NCBI RefSeq assembly: GCF_029589435.1
Contig: NZ_JARRAG010000001.1
Coordinates: forward strand, 796,808 to 860,807
Source: Paludisphaera mucosa
Lineage (GTDB): Bacteria; Planctomycetota; Planctomycetia; Isosphaerales; Isosphaeraceae
Direction of reading: 5' to 3'
Length of the DNA: 64,000 nucleotides
Position numbers and translations under genes: made by a program. The notes under the pieces are model-generated. The model did not search any database, had not been told where the DNA came from, and saw only the letters and a list, made by a program, of their open reading frames with translations. This document shows, piece by piece, positions 1-64,000 of this stretch. Each line of letters starts with the position of its first letter. The first letter of the stretch is position 1.

Positions 1-1
1 C

Positions 2-55
2 GGCCTCGGCGGGGGCCTCGTCCTCCGGCGTCGCAACGCCCGCCAGGCCGCCTGA
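2..55 (+). CDS. C-terminal tail of a surface/secreted protein (partial)
   Basis: Only the last 17 codons are in the window, ending in TGA at 53-55. They encode a Gly/Leu-rich hydrophobic stretch followed by three arginines and a short Ala-ending tail. This hydrophobic-then-basic ending is what PEP-CTERM and similar sorting signals look like in planctomycetes, so the upstream protein may be exported and processed at its C-terminus. The reading frame is inferred from this pattern alone. Confidence 0.35.
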   Translation, partial: GLGGGLVLRRRNARQAA

Positions 56-187
56 TCCGCAAAGCCCTCTCGCACCTCCCGCCGGCTGCCTGACCCGGCC
101 TTGACCCCTCGCCCCTGCTCGTGGTCCGATGACGGATGTCGAGGAATCGCCTCGTCGGTCGAAGCTCCCTACCGCACCCGTGACTCC

Positions 188-970
188 ATGACCGCCTGGG
201 TCCCCATCGGCCTGACCGCCGTCCTGCTCCTCCTGCCCAGGCTCCTCGGCCCCGGCCGTCGCCCGTCCCGACCGGCCGAGATCGGGTGGAGCCTCATGCC
301 GCTCTGGTGGCTGGCCCGCCTCTACACCCGCCTGGTGCACGGCCTCCGCAACGAGGGCTGGGCCCCTTTGCCCGAGCACGGGCCGGCGATCTTGATCGCC
401 AACCACACGTGCTGCGTCGACCACTTGCTCCTGCAGTCGCGATGTCGCCGCGTGCTCGGCTTCATGATCGCCAGGGAGATGTACGAGCTGCCGATCGTGC
501 ATCGCTTCTGCGTGCGCACCGGCTGCATCCCGGTGAACCGGGACGGCCGCGACATCCAGGCCACCCGCGCCGCGCTTCGGGCGCTCGAAGAGGGCCGCGT
601 CGTGCCGATCTTCCCCGAGGGCCGGATCACGCCCGAGTCGGGCCGGGCCCTCGGTCCCGTCCGCTCGGGCGCGGCGTTCATCGCCGTGCGATCGGGCGCG
701 GTGGTGGTCCCGGCGTTCATCTCCGGGACGCCGCCGACGATCGAGATCGGCCCGGCGCTCTGGACGCCCTCGGATTCGAGGGTGGTCTTCGGGGATCCGA
801 TCGACCTCTCCGACTTCAGCCGCTCTCAGGCCGCCGACAAGGACGTCCTGGCCCAGGTCTGCGAACGGTTCCAGAACGCCCTGCGCGAACTCCAGACGCG
901 GAGCCTCGGCCGGGACGTGATCGCGCCCGATCCGTCCGACGAGCCCGCCGCCGTCGGTCCGGTCGAGTGA
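188..970 (+). CDS. 1-acyl-sn-glycerol-3-phosphate acyltransferase (PlsC family)
   Basis: Acyltransferase that would move an acyl chain from acyl-ACP or acyl-CoA to lysophosphatidic acid at the inner membrane during phospholipid synthesis. The catalytic NHX4D-type motif is visible as NHTCCVD and the substrate-binding FPEGRI motif follows about 70 residues later. The N-terminus starts with a hydrophobic helix (TAWVPIGLTAVLLLLP). A start at 188 is preferred to the open frame from 101 because it places this helix at the very N-terminus. The next gene begins inside its stop codon, so the two are probably translationally coupled. PlsC versus another LPLAT subfamily cannot be settled from sequence. 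Confidence 0.82.
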   Translation: MTAWVPIGLTAVLLLLPRLLGPGRRPSRPAEIGWSLMPLWWLARLYTRLVHGLRNEGWAPLPEHGPAILIANHTCCVDHLLLQSRCRRVLGFMIAREMYELPIVHRFCVRTGCIPVNRDGRDIQATRAALRALEEGRVVPIFPEGRITPESGRALGPVRSGAAFIAVRSGAVVVPAFISGTPPTIEIGPALWTPSDSRVVFGDPIDLSDFSRSQAADKDVLAQVCERFQNALRELQTRSLGRDVIAPDPSDEPAAVGPVE

Positions 971-1980
971 GCCCGCTCGACGTCCGAGCCGTGCTGGATC
1001 GCTACCCGCCGCCCGAGCGACCGCTGGGACCTCCGATCCCGCTGGGGGGCGGCGGCGGCCTGAGCGGGTCGCGATTGTGGCGATACACGTCTCCGCACGG
1101 CGAGCGGGTCCTCCGCGCCTGGCCGCCGGCGACGTCGAGTCCCGAGCGGGTCGTCCGGGTCCACGCCTGGCTGGCGGCGGCCGCCGACCTCGCCTTCGTC
1201 GCCCGCCCGCTGACGACGCACGACGACGCGACGGTCGTCGTGTTCGACGGCCGTTGCTGGGAGCTGACTCCCTGGCTGCCGGGCGAGCCCGGCTCGTCGA
1301 AATCGCCCACGTCCGAGCGCGTCCGCGCCGTCTTCGGGGGACTGGCGGAGCTGCACGTCCGACTCGCTCGCGTGGAGGGCCGGCGCGGCCCGAGTCCGGG
1401 ACTGAACGCCCGTCTTGGCGAGCTGAAATGGCTGATCTCCGGGGGCTTCGACGCCCTGGCTTCGAAGCTCGCGACGAATCGCGACGACCGCTGCTCGCCA
1501 CCGGCGCTCGCCTGGCTGGAGTTGGCGAGGATGGTCGCCCCCCGGGTTTCGACCTCGGCCGCGGCCGTTTCCCGGCGGATCTTGCCCTTGCAGCCCAGCC
1601 TCCGCGACGCCCGGACCGAGCACTTCCTCTTCGCGGGGGACGTTCTCACGGGCCTGATCGATTTCGGGGCGATGGACGTCGAGTCGGCGGCGGGCGACCT
1701 GGCTCGGTTGATGGGGGAATGGCTGCCCGGGGGCGAGTTCGAGCCGCTGCGGTCGGATGGGCTGGCGGCGTATCAGGCGATCCGGCCGCTGGCGGCCGAG
1801 GAGCTTGCGGCGGCCTCGGCGTTCGAGGAGCTCGCCGACGTCCTCATCGCCGAGCGCTGGATTCGCTGGCGGTTCGTGGAGGGGAGGCGGTTCGACGACG
1901 ATCGGGCCTTCGACGAGGGGATCGCCCGGGGCTCGGCCCGCCTGCACAAACTGGCGGCCCGGATCGGGCCGGAAGCCTGA
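967..1980 (+). CDS. aminoglycoside-phosphotransferase/choline-kinase-like protein
   Basis: 337-residue protein of the APH kinase-like superfamily. The catalytic loop is degenerate (LRDARTEHFLF, with the presumed catalytic Asp) and is followed by an IDFGAM motif matching the metal-binding DFG-like segment. An acidic ELTPWLPG segment matches the hinge region of these small-molecule kinases. The start is GTG at 967, overlapping the TGA of the acyltransferase gene (GTGA), which implies co-translation. The substrate is unknown. Given the neighbour it could be a lipid precursor or sugar alcohol; drug resistance is not implied. Kinase activity is inferred, since the HxD signature is not canonical. 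Confidence 0.68.
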   Translation: MSPLDVRAVLDRYPPPERPLGPPIPLGGGGGLSGSRLWRYTSPHGERVLRAWPPATSSPERVVRVHAWLAAAADLAFVARPLTTHDDATVVVFDGRCWELTPWLPGEPGSSKSPTSERVRAVFGGLAELHVRLARVEGRRGPSPGLNARLGELKWLISGGFDALASKLATNRDDRCSPPALAWLELARMVAPRVSTSAAAVSRRILPLQPSLRDARTEHFLFAGDVLTGLIDFGAMDVESAAGDLARLMGEWLPGGEFEPLRSDGLAAYQAIRPLAAEELAAASAFEELADVLIAERWIRWRFVEGRRFDDDRAFDEGIARGSARLHKLAARIGPEA

Positions 1981-1981
1981 G

Positions 1982-2851
1982 TCAGGGTCGGCGGCCCGAA
2001 AGGCCGGGAGCGGAGGGGTCGCTGGGCTGGTCGGCGGCGTCGGTCAGGATTCTCTGGGCGTCTTCCTGGCGGAGGTTCACGCGCTGGATCGCCAGCGCGC
2101 GGCCGCTGCCGGGGTCGATGCTGACGAGCGCCCCGTTCAGCCGGGGGTCGCCGGTGGCGACGTCGAAGTGGCTGGGGACCATCGTGAGCGTGGCGCTCAA
2201 GACGCGGTCGTAGCGGCGGCCGAGGATGCCGTCGTGCGGGCCGGTCATGCCGACGTCGGACTGGAAGGCGGTGCCGCCGGGCAGGACCTGCTCGTCGGCC
2301 GTGGCGACGTGCGTGTGCGTCCCCAGCACGGCCGAGACCCGGCCGTCGAGGTAGCGGCCCAGGAGCTGCTTGTCGCTGGTGGCCTCGGCGTGGACGTCGA
2401 CGAAGACGACGCGGACGTTGGGCCCGACCCGCTCCAGGATCCGGTCGGCCGCGTGGAAGGGGCAGTCGACGGGCTTCATGAAGGTCCGCCCCAGCACCGA
2501 GAAGACGGCCGCGAGCGTGCCGTCGCGGGCCTCGACCAGGGCGAGGTCGGGGCCCGGGGCCTCGGCCGGGAAGTTGGCGGGCTTGAGGACCCGGTCGGTG
2601 CGGTCGAAGACCTGGTGGATCTCGTCCTTGCGGTAGACGTGGTCGCCCATGGTCATGACGTCGACGCCGGCGTCGGTCAGCTCCTCGAAGCAGCGGAGGG
2701 TCAGCCCCGACCCGCCGGCGGCGTTCTCGGCGTTGCAGACGACCAGCCCGATCCCCCAGCGGCGGATGAGCCGGGGTAAAACCTGCGAGACGATCTTGCG
2801 GCCGGGCGATCCCACGACGTCGCCGATGAACAGGATCTTGAGGGGGTTCAA
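1982..2851 (-). CDS. YmdB-family 2',3'-cyclic-nucleotide phosphodiesterase
   Basis: Calcineurin-like metallophosphatase of the TIGR00282/YmdB family, about 289 residues, the normal family length. Metal-binding motifs are visible in order: FIGDVVGSPGR near the N-terminus, CNAENAAGG, GDHVYRKDEI, FVDVHAEATSDK and LGTHTHVATAD. The family hydrolyses 2',3'-cyclic nucleotides, and in Bacillus the homologue lies beside rny and affects RNase Y-dependent mRNA levels. Here too it lies immediately downstream of the RNase Y gene on the same strand with a 28-base gap, so the functional link is supported by context. Confidence 0.9.
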   Translation of the reverse strand: MNPLKILFIGDVVGSPGRKIVSQVLPRLIRRWGIGLVVCNAENAAGGSGLTLRCFEELTDAGVDVMTMGDHVYRKDEIHQVFDRTDRVLKPANFPAEAPGPDLALVEARDGTLAAVFSVLGRTFMKPVDCPFHAADRILERVGPNVRVVFVDVHAEATSDKQLLGRYLDGRVSAVLGTHTHVATADEQVLPGGTAFQSDVGMTGPHDGILGRRYDRVLSATLTMVPSHFDVATGDPRLNGALVSIDPGSGRALAIQRVNLRQEDAQRILTDAADQPSDPSAPGLSGRRP

Positions 2852-2879
2852 CGCCTTGCTCGCTCTCGACGCGGGGGAC

Positions 2880-4436
2880 TCAACGCGCGTATTCGACGCT
2901 TCGGCTCTCGCGGAGGACCGTCACCTTGACCTCGCCGGGGTAGGTCAGCTGGGCCTCGATGGCCTTGGCGACGTCGCGGCAGAGCGAGGCGGCCGAGGCG
3001 TCGTCGAGCTGCCGGCTGTCGACCATCACCCGCACCTCGCGGCCGGCCTGGATGGCGTACGCCTGCTCGACGCCGGGGAAGCCCAGGGCCAGCGACTCCA
3101 GCTCCTCCAGCCGCCGGACGTACTTCTCCAGCGTCTCGCGGCGGGCGCCGGGCCGGCTGGCGCTGATGGCGTCGGCGGCGGCGACGAGGACGGTGTAGGG
3201 GGCGTCGACCCGCAGGTCGTCGTGATGTCCGAGCGCCGCGTGGGTGACCTCCTTGCCCTCGCCGTAGCGGCGGAGCAGCTCGGCCCCGACGGCGGGGTGG
3301 CCCCCTTCCATCTCGTGGTCGGCCGCCTTGCCCAGGTCGTGGAGCAGGCCGCAGCGGCGGCCGAGGGCCCCGTCGAGGCCGATCTCCTCGGCCATCATGC
3401 CGGCGAGGAAGGCCACCTCGATCGAGTGCCGCAGCACGTTCTGCGAGTAGCTGGTGCGGAACTTGAGCCGGCCGAGGTAGTCGAGCACCTTCTCGTGCAG
3501 GCCGATGACGTCGGCCTCGCGGGCGGCCTCGCGGCCGACCTTGAGGATGTGCTGGTCCATCTCGTCGTGGGTGTCCTTGACGATCTCCTCGATGCGCGAG
3601 GGATGGATCCGGCCGTCCTGGATGAGCCGCTCGAGGGCGAGCTTGGCGACCTCGCGGCGGATGCTGTCGAAGCCGGTGACGATCACGACGCCGGGTGTGT
3701 CGTCGACGATGACGTCGACGCCGGTCGCCTTCTCGAAGGCGCGGATGTTGCGGCCTTCGCGGCCGATGATCCGGCCCTTCATCTCGTCGTTGGGGATGTC
3801 GACGGTGCTGACGGTGACCTCGGCCGTGTGCGACGCCGCGTAGCGCTGGATCGCGACGGCGAGGATCTCGCGGGCCCGCTCGCGGCTGGTCTCGCGGACG
3901 TGGGCCTCGTAGCGGAGGATGCGGTCGCCGGCCTCGGCCTTCAGCTCCTCCTCGATCCGGGCCAGCAGCAGGCGGCGGGCCTCCTCGGCCGAGAGCCCCC
4001 CCACGCGCTGCAGCTCCTCCAGCCGGCGGGCCTCCAGGCGCTCGACCTCGCGGCGGCCGGCGGCGATGCCGGCCTCCTTCTCGACCTGGAGGCGGTGGAC
4101 CTCGTCGAGGTCGCGTTCCTTCTTGTTGATCATGTCGATCCGTTGATCCAGGAGGTCGCCGCGCTTCTCCAGCCGGCGCTCCTGCTCGCGGATCTCCTTG
4201 CGGGGCCCCTCCAGCTCGGCCTCCAGCTCGTGGCGGAGCCGCAGCGATTCCTCGCGCGAGGTCAGCTCCGCCTGGCGGAGGATGGTCTCGGACTCGCGGT
4301 GGGCGTTGGAGAGCAGCTGCTCGACCAGCCCGCGGGCGGACGTGGCGCGGCTGCGGGCCGCGATGTGGAAGGTTCCCCAGGCCCCGAAGACGCCCAGGAT
4401 CAGCCCGATCAGGCCTGCGATCAGCTCTCCATACAC
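2880..4436 (-). CDS. rny: ribonuclease Y
   Basis: Membrane-anchored endoribonuclease that starts mRNA decay. The layout is standard: one N-terminal transmembrane helix ([17 protein letters not shown]), a long Glu/Arg-rich coiled coil to about residue 200, a KH domain with [15 protein letters not shown] around residue 222, then an HD domain with [12 protein letters not shown] near residue 364. The GTG at 4436 gives 518 residues, the usual family length. The open frame extends further upstream to 4598, but that part is Pro/Arg-rich and lies before the membrane helix. It is followed by the ymdB-like gene on the same strand. Confidence 0.95.
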
Positions 4437-4745
4437 GCCGTGCGGCCTTTCCAGGTCTGACTCACTTCCACACCGGCACGCGCGAGACGATGGCCGAGCC
4501 CCGCGGAGGGCCCGCCGATCGGGGCCGCCCTCGACGACGGGGCGCCGCGAGGCCGGAAACGGGGGAGGGCCGCTCCAGAGACTCGCCGCCCTCGCCAAAG
4601 GGGACCGGGGGGCGGCCGGGGCGCGACTGGACCTCCGCGTCCGCTCGGCGCGCGAGGCCCGGGCTCTACTCTATCAAAAGGTTAGGCGCGGTCAATCGCC
4701 CGCCGGGCGGGCGGGGCCGACCGCCCGCGCCGGCGGCCGTCCTCG
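4437..4745. other. rny upstream region
   Basis: This 309-base stretch holds the rny leader, the promoter candidate at 4668-4695 and, at 4697-4740, a very GC-rich segment with self-complementary GCCCGCC/GGCGGGC runs that could stop transcription of the DUF1579 gene arriving from the right. No convincing coding frame is seen. Confidence 0.4.
4668..4695 (-). promoter_or_regulatory. candidate sigma70-type promoter for rny-ymdB
   Basis: On the minus strand, TTGACC (4695-4690) is followed after 16 bases by TAGAGT (4673-4668). This matches the -35 box 5 of 6 and the -10 box 4 of 6. It would give a leader of about 225 bases before the RNase Y start. Seen by eye only; no transcript evidence. Confidence 0.4.
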
Positions 4746-5312
4746 TCACTTGGCCTTGCGCTTGTACGTCATCTGCAGCAGCTTGTAATACTGCCCCTGG
4801 GTCTCGTCGCTCTTGATGAAGAACGTGAACTCCCGCTCGTCCTCCCCCTTCAGGACCGTCTCCGTCTTGACGTCGTAAGGGGCCTTCGTGCGGGGATCGG
4901 TCGACTTGCCTAGGCTGGTCAGCGTCTTCGTCTTCTCGTCGTATGTCCCTTCCAGGACCATCATGTGTGGATCGCTGGAGTCGACCCAGACGTCGATGAA
5001 CTTCTTCTTGGAGGGGTCGTAGCCGCTGATCCCATGGCCGCTGAAGGGTGCGCCGTTCATCTTGCCGTCGAACTTGCTGAGCAGCCATAAGCCGCCGGGC
5101 ATCAGGCTGATCTCCTCGACCCCCTTCGAGACGTCGGGCGGGGCCTCCGGCCCACGCAGCCAGATTTTGACCTCGGCGTCCCAGGTTCCCACCTCCTTGG
5201 CCAGTTCCACGTGCTCGGCCGTCGGCTTGACCGGCTCGTCCTGGGCGCGAGCCGCCGCCGTCGAAAGCACCGCCAGGAACGCCGCGGACGCGAGGCGCAG
5301 GGTCGTCTTCAT
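4746..5312 (-). CDS. secreted DUF1579 family protein
   Basis: 188 residues with a clear signal peptide (Lys, then a hydrophobic core ending in AAARAQ) and a mature part typical of DUF1579: a GTWDAEVKIW start, an EEISLMPGGLWLLSKFDG segment and the GISGYDPSKKKFIDVWVDS signature. The family is common in planctomycetes and has no defined biochemical role. It is predicted to be a lipocalin-like beta-barrel outside the cytoplasm. It precedes rny on the same strand but is separated by 309 bases with its own likely terminator, so it is probably a single-gene unit. Confidence 0.85.
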   Translation of the reverse strand: MKTTLRLASAAFLAVLSTAAARAQDEPVKPTAEHVELAKEVGTWDAEVKIWLRGPEAPPDVSKGVEEISLMPGGLWLLSKFDGKMNGAPFSGHGISGYDPSKKKFIDVWVDSSDPHMMVLEGTYDEKTKTLTSLGKSTDPRTKAPYDVKTETVLKGEDEREFTFFIKSDETQGQYYKLLQMTYKRKAK

Positions 5313-5462
5313 GCTTCCTCCTCGTGGTTCATGTGTTCGTAAGATCAGGCGACACGGGAGGGAATATCGGAGATCGCTGGAAGTTTGTCCAGTAAAATCG
5401 CCGACCCCTCCCGCGATTCGCGGAAGGGTGTTCGTGCGTCCTCGGCGATTATCGGGGCCCGC

Positions 5463-7439
5463 TCAGCGGGGAAGCGTGGGGAGGGCGGGCTCTTCGCCGG
5501 CGCGGGCGGTGGCCGACGCGGCGTGCGAGCCCGGCGTCTCGGCGGGGTCGCGAGGCGTGGGCGCGGGGGCCTTGAGCCCCAGGTGCTCGTGCAGGATCCG
5601 GCGCACCTCGCGGACCGCGAGGGGATCCTTCTGCACGCCGTGGTCGGACCGCACGATCTTCTCGGAGGCGACGCCTTCCAGGTGCGAGCTGCGATAGGGG
5701 ACGACGCCGTCGGTGGTCTGGCGGCGGTCGTCGGGCCGCACCGAGCCGATGACCGAGTGCAGGACGACGTCCGACGCGAGCTTCATTTCCAGGATGGCCG
5801 TCAGGGTCGGCGAATCGGTCGCCAGGGTCTCGATGCTCGACGGGAACCGCCGGAATCGGCCCTTGAAGGCGTCCGGGTTGTCCTTCACGAGCTGGCTCAA
5901 GAGCTTGTGGATGGAATCCGGATCCGCGATCAGGTTCGTGCTGACCCGGCCGATCATGCTCCGCGAGAGGTCCGAGCCCCGGTGCGGCGTGGCCAGGAAG
6001 ACGACCCGCTTCACGAACGGCAGGGGCTCGAAGAAGAGCAGCCGCTTGAGCTGGGCGAGCACGTCGGGAGGGCCGAGGATGTCCTCGAAGGTCTGGTCCG
6101 AGTTGAGCTGCCAGAGCTGCTCGCCGCTGGAAAGGACCATGCAATGGCTCAGCAGCCCGCCCATCGAGTGTCCCAGCAGGACCATGCGGTCGAAGTCGGG
6201 CTCGCGGCCGTCGGGGTTGTACATCGACTTGGCCTGCGTCAGCGCGTCGCGGAGGTTGGCCGCGGCGATCGGCAGCGGCACGCCGGTCGGATACATGTAG
6301 AGGAGGAACTGGTACCTGTCGCGGATCATCGGGTCGCGCTCGAGCTCGTCGAGCATCGGGATCCAGGCGAGCGGGCTGCTGATCAGGCCGTGGACCATGA
6401 CCACCGGGATCTTCCCCGGCTCGTAAGGGCGGATCATCACGAGGTTGGCGCGTTCGAGGGCCTGCTCGGGCCGCATGAGGCCCGACCAGCGGAATCGCTC
6501 CAGGTCGGTCCGCGACCACATGTAGGCCAGGGGGGTCGTCAGGTCGGTCTCGAGCGCGATCTGCGTCGGCGGCTCGCCGACGAGCTGGTAGAGCAGGGGG
6601 TCGACGAGCCGGAGCGTGCACTGGCGGACCTGGTTGACGTCCTCGACCGGGTCTCGGAGCCGCGAGTTGGGGACGAGGAAGGCGGTCAGCGGGAAGGCCA
6701 TCTCGGGCGGGTAGAACCGCTCGGCGGGCGGCCGGTCGGCCCGCTTGGCGTCGGCCTCGCGGACGCCGATGAGGGGGACGCCGATGCCGTACGAGTTGCG
6801 GCTGGTCGCCAGGCCGCCGACCTCGAAATCGGTGGTCGGCAGCAGCTTGTGGATGTCCGCCGGCTTCCACGGGGAGTTGGCGTCGAGCGCGACCTGCAGC
6901 TCGTGCTCGCGGTCGCCGGCCTTGAGCTTGATCTTCCCCTGGGGGTCGATCGGATCCTGCGCCTGGGCGGCCCGGATGATCCGTTCGAGGCCGGCGTTGT
7001 AGATCTCGCAGGCCACGCGGTAGCGGGGGTCGGCCGGGGCGCGGCCCTCGGCCAGCTCGGGGTCGAACAGGTAGTCGTGGGCGTAGGCGACGGCGTCGAG
7101 ATAGCGGCCTACCGCCTGCGTCTTGCGCCAGCGTTCGTTCTTGCCGCCGTCGACCCACGAAAGCTCGGCGAGCGCGTAGACCAGCTCGGCGCTGGGCTGG
7201 TTGCGGGCGATCTTCTCCAGGCTCAAGATCGCGTGCTCGGGGTCCTTGCGATACCGCTTCTCGAGGTCGTAGCGGCTCAGGGTCTCGAGCGTCCGCGGGC
7301 TGGGCCGGTCCATGGCGGCGACGCTGGGATGGGACGCGGAGAAACCGCGGTCCCCGCGAGCGGGCTGGATCGTGATGTCCGACCATCCCAGCAGCGTGGA
7401 GGCCGCCAGGACGAGATGGGCGATCGGCATTCGGGTCAC
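5463..7439 (-). CDS. exported alpha/beta hydrolase (lipase-like)
   Basis: 658 residues. The N-terminus has a hydrophobic export signal (IAHLVLAASTLLGWS). Residues 50-330 form a poorly recognisable helical region. From about 340 an alpha/beta-hydrolase domain starts with VVMVHGLISS (oxyanion HG at 350-351), and the nucleophile elbow GHSMGG places the catalytic Ser at 425. A late DGVVPYRSSHLEG / VRSDHGVQ segment supplies a likely catalytic His. The layout resembles planctomycetal lipase-like proteins of unknown substrate. It is not obviously co-transcribed with neighbours and ends 150 bases before the DUF1579 gene on the same strand. Confidence 0.8.
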   Translation of the reverse strand: MTRMPIAHLVLAASTLLGWSDITIQPARGDRGFSASHPSVAAMDRPSPRTLETLSRYDLEKRYRKDPEHAILSLEKIARNQPSAELVYALAELSWVDGGKNERWRKTQAVGRYLDAVAYAHDYLFDPELAEGRAPADPRYRVACEIYNAGLERIIRAAQAQDPIDPQGKIKLKAGDREHELQVALDANSPWKPADIHKLLPTTDFEVGGLATSRNSYGIGVPLIGVREADAKRADRPPAERFYPPEMAFPLTAFLVPNSRLRDPVEDVNQVRQCTLRLVDPLLYQLVGEPPTQIALETDLTTPLAYMWSRTDLERFRWSGLMRPEQALERANLVMIRPYEPGKIPVVMVHGLISSPLAWIPMLDELERDPMIRDRYQFLLYMYPTGVPLPIAAANLRDALTQAKSMYNPDGREPDFDRMVLLGHSMGGLLSHCMVLSSGEQLWQLNSDQTFEDILGPPDVLAQLKRLLFFEPLPFVKRVVFLATPHRGSDLSRSMIGRVSTNLIADPDSIHKLLSQLVKDNPDAFKGRFRRFPSSIETLATDSPTLTAILEMKLASDVVLHSVIGSVRPDDRRQTTDGVVPYRSSHLEGVASEKIVRSDHGVQKDPLAVREVRRILHEHLGLKAPAPTPRDPAETPGSHAASATARAGEEPALPTLPR

Positions 7440-7891
7440 TCCCTCGACCCCAGACGGCGGCTAAATTCGGGCGGCAGCCGGCGACCGCGGAACCGAGACG
7501 GGCGGACCCGTCCCGGAGGGCGGATCATGACGCCCGTCCCCGCTTCGGTCAATCCCGAACGCCGGCCCGTCGGGTCGGGGCGATGGGGCGGCGAGACGCC
7601 GTCGGGCCTGATCGACGCCGTGAAGAATCGCCCGCTGGCGAGGCTCCAGATCCGCTCGGAGGACGGCCGCGTGCTCCAGGCCTGATCCGGATCCCCGGCG
7701 AGGAGTCGCGACACAAGCTTGCAAACGGGGCCGGGTTGGGCGACGCTTGTGTCGCGGCTTCCGGATGCGAGGCGGTCCGACGGGCGTGCGACGACGGCGC
7801 ACCCTGTCTCCTCCCGCCCGTTCAAGGATGCGCCGCTCGCTTCCCTCGACGATCGTCCGCGTCGACGACTGATGGATGATAAGGGTCGCCC
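7440..7891. other. divergent intergenic region
   Basis: 452 bases between the exported hydrolase (minus) and the HlyD gene (plus), so it must carry promoters for both. A possible 52-codon gene lies inside it at 7527-7685. Other short open frames here have Arg/Pro-rich translations typical of non-coding GC-rich DNA. Confidence 0.4.
7527..7685 (+). CDS. possible small protein, unknown
   Basis: A 52-residue frame with a well-placed GGAGGG ribosome-binding site 6 bases before ATG. The product begins TPVPASVNPERRPVG and contains SGLIDAVKNRPLARLQIRSEDG, which looks more protein-like than the shadows around it. No family is recognised. It lies in the divergent region before the efflux operon and could equally be chance. 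Confidence 0.25.
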   Translation: MTPVPASVNPERRPVGSGRWGGETPSGLIDAVKNRPLARLQIRSEDGRVLQA

Positions 7892-9034
7892 ATGTTCAAG
7901 AAGTTGATCCGCATCGTGGCCGGGGTCGTCGCGCTCGCCGTGCTGGCGCTAGGGGCGTTCCTCTTCTTCGACGCCCAGCAGCGGTCGAAGCTGCCCGCGG
8001 GCATCGTCTCGGGCAACGGCCGGATCGAGTCGGTGCAGGTGGACGTCTCGGCCAAGTATCCCGGCCGGGTGGTGCGGATCTTCGCCCATGAGGGCGACCT
8101 GGTGAGGACCTCGCAGGTGCTCGCCCAGATCGACACCGCCGAGCTGGACGCCGAGCTGGCCGGCGGCAAGGCCAAGATCGCCGAGGCCGTCGGCAACGAG
8201 GTCAGGATCAAGGCCGACATCCTCACCAAGGAGGCGACGCTCCGCTACCAGGACCAGGAGTTCGCCCGCAACCGCGAGCTGTTCAATCGCCGGGTGATCT
8301 CGCGCGAGGAGATGGAGCAGTCGATGACGAAGCGCGACATCGCCCGCTCGGATCTCGAAGCCGAGAAGGCCAAGCTCAAGGTCAACGAGCGGACGATCGA
8401 GGCCGCGACGGCCGACGTCCAGAACACGCAGGCCAAGATCGTCGACTCCACGCTGGTCTCGCCCGTCAACGGCCGGGTGCTCTACCGGCTGGCCGAGGAG
8501 CGGGAAGTTCTGGGGGCGGGGGGCAAGGTGCTGACGCTCGTCAACCTCGACGACGTCTACATGGAGATCTTCCTCCCCTCCGACGAGGCGGCGCGGATCG
8601 ACCTCGGCGCCGAGGCGCGGATCGTCCTCGACGCCGTCCCGGAGTATGCGGCCAAGGCCAACGTCACGTTCATCTCGCCCGAGGCCCAGTTTACTCCCAA
8701 GCAGGTCGAGACCCGTACCGAGCGCGACAAGCTCATGTTCCGGGTCAAGCTCAAGGTCCCGCACGATCTGCTGCTGCCGTACATCGAGCGGATCAAGACG
8801 GGCGTCCGCGGCGTGGGTTACGTCAAGCTCGACCCCGCGACGCCCTGGCCCGAGAAGCTCGAACGCCGTTTCCCCCCGCCCAGGAAGAGCGTCGCCCCGA
8901 AGCCGCCGGACGAGCCGAAGCCGGCCGAAGCCAAGTCGGCCGACCCGGCGCCGGCCCCCGAAGCGACCCCGAAGGCCGTCGAGGCCCCCGCCAAGGACGC
9001 CGCGCCGGCCCCGGCCGCGAAACCCTCGAACTAG
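7892..9034 (+). CDS. HlyD-family membrane-fusion protein (YhiI-like)
   Basis: Periplasmic adaptor of a tripartite or ABC efflux system. It has one N-terminal transmembrane helix (IVAGVVALAVLALGAFLFF), a lipoyl/barrel-sandwich half (SVQVDVSAKYPGRVVRIFAHEGDLV), a coiled-coil hairpin from about residue 80 to 180, the returning lipoyl half (DSTLVSPVNGRVLYRLAEE) and a beta-barrel domain. The last 65 residues are an Ala/Pro/Lys-rich low-complexity tail, unusual for the family. The next gene starts 21 bases downstream. The order adaptor, double ATPase/permease, second permease matches the E. coli yhiI-rbbA-yhhJ cluster. Confidence 0.9.
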   Translation: MFKKLIRIVAGVVALAVLALGAFLFFDAQQRSKLPAGIVSGNGRIESVQVDVSAKYPGRVVRIFAHEGDLVRTSQVLAQIDTAELDAELAGGKAKIAEAVGNEVRIKADILTKEATLRYQDQEFARNRELFNRRVISREEMEQSMTKRDIARSDLEAEKAKLKVNERTIEAATADVQNTQAKIVDSTLVSPVNGRVLYRLAEEREVLGAGGKVLTLVNLDDVYMEIFLPSDEAARIDLGAEARIVLDAVPEYAAKANVTFISPEAQFTPKQVETRTERDKLMFRVKLKVPHDLLLPYIERIKTGVRGVGYVKLDPATPWPEKLERRFPPPRKSVAPKPPDEPKPAEAKSADPAPAPEATPKAVEAPAKDAAPAPAAKPSN

Positions 9035-9055
9035 GCTTCGGACCAGGGAGCGACC

Positions 9056-11824
9056 ATGTCCACCGGAGCCACGCCCGTCGCGCGGGTCGATGCCGTCTCC
9101 CACGCCTACGGCCGGTCGTCGCGCGCGCTCGACGACGTGACGGCCGAGTTCCCCTCGGGCTGCATGATCGGTTTGATCGGCCCCGACGGCGTCGGCAAGT
9201 CGACGTTGATGGGGCTGGTGGCCGGGTCGAAAAAGGTGCAGTCGGGCAAGGTGATGGTGCTAGGCGGCGACATCGCCGACCAGCGGCACCGCCGCGACGT
9301 CTGCACGCGGATCGCCTACATGCCGCAGGGGCTGGGCAAGAACCTGTACCCCGAGCTGAGCGTCTACGAGAACATCGACTTCTTCGCCCGCCTCTTCGGC
9401 CTCTCGACGGCCGAGCGTCGCGAGCGGATCCCCGCGCTCCTGGAGGCGACCGGCCTGGGCCCGTTCCCCCAGAGGCCGGCCGGCAAGCTCTCGGGCGGCA
9501 TGAAGCAGAAGGTGAGCCTCTGCGGGGCGCTCATCCACGACCCCGACCTGCTGATCCTGGACGAGCCGACGACCGGCGTCGACCCGCTCTCGCGCCGCCA
9601 GTTCTGGACCCTGATCGACACCATCCGCGCCACGCGTCCGGGCATGAGCGTGCTGGTCTCGACGGCCTACATGGACGAGGCCCAGCGGTTCGACTGGCTG
9701 ATGGCCATGGACGCCGGCCGCATCATGGCGACCGGCACCGTCGCCGAGATCCTGGAGCGCACGGGCGCCGACGACCTCGAAGCCGCGTTCGTCGCCCTGC
9801 TGCCCGAGGAGAAGCGCGGCGGCCGGACCAAGCTGACGATCCCGCCGCGAGTCGAATCCGAGGGCGGTCCGGCCATCGTCGCGAAGAACCTGACGAAGAA
9901 GTTCGGCGGCTTCACGGCCGTCGACGACGTCAGCTTCACCATCCCTCGGGGCGAGATCTTCGGCTTCCTCGGCTCCAACGGCTGCGGCAAGTCGACCACG
10001 ATGAAGATGCTCACCGGGCTGCTCCCCGCGACGTCGGGCGAGGCGCTCCTGTTCGGCAAGACCATCGACGCCGGCAGCGTCGAGGTCCGCAAGCGCGTCG
10101 GCTACATGTCGCAGGCGTTCTCGCTCTACGGCGAGCTGACCGTCTCGCAGAACCTCTGGCTGCACGCGCGGCTGTTCCACCTCCCGCCCGACCAGATGGG
10201 CCCTCGGATCGACTCCCTCGTCGATCGGTTCGGGCTGCGGCCCTATCTCGACGCCGCGTCGGAGCAGCTCCCGCTGGGCCTCCGCCAGCGGCTGTCGCTG
10301 GCCGTCGCGGTCATCCACCAGCCCGAGATCCTGATCCTCGACGAGCCGACCTCGGGCGTCGACCCGGTGGCGCGCGACGAGTTCTGGGAGCTGCTCATCG
10401 AACTCTCGCGGAACGAGTCGATCACCATCTTCATCACGACCCACTTCATGAACGAGGCCCTCCGGTGCGACCGGATCTCGCTCATGCACGCGGGCCGCGT
10501 GCTGGCCTGCGACGACCCCCGGACGCTCATCGCCGCCCGCAACGCCCCCGACCTGGAGACGGCCTTCATCGGCTACATCGAGGACGCCATCGGCGCGGGC
10601 TCCGAGGCCGGCAAGGACGAGAAGGCCCGCGAGGCGCTCACGAAGGCGCTCGCCTCCGACACGTCCGAAGGGCCCCACGCCGGGGCGGGCAACGAGTACC
10701 TCAGCCCGCGGCGGCTGCTCGCCTACAGCCGCCGCGAGACGCTGGAGATCCTCCGCGATCCCGTCCGGCTGGCCTTCGCGTTCGTCGGCTCGATCTTGCT
10801 GATGCTGGTCTTCGGCTACGGCATCACGACCGACGTCGAAAACATCCGCTACGCCGTCCTCGACGACGACCGCAGCCCGGCGAGCCGGGGGCTCGACGAG
10901 GCCTTCGACACCTCGCGATCCTTCTTGCGGAAGACGCCGGTCCAGTCGCCCGACTCGGCCGAGGAGCGGCTCAAGGCCGACGACGTGTCGATGGTGCTGG
11001 AGGTCATGCCCAACTTCGGCCGCAACTTGATCAAGGGCCAGTCGCCCGAGGCCCGCGCGACCATCGACGGTTCGAACCCGTTCCGCGCCGAGACGATCAA
11101 GCAGTACTCCGAGGCGACGCACCTGACCCACATGGAGGACGTCTACCGGACCGAGTACGCCGGCAAGACGATGGCCGTCTCGTCGACCATCCAGCCCCGG
11201 TTCCGCTACAACCCGTCGTTCGAGAGCGTCTACGCCATCGTCCCCAGCGTGCCGCCGATCTTGATGATCCTGATCCCGGCGATCCTGATGGCCGTCAGCG
11301 TGGCCCGCGAGAAGGAACTGGGGTCGATCGTCAACTTCTACGTCTCGCCGACGACCCGGCTCGACTTCCTGATCGGCAAGCAGTTGCCTTACCTGGCGAT
11401 CGGCATGATCAACTTCGTCCTGCTCACGCTGGTCGCCCTGTTCGTCTTCGGGGTGCCGATCAAGGGGAGCGGGATCACGCTGGCGCTCTGCGCCGTGCTT
11501 TACGTCGCGGCCACGACGACGCTCGGCCTGGTGATCTCGGGGATCACGTCGTCTCAGGTCGCCGCCGTCTTCGTCACCACGATCCTGACGATGGTCCCCA
11601 CGACCCAGTTCTCGGGCATGCTCCAGCCGGTCTCCACGCTGATCGGCGGGGCCCGGGTCGTGGGCTCGATCTGGCCGACCACGTATTACATGCACGCCAG
11701 CGTCGGGGCCTTCACCAAGGCCCTCGGCCCGCGGCTCTTGCTGAACGACGCGCTGGTGCTCGCGGCCTTCGTGCCGGCGCTGATGCTCCTGGCCGTCGCC
11801 GCGCTGCGGCCTCAGGAGGTCTAG
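9056..11824 (+). CDS. ABC transporter, two ATPase domains fused to an ABC-2 permease (RbbA/YhiH-like)
   Basis: 922 residues. The first ATPase domain has Walker A GPDGVGKST at 42-50, signature LSGGM and Walker B LLILDEP. The second has Walker A GSNGCGKST near 306, a degenerate signature (LPLGLRQ in place of LSGGQ) and Walker B ILILDEP. From about 540 an ABC-2 type permease follows, with one early membrane helix, a large extracytoplasmic loop and five C-terminal helices ending in ALRPQEV. Both ATPase halves in one chain plus a permease is the RbbA arrangement. The substrate is unknown; export of drugs or hydrophobic compounds is inferred from the family. Confidence 0.9.
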   Translation: MSTGATPVARVDAVSHAYGRSSRALDDVTAEFPSGCMIGLIGPDGVGKSTLMGLVAGSKKVQSGKVMVLGGDIADQRHRRDVCTRIAYMPQGLGKNLYPELSVYENIDFFARLFGLSTAERRERIPALLEATGLGPFPQRPAGKLSGGMKQKVSLCGALIHDPDLLILDEPTTGVDPLSRRQFWTLIDTIRATRPGMSVLVSTAYMDEAQRFDWLMAMDAGRIMATGTVAEILERTGADDLEAAFVALLPEEKRGGRTKLTIPPRVESEGGPAIVAKNLTKKFGGFTAVDDVSFTIPRGEIFGFLGSNGCGKSTTMKMLTGLLPATSGEALLFGKTIDAGSVEVRKRVGYMSQAFSLYGELTVSQNLWLHARLFHLPPDQMGPRIDSLVDRFGLRPYLDAASEQLPLGLRQRLSLAVAVIHQPEILILDEPTSGVDPVARDEFWELLIELSRNESITIFITTHFMNEALRCDRISLMHAGRVLACDDPRTLIAARNAPDLETAFIGYIEDAIGAGSEAGKDEKAREALTKALASDTSEGPHAGAGNEYLSPRRLLAYSRRETLEILRDPVRLAFAFVGSILLMLVFGYGITTDVENIRYAVLDDDRSPASRGLDEAFDTSRSFLRKTPVQSPDSAEERLKADDVSMVLEVMPNFGRNLIKGQSPEARATIDGSNPFRAETIKQYSEATHLTHMEDVYRTEYAGKTMAVSSTIQPRFRYNPSFESVYAIVPSVPPILMILIPAILMAVSVAREKELGSIVNFYVSPTTRLDFLIGKQLPYLAIGMINFVLLTLVALFVFGVPIKGSGITLALCAVLYVAATTTLGLVISGITSSQVAAVFVTTILTMVPTTQFSGMLQPVSTLIGGARVVGSIWPTTYYMHASVGAFTKALGPRLLLNDALVLAAFVPALMLLAVAALRPQEV

Positions 11825-11825
11825 G

Positions 11826-12320
11826 ATGCCGACCGACGACCGCCGGATGGGCCGCGGCCCGATGCGTTCCTGGCTGAAGCGGACCCTCGAATCCGGCCTG
11901 TTGGAGACCCTCCCGGCTTCCGAGGCGACCGGCGGTGGCGAGCCCCGGGCGTTCGCCCTCGATCTCATCGCGCGGCTGCGCGAGGCCGACGGCGGGATGC
12001 GGCCCGACGAGCCGCTCGCGATCGCCTACCACGACTTCCGACGCCGGGTGGAGGCCGAGCGCAAGGCGCGGCGGCTGGGCCTGCTCGGCCGGCCGACGCG
12101 TCGTCATCGGATCCCGGAGGCCTGGCCCGTCGAGCCGTCCCCGGCCTGGCCGCAGGAGGTCGCCGCGAAGAAGGCGGCGTCCGGCAAGTCCACCCTAAGC
12201 TCGTCGCAACCCTTCGTCGGCCGCTGGCTGACGCGAATCCGGTCGGCCCTCGCGGCTCGCGTGCAGGCGCGGCAGGTCGACGTCACGCACCCGCTCTGGG
12301 ATCGCTGGCTCGACGGCTAG
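11826..12320 (+). CDS. hypothetical protein inside the efflux operon
   Basis: 164 residues, starting 2 bases after the stop of the ABC fusion gene and ending 42 bases before the second permease, so it is co-transcribed with them. It is soluble and Arg/Ala-rich, with no signal peptide, membrane helix or known motif. Part of the sequence (AFALDLIARLREADGGM, then AIAYHDFRRRVEAERKARR) looks helical. No family is recognised. The E. coli counterpart cluster has no such gene, so it may be a lineage-specific accessory subunit. Confidence 0.6.
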   Translation: MPTDDRRMGRGPMRSWLKRTLESGLLETLPASEATGGGEPRAFALDLIARLREADGGMRPDEPLAIAYHDFRRRVEAERKARRLGLLGRPTRRHRIPEAWPVEPSPAWPQEVAAKKAASGKSTLSSSQPFVGRWLTRIRSALAARVQARQVDVTHPLWDRWLDG

Positions 12321-12361
12321 GCCACGAGAACGCCCGGTCTGAACCTCCCGAAGGCGGCATC

Positions 12362-13486
12362 ATGGAATCGCTCGGCAACATCTTCTGGCTCGGCATGAAG
12401 GAGCTGCGCAGCTTGCGCAGCGATAAGGTCCTCGTGATCTTCGTCGCCTATGCGTTCACGCTGGCGATCTACACGCAGGCGAAGGGGACCTCGTCGGAGG
12501 TCTACAACGCGTCGATCGGCTTCGTCGACGAGGATAATTCGACGCTCTCGAAGAAGCTGATCCAGGCGTTCTACCCGCCGCGCTTCAAGGCGCCCGTCGA
12601 GCTGAAGGCCGACGAGGTGGACGAGGCGCTCGACTCGGGGCGGCTGATGTTCGTGGTCGAGATCCCGCCGCGCTACGAGCTGAACCTCCGCGCCGGCCGG
12701 GAGGCCGAGGTGTCGGTGATCATCGACGCCACCGCCATGCTCCAGGCGAGCATCGGGGCCTCGTACATCCAGAACATCGTCACCGACCAGGTGAGCGAGT
12801 TCCTCTCCCGTTCCGACGCGACCTTCCAGTACCCCGCGCGGCTGGTCACGCGGAAGGAGTTCAACCCCAACGGCGAGACGTCGTGGTTCAACAGCATCGT
12901 CGCCATGATCAACCAGGTGACCCTGCTGACGACCGTGCTGACCGGCGCCGCGCTGATCCGCGAGCGCGAGCACGGCACGATCGAGCACCTATTGGTGATG
13001 CCGCTGACGGCGTTCGAGATCGCCGTCGCCAAGGTCTGGTCGAACGCCCTGGTCATCCTGTGCGCCGTGGGGGCGTCGCTGACGGTGATGGTGAGCTGGA
13101 TCTTGCAGGTGCCGATCGCGGGCTCGCCCTGGCTGTTCATGGCCGGCGTCGTGCTCTACCTGTTCTTCGCCACGGCCCTGGGGGTCTTCCTAGGGACGAT
13201 CGCGCGGACGATGGCGCAGTTCGCGCTTCTGATCATCCTGATCCTGATCGTGCTCCAGCTCCTCTCGGGCGGCCAGACGCCCGTCGAGAGCCAGCCCGCG
13301 TTCCTGCAGAAGCTGACCTTCTTCCTGCCGTCGCGGCACTTCGTCAGCTTCTCGCAGGCGATCATCTACCGGGGGGCCGGCTTCGGCGCGGTCTGGCCCA
13401 ATTTCCTGGTCGTGGCCCTGATCGGGGCCGGGTTCTTCGCGTTCGCGATGGGGCGGTTCCGGCAGTCGATCTCGCTCAGCCGCTGA
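12362..13486 (+). CDS. ABC-2 type permease (YhhJ-like)
   Basis: 374-residue membrane protein with one N-terminal helix (LVIFVAYAFTLAIYT), a large extracytoplasmic domain (about 50-185, with NASIGFVDEDNSTLSKK) and five clustered C-terminal helices. The sequence LLTTVLTGAALIREREHGTIEHLLVMPL is the diagnostic region of the YhhJ/ABC-2 export family. It supplies the second permease to the double-ATPase protein upstream. It overlaps the end of the convergent exporter ATPase gene by 11 bases, which leaves no room for a terminator between the two units. Confidence 0.9.
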   Translation: MESLGNIFWLGMKELRSLRSDKVLVIFVAYAFTLAIYTQAKGTSSEVYNASIGFVDEDNSTLSKKLIQAFYPPRFKAPVELKADEVDEALDSGRLMFVVEIPPRYELNLRAGREAEVSVIIDATAMLQASIGASYIQNIVTDQVSEFLSRSDATFQYPARLVTRKEFNPNGETSWFNSIVAMINQVTLLTTVLTGAALIREREHGTIEHLLVMPLTAFEIAVAKVWSNALVILCAVGASLTVMVSWILQVPIAGSPWLFMAGVVLYLFFATALGVFLGTIARTMAQFALLIILILIVLQLLSGGQTPVESQPAFLQKLTFFLPSRHFVSFSQAIIYRGAGFGAVWPNFLVVALIGAGFFAFAMGRFRQSISLSR

Positions 13487-14357
13487 CCTCGGCGGGCTCG
13501 GCCGCCGGCTCGGGCTCGGGAACCGGCGTCGCGGTCGATTCGATGTACGCGCCGAGGATCTCGTCGATGGGGCCGTCGGCCACGAGGCGGCCCTTGTGCA
13601 TCCAGAGGCCGCGGTCGCAGAGCTCGCGGAGCGATCCCAGCTCGTGCGAGACCAGGATCACGGCGTGCGAGCGGTCCATCAGCCCGCGGATCCGCTCCTT
13701 CGCCTTCTCGCGGAAGGCGGCGTCGCCCACGCCCAGCGACTCGTCGACGAGCAGGATCTCGGGGTCGATCTCGGTGGCCACGCCGAACGCCAGCCGCGCG
13801 AACATGCCGCTGGAATAGTATTTCAGCGGCAGGTCGGCGAAGTCGCGGAGCCCGGTGAACTCGTGGATGCCGTCGACCTTCGCAAGCATCTGCTTTCGCG
13901 TGAATCCCAGCATGGCCCCGTTGAGCAGGATGTTGTCGAACCCCGACAGCTCGGGGTTGAACCCCGCGCCCATCTCGATCAGGGGGGCGACCATGCCGCG
14001 GACCTCGACGGTCCCGGTGGAAGGCGGGTAGATCTTCGCCAGCAGCCGCAGCAGGGTGCTCTTGCCCGCGCCGTTGGAGCCGACGATGCCGATCCGCTCG
14101 CCGTGGCGGATCCGCAGGTCGATGTCGCGCAGGGCCCAGAACTCGGAGTTGGGCACCGGGCGGTCGCGGCGGAGGACCAGCTCCAGGACCGCCCGCTTGA
14201 GCGTGTACATCTTGTCGGAATAGTTGACGAACCGGAGCGAGACGCCGCGCAGCTCGATCAGGGGGTCGACGCCCTTCGCCCGGTCCTTCCGAACACCGCG
14301 GCTCCGGCCCTCAGAGTCGGAAAACCATCTTGTCTTCGTTGGACTTGAACGTGGCAT
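13476..14357 (-). CDS. polysaccharide/O-antigen-type ABC exporter ATPase (Wzt/TagH-like)
   Basis: 293 residues with Walker A GSNGAGKST at 93-101, signature YYSSGM and Walker B ILLVDESLGVGD, the latter typical of polysaccharide exporters. The segment before Walker A (LKRAVLELVLRR, FWALRDIDL) is also characteristic. The C-terminus stops shortly after the ATPase domain in a Pro/Glu-rich tail, so there is no carbohydrate-binding domain as in long Wzt proteins. The start overlaps the end of the permease gene by 47 bases; a slightly later non-ATG start is possible. It forms the exporter with the permease just upstream. Confidence 0.9.
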   Translation of the reverse strand: MPRSSPTKTRWFSDSEGRSRGVRKDRAKGVDPLIELRGVSLRFVNYSDKMYTLKRAVLELVLRRDRPVPNSEFWALRDIDLRIRHGERIGIVGSNGAGKSTLLRLLAKIYPPSTGTVEVRGMVAPLIEMGAGFNPELSGFDNILLNGAMLGFTRKQMLAKVDGIHEFTGLRDFADLPLKYYSSGMFARLAFGVATEIDPEILLVDESLGVGDAAFREKAKERIRGLMDRSHAVILVSHELGSLRELCDRGLWMHKGRLVADGPIDEILGAYIESTATPVPEPEPAAEPAEVSG

Positions 14358-15183
14358 AACCGATCCCCAGACTGGCGGTCGCCAGCGCGGCGGCGATCAG
14401 CACGATGCTGAGCTGCGGCCAGCGCCCGTCGCACAGGACGTTATGGAATATCTCGATGAAATAGAAGGCGGGGTTGAGCCAGAACCGCCACCGCTGCGGC
14501 TCCTCGAACTGCGTGACCGGGTAGATGATCGGGGTGGCGAAGTACCAGGCCTGGATGAACACCCCGACCAGGTGCCCGCAGTCGCGGAAGAACGTGTTGG
14601 CGCAGGCGACGAGCAGGCTCAGGCCGAGCGTGAACGCGAAGAACAGGCCGATCGCCGCCGGCAGGAAGAGCATCGCCGTCGACGGCCGCGCCCCCAGGGG
14701 CACCAGCAGGATGAAGAGCGCCGCCAGCGAGAGCACCCCCGTCACCAGGTTGATCAGCACCCGGACCAGCGGGAAGACCAGCTTGGGGACGTAGATCTTC
14801 CGGATCAACGGCTCGTTCTGGATGATGCAGACGGCCGACTCGGTGATCGCCCCGGCCATGAAGGTCCAGGGGACCATCCCCGCCAGCAGGAACAGCGTGT
14901 AGCTGCCGTTCTCGGTCGGGATCCGCATCAACTGCGAGAAGACCACCGACAGGACGAGCATCATCAGGAGCGGGTTGATCAGCGTCCAGAGGAAGCCCAT
15001 GAACGAGCGCTGATAGCGGACGCGAAGCTCCTGCACGACCATGTTCTGGACGACCGGCCAGAAGCGGATCAGCTCGACCCGGTCGCCCTCCAGGCGGCGG
15101 CGCCAGACCTCGGACGGGCGTACGGACGGCGGCGCGGGGAAGCTCGCCGCGGCCTCGGTCGTCGTTTCGTTGCAGACGTCCAT
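14311..15183 (-). CDS. polysaccharide/O-antigen-type ABC exporter permease (Wzm/TagG-like)
   Basis: 290 residues when started at the ATG at 15183; the open frame runs to 15276 but adds a hydrophilic Arg/Gly-rich segment not expected in the family. An amphipathic N-terminal segment (VVQNMVVQELRVRYQRSFMGFLW) leads into six membrane helices, the standard ABC-2 polysaccharide permease layout. No glycosyltransferases flank the pair in this window, so the exported glycan cannot be named. Confidence 0.9.
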   Translation of the reverse strand: MDVCNETTTEAAASFPAPPSVRPSEVWRRRLEGDRVELIRFWPVVQNMVVQELRVRYQRSFMGFLWTLINPLLMMLVLSVVFSQLMRIPTENGSYTLFLLAGMVPWTFMAGAITESAVCIIQNEPLIRKIYVPKLVFPLVRVLINLVTGVLSLAALFILLVPLGARPSTAMLFLPAAIGLFFAFTLGLSLLVACANTFFRDCGHLVGVFIQAWYFATPIIYPVTQFEEPQRWRFWLNPAFYFIEIFHNVLCDGRWPQLSIVLIAAALATASLGIGYATFKSNEDKMVFRL

Positions 15184-15310
15184 GTTCACGGAGCACGCGT
15201 CTCCCTGGGCCGGGCGGCGACGAAATCCGTTCGTCCCGGGGCCCGACCGGCCGGATCTTACGAGGAAGCCCGCCATCGCGGAAGGTCAACCGTCCGCCGC
15301 GGGGCGATCG

Positions 15311-17182
15311 TCAGTCGCTGTCGTCGCGGGGCGTCACGGCCCGGACCCCGACGCGGGCGGCCAGGCGGATCTTCTCGCGGTTCGAGAGGTCGCCGATGTA
15401 CTTGGTGCGCAGGGCGTTGAGCCAGCGGATCTCTCGGCCGTCGTAGCTGACGATCACGTGCGTCAGGATCGGCCCGGCCAGGCCGAACGAGCGCTGGAGG
15501 CCGGGGACGACGTCGGCGTTGGAGGCGATCTGATTGTATCCCACCCCCAGGCCGGCCGCGAATGCCGCGTAATCGACCCGCGCGATCTCGGTCGCCGTGG
15601 TGCGGCGGAAGACCGGTTCCTGCAGCATCTGCATGTAGTGATACGCGCCGTCGTCGAAGACGAAGAACTTCACCGGCAGGCCCAGCCGGGCGGCCGTGGA
15701 CATTTCCATCGCCGACATCAGGAAGCAGCCGTCGCCCGTCACGCAGACGACCCGCCGGTCGGGCCGGACGCGCTGGGCGCCGATCGCGGCCGGGATCGCC
15801 CAGCCCATGCTCTGGTTGTCGCTGGGCGTGAAGTAGCGCCGCGTCCCCTGGACCTCGATCGTCTCGGAGGCCCAGTGCGTCGACGCGGTCACGTCGACGA
15901 AGATCAGCTCCTCGGGCCCCAGCGAGCAGCGGAGCTGGCTCAGGAAGAACATGGGGTCGACGCATTGCGTGACCTGCTGGGTGCGGGCGATGCAGCGGTC
16001 GACCTGTCGGTGCCGGTCGATCCGCGACCAGAGCCCGGGGTCGGCCGGCCGGCGGAGCGTCGCGGCGTCGCCGAGAAGGCGGTCGAGGAAGACGCGGGAG
16101 TCCGAGACCAGGCTGTGGCTCGTCGGGACGTTCTTCCCCATGTTGTTGGGATTCACGTCGACGTGGACGACCTCGATGTCGGGGATCGCGTAGTTGGCCG
16201 TCGAGACCTCGCTGTACCGCACGCCGACGGCGAGCACGACGTCGACGTCCTTGAACGCCTTCTCGGCCGCGCGGGTGCCTTGCTTGCCGTAGCCCCAGCC
16301 GACGGCCAAGGGGTGGGCGTCGGCGATCACGCCCTTGCCGCTGACGGACGTCGCCACCGGGGCCTGCAGCATCTCGGCAACGGCCGTCAGCGCCGGCCCG
16401 GCCTCGACGCAGCCCAGGCCGGCGTAGATGCCGATCCGCTTCCGCTTGTCCTGCAAATGGCAGACGACCCGCTGATAGGCCGTCTCGTCGAAAGGGACGG
16501 GCATCGGCGGCGGCGGGGCCTGGTCGTAATCCCAGACGTCCGCGAAGAACGGGTAAGGGATCACCACGCCCACCGGCCCCGGCTCGCCCGCCTGCGCCAG
16601 GCGGAAGGCGTGGAAGAGGGTGCCGGGGATCTCGGCCTGGTGGCGGACCACGAACAGGGCCTTCACGACGGGGCGAAGCAGGGCCTCGTTCATCAGCCCG
16701 TGGACCTGGCCGACGGGGGCGTTCGCCGAGCGGTCGATGTCGGTGACGACCGCCACGACGGGGATGCCGTCGTAGAGGGCCTCGCCGAGCCCCGTCAGGC
16801 AGTTGGTGAGCCCCGGCCCGGGGACGACCGAGAAGACGCCGGGCCGGCCCGTGGCGCGGGCGGAGGCGTCGGCCATGATGCTGGCGGAGAACTCGTGGGC
16901 GACGAGCATGTAGGGGACTTCGTACGCCTTGAAGGCGTCCCACAGCTCGTTGTTCTGGGCGCCGGGGATCCCGAAGACGCAGGGGGTCCCTTCGCAGCGG
17001 ATGGCGGCCGCGGCGGCCTGCGCGCCGGTCATCCGGCCCCGGACGCCGTCGCGATGGGCGTAGCGGCCCAACTCGACGCGACCGCCCGCCTCGGCGTCGG
17101 GCGTCTGGACCGCGACGGCGACCGCCCCCGCCGCGGCGGCCGCGGTCTCCATCGCCTGGCGACGGTTGAGCTTCGGCGTCAT
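15311..17182 (-). CDS. Tat-exported thiamine-pyrophosphate enzyme (acetolactate-synthase-like)
   Basis: 623 residues. Starting at the ATG at 17182, the N-terminus has a twin-arginine signal (LNRRQAMETAAAAAGAVAVAV). It then has the three domains of the TPP-dependent decarboxylase superfamily: N-terminal PYR domain with the cofactor-activating Glu near residue 97 (VAHEFSAS) and GPGLTN, a central nucleotide-like domain, and a C-terminal PP domain with GDGCFLMSAMEM from about 483. The usual Asn-Asn closing the GDG motif is replaced by Asp-Asp (FVFDDGAY). The superfamily is normally cytoplasmic; the Tat signal implies a folded, cofactor-loaded enzyme in the periplasm. The substrate is unknown. Confidence 0.82.
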   Translation of the reverse strand: MTPKLNRRQAMETAAAAAGAVAVAVQTPDAEAGGRVELGRYAHRDGVRGRMTGAQAAAAAIRCEGTPCVFGIPGAQNNELWDAFKAYEVPYMLVAHEFSASIMADASARATGRPGVFSVVPGPGLTNCLTGLGEALYDGIPVVAVVTDIDRSANAPVGQVHGLMNEALLRPVVKALFVVRHQAEIPGTLFHAFRLAQAGEPGPVGVVIPYPFFADVWDYDQAPPPPMPVPFDETAYQRVVCHLQDKRKRIGIYAGLGCVEAGPALTAVAEMLQAPVATSVSGKGVIADAHPLAVGWGYGKQGTRAAEKAFKDVDVVLAVGVRYSEVSTANYAIPDIEVVHVDVNPNNMGKNVPTSHSLVSDSRVFLDRLLGDAATLRRPADPGLWSRIDRHRQVDRCIARTQQVTQCVDPMFFLSQLRCSLGPEELIFVDVTASTHWASETIEVQGTRRYFTPSDNQSMGWAIPAAIGAQRVRPDRRVVCVTGDGCFLMSAMEMSTAARLGLPVKFFVFDDGAYHYMQMLQEPVFRRTTATEIARVDYAAFAAGLGVGYNQIASNADVVPGLQRSFGLAGPILTHVIVSYDGREIRWLNALRTKYIGDLSNREKIRLAARVGVRAVTPRDDSD

Positions 17183-17362
17183 GATCCGACTCCCTTCGGA
17201 AGAACCCCCGGGCCGAGGCGCGGCCCGGTCCCCGGGACGGCCGCCTCGCGCATTCCTGCGAGGTCTGTATCGGCCCGACCGCCCCGCCGGCTCGTCCGAC
17301 ATCGGACGCACGCCGCTCGGGTTTGGACGTCTCTCGCTCAGGACCCGCACGACCGCCCCAGC

Positions 17363-18160
17363 TTACCGGGGTCGCGGGCGGACGAACGGGGCGAGGACCT
17401 CAGGCCGGTAGAGCGAGCGGTCGTCGCGGATCCGCCTGATGCATTCGAGGACGATCGGCCCGCGGTAGTCGATCGCGTCGAGCGCGGCGATCCACGAAGG
17501 CCAGTCGATGGTCCCGTGGCCCGGGGGCAGGTGGTGGTCGTGGCGGCCGTCGTTGTCGTGGACGTGGGTGGTCGCCAGCAGGCCGCCGGCGGCGAGCGTC
17601 TCGGCCGCGGCCTCGGCCGAGATGTGGGCGTGGGCGACGTCGAGCGTCAGCCGAAGCTCGGGCCGGTCCAGCTCGCGGATCAGGTCGGCGAGGTCGCCCA
17701 TGCGGCTGCCGGGGTGGACGCCCGGCGGCATGTTCTCGACCGCGACGACGATCCCCGCGCCTTCGGCGTGGTCGGCGAGCGTGAGCAGGCCGCGGGCCAG
17801 GGCGTCGCGGCGGGCCTCGCGGTCGTCGGGGTCGGAGAGGCCGCCGGGGTGGACCACGAGCGTCCGGCCGCCGGCCGCCTCCAGCCAGTCGACGCAGCGC
17901 CGGAGGTCGTCGACCGAGGCCTCGTGCGACGCGGGATCGGTCGAGCCCAGGTCGACGCGGGGGGCCCGGATGGATTCGCCGCCCCAGCAGCCGTGGGCGC
18001 TGTGGATCGCCAGGCCGCGGTCGGCGACCCGGCGTCGCAAGGGCAGGGGATCGGGCTCGTCCCGCCAGAGCGGGAGGATCTCCAGGACCTCCGCGCCGAT
18101 CCAATCGGCAAGGTCCAGCTCGGCGTCGAGGGGGGCCCTCGGGAAGCCGTAGACGATCAT
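17363..18160 (-). CDS. sugar phosphate isomerase/epimerase (AP endonuclease family 2 TIM barrel)
   Basis: 265 residues. Motifs of the xylose-isomerase-like TIM barrel are visible: LVVHPGG, VAVENMPPG, LTLDVAHAH, THVHDNDGRHDHHLPPGHGTIDW and a final GPIVLECI. These supply the His, Glu and Asp residues that bind the divalent metal. The start at 18160 begins directly at the first barrel strand (MIVYGF); a GTG at 18184 is an alternative. The substrate cannot be deduced. It is divergent from the FabZ-like gene and lies 180 bases upstream of the TPP enzyme on the same strand. Confidence 0.83.
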   Translation of the reverse strand: MIVYGFPRAPLDAELDLADWIGAEVLEILPLWRDEPDPLPLRRRVADRGLAIHSAHGCWGGESIRAPRVDLGSTDPASHEASVDDLRRCVDWLEAAGGRTLVVHPGGLSDPDDREARRDALARGLLTLADHAEGAGIVVAVENMPPGVHPGSRMGDLADLIRELDRPELRLTLDVAHAHISAEAAAETLAAGGLLATTHVHDNDGRHDHHLPPGHGTIDWPSWIAALDAIDYRGPIVLECIRRIRDDRSLYRPEVLAPFVRPRPR

Positions 18161-18460
18161 CGTCCCCAGCACGCGCTCGGCCACGTCCGCCGCCCTTCGC
18201 CCTGGCCCCGGCCGAGCCCCGCGAGGCGTCTCGGGGGGCCGGTGATACCTCTTGTCGAACCGTCCCTCGCGAGTCATGATAGCAGCGAAACGCCTCCGGG
18301 CCATCGCTGCGCTCCTCGCTGACGACGCCGAAGGGGGCTGGAGGGGCCTGCGAGGCGCCCGGCGACGGCCGACGAGCCCGGCGAGCCCGCACGGGACGCC
18401 CGCCGCGCCCCGGGGTCGCCGCCGCCTCGCGTATGAGTCAGAGAGAAAGGACTGCCGCGC
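18161..18460. other. divergent promoter region
   Basis: 300 bases between two divergent starts. A weak TTGTCG-17-CATGAT pair at 18252-18280 on the + strand is the best promoter-like match for the FabZ-like gene. No coding frame is convincing. Confidence 0.25.
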
Positions 18461-18958
18461 ATGCCTCCCGCGCCCCTGGTCGACCCTGCCACGATCGACA
18501 CCTCGAAAGTGCTCCTCGACCTGGATCAGATCCGCCACGTGAATCCCCAGCGTTTCGAGATGGAGCAGCTCACGGCGATCGTGTCCATCGACCCCGCGCA
18601 TAAGCTGATCGTCGGTTATAAAGACGTGCATTCCGACGAGTTCTGGGTCCGCGGCCACATGCCCGGCTACCCCCTGCTGCCCGGCATTTTGATGTGCGAG
18701 GCCGCCGCCCAACTGGCGAGCTGTTACTGCGTGCAGACCGAACTCATCCAGGAAGGCTTCGTCGGCTTCGGCGGGATGGAGGACGTCCGTTTCCGCGGCC
18801 AGGTGCGGCCCGGCGACCGCCTGCTCCTGATCGGCAAGGCGACCCGGCTGCATCGACGTCAGACCATCTTCGACGTCCAGGGCTTCGTCGACGGCAACAT
18901 GGTCTTCCACGGCCGGATGATCGGCGTCAACCTCTCGCAGCTCGAACCGACCAGCTGA
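18461..18958 (+). CDS. 3-hydroxyacyl-ACP dehydratase (FabZ/FabA-like hotdog fold)
   Basis: 165 residues, the usual length for the family. The active-site helix is visible as FWVRGHMPGYPLLPGILMCEAAAQL, with the catalytic His in RGHMPG and the Glu in MCEAAA. It would dehydrate 3-hydroxyacyl-ACP during fatty-acid elongation in the cytoplasm. The trmB gene starts 41 bases downstream on the same strand, suggesting co-transcription. FabZ itself or a paralogue used in another acyl pathway cannot be distinguished. Confidence 0.87.
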   Translation: MPPAPLVDPATIDTSKVLLDLDQIRHVNPQRFEMEQLTAIVSIDPAHKLIVGYKDVHSDEFWVRGHMPGYPLLPGILMCEAAAQLASCYCVQTELIQEGFVGFGGMEDVRFRGQVRPGDRLLLIGKATRLHRRQTIFDVQGFVDGNMVFHGRMIGVNLSQLEPTS

Positions 18959-18999
18959 CCCCGCCCCTCGCCCCGGCCAGCCCCCGAAGACCCCGCCCC

Positions 19000-19650
19000 A
19001 TGACACGCCCTCGCGCCGATCTCGACGTCTCCTCCGTCCTGCTGGATCCGGCGGCCCGCCCCGGCGACGATCCCCTGCGATGGGCCGAACTGTTCGGCGA
19101 CGACCGTCCGGTCGTGGTCGAGATCGGCTCGGGGAAGGGCCTCTTCCTGGCCAACGCCGCGGCGAAGCGGCCGGGCTTGGGCTTCTTCGGGATCGAGATC
19201 GCCCGGAAATACGCCCGATTGGCCGCCGAGCGGGCCGTGAAGGCCGGCCTGACGAACGTCCGGCTCTGGCCCGGCGACGCCGGCCACCTGATGGCGCGCC
19301 GGGTCGTCGCGGCGAGCCTCCGCGAGGTCCACGTCTACTTCCCCGACCCCTGGTGGAAGAAACGGCACAAGAAGCGCCGGGTGTTCAACGAGACGCTCGT
19401 CGGCTCGATCGCCCGGGCCCTGGAGCCGGAAGGCGAGCTGCACGTCGCGACCGACGTCGAGGAATACCACGGCGTGATCCGCGAGCTGATGGCCGTCGAC
19501 ATCCGGTTCGTCGAGATCGACGTCCCCCCGCTCGGAGAACCCGAGAGCGACCACGACTACCTGACGAACTTCGAGCGCAAGTACCGCATCGAGGGCCGGC
19601 CGGTCCATCGTTCGAGCTATCGTCGGGTGGCCGAGACCCTCATCGCGTGA
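19000..19650 (+). CDS. trmB: tRNA (guanine-N7-)-methyltransferase
   Basis: 216-residue SAM-dependent enzyme that makes m7G46 in the tRNA variable loop. The SAM site VVEIGSGKGLFLANAA, the acidic GIEIARKYA strand end and the TrmB signature VYFPDPWWKKRHKKRRVFN are all present, together with the late YLTNFERKY segment. The ATG at 19000 is chosen because the longer open frame upstream is in the shadow of the dehydratase gene. A strong hairpin follows 25 bases after the stop. Confidence 0.95.
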   Translation: MTRPRADLDVSSVLLDPAARPGDDPLRWAELFGDDRPVVVEIGSGKGLFLANAAAKRPGLGFFGIEIARKYARLAAERAVKAGLTNVRLWPGDAGHLMARRVVAASLREVHVYFPDPWWKKRHKKRRVFNETLVGSIARALEPEGELHVATDVEEYHGVIRELMAVDIRFVEIDVPPLGEPESDHDYLTNFERKYRIEGRPVHRSSYRRVAETLIA

Positions 19651-19674
19651 GTCGGCCTTTCGAGGCGTGACGAC

Positions 19675-19716
19675 GAAGGGCCGCCTCCATCCGCGAGAGG
19701 ATGGAGGCGGCCCTTC
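19675..19716. terminator. bidirectional terminator hairpin between trmB and purF
   Basis: A perfect 18-bp inverted repeat (19675-19692 pairing with 19699-19716) encloses a 6-base loop GCGAGA. It lies between the convergent trmB and purF genes and can fold equally well in both transcripts. There is no long T-run on either side, so termination may not be strictly of the intrinsic type. Confidence 0.75.
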
Positions 19717-19739
19717 GGTTATTCGGGTCGTCTGCGTGT

Positions 19740-21335
19740 TCAGGAGGTGGCGACGGCCGTCTCGTAGGCCCGCTTGCGGGCGCTGGCGGCGGCGGTGTCG
19801 GGGTGGCACTCGATCTGGTAGAGATCGCGGCCGGCCTCGGTCGGGTAGTCGCCGGTGATGCAGGCCCGGCAGAGGCGGTCGGGGCCGAGGCTGATGGAGC
19901 GGGCGATGGAATCGACGGGGAGGTAGCGGAGGCTGTCGGCGCCCAGCTCCTTGGCCATCAGGTCCTGCGCCTCCTCGGTGACGATCAGGCGGTCGCCGTC
20001 GTACTCGGCGAAGCGGGTGGCGAACAGCTCGTCGCGGGTGGACATGTCGATGCCGTAATAGCACGGCGCGATGATCGGCGGGCAGGCCACGCGGAGGTGG
20101 ATCTCGCGGGCGCGGCCGCGGTCGCGGATCTCGCGGACGAGGGCCCGCATCGTGGTCGAGCGGACGATGCTGTCCTCGACGAGCAGCACCCGCTTGCCGG
20201 CCATGACCTCGGGCAGGGGGGTGTACTTGAGCCGGGCCTTGGCGGCGCGGTCGGCGGTCCCCTCGATGAAGGTCCGGCCGACGTAGCGGTTGCGCATCAG
20301 GCCCTCGACCGAGGGGACGCCCAGGGCGAAGGCCATGGCGTCCGCGGCGGCCTTGGCGGTGTCGGGGACCGGGACGACGATCGTCCCCTCGTCGCGGGGG
20401 ACCGTCTCCAGCCGGGCCAGCTCCTTGCCCAGCCCGGCGCGGCTGAGGTAGACCGAGCGATCGTCGAGCGTGCTGGCGACGTTGGCGAAGTAGATCCACT
20501 CGAAGAAGCAGTGCGACTGCTTGGGCGACGGGGCGTAGCGCTCGATCCGGACGCCCTCGGCGTTGGCGACGGCGATCGTGCCGGGCTCCAGCGAGTGGAT
20601 CTTCTGGAAGCCCAGGTTGGCGAGCGGGACGCTCTCGCTGGCGACGGCGAACAGCGGGCCGCTCTCGGCGATGCAGAGGGGCCGGAAGCCGAGCGGGTCG
20701 CGGGCGACGACCAACTCGCCGTGGGCCGTGATCAGCACGATGTTGTACGCCCCGTCGAACCACTCCGAGAGCCGGCGGAAGATGCCGACCCAGTCGGGGT
20801 CGACGTCCTCGTTCTGCAGCTCGTAGGCCAGGGCGTGCATGATGATCTCGGTGTCGGTGTCCCGCTTGAGGTGGTAGTCCCCCTTCGAGAGCAGCTCCTC
20901 CTTGAGCGTCTTGTAGTTCGCCAGCTGGCCGTTGAAGGCGAAGGCGAACCACTTCGTCCGGCGGCCGTGGTCGCGCTCGAACGGCTGGGCGTTGTAACGG
21001 TCGTCGCCGCCGCAGGTGGCGTAGCGGACGTGGCCGATGGCGACCGGGCCGTCGACTCCGGACAGGATGGCTTCGAACTCGGACTTGTGGTTGAGGCGGA
21101 AGGCCTCGGCCACGGTCCCCAGCTCCTTGTGGACCTTGATCAGGGCGTTGCGGTCGGGGCGGTAGCTGGCCATGCCGGCGGCGAGCTGGCCCCGATTCTG
21201 CATGTCCAGGAGCATCCTCGGCACGAGCCGGGCTACGCTGTTGACGTCTCCGGGGATCGGGCACATCGGCGAGACGGCCGCCCCGGGAGCATGAAACACC
21301 GCCGCAACGCCGCACTCATGGTGAAGCTCGCCCAT
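19740..21335 (-). CDS. purF: amidophosphoribosyltransferase
   Basis: 531 residues. First step of purine synthesis: transfers the glutamine amide nitrogen to PRPP. A short propeptide (MGELHHE) precedes Cys8, the N-terminal nucleophile after processing, followed by GVAAVF. Glutaminase motifs ([20 protein letters not shown]) come next. The C-terminal phosphoribosyltransferase domain has [13 protein letters not shown]. Cysteines near the C-terminus ([13 protein letters not shown]) fit the Fe-S-containing B. subtilis type. The start fits the processing site exactly. Confidence 0.96.
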
Positions 21336-21420
21336 GGAGGTGGGTTTCCCTGTGTCCGGGCCTGTAGGAAGGGACCGGCGACTTAGAGTGGTGTCGTGGT
21401 GAGACGGAACTCAACTGAAG

Positions 21421-21471
21421 GGCCTAGGTCCGATGTATTCGACTAGGCCGTCGCCGTCCCTTGATTATAAT
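21421..21471 (+). promoter_or_regulatory. candidate proB promoter with 7-bp inverted repeat
   Basis: A perfect TATAAT occurs at 21466-21471, about 140 bases before the chosen proB start. A perfect 7-bp inverted repeat (GGCCTAG at 21421-21427, CTAGGCC at 21443-21449) lies where the -35 box would be, and no good TTGACA is seen there. The repeat may be an operator or may replace the -35 contact. Confidence 0.4.
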
Positions 21472-21613
21472 GGGGTCGGCGGCTTCCTACAACCTTCACG
21501 GATCGGGCCGGCGGGAATTCCGGCGGCACGACGAGGGGAAACGGACGACTCCTCCCAGCCCGTCGATCGAAGCCGCGGTCCCGGGCCGGCGACGCACGCC
21601 GCGGGTGCGGAAT

Positions 21614-22849
21614 GTGAGCCCTCCCTTGGAAATCAAGACCGACGCCGGGCGCCGCGCCCGGCCCTGGACCACGCGCATCGTCGCCGACGCCGGAGGGCCG
21701 CCGCCGGCCGCGTCGCGCGACCTGGTGCGCGACGAGGTGGTCCTCTCGGCGCACACGTGGGTCGTCAAGGTGGGCACGAGCGTCCTGGCCGGCCGCGACG
21801 GCCGGCTCGACCTGGACCGGATCGACCACCTCGCCGAGCAGATCTGCAAGATCGTCGACACCGGCCGCAAGGTCGCCCTGGTCAGTTCGGGCGCCGTCGG
21901 CGCCGGGATCGGCCGGCTCGGCCTCAAGGGGAGGCCCGACAACCTCCGCCAGCTCCAGGCCGCCGCCGCCGTCGGCCAGTCGTACCTGATGCGCTGCTAC
22001 GACGAAGGGATGCGCCGCCGCGGCCGCAACGCCGCCCAGCTCCTGCTGACCCACGAGGACTTCGACGGCCGCGCCCGCTACCTCAACATGCGCAACACGC
22101 TCCACGCGCTGTTCGAGTGGGACGCCGTGCCGATCATCAACGAGAACGACACCATCAGCGTCGACGAGATCAAGTTCGGCGACAACGACCGCCTGGCCGC
22201 CATGGTCGCCAACCTGATCCAGGCCCCGCTCCTGGTCATCCTCAGCGTCGTCGACGGCCTCTACCTGACCGACCCGGCCCAGCCCGGACCGGCCGAGGTC
22301 GTCTCGTGCGTCCCCCAGATCGACGACGAGGTGATGGGCCTGGCCTGCGGCGGCCGCAGCGCCCTGGGGACCGGCGGCATGCAGAGCAAGCTGACCTCGG
22401 CCCGACTCGTCACCCAGGCGGGCGGCTCGGTCGTCATCGCCTCGGGGACGCGTCCCGAGCCCCTGACCCGGATCCTCGCCGGCGAGGAGGTGGGGACCCT
22501 CTTTCTGGCCCACGGCAACAGCCACTCCGCCCGCAAACGCTGGATCGGCCTGGCGGCACGGCCGAAAGGCCGCCTCGTCGTCGACGCCGGCGCCCGGAAG
22601 GCGCTGGAGACGGGAATGAAGAGCCTGCTGGCGATCGGGATCGTCGACGTCGTCGGCGACTTCGAGAAGGGGGACGTGGTCGCCGTCGTCGACCCCGAGG
22701 GCCGCGAGTTCGCCCGCGGCCTCTCCAACTACGGCGCGGCCGACGCCCGGGCCGTCCGCGGCCGACACACCCTGGAAGCCCGCCTGCTGCTGGGGTCGTC
22801 GATCTACGACGAGATCGTCCACCGCGACAACCTCCTGCTGATCGTCTGA
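21614..22849 (+). CDS. proB: glutamate 5-kinase
   Basis: First enzyme of proline synthesis, phosphorylating glutamate. The amino-acid-kinase domain shows WVVKVGTSVLAG, LVSSGAVGAGIGRLGL, IINENDTISVDEIKFGDND and GTGGMQSKLTSA, followed by a C-terminal PUA domain (RLVVDAGARKAL, FARGLSNYGAADARAVRG). With GTG at 21614 it has 411 residues, including about 45 N-terminal residues before the first strand of the kinase fold. The open frame extends up to 21461, so the start is uncertain. It is divergent from purF. Confidence 0.92.
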   Translation: MSPPLEIKTDAGRRARPWTTRIVADAGGPPPAASRDLVRDEVVLSAHTWVVKVGTSVLAGRDGRLDLDRIDHLAEQICKIVDTGRKVALVSSGAVGAGIGRLGLKGRPDNLRQLQAAAAVGQSYLMRCYDEGMRRRGRNAAQLLLTHEDFDGRARYLNMRNTLHALFEWDAVPIINENDTISVDEIKFGDNDRLAAMVANLIQAPLLVILSVVDGLYLTDPAQPGPAEVVSCVPQIDDEVMGLACGGRSALGTGGMQSKLTSARLVTQAGGSVVIASGTRPEPLTRILAGEEVGTLFLAHGNSHSARKRWIGLAARPKGRLVVDAGARKALETGMKSLLAIGIVDVVGDFEKGDVVAVVDPEGREFARGLSNYGAADARAVRGRHTLEARLLLGSSIYDEIVHRDNLLLIV

Positions 22850-23084
22850 CGCCCGCCGATCGTCGCGACCGGCCCGATCGCCACGGCCTCCACGCGTTCT
22901 CCCGGACGTCGTTCACTTCGACGGTCGCCGCCGGCCGATGATCTCGGCGGGCCGGCCGGATCCGGGGCCGCCGCCGCGTCGCCGCGTCCGAAGCCTTCTC
23001 GCGAGGTCCGAGGCGACGTACAATGGAATGTGCGTCGTTGCGATCCGCCCTTCCCCGGCGACCCGTACGGTGGTGAGGCCTGTC

Positions 23085-23861
23085 ATGATCTCGACACGAC
23101 TGCGCGAAATGGTCGGCCTCCGCCCCGGAACCTGGGCCGCGGCGGCCGCCTTGCTCGGCCTCGCGGCCCTCGCCGGCGACGCCCGGGCCCAGGGGTTCGG
23201 GCCCGACCCGTTCCGGCCCTACAACTCGCAATACGACGCCTACGTCTTCGGCGTCGCGCCGGGCGCGCTCGACGGCGTCGGCAACCCGACCCTCAATCGC
23301 GCGGGAGTCCGCAACGCCAACCAGTTCCAGAGCGCGATGGACGGCGGCGACGATCGGACCGACCCCGGCAACCGCTACGACCGGGCGAACCGCGCGTACG
23401 ACCGCGAGTACAACCGCCTCTATCGCCCCAACGTCAAGGCCGACGCCCGCTTCGACGCCCAGCGCGGCGAGGTCAGCGACATCTACTTCCGCTACCTCCG
23501 CGAGCGCGACCCCCGCAAACGTGCAACGCTGTTCAAGGAATACACCCAGGCGCAGGGCCGGGCCTCCCGCGAGCTGTCCGAGAGCCCCAACGCCCGGAAC
23601 GCCCGCAAGCCGAGGGGCTCGGACGGCATCCCCAAGGCGCCGGGCCTCGACGAGCGGCCGACGCGGCGGGCGGGCACCACGCCCCCGCCCCCCGGCGACG
23701 ACGAACCGCGGGCTTCGCTCTCGCCGACGCGCACGCGGAGGCCTTCCCGGCCCGCCGGAGTCCCCGCGGCCCCCGCAGCCGCGCCGACCCCCTCGGACGT
23801 CCTCGATCGCGCCCGTCGCTCCGACGGCCGCGCGACCCCGCCGCCGCCGGCCCTCCCCTGA
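23085..23861 (+). CDS. secreted protein of unknown function, proline-rich tail
   Basis: 258 residues with a signal peptide (WAAAAALLGLAALAGDARAQG). The mature part begins GFGPDPFRPYNSQYDAYVFGV and contains an Arg/Tyr/Asn-rich middle with repeated Tyr-Asp-Arg words (NRYDRANRAYDREYNRLYRP). The last 100 residues are Pro/Arg/Ser/Thr-rich low complexity. No domain is recognised. Such DPFRPYNS-type starts suggest an exported structural or envelope protein, but this is only a guess. The ATG at 23085 puts the signal peptide at the N-terminus. Confidence 0.65.
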   Translation: MISTRLREMVGLRPGTWAAAAALLGLAALAGDARAQGFGPDPFRPYNSQYDAYVFGVAPGALDGVGNPTLNRAGVRNANQFQSAMDGGDDRTDPGNRYDRANRAYDREYNRLYRPNVKADARFDAQRGEVSDIYFRYLRERDPRKRATLFKEYTQAQGRASRELSESPNARNARKPRGSDGIPKAPGLDERPTRRAGTTPPPPGDDEPRASLSPTRTRRPSRPAGVPAAPAAAPTPSDVLDRARRSDGRATPPPPALP

Positions 23862-23909
23862 TCCCGGGACCCGGACGACGACCCGGACCCGCCGAGGGCC
23901 CGGGCCATT

Positions 23910-23934
23910 AACGCTCGGAAATCTCTAGAGCGTT
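23910..23934. promoter_or_regulatory. possible operator overlapping the nuo promoter
   Basis: A perfect 7-bp inverted repeat, AACGCTC at 23910-23916 and GAGCGTT at 23928-23934, with an inner palindrome CTCTAGAG at 23923-23930. The right arm runs into the first bases of the -35 box, the position expected of a repressor or activator site. Confidence 0.35.
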
Positions 23935-23960
23935 GACGGTGGCGAAACGGACCTTACAAT
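23933..23960 (+). promoter_or_regulatory. sigma70-type promoter candidate for the nuo operon
   Basis: TTGACG at 23933-23938 and TACAAT at 23955-23960, separated by 16 bases. Each box matches the consensus at 5 of 6 positions. It is the best promoter match in the gap before nuoA. Confidence 0.55.
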
Positions 23961-24181
23961 TGGACCGACGCCAGGACGCGTCTTGCGTGCATCGCACCCG
24001 AACGAATCCCGTCGAACACCTCCTCCAGTCGGTTCGACCTCGTCCCGGTGCGATCTCGGCGACCTCCCGATCGGGACTTCGCCCGGCACGCGGATCGCGT
24101 CTTTTTTCGGGACGGACTTTGTGAAACCCTTCACAAGGTCGCCGGCCCGACCGATCCATCGCGGGGGTCCCAGCCGAGACG

Positions 24182-24601
24182 ATGAGCACCGACTTCACGC
24201 CGATCTTCCTGTTCCTGGCGATCGCCGTCGGCACCGGGCTGAGCATGCTGGTGCTGAGCGCCTTGCTGGGGCCTCGCAAGCGGACGCAGGTCAAGCAGAT
24301 GCCGTACGAGTCGGGCATGGACCCGATCGGCGACGCCCGCCAGCGGTTCGACGTCCGCTTCTACCTGGTCGCGATCGCCTTCCTGCTGTTCGACGTCGAG
24401 CTGCTGTACCTGTACCCGTGGGCCGTGAGCCAGTGGAGCGCCGACCCGGCGCTCGCGGCCGCGACCGGCGGGTCGCCGCTGCTCGCCGGCATCCCGCCGA
24501 TCTTCCGGGCGATGGTCTTCTGGGAAATCATGGTGTTCGTGGCGATCCTGACGGCGGCCTTCGCCTACGCCTGGAAGAAGGGGGTCTTCGAATGGCGCTG
24601 A
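24182..24601 (+). CDS. nuoA: NADH-quinone oxidoreductase subunit A
   Basis: 139-residue membrane subunit of complex I with three transmembrane helices. The conserved matrix-side loop (QMPYESGMDPIGDARQRFDVRFYLVAIAFLLFDVE) is intact, including the acidic residues of helix 2. It is slightly longer than average because of an Ala/Gly-rich insert between helices 2 and 3. First gene of the nuo operon; its stop overlaps the nuoB start by 10 bases. Confidence 0.96.
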   Translation: MSTDFTPIFLFLAIAVGTGLSMLVLSALLGPRKRTQVKQMPYESGMDPIGDARQRFDVRFYLVAIAFLLFDVELLYLYPWAVSQWSADPALAAATGGSPLLAGIPPIFRAMVFWEIMVFVAILTAAFAYAWKKGVFEWR

Positions 24602-25272
24602 ACATGGGCCGGCCGGCCTCGGACCTGATCGTGACGCCCGGCGACGAGCCGGAGATCCCGGACAACGTCTTCATGACGACGATGGACTCGGTCGTGAGCT
24701 GGTGCCGCAAGCACAGCCTCTGGCCGATGCCCTTCGCCACCGCCTGCTGCGGCATCGAGCTGATGGCCGTCGGCGCCAGCCGCTTCGACCTGGCCCGGTT
24801 CGGGGCCGAGGTCATGCGGTTCAGCCCCCGGCAGTGCGACCTGATGATCGTCGCCGGCCGCGTGGCCATGAAGATGATGCCGGTCCTCCAGCGGATCTGG
24901 CTGCAGATGCCCGAGCCCAAGTGGTGCATCAGCATGGGCGCGTGCGCCAGCACCGGCGGCATCTTCGACACGTACGCGGTGGTGCAGGGGGTCGACCGGT
25001 TCATCCCGGTGGACGTCTACATCCCCGGCTGCCCGCCCCGGCCCGAGCAGATCCTGCGGGCCGTGATGGACCTGCAGGCCAAGGTCCAGCGGGGCGGCAC
25101 GACCTTCGGCAACGAGGGGCTCGCCGAGCTGCGGGCCCGCGAGAAGTACATCCTGGCCCAGCGCGAGGCCGCCCCCGGCGCCGGCATCGCCGACGAGCGC
25201 GGCGACGAGGACCGCTTCGGCTACCGCCTACCCGGCGGCCCGGCGCAGCTCGGCCTCGAGGAGACCCGATGA
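24592..25272 (+). CDS. nuoB: NADH-quinone oxidoreductase subunit B
   Basis: 226 residues. Carries the N2 Fe-S cluster that passes electrons to quinone. The tandem cysteines are visible in TACCGIEL, with the remaining ligands in MGACASTGG and PGCPPRPE. The ATG at 24592 lies within the end of nuoA. The last 50 residues are a charged extension beyond the usual core. Its stop overlaps the nuoC start (ATGA). Confidence 0.96.
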   Translation: MALNMGRPASDLIVTPGDEPEIPDNVFMTTMDSVVSWCRKHSLWPMPFATACCGIELMAVGASRFDLARFGAEVMRFSPRQCDLMIVAGRVAMKMMPVLQRIWLQMPEPKWCISMGACASTGGIFDTYAVVQGVDRFIPVDVYIPGCPPRPEQILRAVMDLQAKVQRGGTTFGNEGLAELRAREKYILAQREAAPGAGIADERGDEDRFGYRLPGGPAQLGLEETR

Positions 25273-25808
25273 GCACCGCCGCCACGCCCTCCGCCGACGT
25301 CGCCGCCGACGCCGCGATCCTTTCGGCCCTGACCGCGAGCCTCGGCGACGGCGCCTTCACCGTCGCCCGCTTCCGCGACAACATCCGGATCCATGTGACG
25401 CCCGAGCGGCTGATCGAGGTCCTCACGGCCCTCAAGACCCGGTGCGGCTGCGTCTACCTGGCCGAGCTGGGCGGGGCCGACTACCTGAAGTACCCGGGCC
25501 GTTCCGGGACCCGTTTCGAGGTCCACTACGTCCTGCGGAACCTCGACACCTCGGGCAAGATCGTGGTCAAGGCGGGCGTCGACGACCCCGACCCCACGCT
25601 GCCCTCGGTCTATTCCCTCTGGCCCGGCGCGGACTGGATGGAGCGCGAGGTCTTCGACATGTACGGCATCCGGTTCGAGGGCCATCCCGACCTCCGCCGC
25701 ATCCTCATGCCCGACGAGTTCACCGCCTTCCCGCTCCGCAAGGACTACCCCCTCCGCGGCCGGGGCGAGCGCCACAACTTCCCCAAGCTGACCCGCGAAG
25801 AGTCCTGA
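25269..25808 (+). CDS. nuoC: NADH-quinone oxidoreductase subunit C
   Basis: 179-residue peripheral-arm subunit (30-kDa type). The family signature is present as EREVFDMYGIRFEGHPDLRRILMPD followed by LRKDYPLRG. It is a separate protein here, not fused to NuoD as in E. coli. The start codon overlaps the nuoB stop. An N-terminal Ala-rich stretch precedes the core. Confidence 0.96.
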   Translation: MSTAATPSADVAADAAILSALTASLGDGAFTVARFRDNIRIHVTPERLIEVLTALKTRCGCVYLAELGGADYLKYPGRSGTRFEVHYVLRNLDTSGKIVVKAGVDDPDPTLPSVYSLWPGADWMEREVFDMYGIRFEGHPDLRRILMPDEFTAFPLRKDYPLRGRGERHNFPKLTREES

Positions 25809-25866
25809 CCCGCGACTCGCGACCCAGCGCCGACCGTTTCCCCAAGCGAGGCCCGAGAGAGACGTC

Positions 25867-27087
25867 ATGCCGGCCCCCCTGCTCGACGAGCCCGAACTGG
25901 ATTCCGAGGCCAAGCAGGCCACCTGGACCCTCAACTTCGGCCCCCAGCACCCCGCCACGCACACGACGCTGCGGCTGATCCTGGAGCTGGACGGCGAGCG
26001 GATCGTCAAGGCCACGCCCCACATCGGCTACCTGCACTCGGGCTTCGAGAAGCTCGGCGAGCACCTGAACTACAACCAGTACGTCACGATCGTCGACCGC
26101 AAGAACTACATCAGCCCGCCGATGAACGAGGTGGCCTGGCACCACGCGGTCGAGAAGCTGATGGGCCTGGAGCTGACCCCCCGCTGCCAGTACATCCGGG
26201 TGATCATCGGCGAGCTGGCGCGGATCTCCGACCACCTCCTCTGCACGGGGGCCGCGGCCCTCGACCTGGGGGCGTTCACGGCCTTCCTCTACGCGTTCAA
26301 CCTCCGCGAGCAGATCTACGACGTCTACGAGGAGATGTCGGGCTACCGCTTCCACCCCGGCTACACCCGGGTCGGCGGCCTGCTCTACGACTTCAACGAC
26401 CGCGTGCTCGATAAGATCCGCAAGGTCCTGCACTCGTTCCCCCAGGTCTTCGGGGACATGAGCAAGCTCCTCTTCCGCAACCGGATCTTCCTGGACCGGA
26501 TGCGGGGCGTGGGCTACCTGAGCAAGGCCGACGCCATCGCCTACTCGTGCGCCGGGCCGGTCGCCCGCGGCAGCGGCGTCCACTACGACCTCCGCAAGGA
26601 CGCCCCCTACCTCGCCTACCCCGACTTCGATTTCGAGGTCCCGTACTGCGAGGAGGGCGACTGCTGGGCCCGGTTCATGGTCCGCATGGAGGAGATGCGG
26701 CAGAGCGTGAGCATCATCCAGCAGGCCATGGCCAAGCTCCCCACGGGGCCGGTCAACCTGCCGATCGCCGAGAAGCTGAACCTTCCCGACAAGGCGACGA
26801 CCTACAACAGCATGGAGGGCCTGATCCAGCACTTCGAGCTGGTCATGCCCAACCGCGGCTTCGAGACTCCCGTCGAGGAGATCTACGCGGCCGTCGAGGG
26901 CCCGAACGGCGAGCTGGGGTATTACCTGGTGGCCGACGGGACGGAGTTCGCCTGGCGGGTCCGCACCCGGCCGCCGTCGTTCATCCACTTCTCGGTCTTC
27001 CCGCACATCATCAAGAACCACATGCTCGCCGACGTCGTGGCCGTCCTGGGGAGCCTGAGCATCATCGCCGCCGAGCTCGACCGCTGA
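25867..27087 (+). CDS. nuoD: NADH-quinone oxidoreductase subunit D
   Basis: 406-residue 49-kDa-type subunit that forms the quinone pocket with NuoB. The start of the conserved core (FGPQHPATHTTLRLILELDGE), the HIGYLHSGFEKL segment, the NYNQYVTIVDRKNY region and the C-terminal YYLVADGTEFAWRVRTRPPSF are all intact. It starts 58 bases after nuoC. Confidence 0.96.
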   Translation: MPAPLLDEPELDSEAKQATWTLNFGPQHPATHTTLRLILELDGERIVKATPHIGYLHSGFEKLGEHLNYNQYVTIVDRKNYISPPMNEVAWHHAVEKLMGLELTPRCQYIRVIIGELARISDHLLCTGAAALDLGAFTAFLYAFNLREQIYDVYEEMSGYRFHPGYTRVGGLLYDFNDRVLDKIRKVLHSFPQVFGDMSKLLFRNRIFLDRMRGVGYLSKADAIAYSCAGPVARGSGVHYDLRKDAPYLAYPDFDFEVPYCEEGDCWARFMVRMEEMRQSVSIIQQAMAKLPTGPVNLPIAEKLNLPDKATTYNSMEGLIQHFELVMPNRGFETPVEEIYAAVEGPNGELGYYLVADGTEFAWRVRTRPPSFIHFSVFPHIIKNHMLADVVAVLGSLSIIAAELDR

Positions 27088-27106
27088 TCGCGAGGAACAC
27101 CGCCCG

Positions 27107-27658
27107 ATGCCAGCCGAAGCACCGTCCCGACCGCCGCTACCGCAGCCGCAACGGATCGCGATCCTCACGGAGCCGCTGAAGGAGAAGATCCGTTCCCTCT
27201 TCCCGCGCTACCCGAGCAAGCGGGCCGTGACGCTGCCGGCGCTGCACCTGGTCCACGAGCACCTGCGCTGCGTCCCCTTCCAGGCGATGGCCGAGATCGC
27301 CGAGATCTTGGAGATCACGCCGGCCGAAGTCCACGACACGATGAGCTTCTACGGCTTCTTCCCCCAGGCCCCGCTGGGCGACGTCCGGGTCTGGGTCTGC
27401 CGCTCGATCTCGTGCATGCTCCGGGGCGGCGACGAGCTGCTGGAGCACGCCTGCCACCGCCTGGGGATCCACCCCGGCGAGACCACCCCCGACGGCAAGA
27501 TCACCGTCGAGTTCGCCGAGTGCCTGGGGATCTGCGACCACGCGCCGGCGGCCCTGGCCGACGACGGCCGGGTGTACGGCCCCCTGGACGAGGCGGGCGT
27601 CGACGCCATGCTCGACGAGCTGAAGCTCGGCCGCAAGGACGACCCGCCGCGGGTCTGA
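27107..27658 (+). CDS. nuoE: NADH-quinone oxidoreductase subunit E
   Basis: 183 residues, thioredoxin-like [2Fe-2S] subunit. The four ligands appear as two pairs, one in VCRSISCML and one in ECLGICDHAP. It works with NuoF and NuoG in the NADH-oxidising module. It starts 19 bases after nuoD, with a Pro-rich N-terminal extension. Confidence 0.96.
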   Translation: MPAEAPSRPPLPQPQRIAILTEPLKEKIRSLFPRYPSKRAVTLPALHLVHEHLRCVPFQAMAEIAEILEITPAEVHDTMSFYGFFPQAPLGDVRVWVCRSISCMLRGGDELLEHACHRLGIHPGETTPDGKITVEFAECLGICDHAPAALADDGRVYGPLDEAGVDAMLDELKLGRKDDPPRV

Positions 27659-27722
27659 TTTCGACGCCGACGCCCCCCGGCCCTTCGCACCGATCGCCGA
27701 CGTTTCTGGAGACCCCAAGCCC

Positions 27723-29129
27723 GTGGCCAAGTTCGACCCCGTCCTCAGCCGCAACTGGAACGTCCCCGACGCCCACACGCTCAAGGTCTACGAGTCGCGC
27801 GGGGGATATCAGGCCGCGCGCAAGGCGTTGACGACGATGGACCCCGACGCCGTCGTCAACCTCGTCAAGGACTCCGAGCTGCGGGGCCGCGGCGGCGCGG
27901 GCTTCCCCTGCGGCCTGAAGTGGACCTTCCTGCCGAAGGACCGCAAAGAGACGCTGATGTGCGTCAACGGCGACGAGAGCGAGCCGGCGACGTTCAACAA
28001 CCGCTACCTCCTGGAACTGGACCCCCACATGTTCCTGGAGGGGATCCTGATCTCCTGCTTCGCCACCCGGGCCTCGACGGCCTACGCCTACCTGCGGTTC
28101 GAGTACATCAAGGGCGCCAAGATCCTCGAAGAGGCGATCGCCGAGGCCCGCGCCGCGGGGCACCTCGGGAAGAACATCTACGGCACCGGCTTCAACCTCG
28201 ACGTCTGGGTCCACCGCGGGGCGGGGGCCTACATCTGCGGCGAGGAGACGGGCCTGATCGAGAGCCTGGAAGGCAAGCGGGGCTGGCCCCGGATCAAGCC
28301 GCCGTTCCCGGCCATCGAGGGCGCCTTCCGCAAGCCGACGGTCGTCAACAACGTCGAGACCCTCTGCTGCGTGCCGCACATCGTCGAGCGCGGGGCGGCC
28401 TGGTTCAAGTCGATCGGCACGCCCAAGAGCTACGGCCCCAAGCTGTACACGGTCTCGGGCCACGTCGAGAAGCAGGTCTGCGTCGAGCTGCCCCTGGGCG
28501 TCACCTGCCGCGAGCTGATCGACGAGCACGCCGGCGGCGTCTGGAAGGGCCGCAAGGCCAAGGCGGCGGTCCCCGGCGGCATCAGCATGGGCCTGCTCTC
28601 GGCCGACGAGCTGGACACCCCGCTCGACTTCGAGAGCCTCCGCAAGCCCGGCTGCCTGGGCCTGGGGACGGCCGCCGTGACCGTGATCGACGACCACACG
28701 CCGATCATCGACTACCTGGTCAACACGGCCCGCTTCTTCGCCCACGAGAGCTGCGGCCAGTGCACCCCCTGCCGCGAGGGGACCGGCTGGATGAACAAGA
28801 CGATCCACCGCATCAAGAACGGCGGCGGCCGGGTCGAAGACCTCGACGTCATGCTCCACCTGGCGAACAACCTGGGGATCATCCCGGGCACGACCATCTG
28901 CGGCCTCGCCGACGGCGCCGCCTGGCCGATCAAGAACGCCCTGGCCAAGTTCCGCCCCGAGCTGGAGGAGTACATCCGGACCCACCAGACGCCGGGCGCC
29001 GGGCCCACGCCGCTCCAGCTCGACATCGCCGCCGGCCGCCGGGTCGACCTCGTCCAGCTCGCGCCCGCGATCGCCGCCGCGGCCCCGCCGGCCGCCGCCC
29101 TCCACTCCCCGGGGCGGCCTTCCGCCTGA
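27723..29129 (+). CDS. nuoF: NADH-quinone oxidoreductase subunit F
   Basis: 468 residues. Binds NADH, FMN and the N3 [4Fe-4S] cluster. The nucleotide-binding GRGGAGFPCGLKW, the FMN-site NGDESEPATFNNR region, CGEETGLIESLEG and the cluster motif ESCGQCTPCREGT are visible. The start is GTG at 27723. The last 50 residues are an Ala/Pro-rich extension. Confidence 0.96.
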   Translation: MAKFDPVLSRNWNVPDAHTLKVYESRGGYQAARKALTTMDPDAVVNLVKDSELRGRGGAGFPCGLKWTFLPKDRKETLMCVNGDESEPATFNNRYLLELDPHMFLEGILISCFATRASTAYAYLRFEYIKGAKILEEAIAEARAAGHLGKNIYGTGFNLDVWVHRGAGAYICGEETGLIESLEGKRGWPRIKPPFPAIEGAFRKPTVVNNVETLCCVPHIVERGAAWFKSIGTPKSYGPKLYTVSGHVEKQVCVELPLGVTCRELIDEHAGGVWKGRKAKAAVPGGISMGLLSADELDTPLDFESLRKPGCLGLGTAAVTVIDDHTPIIDYLVNTARFFAHESCGQCTPCREGTGWMNKTIHRIKNGGGRVEDLDVMLHLANNLGIIPGTTICGLADGAAWPIKNALAKFRPELEEYIRTHQTPGAGPTPLQLDIAAGRRVDLVQLAPAIAAAAPPAAALHSPGRPSA

Positions 29130-29199
29130 GCCGAGCAGCCCAGCCCGCCGGACCGCGACGAGCTTTCCCCTTACAAGTCCCCCTGGACCGGAACGCACG

Positions 29200-30942
29200 A
29201 TGGCCACGATCCTCATCAACGGCGCCGAATACCCGATCCCCGAGGGGGAGAAGCTCAACGCCATCCAGATGGCGAAGCGGGTCGGGGTCGAGATCCCCTA
29301 CTACTGCTGGCACCCTGCGCTCTCGGTCGTGGCCAACTGCCGGATGTGCGAGGTCGAGGTCGGCGCCAAGGATCCCAAGACGGGCGAAGTGAAGATGATG
29401 CCCAAGCTCGTCCCCGGCTGCCAGACGCCGGCCAAGGACGGGACGGTCCTCGTCACCGACAGCCCCAAGGTCCGCGAGCACCAGCGGATGATCATGGAGC
29501 TGCTCCTGATCAACCACCCGCTCGACTGCCCGGTCTGCGACCAGGCCGGCGAGTGCGGCCTGCAGGACTACAGCTACAGCCACGGCCAGTCGACCCACCG
29601 CTTCGTCGAGGAGCGGATCGTCAACCCCAGGAAGGACGTCTCCGACCTGATCCAGCTGAACCAGGACCGGTGCATCATGTGCACCCGCTGCGTCCGGTTC
29701 ACCCGCGAGATCACGCAGACGGCCGAGCTGCAGGTCACCCGCCGCGGCAACCACGCCGAGATCGCCACCTTCCCCGGCGTCACCCTCGACGCCAACCCGC
29801 TCGCCGGCAACGTCGTCGACGTCTGCCCCGTCGGCGCCCTGCTCGACAAGGATTTCCTCCACAAGCAGCGCGTCTGGTTCCTGACCAAGCACGAATCCGT
29901 CTGCACGCTCTGCTCGACCGGCTGCAACGTCAGCGTCGAGGAGAACAAGGGGAAGGTCTGGCGGGTCAAGCCCCGCAACAACCCCCACGTCAACGACTAC
30001 TGGATCTGCGACGAAGGCCGCTACGGCTACAAGAACGGCGCGGCGCCCGACGACCTGCTCGGGGCCATGTACGTCCTGAAGGGGGACGACCACGTCGCCG
30101 CGCCGATCGCCGAGGCGCTCAAGGTCGTCGCCCGCGGCTTCAAGCAAGCGGTCGTCGAGGGCAAGGCCGTCGCCGGCGTCCTCTCGCCGTTCCTGACGGT
30201 CGAGGAAGCGTATTTGATGGCCCGATACCTGAAGGACCTGACGCCGGCCTCCGTGCTGGCCGTCGGGCCCGTCCCCACGCGCGGCCAGGACCGGACCTTC
30301 GCCCCCGACAAGTCGAGCGGGCGCTCGGGCGACACCACGTTCCTCAACCCCCGGCCGTTCACGATCCACGCCGAGAAGGCGCCCAACGCCCGCGGCGTCC
30401 GGGCCGTTTTGGAGCACGTCCAGGGCTCGGTGGTCGAGTACGACGAGCTGCTCAAGAAAATCGAGGCCGGCGAGATCGGCGCCCTCTACGCGGCGTCGGG
30501 CTCGCCCCAGGACTGGATCGACGAGGCGACCGCCGCGGCCGTCCGGGCCAAGGTCGGCTTCATCGTCCTCCAGGATTCGCGGCTGAGCGCCCTGGCCCAC
30601 AAGGCCGACGTCGTGCTGGCCGGCGGGACGTATGCCGAAAAAGCCGGGTCGTACGTCAACGCCGACGGCCGGATCCAGTACGCTGAAGCGTCGCTGCCGC
30701 CCCGCGACGGCGCGCTGCCGGACCTCGACCTGTTCGCGATCCTGCTCGACCGCCCCGGCCCGGCGCGTTCGAGCGAGGTCCTGGCCGAGCTGGCGGCGGC
30801 GGCCCCGGCCTTCGCCGCGGCGAAGGGGGGCGTCCTGCCGGAGTACGGCGCGTCGCTGGACGCCGCGGCCCCGGCCGAGGACGGCCCGCCGCCGTTCGTC
30901 GACGCCTGGTACACGGCGATGGGCGCGGCCAAGACCCGCTGA
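29200..30942 (+). CDS. nuoG: NADH-quinone oxidoreductase subunit G (short form)
   Basis: 580 residues. The N-terminal [2Fe-2S] domain (CWHPALSVVANCRMCEVEV, then VPGCQTPA), the His/Cys cluster site (HPLDCPVCDQAGECGLQDY), a further [4Fe-4S] site (CIMCTRCVRF) and the start of the molybdopterin-like domain with CTLCSTGCNV are present. After that only about 300 residues follow, well short of the roughly 700-900-residue total common in the family, so much of the degenerate molybdopterin-like domain is missing. The intact operon and frame argue against pseudogenisation. Confidence 0.93.
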   Translation: MATILINGAEYPIPEGEKLNAIQMAKRVGVEIPYYCWHPALSVVANCRMCEVEVGAKDPKTGEVKMMPKLVPGCQTPAKDGTVLVTDSPKVREHQRMIMELLLINHPLDCPVCDQAGECGLQDYSYSHGQSTHRFVEERIVNPRKDVSDLIQLNQDRCIMCTRCVRFTREITQTAELQVTRRGNHAEIATFPGVTLDANPLAGNVVDVCPVGALLDKDFLHKQRVWFLTKHESVCTLCSTGCNVSVEENKGKVWRVKPRNNPHVNDYWICDEGRYGYKNGAAPDDLLGAMYVLKGDDHVAAPIAEALKVVARGFKQAVVEGKAVAGVLSPFLTVEEAYLMARYLKDLTPASVLAVGPVPTRGQDRTFAPDKSSGRSGDTTFLNPRPFTIHAEKAPNARGVRAVLEHVQGSVVEYDELLKKIEAGEIGALYAASGSPQDWIDEATAAAVRAKVGFIVLQDSRLSALAHKADVVLAGGTYAEKAGSYVNADGRIQYAEASLPPRDGALPDLDLFAILLDRPGPARSSEVLAELAAAAPAFAAAKGGVLPEYGASLDAAAPAEDGPPPFVDAWYTAMGAAKTR

Positions 30943-31007
30943 GTAGTCGGCGCGGCGACGACGTGATCGATTCGGAAGTTCGGCGACGAGGGGGCGAGGA
31001 CGAGTTC

Positions 31008-32057
31008 ATGACGATCTGGGTGCTGATCGGGATCCTCATCAAGATGCTGGTGGTCGTCGGCGTGACGCAGGGGGCGGTCGCGTACCTGATCCTCGTCGAG
31101 CGCAAGATCGCCGCCTACGCCCAGGACCGCATCGGTCCCAACCGCTGCGGCCGCGAGATCGGCGTGCCCTTCGCGCTCATCCAGCCGCTGGCCGACGGCG
31201 CCAAGATGCTCCTCAAGGAGGACGTCGTCCCCAAGTACGTGACCAAGCCGCTCTACATCCTGGCCCCCTGGATCGCCATCGCCACGGCCATGATCGGCTT
31301 CGCCGTCGTGCCGTTCGGGCCGGTCGGGCCGAACCAGATCATCGACTTCCAGATCGCCCCCAACGTCGACATCGGCATCCTGTATGTGCTGGCCGTCGGC
31401 AGCCTGGCGGTCTACGGCGTGATCCTGGCGGGGTGGGCGTCGAACAACAAATACGCGTTCATCGGCGGCCTGCGGTCGAGCGCCCAGCTCATCAGCTACG
31501 AGATCCCTCTCGGCCTGTCGATCCTGGGCATGGTGCTGATCGCCGGCTCGCTCGACATGAACCGGATCATGGCCTGGCAGAGCCGCCACGTCTGGGGGAT
31601 TCTCGTCCAACCCCTGGGGTTCATCCTGTTCTTCACGAGCGCGTTCGCCGAGACCAACCGGCTGCCGTTCGACCTGCCCGAGTCCGAGCAGGAGCTGGTC
31701 GGCGGGTTCCACACCGAATACTCGGCGATGAAGTTCGGCATGTTTTTCCTCGGCGAATATCTGCACGTGATCACGGTCAGCTTCATCACCGTGATCCTGT
31801 TCTTCGGCGGCTGGGACGTCCCCTTCGTGACCTCGCCCGACCAGTCGGGGTTGCTCTGGGCGATCGTGAAGGTCGGCGTCATCACCTCCAAGGTCGGCCT
31901 GGTGATCCTGTTCATCATGTGGGTCCGCTGGACGCTCCCCCGGTTCCGCTACGACCAGCTCATGGACCTGGCCTGGAAGTCGATGATCCCGCTGGCCCTG
32001 ATCAACCTCGTGATGACGGCCGGGATCGTGCAGCTCGTCCGGACGTACTGGGTCTGA
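31008..32057 (+). CDS. nuoH: NADH-quinone oxidoreductase subunit H
   Basis: 349-residue membrane subunit at the junction of the peripheral and membrane arms, forming part of the quinone channel. The conserved VERKIAAYAQDRIGPNRCG loop and the ETNRLPFDLPESEQELVGGFHTEYS loop are intact. The ATG at 31008 starts at the first helix; an upstream GTG at 30963 would add 15 charged residues. Confidence 0.95.
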   Translation: MTIWVLIGILIKMLVVVGVTQGAVAYLILVERKIAAYAQDRIGPNRCGREIGVPFALIQPLADGAKMLLKEDVVPKYVTKPLYILAPWIAIATAMIGFAVVPFGPVGPNQIIDFQIAPNVDIGILYVLAVGSLAVYGVILAGWASNNKYAFIGGLRSSAQLISYEIPLGLSILGMVLIAGSLDMNRIMAWQSRHVWGILVQPLGFILFFTSAFAETNRLPFDLPESEQELVGGFHTEYSAMKFGMFFLGEYLHVITVSFITVILFFGGWDVPFVTSPDQSGLLWAIVKVGVITSKVGLVILFIMWVRWTLPRFRYDQLMDLAWKSMIPLALINLVMTAGIVQLVRTYWV

Positions 32058-32115
32058 GCCGGCCCCCATTCGAATCGAAGGCCCCCGCCGCGGCGGCCCC
32101 AAGGAGCCCTGGAAC

Positions 32116-32703
32116 GTGCGAGTCGACGACCCCAAGCTGAAGAAGATCGAGCCGCCGACGATGTCCCTGGGGGACCGGTTCTACCTGCCCCAGGTGGCCG
32201 CCGGCCTGCTGGTAACCGCCAAGCACATCTTCGGGGTCGCCTTCCAGGACAAGGCGATCACCGTCCAGTACCCCGAGCAGCAGCACGTCCCCAGCCCGGT
32301 CTACCGCGGCGTGCACCGGCTCAACAAGGACGAGGAAGGGCGGCCTAAGTGCGTCGCCTGCATGCTTTGCGCCACGGCCTGCCCGGCGCACTGCATCGAC
32401 ATCGTCGGCGCCACGGCCCCGCCGAGCTGGCCCGACCGCGAGAAGTACCCCGAGAGCTTCGTCATCGACGAGCTGCGCTGCATCTACTGCGGCATGTGCG
32501 AGGAGGCCTGCCCGGTCGAGGCCATCGAGCTGACCGGGCTGTACGACCTCACCGGCCTGAGCCGCGAGGAGATGATCTTCGACAAGGCCAAGCTGCTCTC
32601 CGTCTTCGACGTGACCCGCGACGCCGAGCCGATGAAGTTCACCACGCCCCCGCCGGCCGGCCGCCCGACGCCCACCCAGGCGCTCGACTCGCCCGTCAGC
32701 TGA
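32116..32703 (+). CDS. nuoI: NADH-quinone oxidoreductase subunit I
   Basis: 195 residues with two [4Fe-4S] ferredoxin motifs, CVACMLCATACPAHC and CIYCGMCEEACPVE, which carry clusters N6a and N6b. The N-terminus has the amphipathic helices that rest on the membrane (YLPQVAAGLLVTAKHIFG). The start is GTG at 32116. The C-terminus is extended by a Pro/Thr-rich tail. Confidence 0.95.
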   Translation: MRVDDPKLKKIEPPTMSLGDRFYLPQVAAGLLVTAKHIFGVAFQDKAITVQYPEQQHVPSPVYRGVHRLNKDEEGRPKCVACMLCATACPAHCIDIVGATAPPSWPDREKYPESFVIDELRCIYCGMCEEACPVEAIELTGLYDLTGLSREEMIFDKAKLLSVFDVTRDAEPMKFTTPPPAGRPTPTQALDSPVS

Positions 32704-32740
32704 ACCCCGGACCGACACCCCTACGAAGCGGCGAAGTCTC

Positions 32741-33607
32741 ATGACGAACGGTTCCTTCATCCTGGCGACGATCGGCATCCTGCTGGGCGCGACGGGGACG
32801 TACCTCCTGCTGCCGCACCGCCGCGGCGAGGCCAAGCCGCGGACCCTCTACATCCTGGGCGGGACCTTCGCCGGCCTGGGCCTGATCGGCTTTTTGCTGC
32901 TGCTCACGCCGCCGGCCCTCTCGCCGCTGGCCGACTTCGTCGCCGGGTCGTTCTTCTACATCTTCGCCGCCGGCGCGATCGGCGCGGGCGTGATGACGGT
33001 GACCAGCCGGAACCCGGTCTACAGCGCCCTCTGGTTCGCGGGCGTCGTGGTCTCGACCGCCGGGCTGTTCCTGCTGGCCGACGCCCAGTTCCTGGCCGCG
33101 GGCTCGATCATCGTCTACGCCGGGGCGATCATCGTCACCTTCCTGTTCGTGATCATGCTCGCCCAGATGGAAGGCAAGGCCGTCTACGACCGCGCCGCGC
33201 GGTCGCCGGGCCGGGCCGTCTTCACCTGCTTCCTGCTGCTCTGGTCGCTGGCCTACTGCCTGGCCACCCTGCCGGGCGCGGAGCCGTCCGACGCCGACTC
33301 CGTCGTCTCGGCCCGCCAGCGCCTGCGGCGCGGCCGCGAGCTGGCGTCGTTCTACCCCGAGGGCGGCCCGGCCCAGGCCCGCATCGCCCTCGAACGCTCC
33401 CTGCGGCCGACCTCGTCGCTGTTCGTCGACGGCGACCCGATGAAGCCCAAGCCCAACGTCGCCGGGCTGGGCGAGGCCCTCTACACCGACAACCTGCTGG
33501 CGGTCGAGCTGGCCGGGGCGATCCTGTTCGCGGCCCTGATCGCCGCCGTCGTGATCGCCAACCCGCGGCCGATGACCGCGCTGCCGGCCTCCAAGTCCGA
33601 CGCCTGA
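32741..33607 (+). CDS. nuoJ: NADH-quinone oxidoreductase subunit J
   Basis: 288-residue membrane subunit. The central part (SRNPVYSALWFAGVVVSTAGLFLLADAQFLAAGSIIVYAGAIIVTFLFVIML) is the conserved NuoJ core. It is long for the family: extra helices precede the core (ATIGILLGATGTYLLL and GLGLIGFLLLL), and a hydrophilic loop of about 90 residues follows before the last helix. Confidence 0.93.
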   Translation: MTNGSFILATIGILLGATGTYLLLPHRRGEAKPRTLYILGGTFAGLGLIGFLLLLTPPALSPLADFVAGSFFYIFAAGAIGAGVMTVTSRNPVYSALWFAGVVVSTAGLFLLADAQFLAAGSIIVYAGAIIVTFLFVIMLAQMEGKAVYDRAARSPGRAVFTCFLLLWSLAYCLATLPGAEPSDADSVVSARQRLRRGRELASFYPEGGPAQARIALERSLRPTSSLFVDGDPMKPKPNVAGLGEALYTDNLLAVELAGAILFAALIAAVVIANPRPMTALPASKSDA

Positions 33608-33648
33608 AAACCGCCCCTTCCACCGGAACCCGACGGACGAAGCCAGCC

Positions 33649-34116
33649 ATGACCGACCCGTTCTCGCTCGAGCTCCTGACCAACTACCTCCTCGTGAGCG
33701 CGGCGCTCTTCGCGCTGGGGATGTTGGGGTTCATCGCCCGGCGCAACCTGATCGTCATGTTCCTGTCGGCCGAGATGATGCTGCAGGGCGTGGCGCTGTC
33801 GCTGGTGGCCTTCGGGCGCTACCACGGCAACTGGAGCGGCCAGGTCTTCACGATCGTCATCCTGACCGTGGCGGCGTGCGAGGCCTCGATCGCCATGGCC
33901 CTGGTCGTCGTCCTGTTCAACCGCCGCTCGTCGCTCGACGTCACGCTCTGGCAGGACGTCCGCGAGGCCGGCGTCGCCGGCACCGAGCTGGCCGACGAGG
34001 AGGCCGAGGCGGCCCCGCTGTCGACGGCCGACGGGATCGAGACGTATCCCCACCTGACCCCCGCCGGCGTCGAGCCGGCCCACCCGATCCAGCCCTGGAC
34101 CGAGCGCCGTCGCTGA
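33649..34116 (+). CDS. nuoK: NADH-quinone oxidoreductase subunit K with C-terminal extension
   Basis: 155 residues; NuoK is normally near 100. The first 100 residues contain the three helices and the conserved motif LIVMFLSAEMMLQGV with its membrane Glu, and a second Glu in CEASIAMALVVVLF. The last 55 residues are an acidic, Pro-rich tail with no membrane segment. The tail's role is unknown. Confidence 0.94.
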   Translation: MTDPFSLELLTNYLLVSAALFALGMLGFIARRNLIVMFLSAEMMLQGVALSLVAFGRYHGNWSGQVFTIVILTVAACEASIAMALVVVLFNRRSSLDVTLWQDVREAGVAGTELADEEAEAAPLSTADGIETYPHLTPAGVEPAHPIQPWTERRR

Positions 34117-34184
34117 GGACGGACGCCGGTGCGTCCATCGACGATGACGAGGCGAGCGAGACGAGACCAAAGAGGAGCGGCGCA

Positions 34185-36209
34185 GTGGGTTTCTTCGTGC
34201 AGAACGTCTGGCTGATCCCGTTCTTCCCGCTGCTGGGCGGCCTGATCGCGGCCGCCGTCGGCCGGCGGGCGGGCGTCAACGCGGCGCTCCCGGTGGCGGC
34301 CGGCGTCGCGTTGGCCTTCCTGGTCTCGCTCGGGGCCTGGATCACGGCCGACGCCGAGAAGACCGTGCTGGTCTCGAAGTGGATCGCGGCCGGCTCGCTC
34401 GTCGTGCCGATCGAGTTCCGGGTCGACGGCCTGACGACGCTGATGCTGTCGATGGTCACGTTCGTCTCGACGCTCGTCATCGTCTTCGCCTCGGGGTACA
34501 TGAACGGCGACCCGTCGTACCCCCGGTTCTTCGCCCTGATCGGCCTGTTCGTCTTCTCGATGACGGGGCTGGTGCTCTCGAACAACTACCTGCTCACGTA
34601 CGCCTTCTGGGAGGGCGTGGGCGTCTGCAGCTACCTGCTCATCGGTTTCTGGCACACGCGGCCCTCGGCCGCCGCCGCGGCGATGAAGGCGTTCATGATC
34701 AACCGGATCGGCGACGTCGGCTTCGCGGTCGCCATCTTCTGGCTCTGGTCGATCGTCCCCAACCACGACCTGAGCTACCAGAACGTGCTGGCCGAGTCGA
34801 CGCTGCATGGGTTCTCGGAAGCCGCCAAGGTCGGCATCCCGCTGCTCCTCTTCTGGGCCGCGACCGCCAAGAGCGCGCAGATCCCGCTCTACGTCTGGCT
34901 GCCCGACGCGATGGAAGGACCGACGCCCGTCTCGGCCCTCATCCACGCCGCGACGATGGTCACCGCCGGCGTCTACCTGATCGCCCGCTCGACGCCGCTG
35001 GTCGCCCAGGCCCCCGGCGTGCAGCTCCTGATCTCGATCATCGGCTGCACGACGGCCCTGCTGGCCGCGCTGATCGCCCTGACCCAGAACGACCTCAAGC
35101 GGGTCATGGCCTACTCGACGGTCAGCCAGCTCGGCTACATGTTCATGGGGCTGGGCGCCGGCGTGGGCTCGGTGGCCCGGCTGGCGATGGTCGCGGCGAT
35201 GTTCCACCTGTTCACCCACGCCTTCTTCAAGGCCTTGCTCTTCCTGGCGTCCGGCAGCGTGATGCACGCGATGGGCGACGTGATCGACATGAGGCGCTTC
35301 CGGGGCCTGCGGCATCGCCTGCCGTACACCTGTGGGACGTTCGCCGTCGGCGGCCTGGCCCTGGCCGGCGTCTTCCCGATGGCCGGCTTCTGGAGCAAGG
35401 ACGAGATCCTGCTCGCCCTCGAATCGGCCCCCCACGCCGCCCACGAGGTCCACTTCGAGTACGGCTGGGTCTACAACGTGATCTACTGGGTCGCGATCTT
35501 CACGGCCTTCCTCACCGCGTTCTACACCTTCCGGGCCTTCTTCATGACCTTCTGGGGTCCCGAGAAGCTCCCCGGCGCCGACGACCCCGAGGCCCCGCCG
35601 GTCGACCCCCAAGCGGCGCACGGCCACGGCCACGACGAGCACGCGCATGACGACGCGCACGGCGGCCACCACGTCGGCGAGGAGTCGCCGCCGATCATGA
35701 CCTACCCGCTGCTGATCCTGGCCGGTTGCGCCGTGCTGGTCGGCCTGGCCTTCGGCCCGACGGGCTGGTTCGAGGGGCACCTGGAGCACACGCTCGGCTT
35801 CGAGGGCCTCCCCGAAGGCCACCACGCCTTCAGCTGGGGGACGGCCCTGATCAGCACGATCGCGGCCGTCGCGGGGATCGCCCTGGCCTACCGGATGTAC
35901 GCCGAGCCCAGCCCGGTCCCGGCGCGGATCGCCGGCTCGGTGCAGCCGCTGTACCGGGCGTCGCTCGGCAAGTTCTACATCGACGAGATCTACCACGCCA
36001 CCGTCATGAAGCTCGTGCAGTTCCTGGCGGCGGCCTCGCGGGTGTTGGACGTCCGGCTCGTGGACGGCATCGTGACGGGGGTGGCGAAGCTGCCCCGGAT
36101 CGCGGCCCGCGAGGTCTTGGCGAAGTATCAAAACGGCCTGATCCAGTTCTACGCGGCGGCTTCGGCCCTGAGCGTCGCGGTGCTGCTCTGGGTGCTGCTC
36201 TTTTCCTGA
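34185..36209 (+). CDS. nuoL: NADH-quinone oxidoreductase subunit L
   Basis: 674-residue antiporter-like proton-pumping subunit. The core is visible in LLTYAFWEGVGVCSYLLIGFWHTRP and SAQIPLYVWLPDAMEGPTPVSALIHAATMVTAGVYL. A hydrophilic loop around residues 478-499 is rich in His and Asp (HGHGHDEHAHDDAHGGHH). The start is GTG at 34185, preceded by AGGAG; the open frame further upstream overlaps nuoK. Confidence 0.94.
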   Translation: MGFFVQNVWLIPFFPLLGGLIAAAVGRRAGVNAALPVAAGVALAFLVSLGAWITADAEKTVLVSKWIAAGSLVVPIEFRVDGLTTLMLSMVTFVSTLVIVFASGYMNGDPSYPRFFALIGLFVFSMTGLVLSNNYLLTYAFWEGVGVCSYLLIGFWHTRPSAAAAAMKAFMINRIGDVGFAVAIFWLWSIVPNHDLSYQNVLAESTLHGFSEAAKVGIPLLLFWAATAKSAQIPLYVWLPDAMEGPTPVSALIHAATMVTAGVYLIARSTPLVAQAPGVQLLISIIGCTTALLAALIALTQNDLKRVMAYSTVSQLGYMFMGLGAGVGSVARLAMVAAMFHLFTHAFFKALLFLASGSVMHAMGDVIDMRRFRGLRHRLPYTCGTFAVGGLALAGVFPMAGFWSKDEILLALESAPHAAHEVHFEYGWVYNVIYWVAIFTAFLTAFYTFRAFFMTFWGPEKLPGADDPEAPPVDPQAAHGHGHDEHAHDDAHGGHHVGEESPPIMTYPLLILAGCAVLVGLAFGPTGWFEGHLEHTLGFEGLPEGHHAFSWGTALISTIAAVAGIALAYRMYAEPSPVPARIAGSVQPLYRASLGKFYIDEIYHATVMKLVQFLAAASRVLDVRLVDGIVTGVAKLPRIAAREVLAKYQNGLIQFYAAASALSVAVLLWVLLFS

Positions 36210-36263
36210 GGATCCACCACCCGCACGCGAGGGCGACGGCCGAGCGGCGCAGGCTTCCCGAGG

Positions 36264-37946
36264 ATGGTTTCGATGGCGACACTGTTGGCGATCACCGTTT
36301 TCCTCCCCCTGATCGGCGCGCTGGCGCTCGTGCTGGCGCCCGGCCTCGACCGGGGGGCGGCCCGCAAGATCGCGCTGGGCGTCACCCTGACGACCTTCGG
36401 GGCCTGCCTGGCCCTGCTCGCCGGGTTCGAGCCGGCCGTGACGTCGCCGCAGTTCGCCGCGATCTCCGAGGCCGCGGGCGGCCGGACGCTCTACGGCTGG
36501 GGCTGGCTGAGCCGGCCGGACGTGCGGTTCGCGCTGGGGCTCGACGGCATCTCGATCTGGCTGTTCGTGCTCACGGGCCTGCTGATGATCACGGCCGTGC
36601 TGTCGTCGTGGGAGTCGATCAAGGAACGCGCGCCGCTCTACTACGCGTTCCTGCTGGCGCTTGAGACGGGCCTGCTCGGCCTCTTCGGGGCGCTCGACGT
36701 GGTGCTCTTCTACATCTTCTTCGAGTTCACGCTGATCCCGCTGTTCTTCCTGATCGGCCTGTGGGGCGGCCCCGAGCGGCAGCGGGCTTCGGTCTACTTC
36801 TTCCTGTACACGCTGGCGGGGAGCCTGCTGACGCTGCTGGGGGTGATCTCGCTGGTCATCGTCCACATGCAGTATTCGCCGAATCACGTGCTCACGTTCT
36901 CGATCCCCGAGCTGACCCACGGCCTGGCGACGCTCCCCTGGCCGGAGTGGTACAAGGTCGACTCGTGGGCGAGCCCGCAGGTCCTCATTTTCCTGCTGCT
37001 GCTGGCGGGGTTCGCGGTCAAGGTGCCGCTCTTCCCGTTCCACACGTGGCTGCCGCTGGCGCACGTCGAGGCCCCGACGGCCGGCTCGATCGTCCTGGCC
37101 GGCGTGCTGCTGAAGGTCGGCAGCTACGGCCTGATCCGCTTCAACATGGCGATGACCCCCCTGGGGGCCTCGGCCCTCTTCCCGCTGCTGGCGACGATGT
37201 GCGTGGTGGGCATCATCTACGGGGCCCTCGCCGCGCTCGCGCAGACGGACATGAAGCGGCTGGTGGCCTACAGCTCGGTCAGCCACATGGGCTTCATCGT
37301 GCTGGGGATGCTGGCGATGAACGACGCCGGGCTCAACGGCTCGATCATCCAGATGGTCAACCACGGACTGACGACGGGCGCCCTGTTCGCCTGCGTGGGC
37401 GTGCTCTACGACCGCTACCACACCCGCGAGATGAACGCGATCGGCGGCGTGTGGAACCGCTTCCCGCTGCTGGCCTTCTTCTTCATCTTCTCGTCGATGG
37501 GGGCCGCGGCGCTGCCGGGCCTGAACGGCTTCGTCGGCGAGTTCCCGATCCTCGCGGGGATGTTCGCGGAGAGCTGGAAGACGGCCTCGCTGGCGACCCT
37601 GGGCATGATCCTGGGCGCCTTCTACCTGCTCTTGATGATCCGCCGCGTCATCTTCGGCCCCCTGGTCGAGCCCGTCGCCCACGGCGAGCACGGCGACGAC
37701 CACGGTCACGGCCACGCGGACGTGCCGCCGATGGGCTGGTACGAGATCGCCGGCCTGACGCCGCTGGCCGTCCTGATCCTCTACATCGGCATCTTCCCCG
37801 AGCCCTTCTTCGCCCGCATCCGCCCGGCGGCGGAGGTCGTGACCCAGATCGGCCGGCAGGAGCGCGAGGTCGGCGAGAAGGCCCTCGCGGCGACGGTCCC
37901 GCCCGCCGCGCCGGCCCTGACGATGCGAACGACCGAACCCCGCTGA
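36264..37946 (+). CDS. nuoM: NADH-quinone oxidoreductase subunit M
   Basis: 560-residue antiporter-like proton-pumping subunit. The conserved segments VLFYIFFEFTLIPLFFLIGLWGG, VKVPLFPFHTWLPLAHVEAPTAGS and KRLVAYSSVSHMGFI carry the pump Glu, Lys and His residues. A short His-rich loop (HGEHGDDHGHGH) sits near residues 471-487, at almost the same place as the one in NuoL. Confidence 0.95.
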   Translation: MVSMATLLAITVFLPLIGALALVLAPGLDRGAARKIALGVTLTTFGACLALLAGFEPAVTSPQFAAISEAAGGRTLYGWGWLSRPDVRFALGLDGISIWLFVLTGLLMITAVLSSWESIKERAPLYYAFLLALETGLLGLFGALDVVLFYIFFEFTLIPLFFLIGLWGGPERQRASVYFFLYTLAGSLLTLLGVISLVIVHMQYSPNHVLTFSIPELTHGLATLPWPEWYKVDSWASPQVLIFLLLLAGFAVKVPLFPFHTWLPLAHVEAPTAGSIVLAGVLLKVGSYGLIRFNMAMTPLGASALFPLLATMCVVGIIYGALAALAQTDMKRLVAYSSVSHMGFIVLGMLAMNDAGLNGSIIQMVNHGLTTGALFACVGVLYDRYHTREMNAIGGVWNRFPLLAFFFIFSSMGAAALPGLNGFVGEFPILAGMFAESWKTASLATLGMILGAFYLLLMIRRVIFGPLVEPVAHGEHGDDHGHGHADVPPMGWYEIAGLTPLAVLILYIGIFPEPFFARIRPAAEVVTQIGRQEREVGEKALAATVPPAAPALTMRTTEPR

Positions 37947-37998
37947 CGCCGATATTCCTCGCCCGACGCCAACGCTTATCTTATACGGAAAGCCGGAG

Positions 37999-39609
37999 AT
38001 GACCCTTCAGCTCGCCTACCATACGGTCCAGCAGACGCTCCTGGTCCTCTCGCCCGAGATCTTGCTGCTGGCCGTGGCCGTCGCCATGATGACCGCCGCG
38101 CCCTTCCTCCGCGTCTCGCGGCGGGGGTGGTGCGGACTGGCCGCCGTCGGCCTGGTCGCGAGCCTGCTCGCCCTGATCGCGACCCGCGACGTCCAGCCCG
38201 ACGTCTACGTCGGCTCGGCCGTGAACGACGCGATGGCGTTCTACGTCCGGCTCTTCGTGATCCTGACCGGCCTCGTCCTGATCGGCCTGGCCCATCGCGA
38301 GCCCCCCGAGGACCGCTCCGCGGAGTTCTTCGGCTCGTTCCTGATGATCCAGGCGGGCGCGATGCTCGTGGCGGCCTCGAACGACCTGATCCTGCTGTTC
38401 ATCGGCCTGGAACTGGTCAGCATCCCGACTTACCTGCTGCTCTACCTCTCGCGGCGGACCGCCTCGACGCAGGAGGCGGCGACGAAGTACTTCTTCCTGA
38501 GCATCTTCGCCTCGGCCCTTCTGCTCTACGGGATGGCCTTCCTCTACGGGATCGCCGGCACGACGAACCTCAAGGCGCTCTCGGTGCTGACGACCTCGCT
38601 GCCGTACGTGCCGCACCTCTGGCTGGGGCTGCTGGCGGTCGTCTTCATCATCGCCGGCCTCTGCTTCCGCGTGGCCGCCGTCCCCCTCCACTTCTACGCC
38701 CCCGACGTCTACCAGGGCTCGCCCGTGGTGATCGCGGCTCTGCTGTCGTGGATCCCCAAGGTCGTCGGATTCGTCGCCATGATCCGGGCCTTGACCTCGG
38801 TCCTGGCGTTCAAGGGGCTGGACGACGAGCTGGTCCACAAGACGGTGCTCCTCTGCTGGATCATCGCCGCGGCCACGATGACGCTGGGCAACGCCGTGGC
38901 GCTCCTGCAGACCGACCTCAAACGGCTGCTCGCCTACTCGTCGATCGCCCACGCCGGCTACCTGATGGTCGGCATCACCGCAGCCTTCGCGGGCGGGGCC
39001 GAGGGCTCGGCGTTCTACTACGGCGTCGAGGGCGTCCTGTTCTACCTGGCCGCGTACGCCTTCATGACGCTCGGGGCGTTCGGCGTCGTGCTCGCCCTCC
39101 GCAAGCGGGACGGCCGGCCGGTCACGACGATCGACGACCTGTCGGGCCTGGGCCTGACCCAGCCGGTGGTGGCCGTCGGGCTCACGCTCTGCCTGCTGAG
39201 CCTCACCGGCATTCCGGGCCTGGCCGGCTTCTGGGGCAAGCTGCAGATCTTCGCCTCGGCGCTCTCGGCCGCCTCGGGCGACGAGGCCCGGCCGCTGCAG
39301 GTGCTGGCCGTCGTCGGCATGCTCAACGCCGCGGTGGGGGCGTTCTACTACCTGCGGATCATCGTCCTGATGTTCCTCAAGCCGGCCGAGGAGCCGGTCG
39401 ACGCCGTGGGCGGCTGGCCCGTCGCGCTGGCGACCGGGGCCTGCGTCTCGCTCTCGCTGCTGGTCGGCCTCTACCCCGCGCCCATCTCCCGGGCCTGCCG
39501 CGAGGCGGCCGTCGCCGCGAACGTCCATCCCGCCCCGGTCGCCGAGTCGGCCCCGGTGGTCGTCGGGGCCCGGGACGTCGCCCCGTCGCCCGCGCCGGTG
39601 CGGAACTGA
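37999..39609 (+). CDS. nuoN: NADH-quinone oxidoreductase subunit N
   Basis: 536-residue antiporter-like subunit closing the operon. Conserved parts include LLFIGLELVSIPTYLLLYLSRR, FRVAAVPLHFYAPDVYQGSP and KRLLAYSSIAHAGYLMVGI. Fourteen or so helices are apparent. The start follows nuoM by 52 bases, and the C-terminus ends in a hydrophilic Ala/Pro/Val-rich tail. Confidence 0.95.
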   Translation: MTLQLAYHTVQQTLLVLSPEILLLAVAVAMMTAAPFLRVSRRGWCGLAAVGLVASLLALIATRDVQPDVYVGSAVNDAMAFYVRLFVILTGLVLIGLAHREPPEDRSAEFFGSFLMIQAGAMLVAASNDLILLFIGLELVSIPTYLLLYLSRRTASTQEAATKYFFLSIFASALLLYGMAFLYGIAGTTNLKALSVLTTSLPYVPHLWLGLLAVVFIIAGLCFRVAAVPLHFYAPDVYQGSPVVIAALLSWIPKVVGFVAMIRALTSVLAFKGLDDELVHKTVLLCWIIAAATMTLGNAVALLQTDLKRLLAYSSIAHAGYLMVGITAAFAGGAEGSAFYYGVEGVLFYLAAYAFMTLGAFGVVLALRKRDGRPVTTIDDLSGLGLTQPVVAVGLTLCLLSLTGIPGLAGFWGKLQIFASALSAASGDEARPLQVLAVVGMLNAAVGAFYYLRIIVLMFLKPAEEPVDAVGGWPVALATGACVSLSLLVGLYPAPISRACREAAVAANVHPAPVAESAPVVVGARDVAPSPAPVRN

Positions 39610-39661
39610 GGGTCGTCCCGATCGCGGCCTGGCCGACCTGCGTTCCGGGCGCGGCGCCGGG

Positions 39662-40060
39662 TCAGGCCGCTTCGCGGCGCGTCGCCAGGGCCGCCGCGTG
39701 CGAGGGCCGCGACGCGAGCCATACGAAGGCGAGGCCGCCGAGCACGACGCCGAGCATGTCGAAGGTGCCGTCGGCGAGGCCGGCGTCGCGATTCACGAGC
39801 GGCGAGAGCTGTCCCAGCTCGGTGATCACGGTCAGGGCCAGGCCGGCCGCCGCCACGAGGAGGAGGCGCCTCGGGTTGCGCGACGCCATCAGCCAGAGGA
39901 AGGCGAAGCCCATGAACAGCGCCATGTGGACGAGCTTGTCGAGATTCGGGAGCCTGAACCCCGTCTCGCCGCCCGCCTTCTGCACGACGGCCCTGGGCAT
40001 CCAGCAGAGCACCATGATCAGCAGGGTCCAGCTCAGCGCCGCGTAGAACCAGAGTCGCAT
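39662..40060 (-). CDS. VanZ-like family membrane protein
   Basis: 132 residues with four predicted helices. The VanZ-like pattern is visible: an N-terminal helix with Trp (YAALSWTLLIMVLCWMP), then LDKLVHMALFMGFAFLWL, and TELGQLSPLVNRDAGLADGTFDMLGVVLGG, whose acidic and His residues are conserved in the family. The function is unknown outside teicoplanin resistance, where VanZ acts. It is convergent with nuoN. Confidence 0.8.
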   Translation of the reverse strand: MRLWFYAALSWTLLIMVLCWMPRAVVQKAGGETGFRLPNLDKLVHMALFMGFAFLWLMASRNPRRLLLVAAAGLALTVITELGQLSPLVNRDAGLADGTFDMLGVVLGGLAFVWLASRPSHAAALATRREAA

Positions 40061-40457
40061 GTTCGGCCCTCAGTGGTCTTCGTTCGCCCCGGCCGATCGA
40101 CGCGGTCGTCGGCCCCCGGGGATTCGACATTCTAGCGTAAGCCGCGACGCCGACGCGCGATCGCCGCGCGGGAAAAAATCGCGACCGGCGCGAACGTGCG
40201 CCCAGATCCCGGCGTCTTCCTCGATGTGAGCGGACGGCGACGAAGCGGGGCCTGGATCGTGCCGGGCGTCGGTCGAGACGCCCTCCCGCACCTCTTGCCC
40301 CGGCACGGAGTCGCGCGATGAACCCGCAGCGGTCGCCAGGTCGTCGATCCCGGGGGCGAGCCTCACTGCCGGAAGCCTGCGGCCGATCGTGGTCGACTCC
40401 CCGCACAGGCCTCGCTCGTCCGCGAGACCGAGCCCCTTGCCTTTCCATCGCCTCGCC
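40061..40457. other. intergenic region before the tRNA array
   Basis: 397 bases between the VanZ-like start and the first tRNA. Open frames here translate to Arg/Pro/Ser-rich strings without motifs. It presumably carries the VanZ-gene promoter and the promoter of the tRNA array, but no clear boxes were found. Confidence 0.35.
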
Positions 40458-40529
40458 GGGTCGGTAGCTGAGACGGTCTAGCGCCGCGCTGAAAACGCGG
40501 AGAGGTGGATTCGAGCGCCACCCGACCCA
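40458..40529 (+). tRNA. tRNA-Phe (GAA)
   Basis: Acceptor GGGTCGG pairs with CCGACCC. The anticodon loop CTGAAAA sits on a CCGCG/CGCGG stem. The T arm has one A-G mismatch next to the loop. CCA is not encoded. First tRNA of the array. Confidence 0.85.
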
Positions 40530-40605
40530 TCACGTCTCCCCGGCGACCGCCGGGGGCGCAGTCCCCGGCCCGCGCCGAGGGCTCGGCGCGACGTCGAACA
40601 GGAAC

Positions 40606-40677
40606 GGCCCGTTCGTCTATCGGACAGGATGCCGCCCTTTCAAGGCGGCGAGGAGGGTTCGACTCCCTCACGGGCCG
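40606..40677 (+). tRNA. tRNA-Glu (TTC)
   Basis: Acceptor GGCCCGT/ACGGGCC, anticodon loop CTTTCAA on CCGCC/GGCGG, T loop TTCGACT. All stems pair. CCA is not encoded. Confidence 0.92.
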
Positions 40678-40695
40678 CTCGGGAAGAAAGACCAC

Positions 40696-40768
40696 ACGAT
40701 CGGGGCGACTGGGGGCGCGGACGGTCTCCAAAACCGTCGTCTCGCGGGTTCGAATCCCGCCGGTCGTG
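40696..40768 (+). tRNA. tRNA-Trp (CCA)
   Basis: Acceptor ACGATCG/CGGTCGT with one G-T pair, anticodon loop CTCCAAA, T loop TTCGAAT on GCGGG/CCCGC. CCA tail is not encoded. Confidence 0.9.
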
Positions 40769-40780
40769 CTCTGCTGCAGA

Positions 40781-40854
40781 CGGGACGTGGGAAAGCCTGG
40801 GAATCCGCCTGCCTTGGGAGCAGGAGAGCGTCGGTTCGAATCCGACCGTCCCGA
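40781..40854 (+). tRNA. tRNA-Pro (TGG)
   Basis: Acceptor CGGGACG/CGTCCCG, anticodon loop CTTGGGA on CCTGC/GCAGG, T loop TTCGAAT on GTCGG/CCGAC. CCA is not encoded. Confidence 0.92.
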
Positions 40855-40935
40855 TTCCGCGATCATCGATAGTGACCTTAAAAGACCATTATGAGTCAGG
40901 AAGTGAAATATGCACGAAAACGACGAGTCCGACCA

Positions 40936-41007
40936 GGGGTCGTGGTGTAACGGCCGCACATCGGCCTTTTAAGCCGGGAGGTGGGGGTTCGACTCCCTCC
41001 GGCCCCA
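40936..41007 (+). tRNA. tRNA-Lys (TTT)
   Basis: Acceptor GGGGTCG/CGGCCCC, anticodon loop CTTTTAA on TCGGC/GCCGG, T loop TTCGACT. CCA is not encoded. Confidence 0.9.
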
Positions 41008-41025
41008 TGAGACGAATCGTGCAGG

Positions 41026-41096
41026 CGGCCCGCAGCTCCGGGGTGGAGCACCCGGCTGATAACCGGGAGGCGGAGGTTCGATTCCTCCCGGGCCGA
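41026..41096 (+). tRNA. tRNA-Ile (GAT)
   Basis: Acceptor CGGCCCG/CGGGCCG, D stem GCTC/GAGC, anticodon loop CTGATAA on CCCGG/CCGGG, T loop TTCGATT. Last tRNA before the protease-nuclease cassette. CCA is not encoded. Confidence 0.92.
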
Positions 41097-41439
41097 TCGG
41101 TCTTCGCCCGGGGGGGCGCGGAATCCGGATCGGACGTCCCGGGCCCGAGCGACGGGGCGGGGCGTCAGGTTTCAAGCTCGATCAACCGTTCGACCCCGCG
41201 ATCGATCCGAAGAAGGACTGATGAAAACCTCGGCAATCGGGGGAAACCGCGACAAGGACTCGCTCGAGAGCCGTATAAGTGGCATGGATCGTCATATCTG
41301 AGGTCTCGTCGAGTCTGCGAATACCTGGTGGGACGGGCGGAGAGCCTTCGCCGATCTCGACCGGGCTCGATCGACCTCCGGTGGACGAGAGTCGGTCCGT
41401 CGCCGCCCGGAAGCTCCCTCTCCCAGATCGAGGTTCGTC
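41097..41439. other. intergenic region upstream of the protease-nuclease gene
   Basis: 343 bases. It probably holds the promoter of the two-gene cassette. A GTATAAGT sequence near 41273 could serve as a -10 box but no matching -35 was found. No coding frame is convincing. Confidence 0.3.
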
Positions 41440-43680
41440 ATGGCCGCGCCGAAGAACGTCTACGCGTTCAGCTTGACCGAGGCCGTGGCCGCCGCGGACC
41501 GCTGGTCGAAGCGAGCCCATCAACATGAGAAATTCGAGCGGGCGGCTCGCAACAAGCAATACACCTCGCTCGACACCCCCGAGCGGTGTGCGGCGCGGGC
41601 GAACCGCCTGCTCGGCCGGCTGAAGCGCGCCGGATCGCGGCTGGCCGAGTCGATGGCGTCCGATTTCGACGAATCGACCGCCAGGCAGGTGGCCGCGGCC
41701 CGGGTCACCGCCCAGAACGTGAGCGACGCCCTGCTCGAACGCGTGATCGGGGGCACGCGGGATTTCCAGTTCGTCGAGTTCCTCGAACAGGCGACCTACG
41801 TCTGCAGGTCGGTCGGCCGCATCGTCACCAAGCTCGGCGGCGGGAGGATGGCCTACGGCACCGGCTTCATGGCCTCGCCCCGGTTGCTGATGACGAATCA
41901 TCACGTGCTCCCGTCCCGGGACGACGCGGCCCGCAGCGTGGTCGAGTTCGACTACCAGCGCGACCGCCTGGGCCGGGCCGTCGCGGTCCGGAGCCTGCGG
42001 ATCGACCCGGACGCGTTCTTCCTGAACGACGAGGACCTGGACTTCGCCCTGGTCGCGGTGGCGGCGGACGGCCGCGGCAGCCCGCTGGGCTATTACGGCT
42101 GGTGTCCGCTCATCAAGGAACTGGGCAAGATCGTCGCGGGGGAGCCCATCAACATCATCCAGCACCCGATGGGCGAGATGAAGCAGGTCGTCCTGCGCGA
42201 GAATCGGCTGATCGATTCCCTGGACGGCGCGGAGTCGTACCTGCACTACGAGGCCGACACCGAGCCGGGCTCGTCGGGCTCCCCGGTGTTCAACGACCAG
42301 TGGGAGGTCGTCGCCCTCCATCACAGCGGCGTGCCCAAGCGGAACACCAGGGGCGACCTGCTGGACGTCGACGGGAAGGTCTGGAAGGACGGGGACGATC
42401 CCTCGCGCCTCGAATGGGTGGCGAACGAGGGCGTCCGGGCGTCGAAGCTGGTCGAGTTCATCGCGAAGGCGACGGTCAAGCCCGCCGAGAGGCCGCTGCT
42501 GAAGGAGTTCCTGGAGGCCAGGCCGCCGGGCGAGGCCGACGGCCCCTCGACGCGTCGCGTCGAGGCCGGCCTTCGACCCGATCCCCGTCTCGAACCCGAA
42601 CCCGAACGCGAGGACGAGCCGATGCCCAGGCCCGAGGTCGAACGCGGCGGCGACTCCGTGACCTTCACGATCCCCCTTTACGTCACGGTGAGCGTCGGCG
42701 CCCCCGCGGCGCGCGGCGCCCTGAGCGTCGAGCCGGTCGAGCCGGCGTCCGGCTTCAAGGAACGGGTCGTCCCCGACCCCGACGATCTGGATTACCGCGA
42801 GCGACCCGGCTACGACGCCGGCTTCCTCGGCTTCGAGGCGCCGTTCCCCCGCCTGACCAACGCGACGCGTTCCAAGGCGTTCGCGCTCCCCGGCGAGCAA
42901 GGCGTCGATCGATACCTGCTCAAGTACCACCACTACAGCCTGATCTTCAACAAGGCGCGAAAGCTGGCCTTCGCGGCCGGCGTGAATTACGACCCGAACG
43001 CCAAGGTCCTGCACCGGAGGGACGTGGACGGGGACAAGTGGTATTACGACCCGCGGGTGACGCCCGAGAAGGAGATCCAGGCCGGCGAGAGCCTCTACGC
43101 GGGGAACCCGCTGGATCGCGGGCATCTCGTGAGGCGGGCCGACGCGGGCTGGGGGGCGACGAAGCAGGAGGCCAAGCTGGCCAACGACGACACCTTCCAC
43201 TTCACGAATTGCTCGCCGCAGCACGAGATCACCAACCAGGGGAAGACGAGCGAGGCCCCGCCGGGCCTGAAGTTGTGGGGGAACCTCGAAGACCACGTCG
43301 CGGCCCAGGGCAAGAAGGACAAGCGGAAGCTCAGCATCTTCAACGGCCCGGTCTTCCGGCCCTCCGACCGGAAGTACCGCGGCGTTCTGCTCCCCCGCGA
43401 GTTCTGGAAGGCGGTGGTGTTCGCGGACGACGAGGGGCGTCCCGCCGCGACGGCCTTCATCCTGACGCAGGCCGAGCTGATCCAGGACCTGCAGGAAGAA
43501 TTCACGGTGGGGGAATACAAGGCCGTGCAGGTCCGCATCGCGGACCTGGAGGCGAGGACCGGCCTCGATTTCGGCCCCGCGTCCGGTTGGGACGTGTTGG
43601 AGCAGGAGGGCGCCGAGGAGCGCTTCACGGGCGACTCGGCCGCCGTCGTCCTGGAATCCCTCTCGGACGTCGTGTTGTGA
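41440..43680 (+). CDS. trypsin-like serine protease fused to DNA/RNA non-specific endonuclease
   Basis: 746 residues without a signal peptide, so probably cytoplasmic. Residues 1-110 are helical and unassigned. A trypsin-fold protease follows, with catalytic residues visible as His155 (MTNHHV), Asp201 (DLDFALV) and Ser281 (GSSGSPVF). A linker of low complexity around 355-400 leads to a C-terminal betabetaalpha-metal (NUC1) nuclease with the active-site DRGH at 559-562 and a following NDDTFHFTNCSPQHE segment with the metal-binding Asn. Both active sites look intact. The next gene starts 31 bases later. The pairing of protease and nuclease in one chain suggests a regulated effector, for example in phage defence or a toxin; that is inference. 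Confidence 0.85.
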   Translation: MAAPKNVYAFSLTEAVAAADRWSKRAHQHEKFERAARNKQYTSLDTPERCAARANRLLGRLKRAGSRLAESMASDFDESTARQVAAARVTAQNVSDALLERVIGGTRDFQFVEFLEQATYVCRSVGRIVTKLGGGRMAYGTGFMASPRLLMTNHHVLPSRDDAARSVVEFDYQRDRLGRAVAVRSLRIDPDAFFLNDEDLDFALVAVAADGRGSPLGYYGWCPLIKELGKIVAGEPINIIQHPMGEMKQVVLRENRLIDSLDGAESYLHYEADTEPGSSGSPVFNDQWEVVALHHSGVPKRNTRGDLLDVDGKVWKDGDDPSRLEWVANEGVRASKLVEFIAKATVKPAERPLLKEFLEARPPGEADGPSTRRVEAGLRPDPRLEPEPEREDEPMPRPEVERGGDSVTFTIPLYVTVSVGAPAARGALSVEPVEPASGFKERVVPDPDDLDYRERPGYDAGFLGFEAPFPRLTNATRSKAFALPGEQGVDRYLLKYHHYSLIFNKARKLAFAAGVNYDPNAKVLHRRDVDGDKWYYDPRVTPEKEIQAGESLYAGNPLDRGHLVRRADAGWGATKQEAKLANDDTFHFTNCSPQHEITNQGKTSEAPPGLKLWGNLEDHVAAQGKKDKRKLSIFNGPVFRPSDRKYRGVLLPREFWKAVVFADDEGRPAATAFILTQAELIQDLQEEFTVGEYKAVQVRIADLEARTGLDFGPASGWDVLEQEGAEERFTGDSAAVVLESLSDVVL

Positions 43681-43711
43681 CGCGAACGCGCGTCGGGGCG
43701 TCGGGACGGGG

Positions 43712-44545
43712 ATGGACCGGGGCCGCGTCATGCGGCGGGAGGCCGAGATGAAGCTGGCCGGCCGCGAGTACAAGACCATGATAGACCACGCCGCGTTCGT
43801 CGACCCGCGAGCGGCGGCCGACCTCTTCTGGACCGAGTTGGAGGAGGCCGCGGAGACGCCCACGCGCCGGCTGAAGGGCCGATTCGACCGGGAGGAGGGC
43901 CGCCGCGTCAGCTTCCTCGACACGCCCGACCTCTCCCTGCGCCGCAGCAACCTCGTCCTCCGCCGTCGGGCCGGCGAGGGAGGCGACCAGTACACCCTCA
44001 AGTGCCGCTCCGAAGACCGCTACGAGGCCGCGGGGACCGACGTCGACGCGGCTCCGGGCCTGGACGGCAAGTCGAAGCTCGAAGAAGACATCGCGCCCCC
44101 GTTCCTCTGTCGATTCTCCCATTCCTGCAACGCGAAGCTCCCGGGCGATCCGCCCGCGACCCTGGGAGACGCGGCGGCGCTCTTCCCCCTCCTCGGGCGC
44201 CTCGTCCACGACGGCCGCCCGCTCGCCCTCGACCTGCCGCTGCGGACCGTCCACGACGTCGTCGCGTCCGAGCGCGTCCTGACCGGGGCGAAGCTCGTCT
44301 TCGACCCCCCCGGCGAGCCCGCCGTGGAGGCGTCCGCGGCGATGATCGTCTGGTCGAACCCCAAGACGGCGAGGATCCTGCTCGCCGAATTCTCCTTCCG
44401 CATCAAGGCCGACGACGAGCGTTTCGGCTTCGCGGTCGCGGCCTCCGCCCGCTCGTTCTTCGAAGTCGTCCTGGGCCACGACTGGGCCCGGCCGGATTCC
44501 CGCTCCAAGACCGAGTACGTCTTCCGCGACACTCGCGGCGACTGA
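43712..44545 (+). CDS. CYTH/VTC-like triphosphate-tunnel domain protein
   Basis: 277 residues. The pattern REYKTMID (acidic-basic strand), then FLDTPDLSLRRSNLVLRRRAG and QYTLKCRSEDRY, matches the alternating charged beta strands of the CYTH/VTC tunnel fold that binds polyphosphate or triphosphate. A late FSFRIK and KTEYVF add further strand charges. It is co-oriented with the protease-nuclease gene and only 31 bases away, so the two are likely one operon. ATGs at 43730 and 43748 are alternative starts; the latter removes a short Arg-rich leader. The catalytic activity is unknown. Confidence 0.62.
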   Translation: MDRGRVMRREAEMKLAGREYKTMIDHAAFVDPRAAADLFWTELEEAAETPTRRLKGRFDREEGRRVSFLDTPDLSLRRSNLVLRRRAGEGGDQYTLKCRSEDRYEAAGTDVDAAPGLDGKSKLEEDIAPPFLCRFSHSCNAKLPGDPPATLGDAAALFPLLGRLVHDGRPLALDLPLRTVHDVVASERVLTGAKLVFDPPGEPAVEASAAMIVWSNPKTARILLAEFSFRIKADDERFGFAVAASARSFFEVVLGHDWARPDSRSKTEYVFRDTRGD

Positions 44546-44899
44546 GGACGAGGGGCGAGGACCCCGCGCGTCGCGTCGATCCCGACTCGCTCCCCGTCCA
44601 TCACTTCCGGCCCCCCACCTCGCACCCGCACCATCCGGCCCGGGGCGGGTCGACCGGCCGCGCGTTTGGGGCGACCTCCGTCCCCGTCGGCCCGATCGAC
44701 GCCCGATGCGGCCGCTCCTCGCGATCGCGGCCGACGGGACGCCACCTCTCTTTCGGCGAGATCCGCGATTTCGCGCGAACACGGCGCGGGGGGACGGCGT
44801 CTGACTTGGCGTGCGGCGAACGAGTGAATGAAGTGAAAAGGCGAATGGATGTGGATGCAGGATGCAGGCGGCGCCCGCGCCGCGATCGAGGCCCTATCC
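44546..44899. other. intergenic region before the second tRNA block
   Basis: 354 bases after the CYTH/VTC-like gene. Open frames here are Arg/Pro-rich and out of keeping with real genes. It may carry a promoter for the second tRNA block, but no clear boxes were found. Confidence 0.35.
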
Positions 44900-44972
44900 G
44901 GGACCAAGGTGTTAGCGGCAGCACACCTGGCTCTTAACCAGGCGGGTGAGGGTTCGAGCCCCTCTGGTCCCA
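44900..44972 (+). tRNA. tRNA-Lys (CTT)
   Basis: Acceptor GGGACCA/TGGTCCC, anticodon loop CTCTTAA on CCTGG/CCAGG, T loop TTCGAGC. First tRNA of the second block. CCA is not encoded. Confidence 0.93.
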
Positions 44973-44984
44973 TCGCGAAACGAC

Positions 44985-45057
44985 GCGCCAGGGGGTCCGT
45001 AAGGACGGACGCCGCCCTCGTAAGGCGGAGGAGCGGGTTCGATCCCCGCCCGGCGCT
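44985..45057 (+). tRNA. tRNA-Thr (CGT)
   Basis: Acceptor GCGCCAG/CCGGCGC with one A-C mismatch at pair 6-67, anticodon loop CTCGTAA on CCGCC/GGCGG, T loop TTCGATC. CCA is not encoded. Confidence 0.85.
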
Positions 45058-45113
45058 CTGGGCTCCTTGACAATTCGGTTTTGAATTGAGTTATGAAAAC
45101 ATGAAATATCGAC

Positions 45114-45184
45114 GCGCCCATGATGTAACGGAAGCCTACCGCCTCGCCATGGCGGACGCGCGGGTTCGACTCCCGCTGGGCGCT
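45114..45184 (+). tRNA. tRNA-Gly (GCC) with C33
   Basis: Acceptor GCGCCCA/TGGGCGC and T arm are canonical. The anticodon loop is TCGCCAT, so position 33 is C instead of the nearly invariant U, and 32/38 is a T-T pair. CCA is not encoded. Confidence 0.8.
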
Positions 45185-45219
45185 TGCCGTCGGCCTCTTG
45201 CGACGGCCTCTCGATCGGA

Positions 45220-45300
45220 TCCAGGGTGGCGAAACGGCAGCCGCACTCCACTGTTAATGGAGCGCCCTCGGGCGTGGGGGTTCGACTCCCTCCCCTGGAG
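45220..45300 (+). tRNA. tRNA-Asn (GTT) with a long variable arm
   Basis: 81 bases. Acceptor TCCAGGG/CCCTGGA with discriminator G, anticodon loop CTGTTAA on CTCCA/TGGAG (anticodon 45253-45255). Between the anticodon and T stems lie 13 bases, 45263-45275, that form a 4-bp hairpin CGCC/GGCG with loop CTCG. A class II arm is not expected for Asn. Confidence 0.82.
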
Positions 45301-45309
45301 CTTGAGGAC

Positions 45310-45393
45310 GGGAGGGCCAGCCGATCGGCGACGGCGCCCGATTCGAGATCGGGTGAGCGATGAGCCCTGGGGGTTCGAATCGCTCCCCTTCCG
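45310..45393 (+). tRNA. tRNA-Ser (CGA)
   Basis: 84 bases with a long variable arm, as normal for Ser. Acceptor GGGAGGG/CCCTTCC, anticodon loop TTCGAGA on CCCGA/TCGGG. One G-G mismatch in the T stem. CCA is not encoded. Confidence 0.85.
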
Positions 45394-45433
45394 CTGGAGG
45401 AGTTTGATGAATTTCGACTCCGACGCCTCTCAC

Positions 45434-45504
45434 GCGTCCCTGGCCGAGCGGTCAGGCGCCGGCCTTCCAAGCCGGCCAGGCGGGTTCGACTCCCGCGGGG
45501 CGCT
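45434..45504 (+). tRNA. tRNA-Gly (TCC)
   Basis: Acceptor GCGTCCC/GGGGCGC with one T-G pair, anticodon loop CTTCCAA on CCGGC/GCCGG, T loop TTCGACT. CCA is not encoded. It ends one base before the next tRNA. Confidence 0.9.
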
Positions 45505-45505
45505 C

Positions 45506-45576
45506 TCGGGAATCGGCTAACGGCAGGCCCCCCGACTTTGAATCGGGCGATGGAGGTTCGAGTCCTCCTTCCCGAA
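45506..45576 (+). tRNA. tRNA-Gln (TTG)
   Basis: Acceptor TCGGGAA/TTCCCGA, anticodon loop CTTTGAA on CCCGA/TCGGG, T loop TTCGAGT. CCA is not encoded. Confidence 0.92.
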
Positions 45577-45599
45577 TGGCGGGGGGCGCGCCGACCGAC

Positions 45600-45673
45600 T
45601 CCGGGGCGGTCGCGGCTGGTCGCGACGCCAGGCTCTGGACCTGGAGGCGCTGGTTCGATTCCAGCCCCCGGAA
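45600..45673 (+). tRNA. tRNA-Gln (CTG)
   Basis: Acceptor TCCGGGG/CCCCGGA, anticodon loop CTCTGGA on CCAGG/CCTGG, T loop TTCGATT on GCTGG/CCAGC. CCA is not encoded. Confidence 0.92.
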
Positions 45674-45687
45674 TTCGACGCGATCGC

Positions 45688-45761
45688 GGCTCGGTAGGCA
45701 ACCGGCAGACCACTCTCGCTCAGACCGAGAGATGCTGAGGGTTCGAATCCCTCTCGAGCCA
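45688..45761 (+). tRNA. tRNA with Leu anticodon (CAG) and short variable loop
   Basis: Acceptor GGCTCGG/TCGAGCC, anticodon loop CTCAGAC on TCTCG/CGAGA (anticodon 45721-45723), T loop TTCGAAT. The variable region is only 6 bases, whereas bacterial Leu tRNAs carry a long arm. Position 37 is A and the D stem is irregular. Confidence 0.75.
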
Positions 45762-45800
45762 TCCCGGGGCGACGCCCGCGCGTCGCGACGGGGACGACAC

Positions 45801-45875
45801 GCCCTCGTGGAGCAGTCCGGAGTGCTCGCCGCCTTGTCAAGGCGGAGGCCGCGGGTTCGAATCCCGCCGGGGGCG
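45801..45875 (+). tRNA. tRNA-Asp (GTC)
   Basis: Acceptor GCCCTCG/CGGGGGC, anticodon loop TTGTCAA on CCGCC/GGCGG, T loop TTCGAAT on GCGGG/CCCGC, discriminator G. CCA is not encoded. Confidence 0.92.
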
Positions 45876-45905
45876 CTCGGATGGAGAGTCGGTGAGTTGT
45901 TCATC

Positions 45906-45975
45906 CCCAGGCGCGGCCGGCGCCCGGCCGTCCCTCATGAGGACGGCTCCCCCGGATCGACACCGGGGCCTGGGA
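45906..45975 (+). tRNA. aberrant tRNA-like element with CAT anticodon
   Basis: Acceptor CCCAGGC/GCCTGGG pairs perfectly, as do the anticodon stem CGTCC/GGACG around loop CTCATGA and the T stem CCCGG/CCGGG. The T loop is ATCGACA instead of TTCRANY, position 8 is not T, and only 16 bases lie between acceptor and anticodon stems, so no normal D arm can form. It sits in line within the array. It could be a degenerate or specialised Met/Ile tRNA, or a decayed copy. Confidence 0.5.
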
Positions 45976-46013
45976 TTCGGCGGGTCCGGCCCGGCCGGTC
46001 GGCGAGGTCCGAT

Positions 46014-46087
46014 GGCATGGTACGCAAACCGGCAAAGCGGCCAGGTCGAGAGCCTGGTGCCTGTGGGTTCGACTCCCACCCGTGCCA
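46014..46087 (+). tRNA. tRNA with Leu anticodon (GAG), short variable loop and C33
   Basis: Acceptor GGCATGG/CCGTGCC, anticodon stem CCAGG/CCTGG with loop TCGAGAG (anticodon 46048-46050), T loop TTCGACT. The variable region is 5 bases, position 33 is C and position 37 is A. All three depart from normal bacterial Leu tRNA. Confidence 0.72.
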
Positions 46088-46108
46088 CTGCGAGAGCGTG
46101 CGAGCGTC

Positions 46109-46180
46109 CGTCCCGTGGTCCAGCGGCTACGACTCCTGTCTTACAAACAGGGAAGGGGGGTTCGATTCCCTCCGGGACGA
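46109..46180 (+). tRNA. tRNA-Val (TAC)
   Basis: Acceptor CGTCCCG/CGGGACG, anticodon loop CTTACAA on CCTGT/ACAGG, T loop TTCGATT. CCA is not encoded. Confidence 0.92.
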
Positions 46181-46214
46181 CTGGGGAGGCCGAGGGCCTC
46201 TCCGAAAGGAGGAT

Positions 46215-46285
46215 GGGCGGCTGGTCCAACGGGAAGACGCCTGGTTTGCACCCAGGAGATCGGGGTTCGATTCCCCGGCCGGTCC
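46215..46285 (+). tRNA. tRNA-Ala (TGC) with altered 3-70 pair
   Basis: Anticodon loop TTTGCAC on CCTGG/CCAGG and T arm are normal. The acceptor GGGCGGC/GCCGGTC has a G-T pair at 2-71 and a G-G mismatch at 3-70, where Ala tRNAs carry the G3-U70 identity pair. CCA is not encoded. Confidence 0.8.
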
Positions 46286-46308
46286 ACTCGGATTGTCGCG
46301 GTCACGAC

Positions 46309-46396
46309 GGAAGGCAGCCGGATACGGTTGGCCGGGCCTCCTTGCTAAGGAGTGCGCCCTCTTCGGGGCGTGAGGGTTCGAATCCCTCGCCTTCCG
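46309..46396 (+). tRNA. tRNA-Ser (GCT)
   Basis: 88 bases with a long variable arm. Acceptor GGAAGGC/GCCTTCC, anticodon loop TTGCTAA with one mismatched outer stem pair, T loop TTCGAAT. CCA is not encoded. Confidence 0.9.
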
Positions 46397-46413
46397 CCTC
46401 GCTCCACAACTTC

Positions 46414-46486
46414 GACCCGGTGGTGAAACGGACGATCACACCTCGCTTCTAACGGGGCGTTCCGGGTTCGAATCCCGGCCGGGCCG
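46414..46486 (+). tRNA. tRNA-Arg (TCT)
   Basis: Acceptor GACCCGG/CCGGGCC with an A-C mismatch at 2-71, anticodon loop CTTCTAA on CCTCG/CGGGG, T loop TTCGAAT on CCGGG/CCCGG. CCA is not encoded. Confidence 0.85.
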
Positions 46487-46506
46487 CTGGTTGCATCGAT
46501 CTCGAC

Positions 46507-46592
46507 GGAAGGGCCACCCGAACGGCGACGGGACCCGCCTGGAACGAGGGCGAGCCTCACCAGCCTTGCGGGTTCGACTCCCGCCCCTTCCG
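46507..46592 (+). tRNA. tRNA-Ser (GGA)
   Basis: 86 bases with a long variable arm. Acceptor GGAAGGG/CCCTTCC, anticodon loop CTGGAAC on CCCGC/GAGGG with one G-A mismatch, T loop TTCGACT. Last tRNA of the array. Confidence 0.87.
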
Positions 46593-47064
46593 CCTCGCCC
46601 ACCTGGTCGGAACGAGCCCTCGGAGTGTGACGAATTTCGCATGCGACCCTCCGAAGGTGAGCGCGACCGGATTGTGTGCCCATGTGTGTGGGCCGATCTC
46701 GATTCTGTATAGTGACTTACGTTGATCGCGGAAAAAGGGCAATGCACCAGGATCCTCTGGATTCGTCACTATTGGGGGGAGTCTGGCGGGGGTTTAGTGC
46801 CAGGTTTAGTGACGACGTCGACGCCGGTTGGGCACCAGTTTGCCTCCGCCGGAAGCTCCCTCCGATCTGTCACAGGCAGGAGCACCTTTCCAACTTGCGT
46901 ATCATCGCCAGCGTTATATGCTGTAGTCCGCCATTGGGAGAGCTCGCGGCGACGGCCCGCCCGCCCGCCGGATCTTTGCTCCTCGATCTCAGATCTCGGC
47001 ATAGGGGCGGCTGCCGTCGCCGTCGAGCTTAGGGTGCAGTAACTTCCGGGCCGGCCCACCCGGG
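46593..47064. other. intergenic region after the tRNA array
   Basis: 472 bases, clearly lower in GC than the nuo region. A small inverted repeat GCCCA/TGGGC around 46679-46694 could end the tRNA transcript. Open frames on both strands here have no recognisable protein character. Confidence 0.35.
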
Positions 47065-47631
47065 TCAGATCGGCTGCAGCCGCCCGACCTGGATGAGCCG
47101 ATCGAAATGCCGCTCCACGGCCGTCGCCGAGCCGTCGTCGCGCACGAGGATCCCCAGCTCCATGTTGATCGTGAAGGCCTGGCGGGTGAGGTTCGCCGAC
47201 GAGATGAAGAGCCACTCGCCGTCGGCCGCGGCGCACTTGACGTGGAGGAGGCCGGCCTTGCCGTTCGCGCCGACCAGGCGATCCTCTCCAGGCCAGTAAT
47301 AGACCGTCGAACAGGCCGCCACCTCCGGGCCCAAGGCCCGGATCGTGCTGTACTCGCCCTGCCCGGCGATCCGGTCGGGCGTCTCAACGACGACCGTCAG
47401 GAGGACGCCACGGCCCGCCGCCCGCACCAGGGTCTCAACCACTTTGGGGATCTTGTAGATCGCGAAGCTAATCAGCGTGATTCGGTTCCGGGCGGCGTCG
47501 AGGACCTGGATGATGGCCTGCTCGGTGCGGCGGAACGCCGTCGGCCCAGCGTCGGGGCCGGTCCACACCAGCTCTGCCGAGTGCGATTCACGTTGGGCCC
47601 GGACCGAATGCGCCACCATCTGCAGCGACAC
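47065..47631 (-). CDS. DrmC-like phospholipase-D-fold protein (DISARM-associated), probably N-terminally truncated
   Basis: 188 residues from a GTG start. The single HKD motif is intact: His130, Lys132, Asp137 (LHVKCAAAD), followed by LFISSANLTRQAFTINMELGILVRD. The N-terminal part ELVWTGPDAGPTAFRRTEQ and SFAIYKIPKVVETLV match what is known of DrmC, the PLD-like subunit of DISARM phage-defence systems. DrmC is normally about 240 residues, and an in-frame stop lies only 11 codons upstream, so the start of the protein seems to be lost. No drmA, drmB or methylase gene is present in the window, so it is an orphan remnant or works with something else. Confidence 0.7.
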   Translation of the reverse strand: MSLQMVAHSVRAQRESHSAELVWTGPDAGPTAFRRTEQAIIQVLDAARNRITLISFAIYKIPKVVETLVRAAGRGVLLTVVVETPDRIAGQGEYSTIRALGPEVAACSTVYYWPGEDRLVGANGKAGLLHVKCAAADGEWLFISSANLTRQAFTINMELGILVRDDGSATAVERHFDRLIQVGRLQPI

Positions 47632-48425
47632 TGCGACGATCCGGGCGTCGCCCTCGCCCTTTCGTCAACGATCCAGGAAGGCGGACGCTAGATCCCGGTG
47701 CTGATGGACGATTCGTTTCTCCCCGATGAACACGTTGGCCATGGACTGGGCCGCCGGGGTCGGCGAAGATCGTAAAGCAGTTCCCCGCCCCCTGCTGTAG
47801 ATCGGCCAACGGTCGGGCCGAAAAGACCTCCTGCCGCCCCGCACCAAAAGGGCGAGCTTCGACCAGTGTCGCGATCGCATCATCGTGGTCGAAGGCAGGT
47901 CGCCGCATGAACCGCAATGCAAAAGTTACGGTCATCGGCTCCGTAGACGAGCTATCGACCGGAGGGCATCGGGAAACGACTCTCGCCGCCTTCCGTAGAG
48001 TCGTAGCCGAAGCACCCATTCCCGTCCGGGAAGTCAGGCACCTCCCCGACGCTCAATGCTCCCAGTCGCCGAGGTGCCTCGATTCGGACGCCGGCCGCGA
48101 CTCCAGAGCTTGATACGCTCGCGTCTCGGGCTGCACCTCTGCCCGAAGCGGCCATCCATCGCTGAAGAATCGGGTCGCCAAGTACGCCCGCACTGCACGG
48201 CCGAGGTCGCCGAACGTCGGCGTTCTATCGTTTATCACCTTCTCCAAAGACGAGCTGGCTTTGGGGGCCGAGGCGGGGTCGGACCCTGGACTCGATGCTC
48301 ACGGCCTTCGACCCGACGCTCTGTTTAGGGATCGGCGCGTGTCCGGTCGCTCATCTCACGTGCCGGCGTGAGCCGGAATTCGATGCGGCGTCGAGCCGCA
48401 CGGATCAAAACGCTGGAGTACAAGC
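47632..48425. other. degraded region between the drmC-like gene and cas3
   Basis: 794 bases without an intact gene. On the minus strand a protein-like string seems to pass from one frame (48019 towards 47750, with DHDDAIATLVEARPFGAGRQ) to another (ending at 47665 with ANVFIGEKRIVHQHRDLAS), as after a frameshift. A further 64-codon frame (48247-48053) is also plausible. On the + strand 47907-48113 could encode NRNAKVTVIGSVDELSTGG. These are probably gene remnants; no family could be named. Confidence 0.35.
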
Positions 48426-50807
48426 ATGAAGCCCACGTCGATCCCCACCCACTTCGCCCATACCCTCGAAGGCGAAGGCATGGAATGCTGGCAACCTTTG
48501 ATGGATCATCTCGAGCGGGTGGCAAAGCTAGTCGAGACGCACGCCACCGCCTTCGATTCCTCTGCTTGGGGGAAGCTAGCCGGCCACCTGCACGATCTCG
48601 GCAAGTACGCGGCCGACTTCCAGTCGTACCTCAGGAACTCTGCGGGCGACCCCCTCGTGATCGACGCGTCCGTTCTGGACGGTGTTCCGAAGCGTGTGGA
48701 CCACTCCACGGCCGGCGCCGTCCGCGTCCTGGAGCTGGCTCGAAATGTCGGTCGGATGGCAGGCGACGGCGAACTACGGGCGGTCGAGGCGGCTTTGGCG
48801 ATGGTCATCGCGGGCCACCACTCGGGGTTGCCGGCGAAGTCGATGTTCGAATCCAAGCGACTCACAGCGTGCGAGAAGCAGGCCCGCCTCGATGAGGCAC
48901 GTCTCGGAGGTCAGCCCGAGATCGATGCATTGCTCGCCCTGGAACTGCCCGAGGCGCCCGCGATGCTCGGTCGTGAGCCGGTCGGGGGGTGGCCCGATAC
49001 GCGCTTCAAGAAACGTGAGCTGAGCCTGCGGTGCGAACTGTGGACCCGCATGCTCTTCTCGGCCTTGATCGACGCCGATCGTCTGGACACCGAGCGTTTC
49101 ATGAACCCCGGGCGCGCCCAGGCTCGAGTGGCGTCGATGGCAAGGGACGGTATCCTGGGGATGCTGAGCGGACGGGTTGATAGGTACCTGGAATATGTGG
49201 CTCAGACGGCGCGGGCTCGGGCGGCCCAGCCTCCTGAGGAGGCGTGTCCCCGCGCCGAGTCTGTCCTACGGCTGCGGGCCGATGTGCTGGCCGCCTGCCT
49301 CCGCGCGGCGGAAAGGCACGCGGGGCGACATTCGCTGACCGTCCCGACCGGCGGGGGCAAGACCTTGGCGGCCTTGGCCTTCGCCCTGCGGCACGCGATC
49401 CGCCGGAAGCTGCGACGAGTGATCGTCGTCATCCCCTTCACGAGCATCATCGATCAGACGGCCGCCGTCTATCGCGATGCATTCGGCGAACTGGCCGGGG
49501 AAGCCTTGGTAGAGCACCACAGCAACCTCGACCCTTCGACCGAGACATACGAAAATCGCCTGGCCTCGGAGAACTGGGACGCCCCGGTGATCGTGACGAC
49601 CAGCGTCCAGTTCTTCGAGAGCCTCTTCTCGGCCCGCGGAACCGCCGCGCGCAAGCTGCACAACATCGCCCAGAGCATCGTCGTCTTCGACGAGGTCCAG
49701 GCGCTGCCGCACCACTTACGGACGCCGATCTTCGACGTCCTGAATCGCCTCATCGACGACTACGGCGTCTCGGCCTTGTTCTGCACGGCGACCCAGCCGG
49801 CACTGGACCTGGCCACGACGAATCGGCAGGAATTCCCGCACCTCCCCGACGTCCGCGAAGTCGTCGACGACGTACCGGCCGCCTTCGAAGCCGTCAAAGG
49901 ACGGGTCGTCGCGGACTTCACACGCGCCCTCGAGCCGACGTCGTGGGAGGACCTGGCCGTCGACGTGACGGCCGACGATCGCGTCCTGACGATCGTCCAG
50001 CGTCGGGATGATGCACGCGACCTGTGGCGACTAATGCCGGCGGGAACGTTCCACCTGTCGGCTTTGATGTGCCCGGCCCATCGCCGCCTTGTCCTGAAGG
50101 AGATCGCCGCCGCCCTGGCCGACCCGGGTCGAGCATGCCGGGTCGTCAGCACCACCCTCGTCGAAGCGGGCGTCGACCTAGACTTCCCGGTCGTCTACCG
50201 GGCCTTGGGCGGCGTAGACGCTCTGGCCCAGGCCGCCGGCCGCTGCAATCGGTCGGGGCTCTTGACCGACGATCAGGGGCGCGCCCGGCCGGGCCGGCTG
50301 CTCGTCTTCCAACCGTGCATAGATCCCCCCCCGGGCCTGAGGCTCGGGGCGGTCACGACCTCGAGTCTACTCAAGGAATCCGGCATCGACCTCTTCGATC
50401 CCTGTACCTATGAGCGTTACTTCCGTCGCTACTTCGGGAACGTCGATCCCGACTCCATGAACGTGATGCCTACTCGTATCGAACGCGACTTCCCCGAGAT
50501 AGAGGCGCGGTTTCGCATGATCGACGACCAAGACCAGGCGTCGGTGGTCGTCCCATACGGTGAGGCCATCGACAGGATCGAAGCGTACCGAGCCGATCCG
50601 AGCCGTTGGACGCTCCGCGCGCTGCAGCCCTTCATCGTCAATATCCCGAGGCGACGGCTCGACTCGCTCGCCGGTCAAGGCGTGATCGAGACGATCCACG
50701 GACAGGTCAAGTGGATCTCCCCGGCCGGGCCTAAGCAGTATCACGAGAGCCTCGGGCTCCTGGACGACGAGATCGCGGCCATTGAACCCGGCCATCTCAT
50801 CACTTAG
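48426..50807 (+). CDS. cas3: CRISPR-associated helicase/nuclease Cas3 (type I-C)
   Basis: 793 residues. N-terminal HD nuclease with HLHDLGKY (His56-Asp57), a VDHSTAG and an AGHHSG segment, then an SF2 helicase with Walker A VPTGGGKT at 306-313, DEVQ at 422-425 and motif III CTATQP near 453. A late VSTTLVEAGVDLDFP and QAAGRCNRSG are motifs V and VI. It unwinds and degrades the target DNA recruited by Cascade. HD and helicase in one chain is the usual I-C form. It is separated from the rest of the cas operon by 1.2 kb that includes a sigma-factor gene. Confidence 0.96.
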   Translation: MKPTSIPTHFAHTLEGEGMECWQPLMDHLERVAKLVETHATAFDSSAWGKLAGHLHDLGKYAADFQSYLRNSAGDPLVIDASVLDGVPKRVDHSTAGAVRVLELARNVGRMAGDGELRAVEAALAMVIAGHHSGLPAKSMFESKRLTACEKQARLDEARLGGQPEIDALLALELPEAPAMLGREPVGGWPDTRFKKRELSLRCELWTRMLFSALIDADRLDTERFMNPGRAQARVASMARDGILGMLSGRVDRYLEYVAQTARARAAQPPEEACPRAESVLRLRADVLAACLRAAERHAGRHSLTVPTGGGKTLAALAFALRHAIRRKLRRVIVVIPFTSIIDQTAAVYRDAFGELAGEALVEHHSNLDPSTETYENRLASENWDAPVIVTTSVQFFESLFSARGTAARKLHNIAQSIVVFDEVQALPHHLRTPIFDVLNRLIDDYGVSALFCTATQPALDLATTNRQEFPHLPDVREVVDDVPAAFEAVKGRVVADFTRALEPTSWEDLAVDVTADDRVLTIVQRRDDARDLWRLMPAGTFHLSALMCPAHRRLVLKEIAAALADPGRACRVVSTTLVEAGVDLDFPVVYRALGGVDALAQAAGRCNRSGLLTDDQGRARPGRLLVFQPCIDPPPGLRLGAVTTSSLLKESGIDLFDPCTYERYFRRYFGNVDPDSMNVMPTRIERDFPEIEARFRMIDDQDQASVVVPYGEAIDRIEAYRADPSRWTLRALQPFIVNIPRRRLDSLAGQGVIETIHGQVKWISPAGPKQYHESLGLLDDEIAAIEPGHLIT

Positions 50808-51294
50808 GAATCGTGAGCTTGCAGCGAGAGGTACTGTACATCGCTTCATGGCGAGATAAACTGGTAGCACGGCTGAATCGATCTATCCATGATCTGAAGC
50901 AGCCGAATTCAATCACGATCACGTGGAATCGGCCGATGCCAGAGCCTTCTTCCGATGAAGGGCGACACGAACTTCTAGGATGAGGCACCCCGGGCCAGAG
51001 TGTGGCCTCGTATTTTGGAGTGCCTTAACCTGTCGGGTCCAATCGGGTGGCTTCCGTTCATGACTTCTCGATTCTGGCCGCATGTCTGATATCCGTGCCA
51101 GGCGAAGCTAAAGTCGTCGGGCCTTTGCCATCGCCATAAAAGAAGCTCGTTCGGTTATTTGGAGAACCCATCGATGCCCGGATTTTGGACCCTCCAATCA
51201 CCTTCTATGTGAGTGGCGTAAGACATCGCAAAGACTCAGGTGTTGTTTAATGTGAGCGGCGCGGACGACGACGGAGTCCCCTGGAGTTCGATCG
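50808..51294. other. gap between cas3 and the sigma-factor gene
   Basis: 487 bases, visibly richer in A and T than the flanking genes. No frame has recognisable protein character. It probably carries the promoter for the sigma factor and perhaps for the downstream cas genes; no clear boxes were identified. Confidence 0.4.
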
Positions 51295-51924
51295 ATGGCG
51301 GCGGTACCACGAATCTCTGAAGCAGGGGCTATTGAGGGTGCGTCCCTTCGACCGGTCAAGGCTCTATTCGAGAGCAAGGAGACCCGGGAGATTCTTCAGG
51401 GGTACATCCGCTTCCTACTCCAAGGTTTCCGGCCGACTGGAAGTGGTGAGGCTGTCGAAGATCAAGCCAGCGAGGTGTTCCAGGAAGTCGCCCTGCGAGC
51501 CCTGACGAAAGAGTACGCCTACCGACCGAGCGGTAGCGGCTTGCCCTTGCTCCGAAAGGTATGCCGTCATCTCGTCTGCAATCAGCGTCGGAGTCGGCGA
51601 CAGCGGTCTCGACTTCATTGCGGAGACGGCCTTTTCGAGCAGGTGGCCTGGGCCGTTCCGGCCGCGTCGTCGGACGCTGTGCACTCGATGTGGGTCCACG
51701 TCGACCGTCTAAAGCCACGGCATCGCGACGTGATCCGGCTCCGCTTCGGCTGCGGTCTCGGCCCGGCCGCGATCGCTGTGGCGCTCGGCCTTCCCTCGGA
51801 GAAGTCGGCGAGGGACTTGACGTCTCGAGCATTGCACGAGCTGCGTACGATGCTCGACGCAACGCCCGCCTCGAGACGGTCGCGACGCATCGTCGACCTC
51901 GATTGTCCGCGTGTCGTGGGTTGA
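51295..51924 (+). CDS. ECF-like RNA polymerase sigma factor within the cas locus
   Basis: 209 residues. The first half has a region-2-like helical part (EDQASEVFQEVALRALTKEYAYRPSGSG and LPLLRKVCRHLVCNQRRSRR), and the second half a region-4 helix-turn-helix (VHVDRLKPRHRDVIRLRFGCGLGPAAIAVALGLPSEKSARDLTSRALHELR). This two-domain layout without region 1 or 3 is that of ECF sigma factors. It lies between cas3 and cas5c in the same orientation, 104 bases upstream of cas5c. No anti-sigma gene is adjacent. Control of the cas operon is a reasonable inference but is not shown by the sequence. Confidence 0.75.
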   Translation: MAAVPRISEAGAIEGASLRPVKALFESKETREILQGYIRFLLQGFRPTGSGEAVEDQASEVFQEVALRALTKEYAYRPSGSGLPLLRKVCRHLVCNQRRSRRQRSRLHCGDGLFEQVAWAVPAASSDAVHSMWVHVDRLKPRHRDVIRLRFGCGLGPAAIAVALGLPSEKSARDLTSRALHELRTMLDATPASRRSRRIVDLDCPRVVG

Positions 51925-52028
51925 AACCTATGCGAGTGGCGTTTCGTGCCACCCGTCGGGACGACTTCGGTCGACGGCCCGGCGGGGCGAACCCGCCTCG
52001 ACCTCCAGCCCTTCTCTAGAGGACCTAC

Positions 52029-52706
52029 ATGAACATGAAAAGGAGCGACGCGACCTACCGCGTCCGCGTCCGGGGAGAGTGGGCCTGCTTCACACGGCCC
52101 GAGCTCAGGACCGAACGGGTTACGTATCACGTCATGACCCCCTCCGCGGCTCGGGGGGCCGTCGAGGCCGTCCTGTGGAAGCCGGCGATCCGCTGGCGTG
52201 TGCATCGAATCGCCGTGTTGAGTCCGATCAAGTTCGCATCGGTGAAGCGCAACGAGGTCAAGCACGTCGTCCCCGTGAAGAACGCCCGCGCGATGATGCG
52301 GGGAGAGGACGTGGCCGACTACTTCGCCGACGACGACCGGGCCCAGCGCAACGCCCTGGTCCTCCGCGACGTGGATTACCACGTCGACGTTTCGTTTTCC
52401 ATGACCGACCGAGCGGGGCCGGGCGACAACCCGTTGAAGTTCGACGAGATGTTCCGCCGCCGCCTGGAGCGTGGCCAATACCACATGGCCCCGTACCTCG
52501 GCTGCCGGGAGTTCCCGGCGATCGTCGAGTCGGGCCGCGACGACGATCCCTCCCCGATCGCCGTCGACATGGACCTCGGCCGAATGCTGCTGGACGTCGA
52601 TTACGGCCGCCCCAACCGTCCCGTCTACTTCGACGCCCGGATGAAGCAGGGCGTCATCGAGGTCGAGCCCATCAAACGTCGCGAAGACGGTGCGGAGGTC
52701 GCATGA
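52029..52706 (+). CDS. cas5c: type I-C CRISPR-associated protein Cas5c (crRNA-processing)
   Basis: 225 residues, typical for the subtype. In type I-C Cas5 replaces Cas6 and cuts the repeat RNA at the 3' base of its hairpin. The RAMP fold starts at YRVRVRGEWACFTRPELRTERVTYHVMTPSAARG, which is the diagnostic region, and APYLGCREFPA is a further family motif. Its stop overlaps the cas8c start (ATGA-type), and it is first of the five Cascade and adaptation genes. Confidence 0.95.
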   Translation: MNMKRSDATYRVRVRGEWACFTRPELRTERVTYHVMTPSAARGAVEAVLWKPAIRWRVHRIAVLSPIKFASVKRNEVKHVVPVKNARAMMRGEDVADYFADDDRAQRNALVLRDVDYHVDVSFSMTDRAGPGDNPLKFDEMFRRRLERGQYHMAPYLGCREFPAIVESGRDDDPSPIAVDMDLGRMLLDVDYGRPNRPVYFDARMKQGVIEVEPIKRREDGAEVA

Positions 52707-54502
52707 TCCTCAAGGAATTGGCCGACCTCGCCCGCCGCGAAGGGCTTCTCGAAGATCCTGACTACGAGCCCAAGCCGGTGCGTTGGACCATCGATATCGG
52801 CCTCGGCGGCAAGTTTCTGGACGCTCCTGAAACCCAGGGGCCCATGGACGCGAAGGGCAAGACCCGTCCGAAAGTGTTCCAGGTGCCCCGGACCCGGCCG
52901 CGCACCAGCGGATCCGCCGCGAACTTCATGGTCGACAAGCCCGAGTACGTGCTGGGCTTCGACCCAGATGAGAACCCGAAGAAGCACGGCAAGCTCGCCG
53001 GGCATCGCTCGTTGTTCCGCGAGTACGTCGAGGAAGGTCTCGCCTTCGCATCCGAGGATCCCGGGATGTCGGCCCTCCTCTGCTTTCTCCGCGACGACGT
53101 CGCGGTCGGCCAGGCCATCGCCAAGCTGCGGGGACCTGCCGTCTCGAACGACCTGATCGCCTTCCGTTACATCGCCGGCGGGGAGAACAACCTGATTCAT
53201 CACCGCGACGCCGTGCGGACGGCCTGGAAGGCCATGAGGAACCCGTCCGAGCGGACGAACAAAAGCCTGCCCGCATGCCTCGTCTGCGGCTTGGCCGCGG
53301 CTCCGGTCGACGTCCATCCTCAGATCAAGCGCATCCCGGGAGGTACCACCTCGGGGATCGCCCTGGTTTCGGCCAACTCCTCGGCTTTCGACTCGCTCGG
53401 CCTGTCGATCACGGATGGAGCCCCGGTCTGCCGGCCCTGCTCGGAAGCTTACGGGACGGCGCTCAACCGCTTGTTCCACCCCGCCTACACCACGCCCAAA
53501 GGCGAGACGCTCTCCCGACGCACCTTCCGACTCTCGGACGACACGGCCGTCGTCTATTGGGCCTCGGGGGCGGATGAGCACAAGTTCGTGGACGAATTCG
53601 GCGACCTCGACTTCGTCGACCCGGCGAAGGCCGGGTCGCTGTTCGAGGCCGTGCTCAAGGGTGAAGGCGCCTTGCTGCGGGATGCCACGCCGTTCCACGC
53701 GCTCATAATCTCCGGCGGCCAGGGACGGGCCATCCTACGCAGCTACTTCCAATCCACCGTGGGAGACGTCGCCACGAGGCTCCGCGAGTATTTCGACGAC
53801 GTCGAGATCGTCCGCAGATTCGAGAACACTTCTCGATGGCCGGCCCTATCCTGGCTCGTCCGGTCCCTGGCCCAGCAGGGGAAATTTGAGAACGTGGACG
53901 CGGACCTCGCCCGCCGCGTCTTCCTGGCGATCTTGGATGGGAATCCCTTCCCGCCCACCGTCCTCGCCGCCGCGGTGCGTCGCATCCGGGCGGAGAGGGA
54001 GGACCCCAAAAGAGGGAAGCAGAAGCACTCGCGCGAGCGGCTCGCCCTCGTCCGCGCCACGCTGAACCGCCGGTATAGAAACGACGATCCGCGAATCAAG
54101 TCCCTGATCTCGAAAGAGGTGTCCGTCATGCTCGACCCGGAATGCAACAACAACGCTTACTGCCTGGGCCGACTGCTCGCCGTCCTGGAGAAGCTCCAGG
54201 GGGACGCAATCGGCACGTCGGGCGCGTCGATCGTCGATCGATTCTACGGCGCGGCCTCCGCCACGCCGGCGGTCGTCTTCGCCACCTTGCTCCGCAAGGC
54301 CCAGCATCACCAGGCCAAGCTCGCAGGCGCGTTCTACCCGAGGCTCATCCAGGAGATCCTGGACCTCCTGCCGGCCGAAGCCTTTCCGTCCACGCTGACG
54401 CTGGAGGAGCAGGGACTTTTCGCCCTGGGTTATTACCACGAGAAGGCCGACCTCTGGCGCTCGAAGCCGAAGCCGGAAGTCGTCGCCGCGACGACTGAGT
54501 GA
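52703..54502 (+). CDS. cas8c: type I-C Cascade large subunit Cas8c (Csd1)
   Basis: 599 residues from the ATG at 52703. Large subunit that recognises the PAM and stabilises the target loop. Csd1 features include MILKELADLARREGLL at the N-terminus, ACLVCG with a later CRPC (a Cys4 zinc-like site), a GTTSGIALVSANSSAFDSLG segment, and AYCLGRLLAVLEKLQ towards the C-terminus. Its stop overlaps a possible GTG start of cas7c. Confidence 0.95.
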   Translation: MILKELADLARREGLLEDPDYEPKPVRWTIDIGLGGKFLDAPETQGPMDAKGKTRPKVFQVPRTRPRTSGSAANFMVDKPEYVLGFDPDENPKKHGKLAGHRSLFREYVEEGLAFASEDPGMSALLCFLRDDVAVGQAIAKLRGPAVSNDLIAFRYIAGGENNLIHHRDAVRTAWKAMRNPSERTNKSLPACLVCGLAAAPVDVHPQIKRIPGGTTSGIALVSANSSAFDSLGLSITDGAPVCRPCSEAYGTALNRLFHPAYTTPKGETLSRRTFRLSDDTAVVYWASGADEHKFVDEFGDLDFVDPAKAGSLFEAVLKGEGALLRDATPFHALIISGGQGRAILRSYFQSTVGDVATRLREYFDDVEIVRRFENTSRWPALSWLVRSLAQQGKFENVDADLARRVFLAILDGNPFPPTVLAAAVRRIRAEREDPKRGKQKHSRERLALVRATLNRRYRNDDPRIKSLISKEVSVMLDPECNNNAYCLGRLLAVLEKLQGDAIGTSGASIVDRFYGAASATPAVVFATLLRKAQHHQAKLAGAFYPRLIQEILDLLPAEAFPSTLTLEEQGLFALGYYHEKADLWRSKPKPEVVAATTE

Positions 54503-54555
54503 GCCCCGTGCGAGCCGAACGTCGATCCTCTAATCCGATTGCGGAGTCACCGAAG

Positions 54556-55569
54556 ATGCCGAGCGAGACGACCAGCCAACCCGTCGACAAGCGATACGAG
54601 TTCGTCTTGTTCTTCGACGTCCAGGACGGGAACCCCAACGGCGATCCCGACGCCGGCAATGCGCCGCGGATCGACCCCGAGACCGGCCAGGGGCTGGTCA
54701 CTGACGTCTGTCTGAAGCGCAAGGTCCGCAACTTCGTCCAACTCACCCAGACCGAGGGGGACGGGAACGAGATGAAGCCCAAGGAGGGTCACGAGATCTA
54801 CGTCAAGGAGCGAGGCATCCTGGCCCTCCAGCAGAAAAGGGCCTATACGGAGCTAAAACTCCAGCCCGATGGCCTGACTACAACCGCGAAGACCGCACGC
54901 GCCTGGATGTGCAGGACGTTCTACGACGTGCGCGCCTTCGGGGCCGTCATGAGCACCGGCAAGGCCGGCGACGAGGACGCCGAGACCAAGGCCGGCAAGA
55001 AGGAGCCGGGAGCGAAGAAGAACGCTCCGAGCGTCCAGAAGCTCTGGAACTGCGGCCAGGTCCGCGGGCCGATCCAGCTCTCGTTCTCGCGGTCGATCGA
55101 GCCGATCCTGGCGCTCGAGCACGCGATCACGCGTGTCGCCCTGACCAACGCCGGCGACACCTCGCGCGGCCAGGAGGTCGCCAGCGATGGCGAGGAGGCA
55201 AGCAGCGGCCAGTTCGGCCGCAAGATGACCGTCCCCTACGGCCTATATCGGGCCCAAGGATTCGTCTCCCCGTTCCTGGCCCGCGACACCGGCTTCTCCA
55301 AGGCCGACCTCGAACTGCTCTGGCAGGCGCTCGCCGGCATGTTCGAGCATGACCGATCGGCCTCGCGCGGCGTCATGGCGGCGCGGTCGCTGATCGTCTT
55401 CGAGCATGCCTCGGCCCTCGGCGACCACCCGGCGCACCGGCTCTTCGACCTCGTCTCCTGCACTCGCCGCGAGGCGGGATCGAAGAAGCCGGCCAGGTCG
55501 TTCGCCGACTACAAGATCGAGGTGGCCCCTTCTCCGACCAATGGCGTGACCATTCACGAGCGGATCTGA
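54556..55569 (+). CDS. cas7c: type I-C Cascade backbone Cas7c (Csd2)
   Basis: 337 residues from the ATG at 54556. Forms the helical filament along the crRNA. The family signature YEFVLFFDVQDGNPNGDPDAGNAPRIDPETGQGLVTDVCLKRKVRN is intact. An upstream GTG at 54499 overlaps the cas8c stop and would add 19 polar residues; the ATG fits the family N-terminus better. The middle holds a charged Lys-rich loop (KAGKKEPGAKKN) longer than in many relatives. Confidence 0.95.
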   Translation: MPSETTSQPVDKRYEFVLFFDVQDGNPNGDPDAGNAPRIDPETGQGLVTDVCLKRKVRNFVQLTQTEGDGNEMKPKEGHEIYVKERGILALQQKRAYTELKLQPDGLTTTAKTARAWMCRTFYDVRAFGAVMSTGKAGDEDAETKAGKKEPGAKKNAPSVQKLWNCGQVRGPIQLSFSRSIEPILALEHAITRVALTNAGDTSRGQEVASDGEEASSGQFGRKMTVPYGLYRAQGFVSPFLARDTGFSKADLELLWQALAGMFEHDRSASRGVMAARSLIVFEHASALGDHPAHRLFDLVSCTRREAGSKKPARSFADYKIEVAPSPTNGVTIHERI

Positions 55570-55591
55570 GTCGATCGTCCGGAGGGGGCGG

Positions 55592-56302
55592 ATGCAGGGT
55601 CGCGAAAGGCCCTCCACCGCCCTGGCTCGCGACTTTATGGGGAGCGATGATGTGGAGGTCGACGATCTGCTGCCCCTATCGGGGTTGCAACACCTGATCT
55701 TCTGCGAGAGACAATTCGCCCTGATCCACGTCGAGCAGCTCTGGGCGGAGAACGCGCTCACGATCTCCGGCGGCCAGCTCCACGAGCGGGTCGACGTGCC
55801 GGGCGTCACCTCGGGCGCCGCCGTGCGAACGGCCCGCGCCCTCCCGCTCCGCTCGGATCGCCCGGGCCTGGGCGGCAAGGCAGACGTGGTCGAATTCCAC
55901 CGCGAGAAGATGGGCGACGGGTGGATAGTCTGGCGCCCCTTCCCCGTGGAGTACAAGCGCGGTCGGCCCAAGACTCGCGGGGCTGACGAGGTCCAGCTCT
56001 GCGCCCAGGCGCTCTGCCTGGAAGATATGCTCGGCCTGGACGTACCGCGCGGAGCCCTCTTCTACGGGGAGACGCGCCGCCGCAAGGAGGTCGAGTTCAC
56101 GCCTTCGCTCCGCTCGCGCGTCGAGGCGGCCGCACTCCGTGGCCGCGAGCTTTTCGATGCTCGGATCACCCCCCGTGCCGCCCGACACAAGGGCTGCGAC
56201 CGTTGCTCGCTCCTGGATCTCTGCCTGCCGGGGGTCACGGGTGCGCCGCCCGAGACGACGGCCCGGACGCGATACGCCGAACTTCCGGAGGACGCGCCTT
56301 GA
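55592..56302 (+). CDS. cas4: CRISPR-associated exonuclease Cas4
   Basis: 236 residues. RecB-like nuclease that trims new spacers and checks the PAM. The Fe-S ligands Cys38 (FCERQ) and Cys202, Cys205, Cys211 (CDRCSLLDLC) are all present, as are the nuclease residues Asp98 (GKADVVEF), Glu120 and Lys122 (PVEYKRG). A start at 55637 would remove a short leader. It overlaps cas1 by 4 bases. Confidence 0.95.
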   Translation: MQGRERPSTALARDFMGSDDVEVDDLLPLSGLQHLIFCERQFALIHVEQLWAENALTISGGQLHERVDVPGVTSGAAVRTARALPLRSDRPGLGGKADVVEFHREKMGDGWIVWRPFPVEYKRGRPKTRGADEVQLCAQALCLEDMLGLDVPRGALFYGETRRRKEVEFTPSLRSRVEAAALRGRELFDARITPRAARHKGCDRCSLLDLCLPGVTGAPPETTARTRYAELPEDAP

Positions 56303-57327
56303 GCAGCTATCACAACACGCTCTACGTGACCACGCCGGGCGCCTACCTCGCCAAGGACCACGAGAACGTCGCGGTGCGGGTGGAGCACCAGACCAGGATG
56401 TCGGTCCCCATGCACCATCTCGGGGGCGTGGTCTGTTTCGGGCCCGTGTCGGCCAGCCCCGAGCTGATGGCCGCCTGCATGGAGCGCGGCATCGGCTTCT
56501 CTTACCTCGACGTCAACGGCCGCTTCCTCGCCCGCGTCGAGGGGCCGGCTTCGGGCAACGTGTTGCTCCGACGTCGACAGTATCGCCTGGCCGACGATCC
56601 CGAAGCGGCGGCGGCCCTGGCTCGTTCCTTCGTCTTCGGAAAGGTCTCCAACTCCCGCGCCATGCTCGTACGCTCGGCCCGCGAACGACCCGAGGCGCCC
56701 CCCGGCCTGCTCGAAGGTGCGGCACGGCTGGCCGGGCGACTCGTCGACCTCGGCCGCCAGCCCATGACGACGGATGAGGCGCGGGGTCATGAGGGCGAGG
56801 CGGCCGCGGGCTACTTTGCGGCGTTCGACGCGATGATCCGCTCGACCGACCCCGCATTCCGCTTCACACTCCGTTCTCGCCGCCCGCCGATGGATCCTGT
56901 CAACGCCCTCCTCTCGTTCGTCTACGCGCTGGTCCGGCACGATTGCACCTCGGCGTTGGCCGCAGTGGGCCTGGATCCCGGCGTTGGCTACCTGCACGTC
57001 GATCGTCCCGGAAGGCCTTCGCTGGCGTTAGACCTGATGGAGGAGTTTAGGCCGGCCCTGGCCGACCGGCTCGTCCTGGCGCTGATCAACCGCAGCCAGG
57101 TCTCGCCGGGAGGGTTCGTCCGCGACGAGGCGGGCGGCGTCTTGATGGACGCGGACACGAGGCGTACGGTGCTGATCGCCTACCAGGAGCGCAAACAGGT
57201 GGCGTTGACGCATCCGATCACCGGCGAGGCGACGACCTTCGCGGTGGTGCCGCACATCCAGGCCCGTCTCCTGGCCAGGACGATCCGCGGCGAGCTTGAG
57301 CGATACCAGCCCTTCCTGGTCCGATGA
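56299..57327 (+). CDS. cas1: CRISPR integrase Cas1
   Basis: 342 residues from a TTG start that overlaps the cas4 stop (TTGA). Integrates new spacers next to the leader together with Cas2. The metal-binding residues appear in GHEGEAAAGYFAAF (Glu), VGYLHVDRPGRPS (His) and LALDLMEEFRP (acidic). The N-terminal domain is typical of the I-C type (NTLYVTTPGAYLAKDHENVAVR). Confidence 0.95.
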   Translation: MSSYHNTLYVTTPGAYLAKDHENVAVRVEHQTRMSVPMHHLGGVVCFGPVSASPELMAACMERGIGFSYLDVNGRFLARVEGPASGNVLLRRRQYRLADDPEAAAALARSFVFGKVSNSRAMLVRSARERPEAPPGLLEGAARLAGRLVDLGRQPMTTDEARGHEGEAAAGYFAAFDAMIRSTDPAFRFTLRSRRPPMDPVNALLSFVYALVRHDCTSALAAVGLDPGVGYLHVDRPGRPSLALDLMEEFRPALADRLVLALINRSQVSPGGFVRDEAGGVLMDADTRRTVLIAYQERKQVALTHPITGEATTFAVVPHIQARLLARTIRGELERYQPFLVR

Positions 57328-57342
57328 CCTACGAGGCATGCG

Positions 57343-57633
57343 ATGCACATCCTGGTCTGCTACGACGTCTCGACCATCACGCCCGATGGTCGACGACGGC
57401 TTCGGAAGGTCGCCCGCCTCTGCAAGGATTACGGCCAGCGAGTCCAGCAGAGCGTCTTCGAATGCAACGTCGGCGACGTCCAGTGGGCGACCCTTCGCCC
57501 GGCCTTGCTGTCGGAATTCAACCCGGCCGAGGACAGTCTGAGGTTCTACCGATTAGGCGAGGACCCGTCCCGCCGGGCCGAGCACCACGGCGTCAAACCT
57601 TCTGTCGACTTCGAGGGGCCGCTGATCGCATGA
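57343..57633 (+). CDS. cas2: CRISPR-associated protein Cas2
   Basis: 96 residues, ferredoxin-like. The conserved Asp8 is in HILVCYDVS, and RLRKVARLCKDYGQRVQQSVFEC is the family signature. It bridges two Cas1 dimers in the integration complex. Last gene of the cas operon, directly before the array leader. Confidence 0.96.
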   Translation: MHILVCYDVSTITPDGRRRLRKVARLCKDYGQRVQQSVFECNVGDVQWATLRPALLSEFNPAEDSLRFYRLGEDPSRRAEHHGVKPSVDFEGPLIA

Positions 57634-57834
57634 TTGACCACTTGGCGAGGCTATCGCGGACTCCAAGCGCAAGCCGTTTCCCAGGGAGGTTCGCGATGTC
57701 TCCGAACGGATTACCGGATCACGACTTAAGCGATGACGGACCATCGACTATCATCCGCGAGATCGGACGCCTACACTGGGTCCGCGTTTTCCGTCACTCA
57801 AGTGCAGTCAGCGACCGTACTTGGAGGGAAGGCG
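57634..57834 (+). promoter_or_regulatory. CRISPR leader
   Basis: 201 bases between the cas2 stop and the first repeat. It is non-coding and more mixed in composition than the array. Its position next to cas2, and the fact that repeats decay only at the far end, identify it as the leader where transcription starts and new spacers enter. No promoter boxes stand out. Confidence 0.75.
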
Positions 57835-60800
57835 GGTCCCCTCGCCGTTAAGGCGGGGGGTGGGTTGGAACACGGAGCGATTGCGGGTCGAGCCCAGGCC
57901 GCTCGGTCCCCTCGCCGTTAAGGCGGGGGGTGGGTTGGAACGTGACGTTCGCCTGGGACTCGACGACCGACACCCAGGGTCCCCTCGCCGTTAAGGCGGG
58001 GGGTGGGTTGGAACGCGAACCGCATGACGGACCAGCGCAGGAGCTTGCGGGTCCCCTCGCCGTTAAGGCGGGGGGTGGGTTGGAACCCCTCCCATGGCTT
58101 CGGGTCCGCGCCCCGCAGGTCGGTCCCCTCGCCGTTAAGGCGGGGGGTGGGTTGGAACAAGGATGGACTGATGGACGAAGCGTCCCCTCCCCCGGTCCCC
58201 TCGCCGTTAAGGCGGGGGGTGGGTTGGAACTCAGTGGCACGATGGACCACAACGATCTGGCCGCGGGTCCCCTCGCCGTTAAGGCGGGGGGTGGGTTGGA
58301 ACAAGACGATCCTTCTCGTCACGGGCCGGACGTCGAAGGTCCCCTCGCCGTTAAGGCGGGGGGTGGGTTGGAACTTCCTCTGGGTCGCCCGGTCCTCGGA
58401 GGTCGGCGACGGTCCCCTCGCCGTTAAGGCGGGGGGTGGGTTGGAACCCGTCGGCGAGCTTCACGGGCTGGGAGTTCGCGGCGGTCCCCTCGCCGTTAAG
58501 GCGGGGGGTGGGTTGGAACCCGATCCAGTCGCCGGACGACACGCGGTCGATCCGGTCCCCTCGCCGTTAAGGCGGGGGGTGGGTTGGAACGCTGTTCAGC
58601 CCGTAGAGTGCGAACTTGGTGTAGGTCCCCTCGCCGTTAAGGCGGGGGGTGGGTTGGAACCTCGCCTACGCCCGGAAGTGCGTCCGCAACAAGGGGTCCC
58701 CTCGCCGTTAAGGCGGGGGGTGGGTTGGAACCGCGACGACCGCACTGGCGTCGAACGTGGAGCCTTGGTCCCCTCGCCGTTAAGGCGGGGGGTGGGTTGG
58801 AACTGCTGCGCCGGCGACAGGCCGTCGGCGTCGTCGCGGTCCCCTCGCCGTTAAGGCGGGGGGTGGGTTGGAACACGATCGTGTTGTTCTGGATGATCGT
58901 GCCGCCGCCGGTCCCCTCGCCGTTAAGGCGGGGGGTGGGTTGGAACGCGAGGCGCCTCAACCCCGACTCGTACCACGACGGGGTCCCCTCGCCGTTAAGG
59001 CGGGGGGTGGGTTGGAACACCCTCCACATGGATGTCGAAGACGCCCGCCGCCTGGGTCCCCTCGCCGTTAAGGCGGGGGGTGGGTTGGAACGTCGGCCTC
59101 CCGAGGTACGAGACGATCGCCGAACTGGTCCCCTCGCCGTTAAGGCGGGGGGTGGGTTGGAACACCGTGATGTCGAGGATGCCGCTGGTGCTGCCCTGGT
59201 CCCCTCGCCGTTAAGGCGGGGGGTGGGTTGGAACCACGTCGGGCACAATCGCAAGAAGGCCGCGAAGCGGTCCCCTCGCCGTTAAGGCGGGGGGTGGGTT
59301 GGAACCTCTGCCTCGCCCCGTCAAGCCTGGACACCCCCGCGGTCCCCTCGCCGTTAAGGCGGGGGGTGGGTTGGAACAAGGCTTCCTCGAAAATCACGGC
59401 CCACGGGCCGAGAGGTCCCCTCGCCGTTAAGGCGGGGGGTGGGTTGGAACGACATGAAGGTCGACTGGCGGTTCATCCGCTTCGCGGTCCCCTCGCCGTT
59501 AAGGCGGGGGGTGGGTTGGAACCGGTTCATGAACACGTACTGGGACAACCGAAGAGGTCCCCTCGCCGTTAAGGCGGGGGGTGGGTTGGAACGCGGAACC
59601 AGCGGACGACGTCCTCGCGATCCACGGTCCCCTCGCCGTTAAGGCGGGGGGTGGGTTGGAACCACGTCTCGGGCGCTTCGAACTTGAGATGCCATCGGTC
59701 CCCTCGCCGTTAAGGCGGGGGGTGGGTTGGAACGTCAAGGCTCTGGCGGATTCACTTCACGAAGACTGGTCCCCTCGCCGTTAAGGCGGGGGGTGGGTTG
59801 GAACCAGATCGAGGGCGAGGGCAAGCTCAGGGACGCCACGGTCCCCTCGCCGTTAAGGCGGGGGGTGGGTTGGAACCAGGCCGATCAGATGATCAAGACG
59901 TTGCAGGACAGGTCCCCTCGCCGTTAAGGCGGGGGGTGGGTTGGAACTCGAATTGGATGAAATAGTCGGCGATGATCCGCGAAGGTCCCCTCGCCGTTAA
60001 GGCGGGGGGTGGGTTGGAACATCCTCCAGAGGCTCGCCACCAAGCTCAACGTCGTGGGTCCCCTCGCCGTTAAGGCGGGGGGTGGGTTGGAACCGGGATT
60101 CGAAACGAAGGCGGGGGAAGCCGAAGGTCCCCTCGCCGTTAAGGCGGGGGGTGGGTTGGAACGCGTTCGCCGCCACCGAGGTGGTGTGGAGCCTGGGGTC
60201 CCCTCGCCGTTAAGGCGGGGGGTGGGTTGGAACAACGAAGCTTCGTACAGACATGTCTGCACGCGAGAGGGTCCCCTCGCCGTTAAGGCGGGGGGTGGGT
60301 TGGAACCAGGTGAAGTTGCCGGCTCCGGTGCCGAACGTCGAGGTCCCCTCGCCGTTAAGGCGGGGGGTGGGTTGGAACCCGTACGCGGTGATCACCCTGC
60401 CCGAGGCCGTCGGTCCCCTCGCCGTTAAGGCGGGGGGTGGGTTGGAACATGGGCAAGGCTCGTCCTGTTCGACGCCGCGAAGGGTCCCCTCGCCGTTAAG
60501 GCGGGGGGTGGGTTGGAACGCGTCCTCATCACTTCGCGGCCTCCTGGATCTCGGGGTCCCCTCGCCGTTAAGGCGGGGGGTGGGTTGGAACCAGAACTGC
60601 TCGTCCTGGGCCTGGCGGGCGGCGGGTCCCCTCGCCGTTAAGGCGGGGGGTGGGTTGGAACTCGGTCGGCTCGACCAACGGCCAGCTCGAGCTGAGGTCC
60701 CCTCGCCGTTAAGGCGGGGGGTGGGTTGGAACCTCTTGCGGGCGGCCGACCGCCTCGCCGAGCTTGGTCCCCTCGCCGTTAAGGCGGGGGGTGGGTTGGA

Positions 60801-61222
60801 ACTGGCCGCGTCCGAGTACCCGTTCTGATCGCCCGGTCCCCTCGCCGTTAAGGCGGGGGGTGGGTTGGAGCCACGGCGCCCGGCTCGACGCGGCGCGGGC
60901 CCATCGGTCCCCTCGCCGTTAAGGCGGGGGGTGGGTTGGAACGGCACGGTCGTGGCGCAGCCGATCCTCAAGGCGTACGAGGTCCCCTCGCCGTTAAGGC
61001 GGGGGGTGGGTTGGAACGCGACCTGCTGCCACTACGCTTGAGCGCAAGAAAGGGTCCCCTCGCCGTTAAGGCGGGGGGTGGGTTGGAACGGCCGACTTCT
61101 GCCGCTCGGCGACGGTCTGGCCGGGTCCCCTCGCCGTTAAGGCGAGGGGTGGGTTGGAACTTCCTTCGCCTCGCCATGCCGATCACCTCCCGGGCGGTCC
61201 CCTCGCCGATAAGGCGGGGGGA
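57835..61222 (+). CRISPR. type I-C CRISPR array, 47 full repeats plus a truncated terminal repeat, 47 spacers
   Basis: The repeat is 37 bases: GGT, then a 9-bp hairpin stem (CCCCTCGCC / GGCGGGGGG, one T-G pair) with loop GTTAA, then the 11-base 3' part TGGGTTGGAAC. Cas5c cutting at the 3' foot of the stem would leave an 11-base 5' handle, as expected for type I-C. Spacers are 32-38 bases, mostly 33-36. Repeats are identical until the distal end: the repeat at 60835 has an A-to-G change near its 3' end, the one at 61124 a G-to-A change, and the last, from 61196, has a T-to-A change and breaks off after the G-run. Transcription is from left to right. Confidence 0.98.
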
Positions 61223-61244
61223 TGTACAACATAGCGAGGCTCCA

Positions 61245-61264
61245 TTTGAATGACGTCATTCAAA
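61245..61264. repeat. 20-bp perfect palindrome at the distal end of the CRISPR array
   Basis: A perfect 20-base palindrome centred between 61254 and 61255, with core TGACGTCA flanked by TTTGAA and TTCAAA, lies 22 bases after the last truncated repeat. It could be a protein-binding site or a transcript end. It is unusual in being AT-rich in GC-rich surroundings. Confidence 0.7.
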
Positions 61265-61835
61265 AGGAGATTGAGTCAAGCGAGAGCTGAATCGGCTTGT
61301 GCGGTACGACAAGACGGAGAGGCGCCCGGTGGAACGCGCATCGAGAAGGCCGTCGAATGAGCGGTCGCCGGCCGCGTAGCGACCCCGGTCGGCCGGTTCC
61401 ACCGTGAGCACATGCAACGTCGCCGTCGACTCCACCACGAAGTCGGTTCAAATCGCCGCCGCCTCGGCTGGAACGTGCTCGAGTTCCGGAACTCGCTCGA
61501 GTAACGCCGTATCGGGGCCGGCGGCCTGGATCGGGGATCGACCGCGACGCGCCAAGGTCGCTGGGGTGTGACGGCTATTCCAGGGCGATCGGCAGGTAGC
61601 CCGAATGTGGTAGCCGGCCTATCAACCTGGTGGCTGGCACTTGATGAGCGCCGCGCCGGACCGGAATTGATGCCGCCCTGCCCAACCTCGAGCCCCTCGA
61701 TGGCCCATGCATGGCGACGGCTACGCGGGCGTCACGGGCGATGGAACCTCTACGCGATCCGGGCCAGTCGAGGCCTTGCGTCGGCTGAATTCCCGTCGAA
61801 GACGCGTCATACATCCCCGAGGGTTGCATAGCCGT

Positions 61836-61944
61836 TGCCCACCCGGCGGGCCGGTCCCGCCTTTACCTCGACGGCGGGTCTGCCGCTACGAGGCGATCGA
61901 CCACATCTGCCCACCCGGCGGGCCGGTCCCGCCTTTACCTCGAC
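61836..61944. repeat. two perfect 37-base repeats with a 35-base gap, CRISPR-like
   Basis: The same 37 bases occur at 61836-61872 and 61908-61944, separated by 35 unique bases. Each copy contains a 6-bp hairpin (GGCGGG, loop CCGGT, CCCGCC) with 9 bases before and 11 bases (TTTACCTCGAC) after the stem. Repeat length, 3' tail length and gap length all equal or fall within those of the main array, but the sequence is different. A weakly similar third copy may lie near 61999-62026. Confidence 0.75.
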
Positions 61945-62377
61945 CCCACGGGGAGGCTGAACCCTCTTCTAAACCGTGTCGAGGGAGTCCAAGCTCCGCT
62001 ACCCGGCGGCGGTCGCGCCAACCTGCCGAAGGCGCGGTACGCCCAAGTCGGTGCAAGGCTACGACAATCTCTACTCCGGCGAAGCAGCCGGGTCTCTGGT
62101 ACAGCCCAAAACCGAGGGCTGCCTGACGGCCGACCTTGAACCCGTCGGCGGCCCTGCGTTAGGCCCGTTCGCCCGCTTCGGCGAGGCGCAGCAGTCCGAG
62201 GCGCCCTGGCTCGAGGCGCACCGGCTCACACCCCGACCCTTACTTATCCCGGCAACCGCGAGCAACGCGACGCACCAAATTCACGCATCCCCGACCCGCC
62301 CCGTCGCCGCGCGCGACTCCGAGGCCGCCGGGCGTCCCGGACGGCCCGGTCCGCCCCCCGCCCGAGAGGAGCAACTC

Positions 62378-62683
62378 GTGACCTCGTCCCGACTCGAACG
62401 ATCCGTCGCCCGCCGCACCGGCGATCCGCTCGCCGTGATCCGCCGCCTCGGCTTCCAGGCCCGCTCCGGCCGCCCCGACGACTTGGAGGCTGAGGACCTC
62501 CACCTGGCCGTCGCCTGCCCGTTCTGCGGCTCGAACGTCCCCGTGCCGTCCGCCCCCTGCGGCCCGCCCGCGCTGGCCGGCTGCGGCAATTGCGACGTCG
62601 AGTTCGACGTCGCCCCCGACGACCTCTTCGCCGCCGCACCGGGGATGGGGATGCGGCCTCACCGCCGCGTCTTCACGGCGTAG
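62378..62683 (+). CDS. small zinc-ribbon protein
   Basis: 101 residues from a GTG preceded by AGAGGAG at good spacing. Two CxxC pairs (CPFCG and CGNC) about 25 residues apart predict a zinc ribbon in the C-terminal half; the N-terminal half is Arg/Asp-rich. The open frame runs upstream to 61976, but that part lacks protein character. No function is recognised. Confidence 0.55.
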   Translation: MTSSRLERSVARRTGDPLAVIRRLGFQARSGRPDDLEAEDLHLAVACPFCGSNVPVPSAPCGPPALAGCGNCDVEFDVAPDDLFAAAPGMGMRPHRRVFTA

Positions 62684-62903
62684 CCCGTCGACGACCGCGC
62701 GCCCGCGGACGTCGTCGAGCCACGTCGATCCCGAACCGACCCGAATCATGGAGCCGCCCCTTGATCGTCGTCCGCCGCCTGCCGTCCGTTTTCCGCAGGC
62801 AGCTCCCGAGCGTCATGCACGGGTGGTCTTCTCCTCCCATCGTCTCCCAAGACGACCCGATCGCCGAGACGCAAGCAAGTCCCGATCCAGGAGGTAGTCG
62901 CCC

Positions 62904-63074
62904 TTGAACGCCCGCAACAAGCTGAACGTCGCTTACTTCAACGGCTGCTTGCTCGTCGCCGCCTTCGTCGGCGCCGCCGCCGGGAGCTGGGCCGTCTTCC
63001 TGCTGGCCGTCGCGGGCCTCGCGGCGGCCGGAGTGGTCGGCGGCGACATCCGCCTCAAACCCAGAGGCCGGTAA
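62904..63074 (+). CDS. small membrane protein, 56 residues
   Basis: TTG start preceded by GGAGG at about 9 bases. The product begins NARNKLNVAYFNG and is followed by two hydrophobic segments (CLLVAAFVGAAAG and WAVFLLAVAGLAAAGVVGG) and a basic C-terminus (RLKPRGR), giving a two-helix hairpin in the membrane. A strong terminator hairpin follows 13 bases after the stop, which supports it as a real gene. No family is recognised. Confidence 0.55.
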   Translation: MNARNKLNVAYFNGCLLVAAFVGAAAGSWAVFLLAVAGLAAAGVVGGDIRLKPRGR

Positions 63075-63086
63075 ATCCCGGTGCTC

Positions 63087-63120
63087 GTCCCCGGCCACGC
63101 CCACGGTCGTGGCCGGGGAC
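63087..63120 (+). terminator. intrinsic terminator-like hairpin
   Basis: A perfect 13-bp inverted repeat (63087-63099 with 63108-63120), GC-rich, loop of 8 bases, followed by CCTCCTTTT at 63126-63134. It ends the transcript of the small membrane protein gene. Confidence 0.7.
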
Positions 63121-63618
63121 GCCGACCTCCTTTTAGCCGTCGACGCCGCGCGCGATCGCATCCCATGGCTGGCCAGGGTTGAAGCCTGCCGAACTGCTCA
63201 TGCTCCTGGGCGTAAGCAACTCCGAGACGAGCGTTCTCCGATGGTGTTTCTGGGCTCCGTGGTCCGGGCCTCGATCGAGCAGTGCTACAAATCCCGTGCT
63301 ACGCCTCGAGACGGTGATTCACGAGATCGACCGCCCAACCTGCTTGAGGTCGGCGAACAAGGCCCTTCGGCCCCGACTCCGTCCCGGAGGTTTCGGCACG
63401 CGACGTCATTTGCGACGCCGATCGATCGTGGATGGGGGAGTCGAGGTCGGGCTCAAGGCCGCCGTCGAGTTCGGCGACCCGAGGTCACGGCAACTCGGCC
63501 CGAGCCCCGAAAATCCCACCGGTGGGAAGCGAATGGCAGACGCCCCACGGGTCGAGCTCGATCCGTGGGGCGTCGCGTGGGCCGGCTTTCTACGGATTCT
63601 GGAGCGGGCGGCCCCGAA
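63121..63618. other. intergenic region before the TPR gene end
   Basis: About 500 bases. It contains the hairpin at 63539-63574. The + strand frame 63179-63709 overlaps the TPR gene and has no protein character. Nothing else stands out. Confidence 0.4.
63539..63574 (-). terminator. terminator hairpin of the TPR gene
   Basis: A perfect 12-bp inverted repeat (GACGCCCCACGG at 63539-63550, its complement at 63563-63574) with a 12-base loop, 45 bases after the TPR gene stop. No clear T-run follows. Confidence 0.55.
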
Positions 63619-64000
63619 TCACTTGATGGAACTGCGCAGCGACTTCGCCTGCTCTTCGAGCCTGCCGGCCTCGTCGCCGCGGCCCAGCTTCCGCAGGACG
63701 GCGGCGTAGTCGTCGAGGGCCGTCGCGAGCTCGCGGGGATCGGAGGAGGCCTTCTCCAGAATGGCGACGGCTCGCTTGCAGCAGGCCTCCGCTTCGTCCT
63801 GATGGTCTTGCGCCAGGCAGACGCGGCCCAACTCGCCGGCGCAGCGTGCGACGTGAGGATGGTCCTTCCCCAGGTCGGCTTCATACACGGCCAGGGCCTT
63901 CTTCAGAAGGACCTCGGCCTCGGCGGGCTTCCCCTGCGAGGCGTACAGCCAGCCGAGGGCCTCGAGCGACGTCGCGACGTCGGGATGGCCGGCGCCGAGC
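63619..64000 (-). CDS. tetratricopeptide-repeat protein (partial, 5' end outside)
   Basis: The last 127 codons of a gene that enters from the right edge. At least three TPR units of the kinesin-light-chain type are seen: HPDVATSLEALGWLYASQGKPAEAEVLLKKALAVYE, then KDHPHVARCAGELGRVCLAQDHQDEAEACCKRAVAILE, then a third ending in LRKLGRGDEAGRLEEQAKSLR. Such units mediate protein contacts. In planctomycetes they often sit behind a serine/threonine kinase domain, but that part cannot be seen here. Confidence 0.85.
   Translation of the reverse strand, partial: LGAGHPDVATSLEALGWLYASQGKPAEAEVLLKKALAVYEADLGKDHPHVARCAGELGRVCLAQDHQDEAEACCKRAVAILEKASSDPRELATALDDYAAVLRKLGRGDEAGRLEEQAKSLRSSIK

Follow-up and report, generated by a model that had tools for sequence, protein, structure and literature searches.

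A long-arm tRNA-Asn with a tRNA-Leu-type core in a chromosomal tRNA array of Paludisphaera mucosa

The tRNA gene at positions 45220-45300 of the 64,000-nucleotide stretch of Paludisphaera mucosa DNA analyzed here (the window) is a chimera, in which the core of a tRNA-Leu is combined with the ends and the anticodon loop of a tRNA-Asn. Taken as a whole, it is best explained as a putative working chimeric tRNA-Asn, carried in a long-kept chromosomal array that duplicates host tRNAs, a reading that we regard as probable. The structure, the Leu-type core, the Asn acceptor and anticodon, the conservation, the array context, and the second host tRNA-Asn were computed directly. The gene is at odds with the textbook rule by which, in bacteria, only the tRNAs for Leu, Ser, Tyr, and Sec have long variable arms, and it amounts to a natural identity experiment, in which altered ends, with U1-A72 and G73, and an altered anticodon have turned a Leu core into an Asn tRNA. 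Arrays, phage tRNAs, and escape through the variable loop are known already; a long-arm tRNA-Asn built on a Leu core, and the fact that such tRNAs recur in viruses, appear to be new, as neither was found in the literature searched, and no description of a long-arm tRNA-Asn or of a short-arm tRNA-Leu in phages or arrays was found in the open-licence literature.

ARAGORN calls a tRNA-Asn(gtt) at 45220-45301, and the Rfam tRNA model (RF00005) matches 45220-45300 end to end (model positions 1-71), with 46.7 bits against a gathering score of 29. The molecule is made up of the following parts.

45220..45300, plus strand: long-arm tRNA-Asn(GUU), 81 nt without CCA, with Leu-type core and Asn acceptor ends and anticodon (ARAGORN, Rfam, body neighbours)
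45220..45226, plus strand: 5' strand of the acceptor stem, UCCAGGG (U1, C2), paired with 45293-45299 and unchanged in seven copies
45229..45244, plus strand: D arm GCGAAACGGCAGCCGC, of tRNA-Leu type by comparison (host Leu taa, GCGGAACGGCAGACGC)
45246..45262, plus strand: anticodon arm, with loop CUGUUAA and anticodon GUU at 45253-45255 (comparison of seven copies)
45263..45275, plus strand: variable region CGCCCUCGGGCGU, 13 nt, a 4-bp hairpin and one unpaired U (RNA fold, seven-copy comparison)
45276..45292, plus strand: T arm GGGGGUUCGACUCCCUC (Rfam, seven-copy comparison)
45293..45300, plus strand: 3' strand of the acceptor stem, CCCUGGA (G71, A72), and discriminator G73 (seven-copy comparison)

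The TCC start, G73, and the CTGTTAA loop are all as described in an earlier reading of the letters alone (the sequence-only reading), and the 4-bp helix that it had placed in a 13-nt variable region proved real, both in the RNA fold and in the pairing across copies. Free folding gives four arms plus the hairpin CGCC/GGCG with a CUCG loop (minimum free energy -38.6 kcal/mol; z -1.84, with 6 of 200 shuffles folding equally well), slightly off the standard cloverleaf, with 6 bp in the acceptor, 5 bp in the D, and 6 bp in the T stem. When the standard 7, 3, 5, 4, and 5 pairs are scored over the seven full-length copies, 99.4% of the cells are paired. The acceptor and T stems comprise 7 + 5 pairs in 7/7 copies, and the acceptor, D-stem, and T-stem pairs are all kept in every one of them; the hairpin stem is paired in 27 of 28 cells, and its loop differs in sequence and in length. 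Among the seven copies, two pairs of the anticodon stem show compensatory changes, and the hairpin stem of the variable arm shows none.

The features of the gene are divided among several isotypes. From tRNA-Asn it has the anticodon GUU, G73, and U1-A72, and the short variable region is absent; from tRNA-Leu it has the class II core (D, variable, and T arms), with G73 in place of A73; and from tRNA-Ser it has the long arm and G73, with U1-A72 and C2-G71 in place of G1-C72 and G2-C71. The stem forms of allo-tRNAs and tRNA-Sec are 8/5, 9/3, and 8/4. A long variable arm is common to these tRNAs and the array Asn, which has ordinary acceptor and T stems of 7 and 5 bp, and their features (acceptor and T stems that together exceed 12 bp, or an 8/4 or 9/3 split) are absent at 45220-45300. 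The Rfam scan reports the best match per clan only and thus gives no reading on the tRNA-Sec model.

The core was assigned from a comparison of the D region, the variable region, and the T arm of distinct tRNAs, with the acceptor and the anticodon arm left out, a method that correctly placed 84 of 87 Leu tRNAs in leave-one-out on a sample. In a pool of 3,317 tRNAs, which leaves out the loci fetched for resemblance to the query, all 25 nearest core neighbours of the window copy are long-arm tRNA-Leu, as are 165 of the 175 neighbours of the seven copies together, the remaining 10 being 3 Ser, 3 Tyr, 2 Asn, and 2 His. With the resemblance-fetched loci included (3,387), 166 of 175 neighbours are Leu and the loci L673-L675 are the top three of the window copy. 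For the copy of one relative (G032) the best single core neighbour is a host Ser(cga). The 74 tRNAs of the own genome alone had given an ambiguous core (array Ser gct 73.0, host Leu tag 72.0), an ambiguity that was resolved because the pool was larger and the anticodon arm was removed.

The same affinity can be read in individual arms. The variable arms of Clostridioides difficile tRNA-Leu(UAG), CGCCAUUGGCGU, and of Kitasatospora tRNA-Leu(CAA), CGCCCUGACGGGCGU, are close to CGCCCUCGGGCGU of the window; the G028 copy has the variable arm CGCCUUUGGCGU, and the D arm of the G003 copy, UGGCGGAAUGGUAGACGCA, is close to that of host tRNA-Leu(CAA), UGGCGGAAUGGCAGACGCG. Bacterial tRNA-Leu (class II; e.g., UAG, CAA) thus shares with the array Asn the D arm, the variable-arm hairpin, and the T arm, whereas the array Asn has G73 rather than A73, the U1-A72 acceptor, and the Asn anticodon. 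The host tRNA-Asn(GUU) outside the array (G000:C1:1247711-1247783) shares with the array copy GUU in CUGUUAA, U1-A72, and G73, but has an ordinary short variable region and a core that comes 53rd when 74 genomic tRNAs are ordered by their likeness to the array copy. As the D, variable, and T arms are Leu-like and the ends and anticodon loop are those of Asn, the gene is a chimera and not an enlarged Asn tRNA. That a class I Asn tRNA simply received an insertion is ruled out, since the D arm and the T arm are also Leu-type. The sequence-only reading had considered a lineage-specific expansion: the lineage-specificity stands among cellular genomes (full-length copies in 7 of 45 genomes of the order, the long arm in 5 of 392 planctomycetes by one exact pattern), whereas the idea of a simple expansion does not, the whole core being Leu-type. 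In a phage collection, blastn with the 81 nt gave no match; in a plasmid collection 17 records matched, and 3 of 3 examined matches are tRNA-Leu.

Which amino acid the tRNA carries was approached through its acceptor. A profile of 15 acceptor positions, trained on viral tRNAs (160 short-arm Asn, 186 Ser, 283 Leu, and 94 Tyr, of which 147, 175, 248, and 75, respectively, were correct in leave-one-out), gives the window copy log-odds of +10.0 for Asn, -7.7 for Tyr, -8.2 for Leu, and -15.7 for Ser, and U1-A72 occurs in 126 of the 160 viral short-arm Asn and in 0 of the 186 viral Ser. As described in PMC9976931, bacterial Asn identity lies in the anticodon and G73, U1-A72 marks Asp-tRNA-Asn for amidation, a step that G1-C72 and U20a prevent, and, among the E. 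coli enzymes, LeuRS and TyrRS are blocked by G73 and SerRS by C2-G71; the same source describes a Leu core with G73 as serylated in some systems. The window tRNA has GUU, G73, U1-A72, and C2-G71, and no U20a by the numbering used here. The long arm had been thought capable of changing the charging synthetase to that for Leu, Ser, or Tyr and so of giving a recoding tRNA; the acceptor scores, the G73 and C2-G71 blocks known from E. coli, and U1-A72 all speak against this, and recoding by the 45220-45300 tRNA appears unlikely. A clean reassignment of AAC/AAU is impossible, because the ordinary host tRNA-Asn reads the same codons, and mixed decoding of AAC/AAU is at most what could occur.

In the host, no AsnRS model match lies above the cut-off (best asnS match 82 bits vs 342.6), the two genes matched by the asnS model being AspRS and LysRS, and gatB is present (484 bits). 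With no AsnRS over the cut-off and with AspRS and GatB present, Asn is therefore probably made on the tRNA, and from the same absence of AsnRS we infer that the AspRS is non-discriminating. We propose that such an AspRS would aspartylate the tRNA by way of the anticodon GUU and G73, that GatCAB would then amidate Asp to Asn by way of U1-A72, and that the tRNA would deliver Asn at AAC/AAU, in ordinary decoding. Across the arrays of relatives, U1-A72 in the array Asn tRNA shows no tie to the absence of AsnRS: the short-arm array Asn of G016, G020, G043, and G044 has A1-U72, yet no AsnRS lies over the cut-off in these genomes (99% complete for G020, 74-83% for the other three), and in G010 and G014 the array Asn has U1-A72 although AsnRS is present.

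The gene belongs to a set of 23 tRNA genes found by ARAGORN in 6.1 kb (40458-46594), which covers 17 of the 20 amino acids, in a host genome of 8.2 Mb where a genome-wide search gave 73 tRNA matches. Its main components are these.

40458..41096, plus strand: first block, Phe, Glu, Trp, Pro, Lys, Ile (ARAGORN), in an order that resembles related arrays
41440..43680, plus strand: trypsin-like protease fused to a DNA/RNA non-specific endonuclease, between the tRNA blocks (Pfam PF13365, PF01223)
44900..46594, plus strand: dense block of 17 tRNA genes in 1.7 kb, the 45220 gene being the fourth of the 17 (ARAGORN)
45688..45761, plus strand: array tRNA-Leu(CAG) with a short, 6-nt variable region and A73 (ARAGORN, arm comparison)
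46014..46088, plus strand: array tRNA-Leu(GAG) with a short, 5-nt variable region and A73 (ARAGORN, arm comparison)

With 17 tRNAs in 1.7 kb and 23 in 6.1 kb, the set has the density and size of a tRNA array unit, for which at least 2 tRNAs per kb and at least 15 genes are asked (PMC6409571). Both of its Leu tRNAs are short-armed, and Leu is also short in related arrays. No sigma-70-type promoter was seen in the array region, in a scan that is weak for such genomes. Array units often, though not always, lie on mobile DNA such as phages or plasmids; for the window array, 10 nearby ORFs were compared with Pfam. The protease-endonuclease gene had no tblastn match in eight related array loci of about 20 kb each. 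Just downstream of the array, at 48426-54502, lie Cas3-like and Csd1 genes (Pfam), a locus that we take to resemble CRISPR-Cas type I-C; neither gene had a match in the eight related array loci. Within the dense block, ARAGORN reports a tRNA-Met(cat) of 70 nt at 45906-45975, with the T loop ATCGACA and without an Rfam match, which is doubtful or unusual.

The search for homologues among relatives that the sequence-only reading had suggested was run on 45 genomes of the order, with some match in 14 and a full-length one in seven (own included), at 86-100% identity. Carriers of the full-length gene are the own genome and G028, G029, and G032 of the same genus, and G001, G002, and G003 of a second genus, and all seven copies lie in arrays with a similar tRNA order. 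An antiporter-like gene (Proton_antipo_M) is found 1 to 7 kb from the window array and from five of the eight other array loci (~20 kb), so that in six of the seven carriers, the own genome included, the array stands beside this gene; it was not found in L655 (G003, a short contig) or in L653 and L657 (another genus, with short-arm Asn). The flank being common to related array loci, the array has probably long been settled in the chromosome in this clade, rather than having arrived recently. At the corresponding array place, eight other genomes of the order (G010, G014, G016, G020, G040, G042, G043, and G044) have a short-arm Asn. In G029 (L652, 2767-17103), about 14 kb of other DNA lies between the array tRNA-Pro and tRNA-Lys, and the array thus tolerates inserts at that place.

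Beyond the order, one exact pattern run on 392 planctomycete genomes gave 16 matches in 15 genomes, of which six, in five genomes, are true long-arm Asn tRNAs and the other 10 are not; at each of the six confirmed genes the tRNA genes are clustered, numbering 5 to 19 per ~3 kb. A wider Asn pattern matched in 289 of the 392 genomes, and among the matches listed almost all are of short-arm length. With the long arm in 5 of 392 genomes by the exact pattern, it is excluded that the arm is a majority trait of planctomycete Asn tRNAs.

Long-arm Asn tRNAs recur in viruses. On viral contigs, the long-arm Asn pattern met a true one in 82 of the 120 matches listed, and at least 84 distinct sequences were found, so that the statement that bacterial long arms are limited to Leu, Ser, and Tyr has to be given up. 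By their ends, the 84 viral long-arm Asn among the matches listed comprise 63 with U1-A72/G73, 17 with G1-C72/G73, 3 with G1-C72/U73, and 1 with U1-A72/U73. By their cores, 85 long-arm Asn divide into 12 Leu-like, 37 Ser-like, 8 Tyr-like, and 28 undecided, a mixture that, read without a tree, suggests that the core swap occurred more than once. All 12 Leu-like ones have U1-A72/G73, and the 37 Ser-like ones include 18 with U1-A72/G73 and 16 with G1-C72/G73. These 16 (of the 85; e.g., L121, L138, L076, and L101 among L069-L188) would be better candidates for the misreading of Asn codons as Ser than the window gene; a single base change leads from the Ser anticodon GCU to GUU. Isotype calls made from the anticodon alone hide such chimeras in phage genomes.

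The frequency of viral long-arm Asn depends on the sample. With an Asn pattern neutral to arm length, 10 of 66 Asn tRNAs in 80 listed viral loci are long-armed, against 0 of 82 in 107 further loci among 120 matches listed; in 306 listed viral loci picked out by their anticodons for Arg, Lys, and Pro, the figure is 1 of 52. The 10 of 66, the counts from the 306 loci, the viral counts by ends and by cores, and the core-pool counts were taken after stem and T-loop filters (stem filters only for the 10 of 66), and the 306-locus sample went from 1,836 raw calls to 1,552 distinct passing ones. In these 306 listed loci, 43 of 158 Leu tRNAs are short-armed, all 43 with A73, and the arm is long in 94 of 94 Ser and in 38 of 40 Tyr. 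That the arm is often lost in Leu and kept in Ser agrees with E. coli, where LeuRS is described as having no need of the variable arm and SerRS as needing it (PMC9976931).

A pattern that joins the Leu D arm to the Asn loop gave 16 loci, 11 on viral contigs and 5 on contigs from 84,980 genomes; three of the latter are copies of G003, G002, and G032 already counted, and the others belong to Devosia and Mesorhizobium MAGs. Aquisphaera insulae JC669, an Isosphaeraceae planctomycete, has a homologue. Fourteen of the 16 parse as U1-A72/G73, and L714 does likewise after a one-base shift of its start by eye. The Leu-cored Asn tRNA of Devosia (L708) has G1-C72/G73 and is the sole tRNA in its 8-kb locus, and a viral Asn tRNA with a Leu-type D arm and a 6-nt variable region (L716) may be an intermediate.

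Other fates of the tRNA have to be weighed against delivery of Asn. Were SerRS to charge it through the long arm and G73, it would be a missense tRNA inserting Ser at Asn codons, as might be expected of an enzyme that is described as relying mainly on the variable arm with G73; a tRNA-Leu can also be converted to Ser when its A73 is replaced by G73 (PMC9976931 for both), and a single base left unpaired at the foot of the arm, on its 3' side, points the same way. The acceptor, however, has U1-A72 and C2-G71, whereas bacterial Ser has G1-C72 and G2-C71 and C2-G71 acts as an anti-SerRS element in E. coli (both PMC9976931); viral Ser has G1-C72 in 165 of 186 and G2-C71 in 184 of 186, and the low Ser score of the window acceptor (-15.7) makes such missense insertion highly improbable. 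There is only a very slender chance that AspRS charges the tRNA and that the long arm or the D loop then bars GatCAB, leaving Asp at Asn codons: with no AsnRS over the cut-off in the host the first product would indeed be Asp-tRNA, and A1-U72 is seen in array Asn tRNAs of some relatives, but the window tRNA itself has U1-A72 and, by the numbering used here, is free of the anti-amidation U20a. The gene might also be a relic, an old tRNA gene from a phage or plasmid whose product is neither made nor used any longer, given its redundancy with the host Asn tRNA, the lack of a promoter-like site in the weak scan of the array region, and the protease-endonuclease gene between the tRNA blocks. This is improbable in view of the seven copies, which keep all acceptor, D-stem, and T-stem pairs and have two compensatory pairs in the anticodon stem, and of the flank common to five of the eight other array loci.

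For a working chimeric tRNA-Asn, the question of purpose is separate. The array may be a spare translation set whose shapes differ from those of the housekeeping tRNAs, Asn gaining an arm and Leu losing one, in such a way that enzymes or stresses that destroy ordinary tRNAs would spare some array tRNAs. The literature offers precedents for a spare or escape set: the trn array of Anabaena is described as silent, induced by translational stress, and favourable to survival (PMC10272220), and the tRNA-Tyr of phage T5 is reported to withstand retron-Eco7 by way of its variable loop (PMC13096335). Like the mycobacterial and phage arrays and the Anabaena trn operon, the window array is a dense, redundant tRNA set; it is chromosomal, with a flank common across two genera, unlike those systems. 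M. avium arrays are reported to bear an HNH endonuclease gene (PMC12803027), and, with endonuclease genes in or beside mycobacterial arrays, the window array has its protease-endonuclease between the blocks. In the M. avium pS2b array a Leu tRNA is short-armed (taa, V=6), as in the window array, but Asn is of the ordinary short-arm kind, which counts against the idea of a spare set of altered shapes. T5 tRNA-Tyr and the window Asn both have a variable-region difference in a redundant tRNA, whereas T5 tRNA-Tyr keeps the class of its isotype and the window Asn switches class, with no nuclease known for it. Septu is described as cutting the tRNA-Tyr variable loop, and the tRNA-Tyr of T6 is also cut, so that a phage variable loop is not always protective (PMC13096335). 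The best fit is a spare Asn tRNA that diverges in structure and may for tRNA-cutting enzymes be harder to recognize, and, by these analogies, the chances that the array as a whole serves as a spare set are about evenly balanced.

More tentatively, and with a probability that we place well below even, the class switching could be an adaptive disguise, in which an arm is traded where the charging enzyme does not need it (Leu loses its arm, Asn takes a Leu core) and translation is kept up under tRNA-cutting defences or toxins, the array being in this lineage a resident, vertically kept spare kit; if so, the same class switching would operate in chromosomal and viral tRNA arrays. A serious rival to the spare-set purpose, and to the purpose only, since it leaves Asn charging untouched, is plain drift, in which redundant array tRNAs wander in shape and the Leu core brings no advantage. 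Drift is likewise possible rather than likely: the diversity of viral long-arm Asn bodies (12 Leu-like, 37 Ser-like, 8 Tyr-like, and 28 undecided of 85) and the frequent loss of Leu arms (43 of 158 in the listed viral loci) are what it would produce, but the form is stable over two genera of the order with little change, and Ser keeps its arm (94 of 94 long), which implies that shape is constrained where the synthetase needs it. The tolerance of AspRS and GatCAB for a long arm, and the change of class in array tRNAs as an escape from tRNA-cutting defences, are made testable by the window gene.

Unusual tRNA genes were also seen elsewhere in the data. The host has two mini-clusters of three tRNAs each, L036 (G000:C2:352770-353030) and L037 (G000:C2:2575502-2575810), which are near-copies of one another and contain a Ser(cga), a Ser-like gene, and a long-arm Tyr-like gene, the last with the anticodon GTA in one copy and CTA (amber; Pyl according to ARAGORN) in the other. 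In the 306 listed viral loci, 13 of 73 Ile tRNAs are tRNA-Ile(UAU) with variable regions of 17-25 nt (L351, L425, L477, L531, L533, L554, L576, L580, L586, L607, and others), which contain AGAT in 12 of the 13 cases, in seven of them as CAGATTA.
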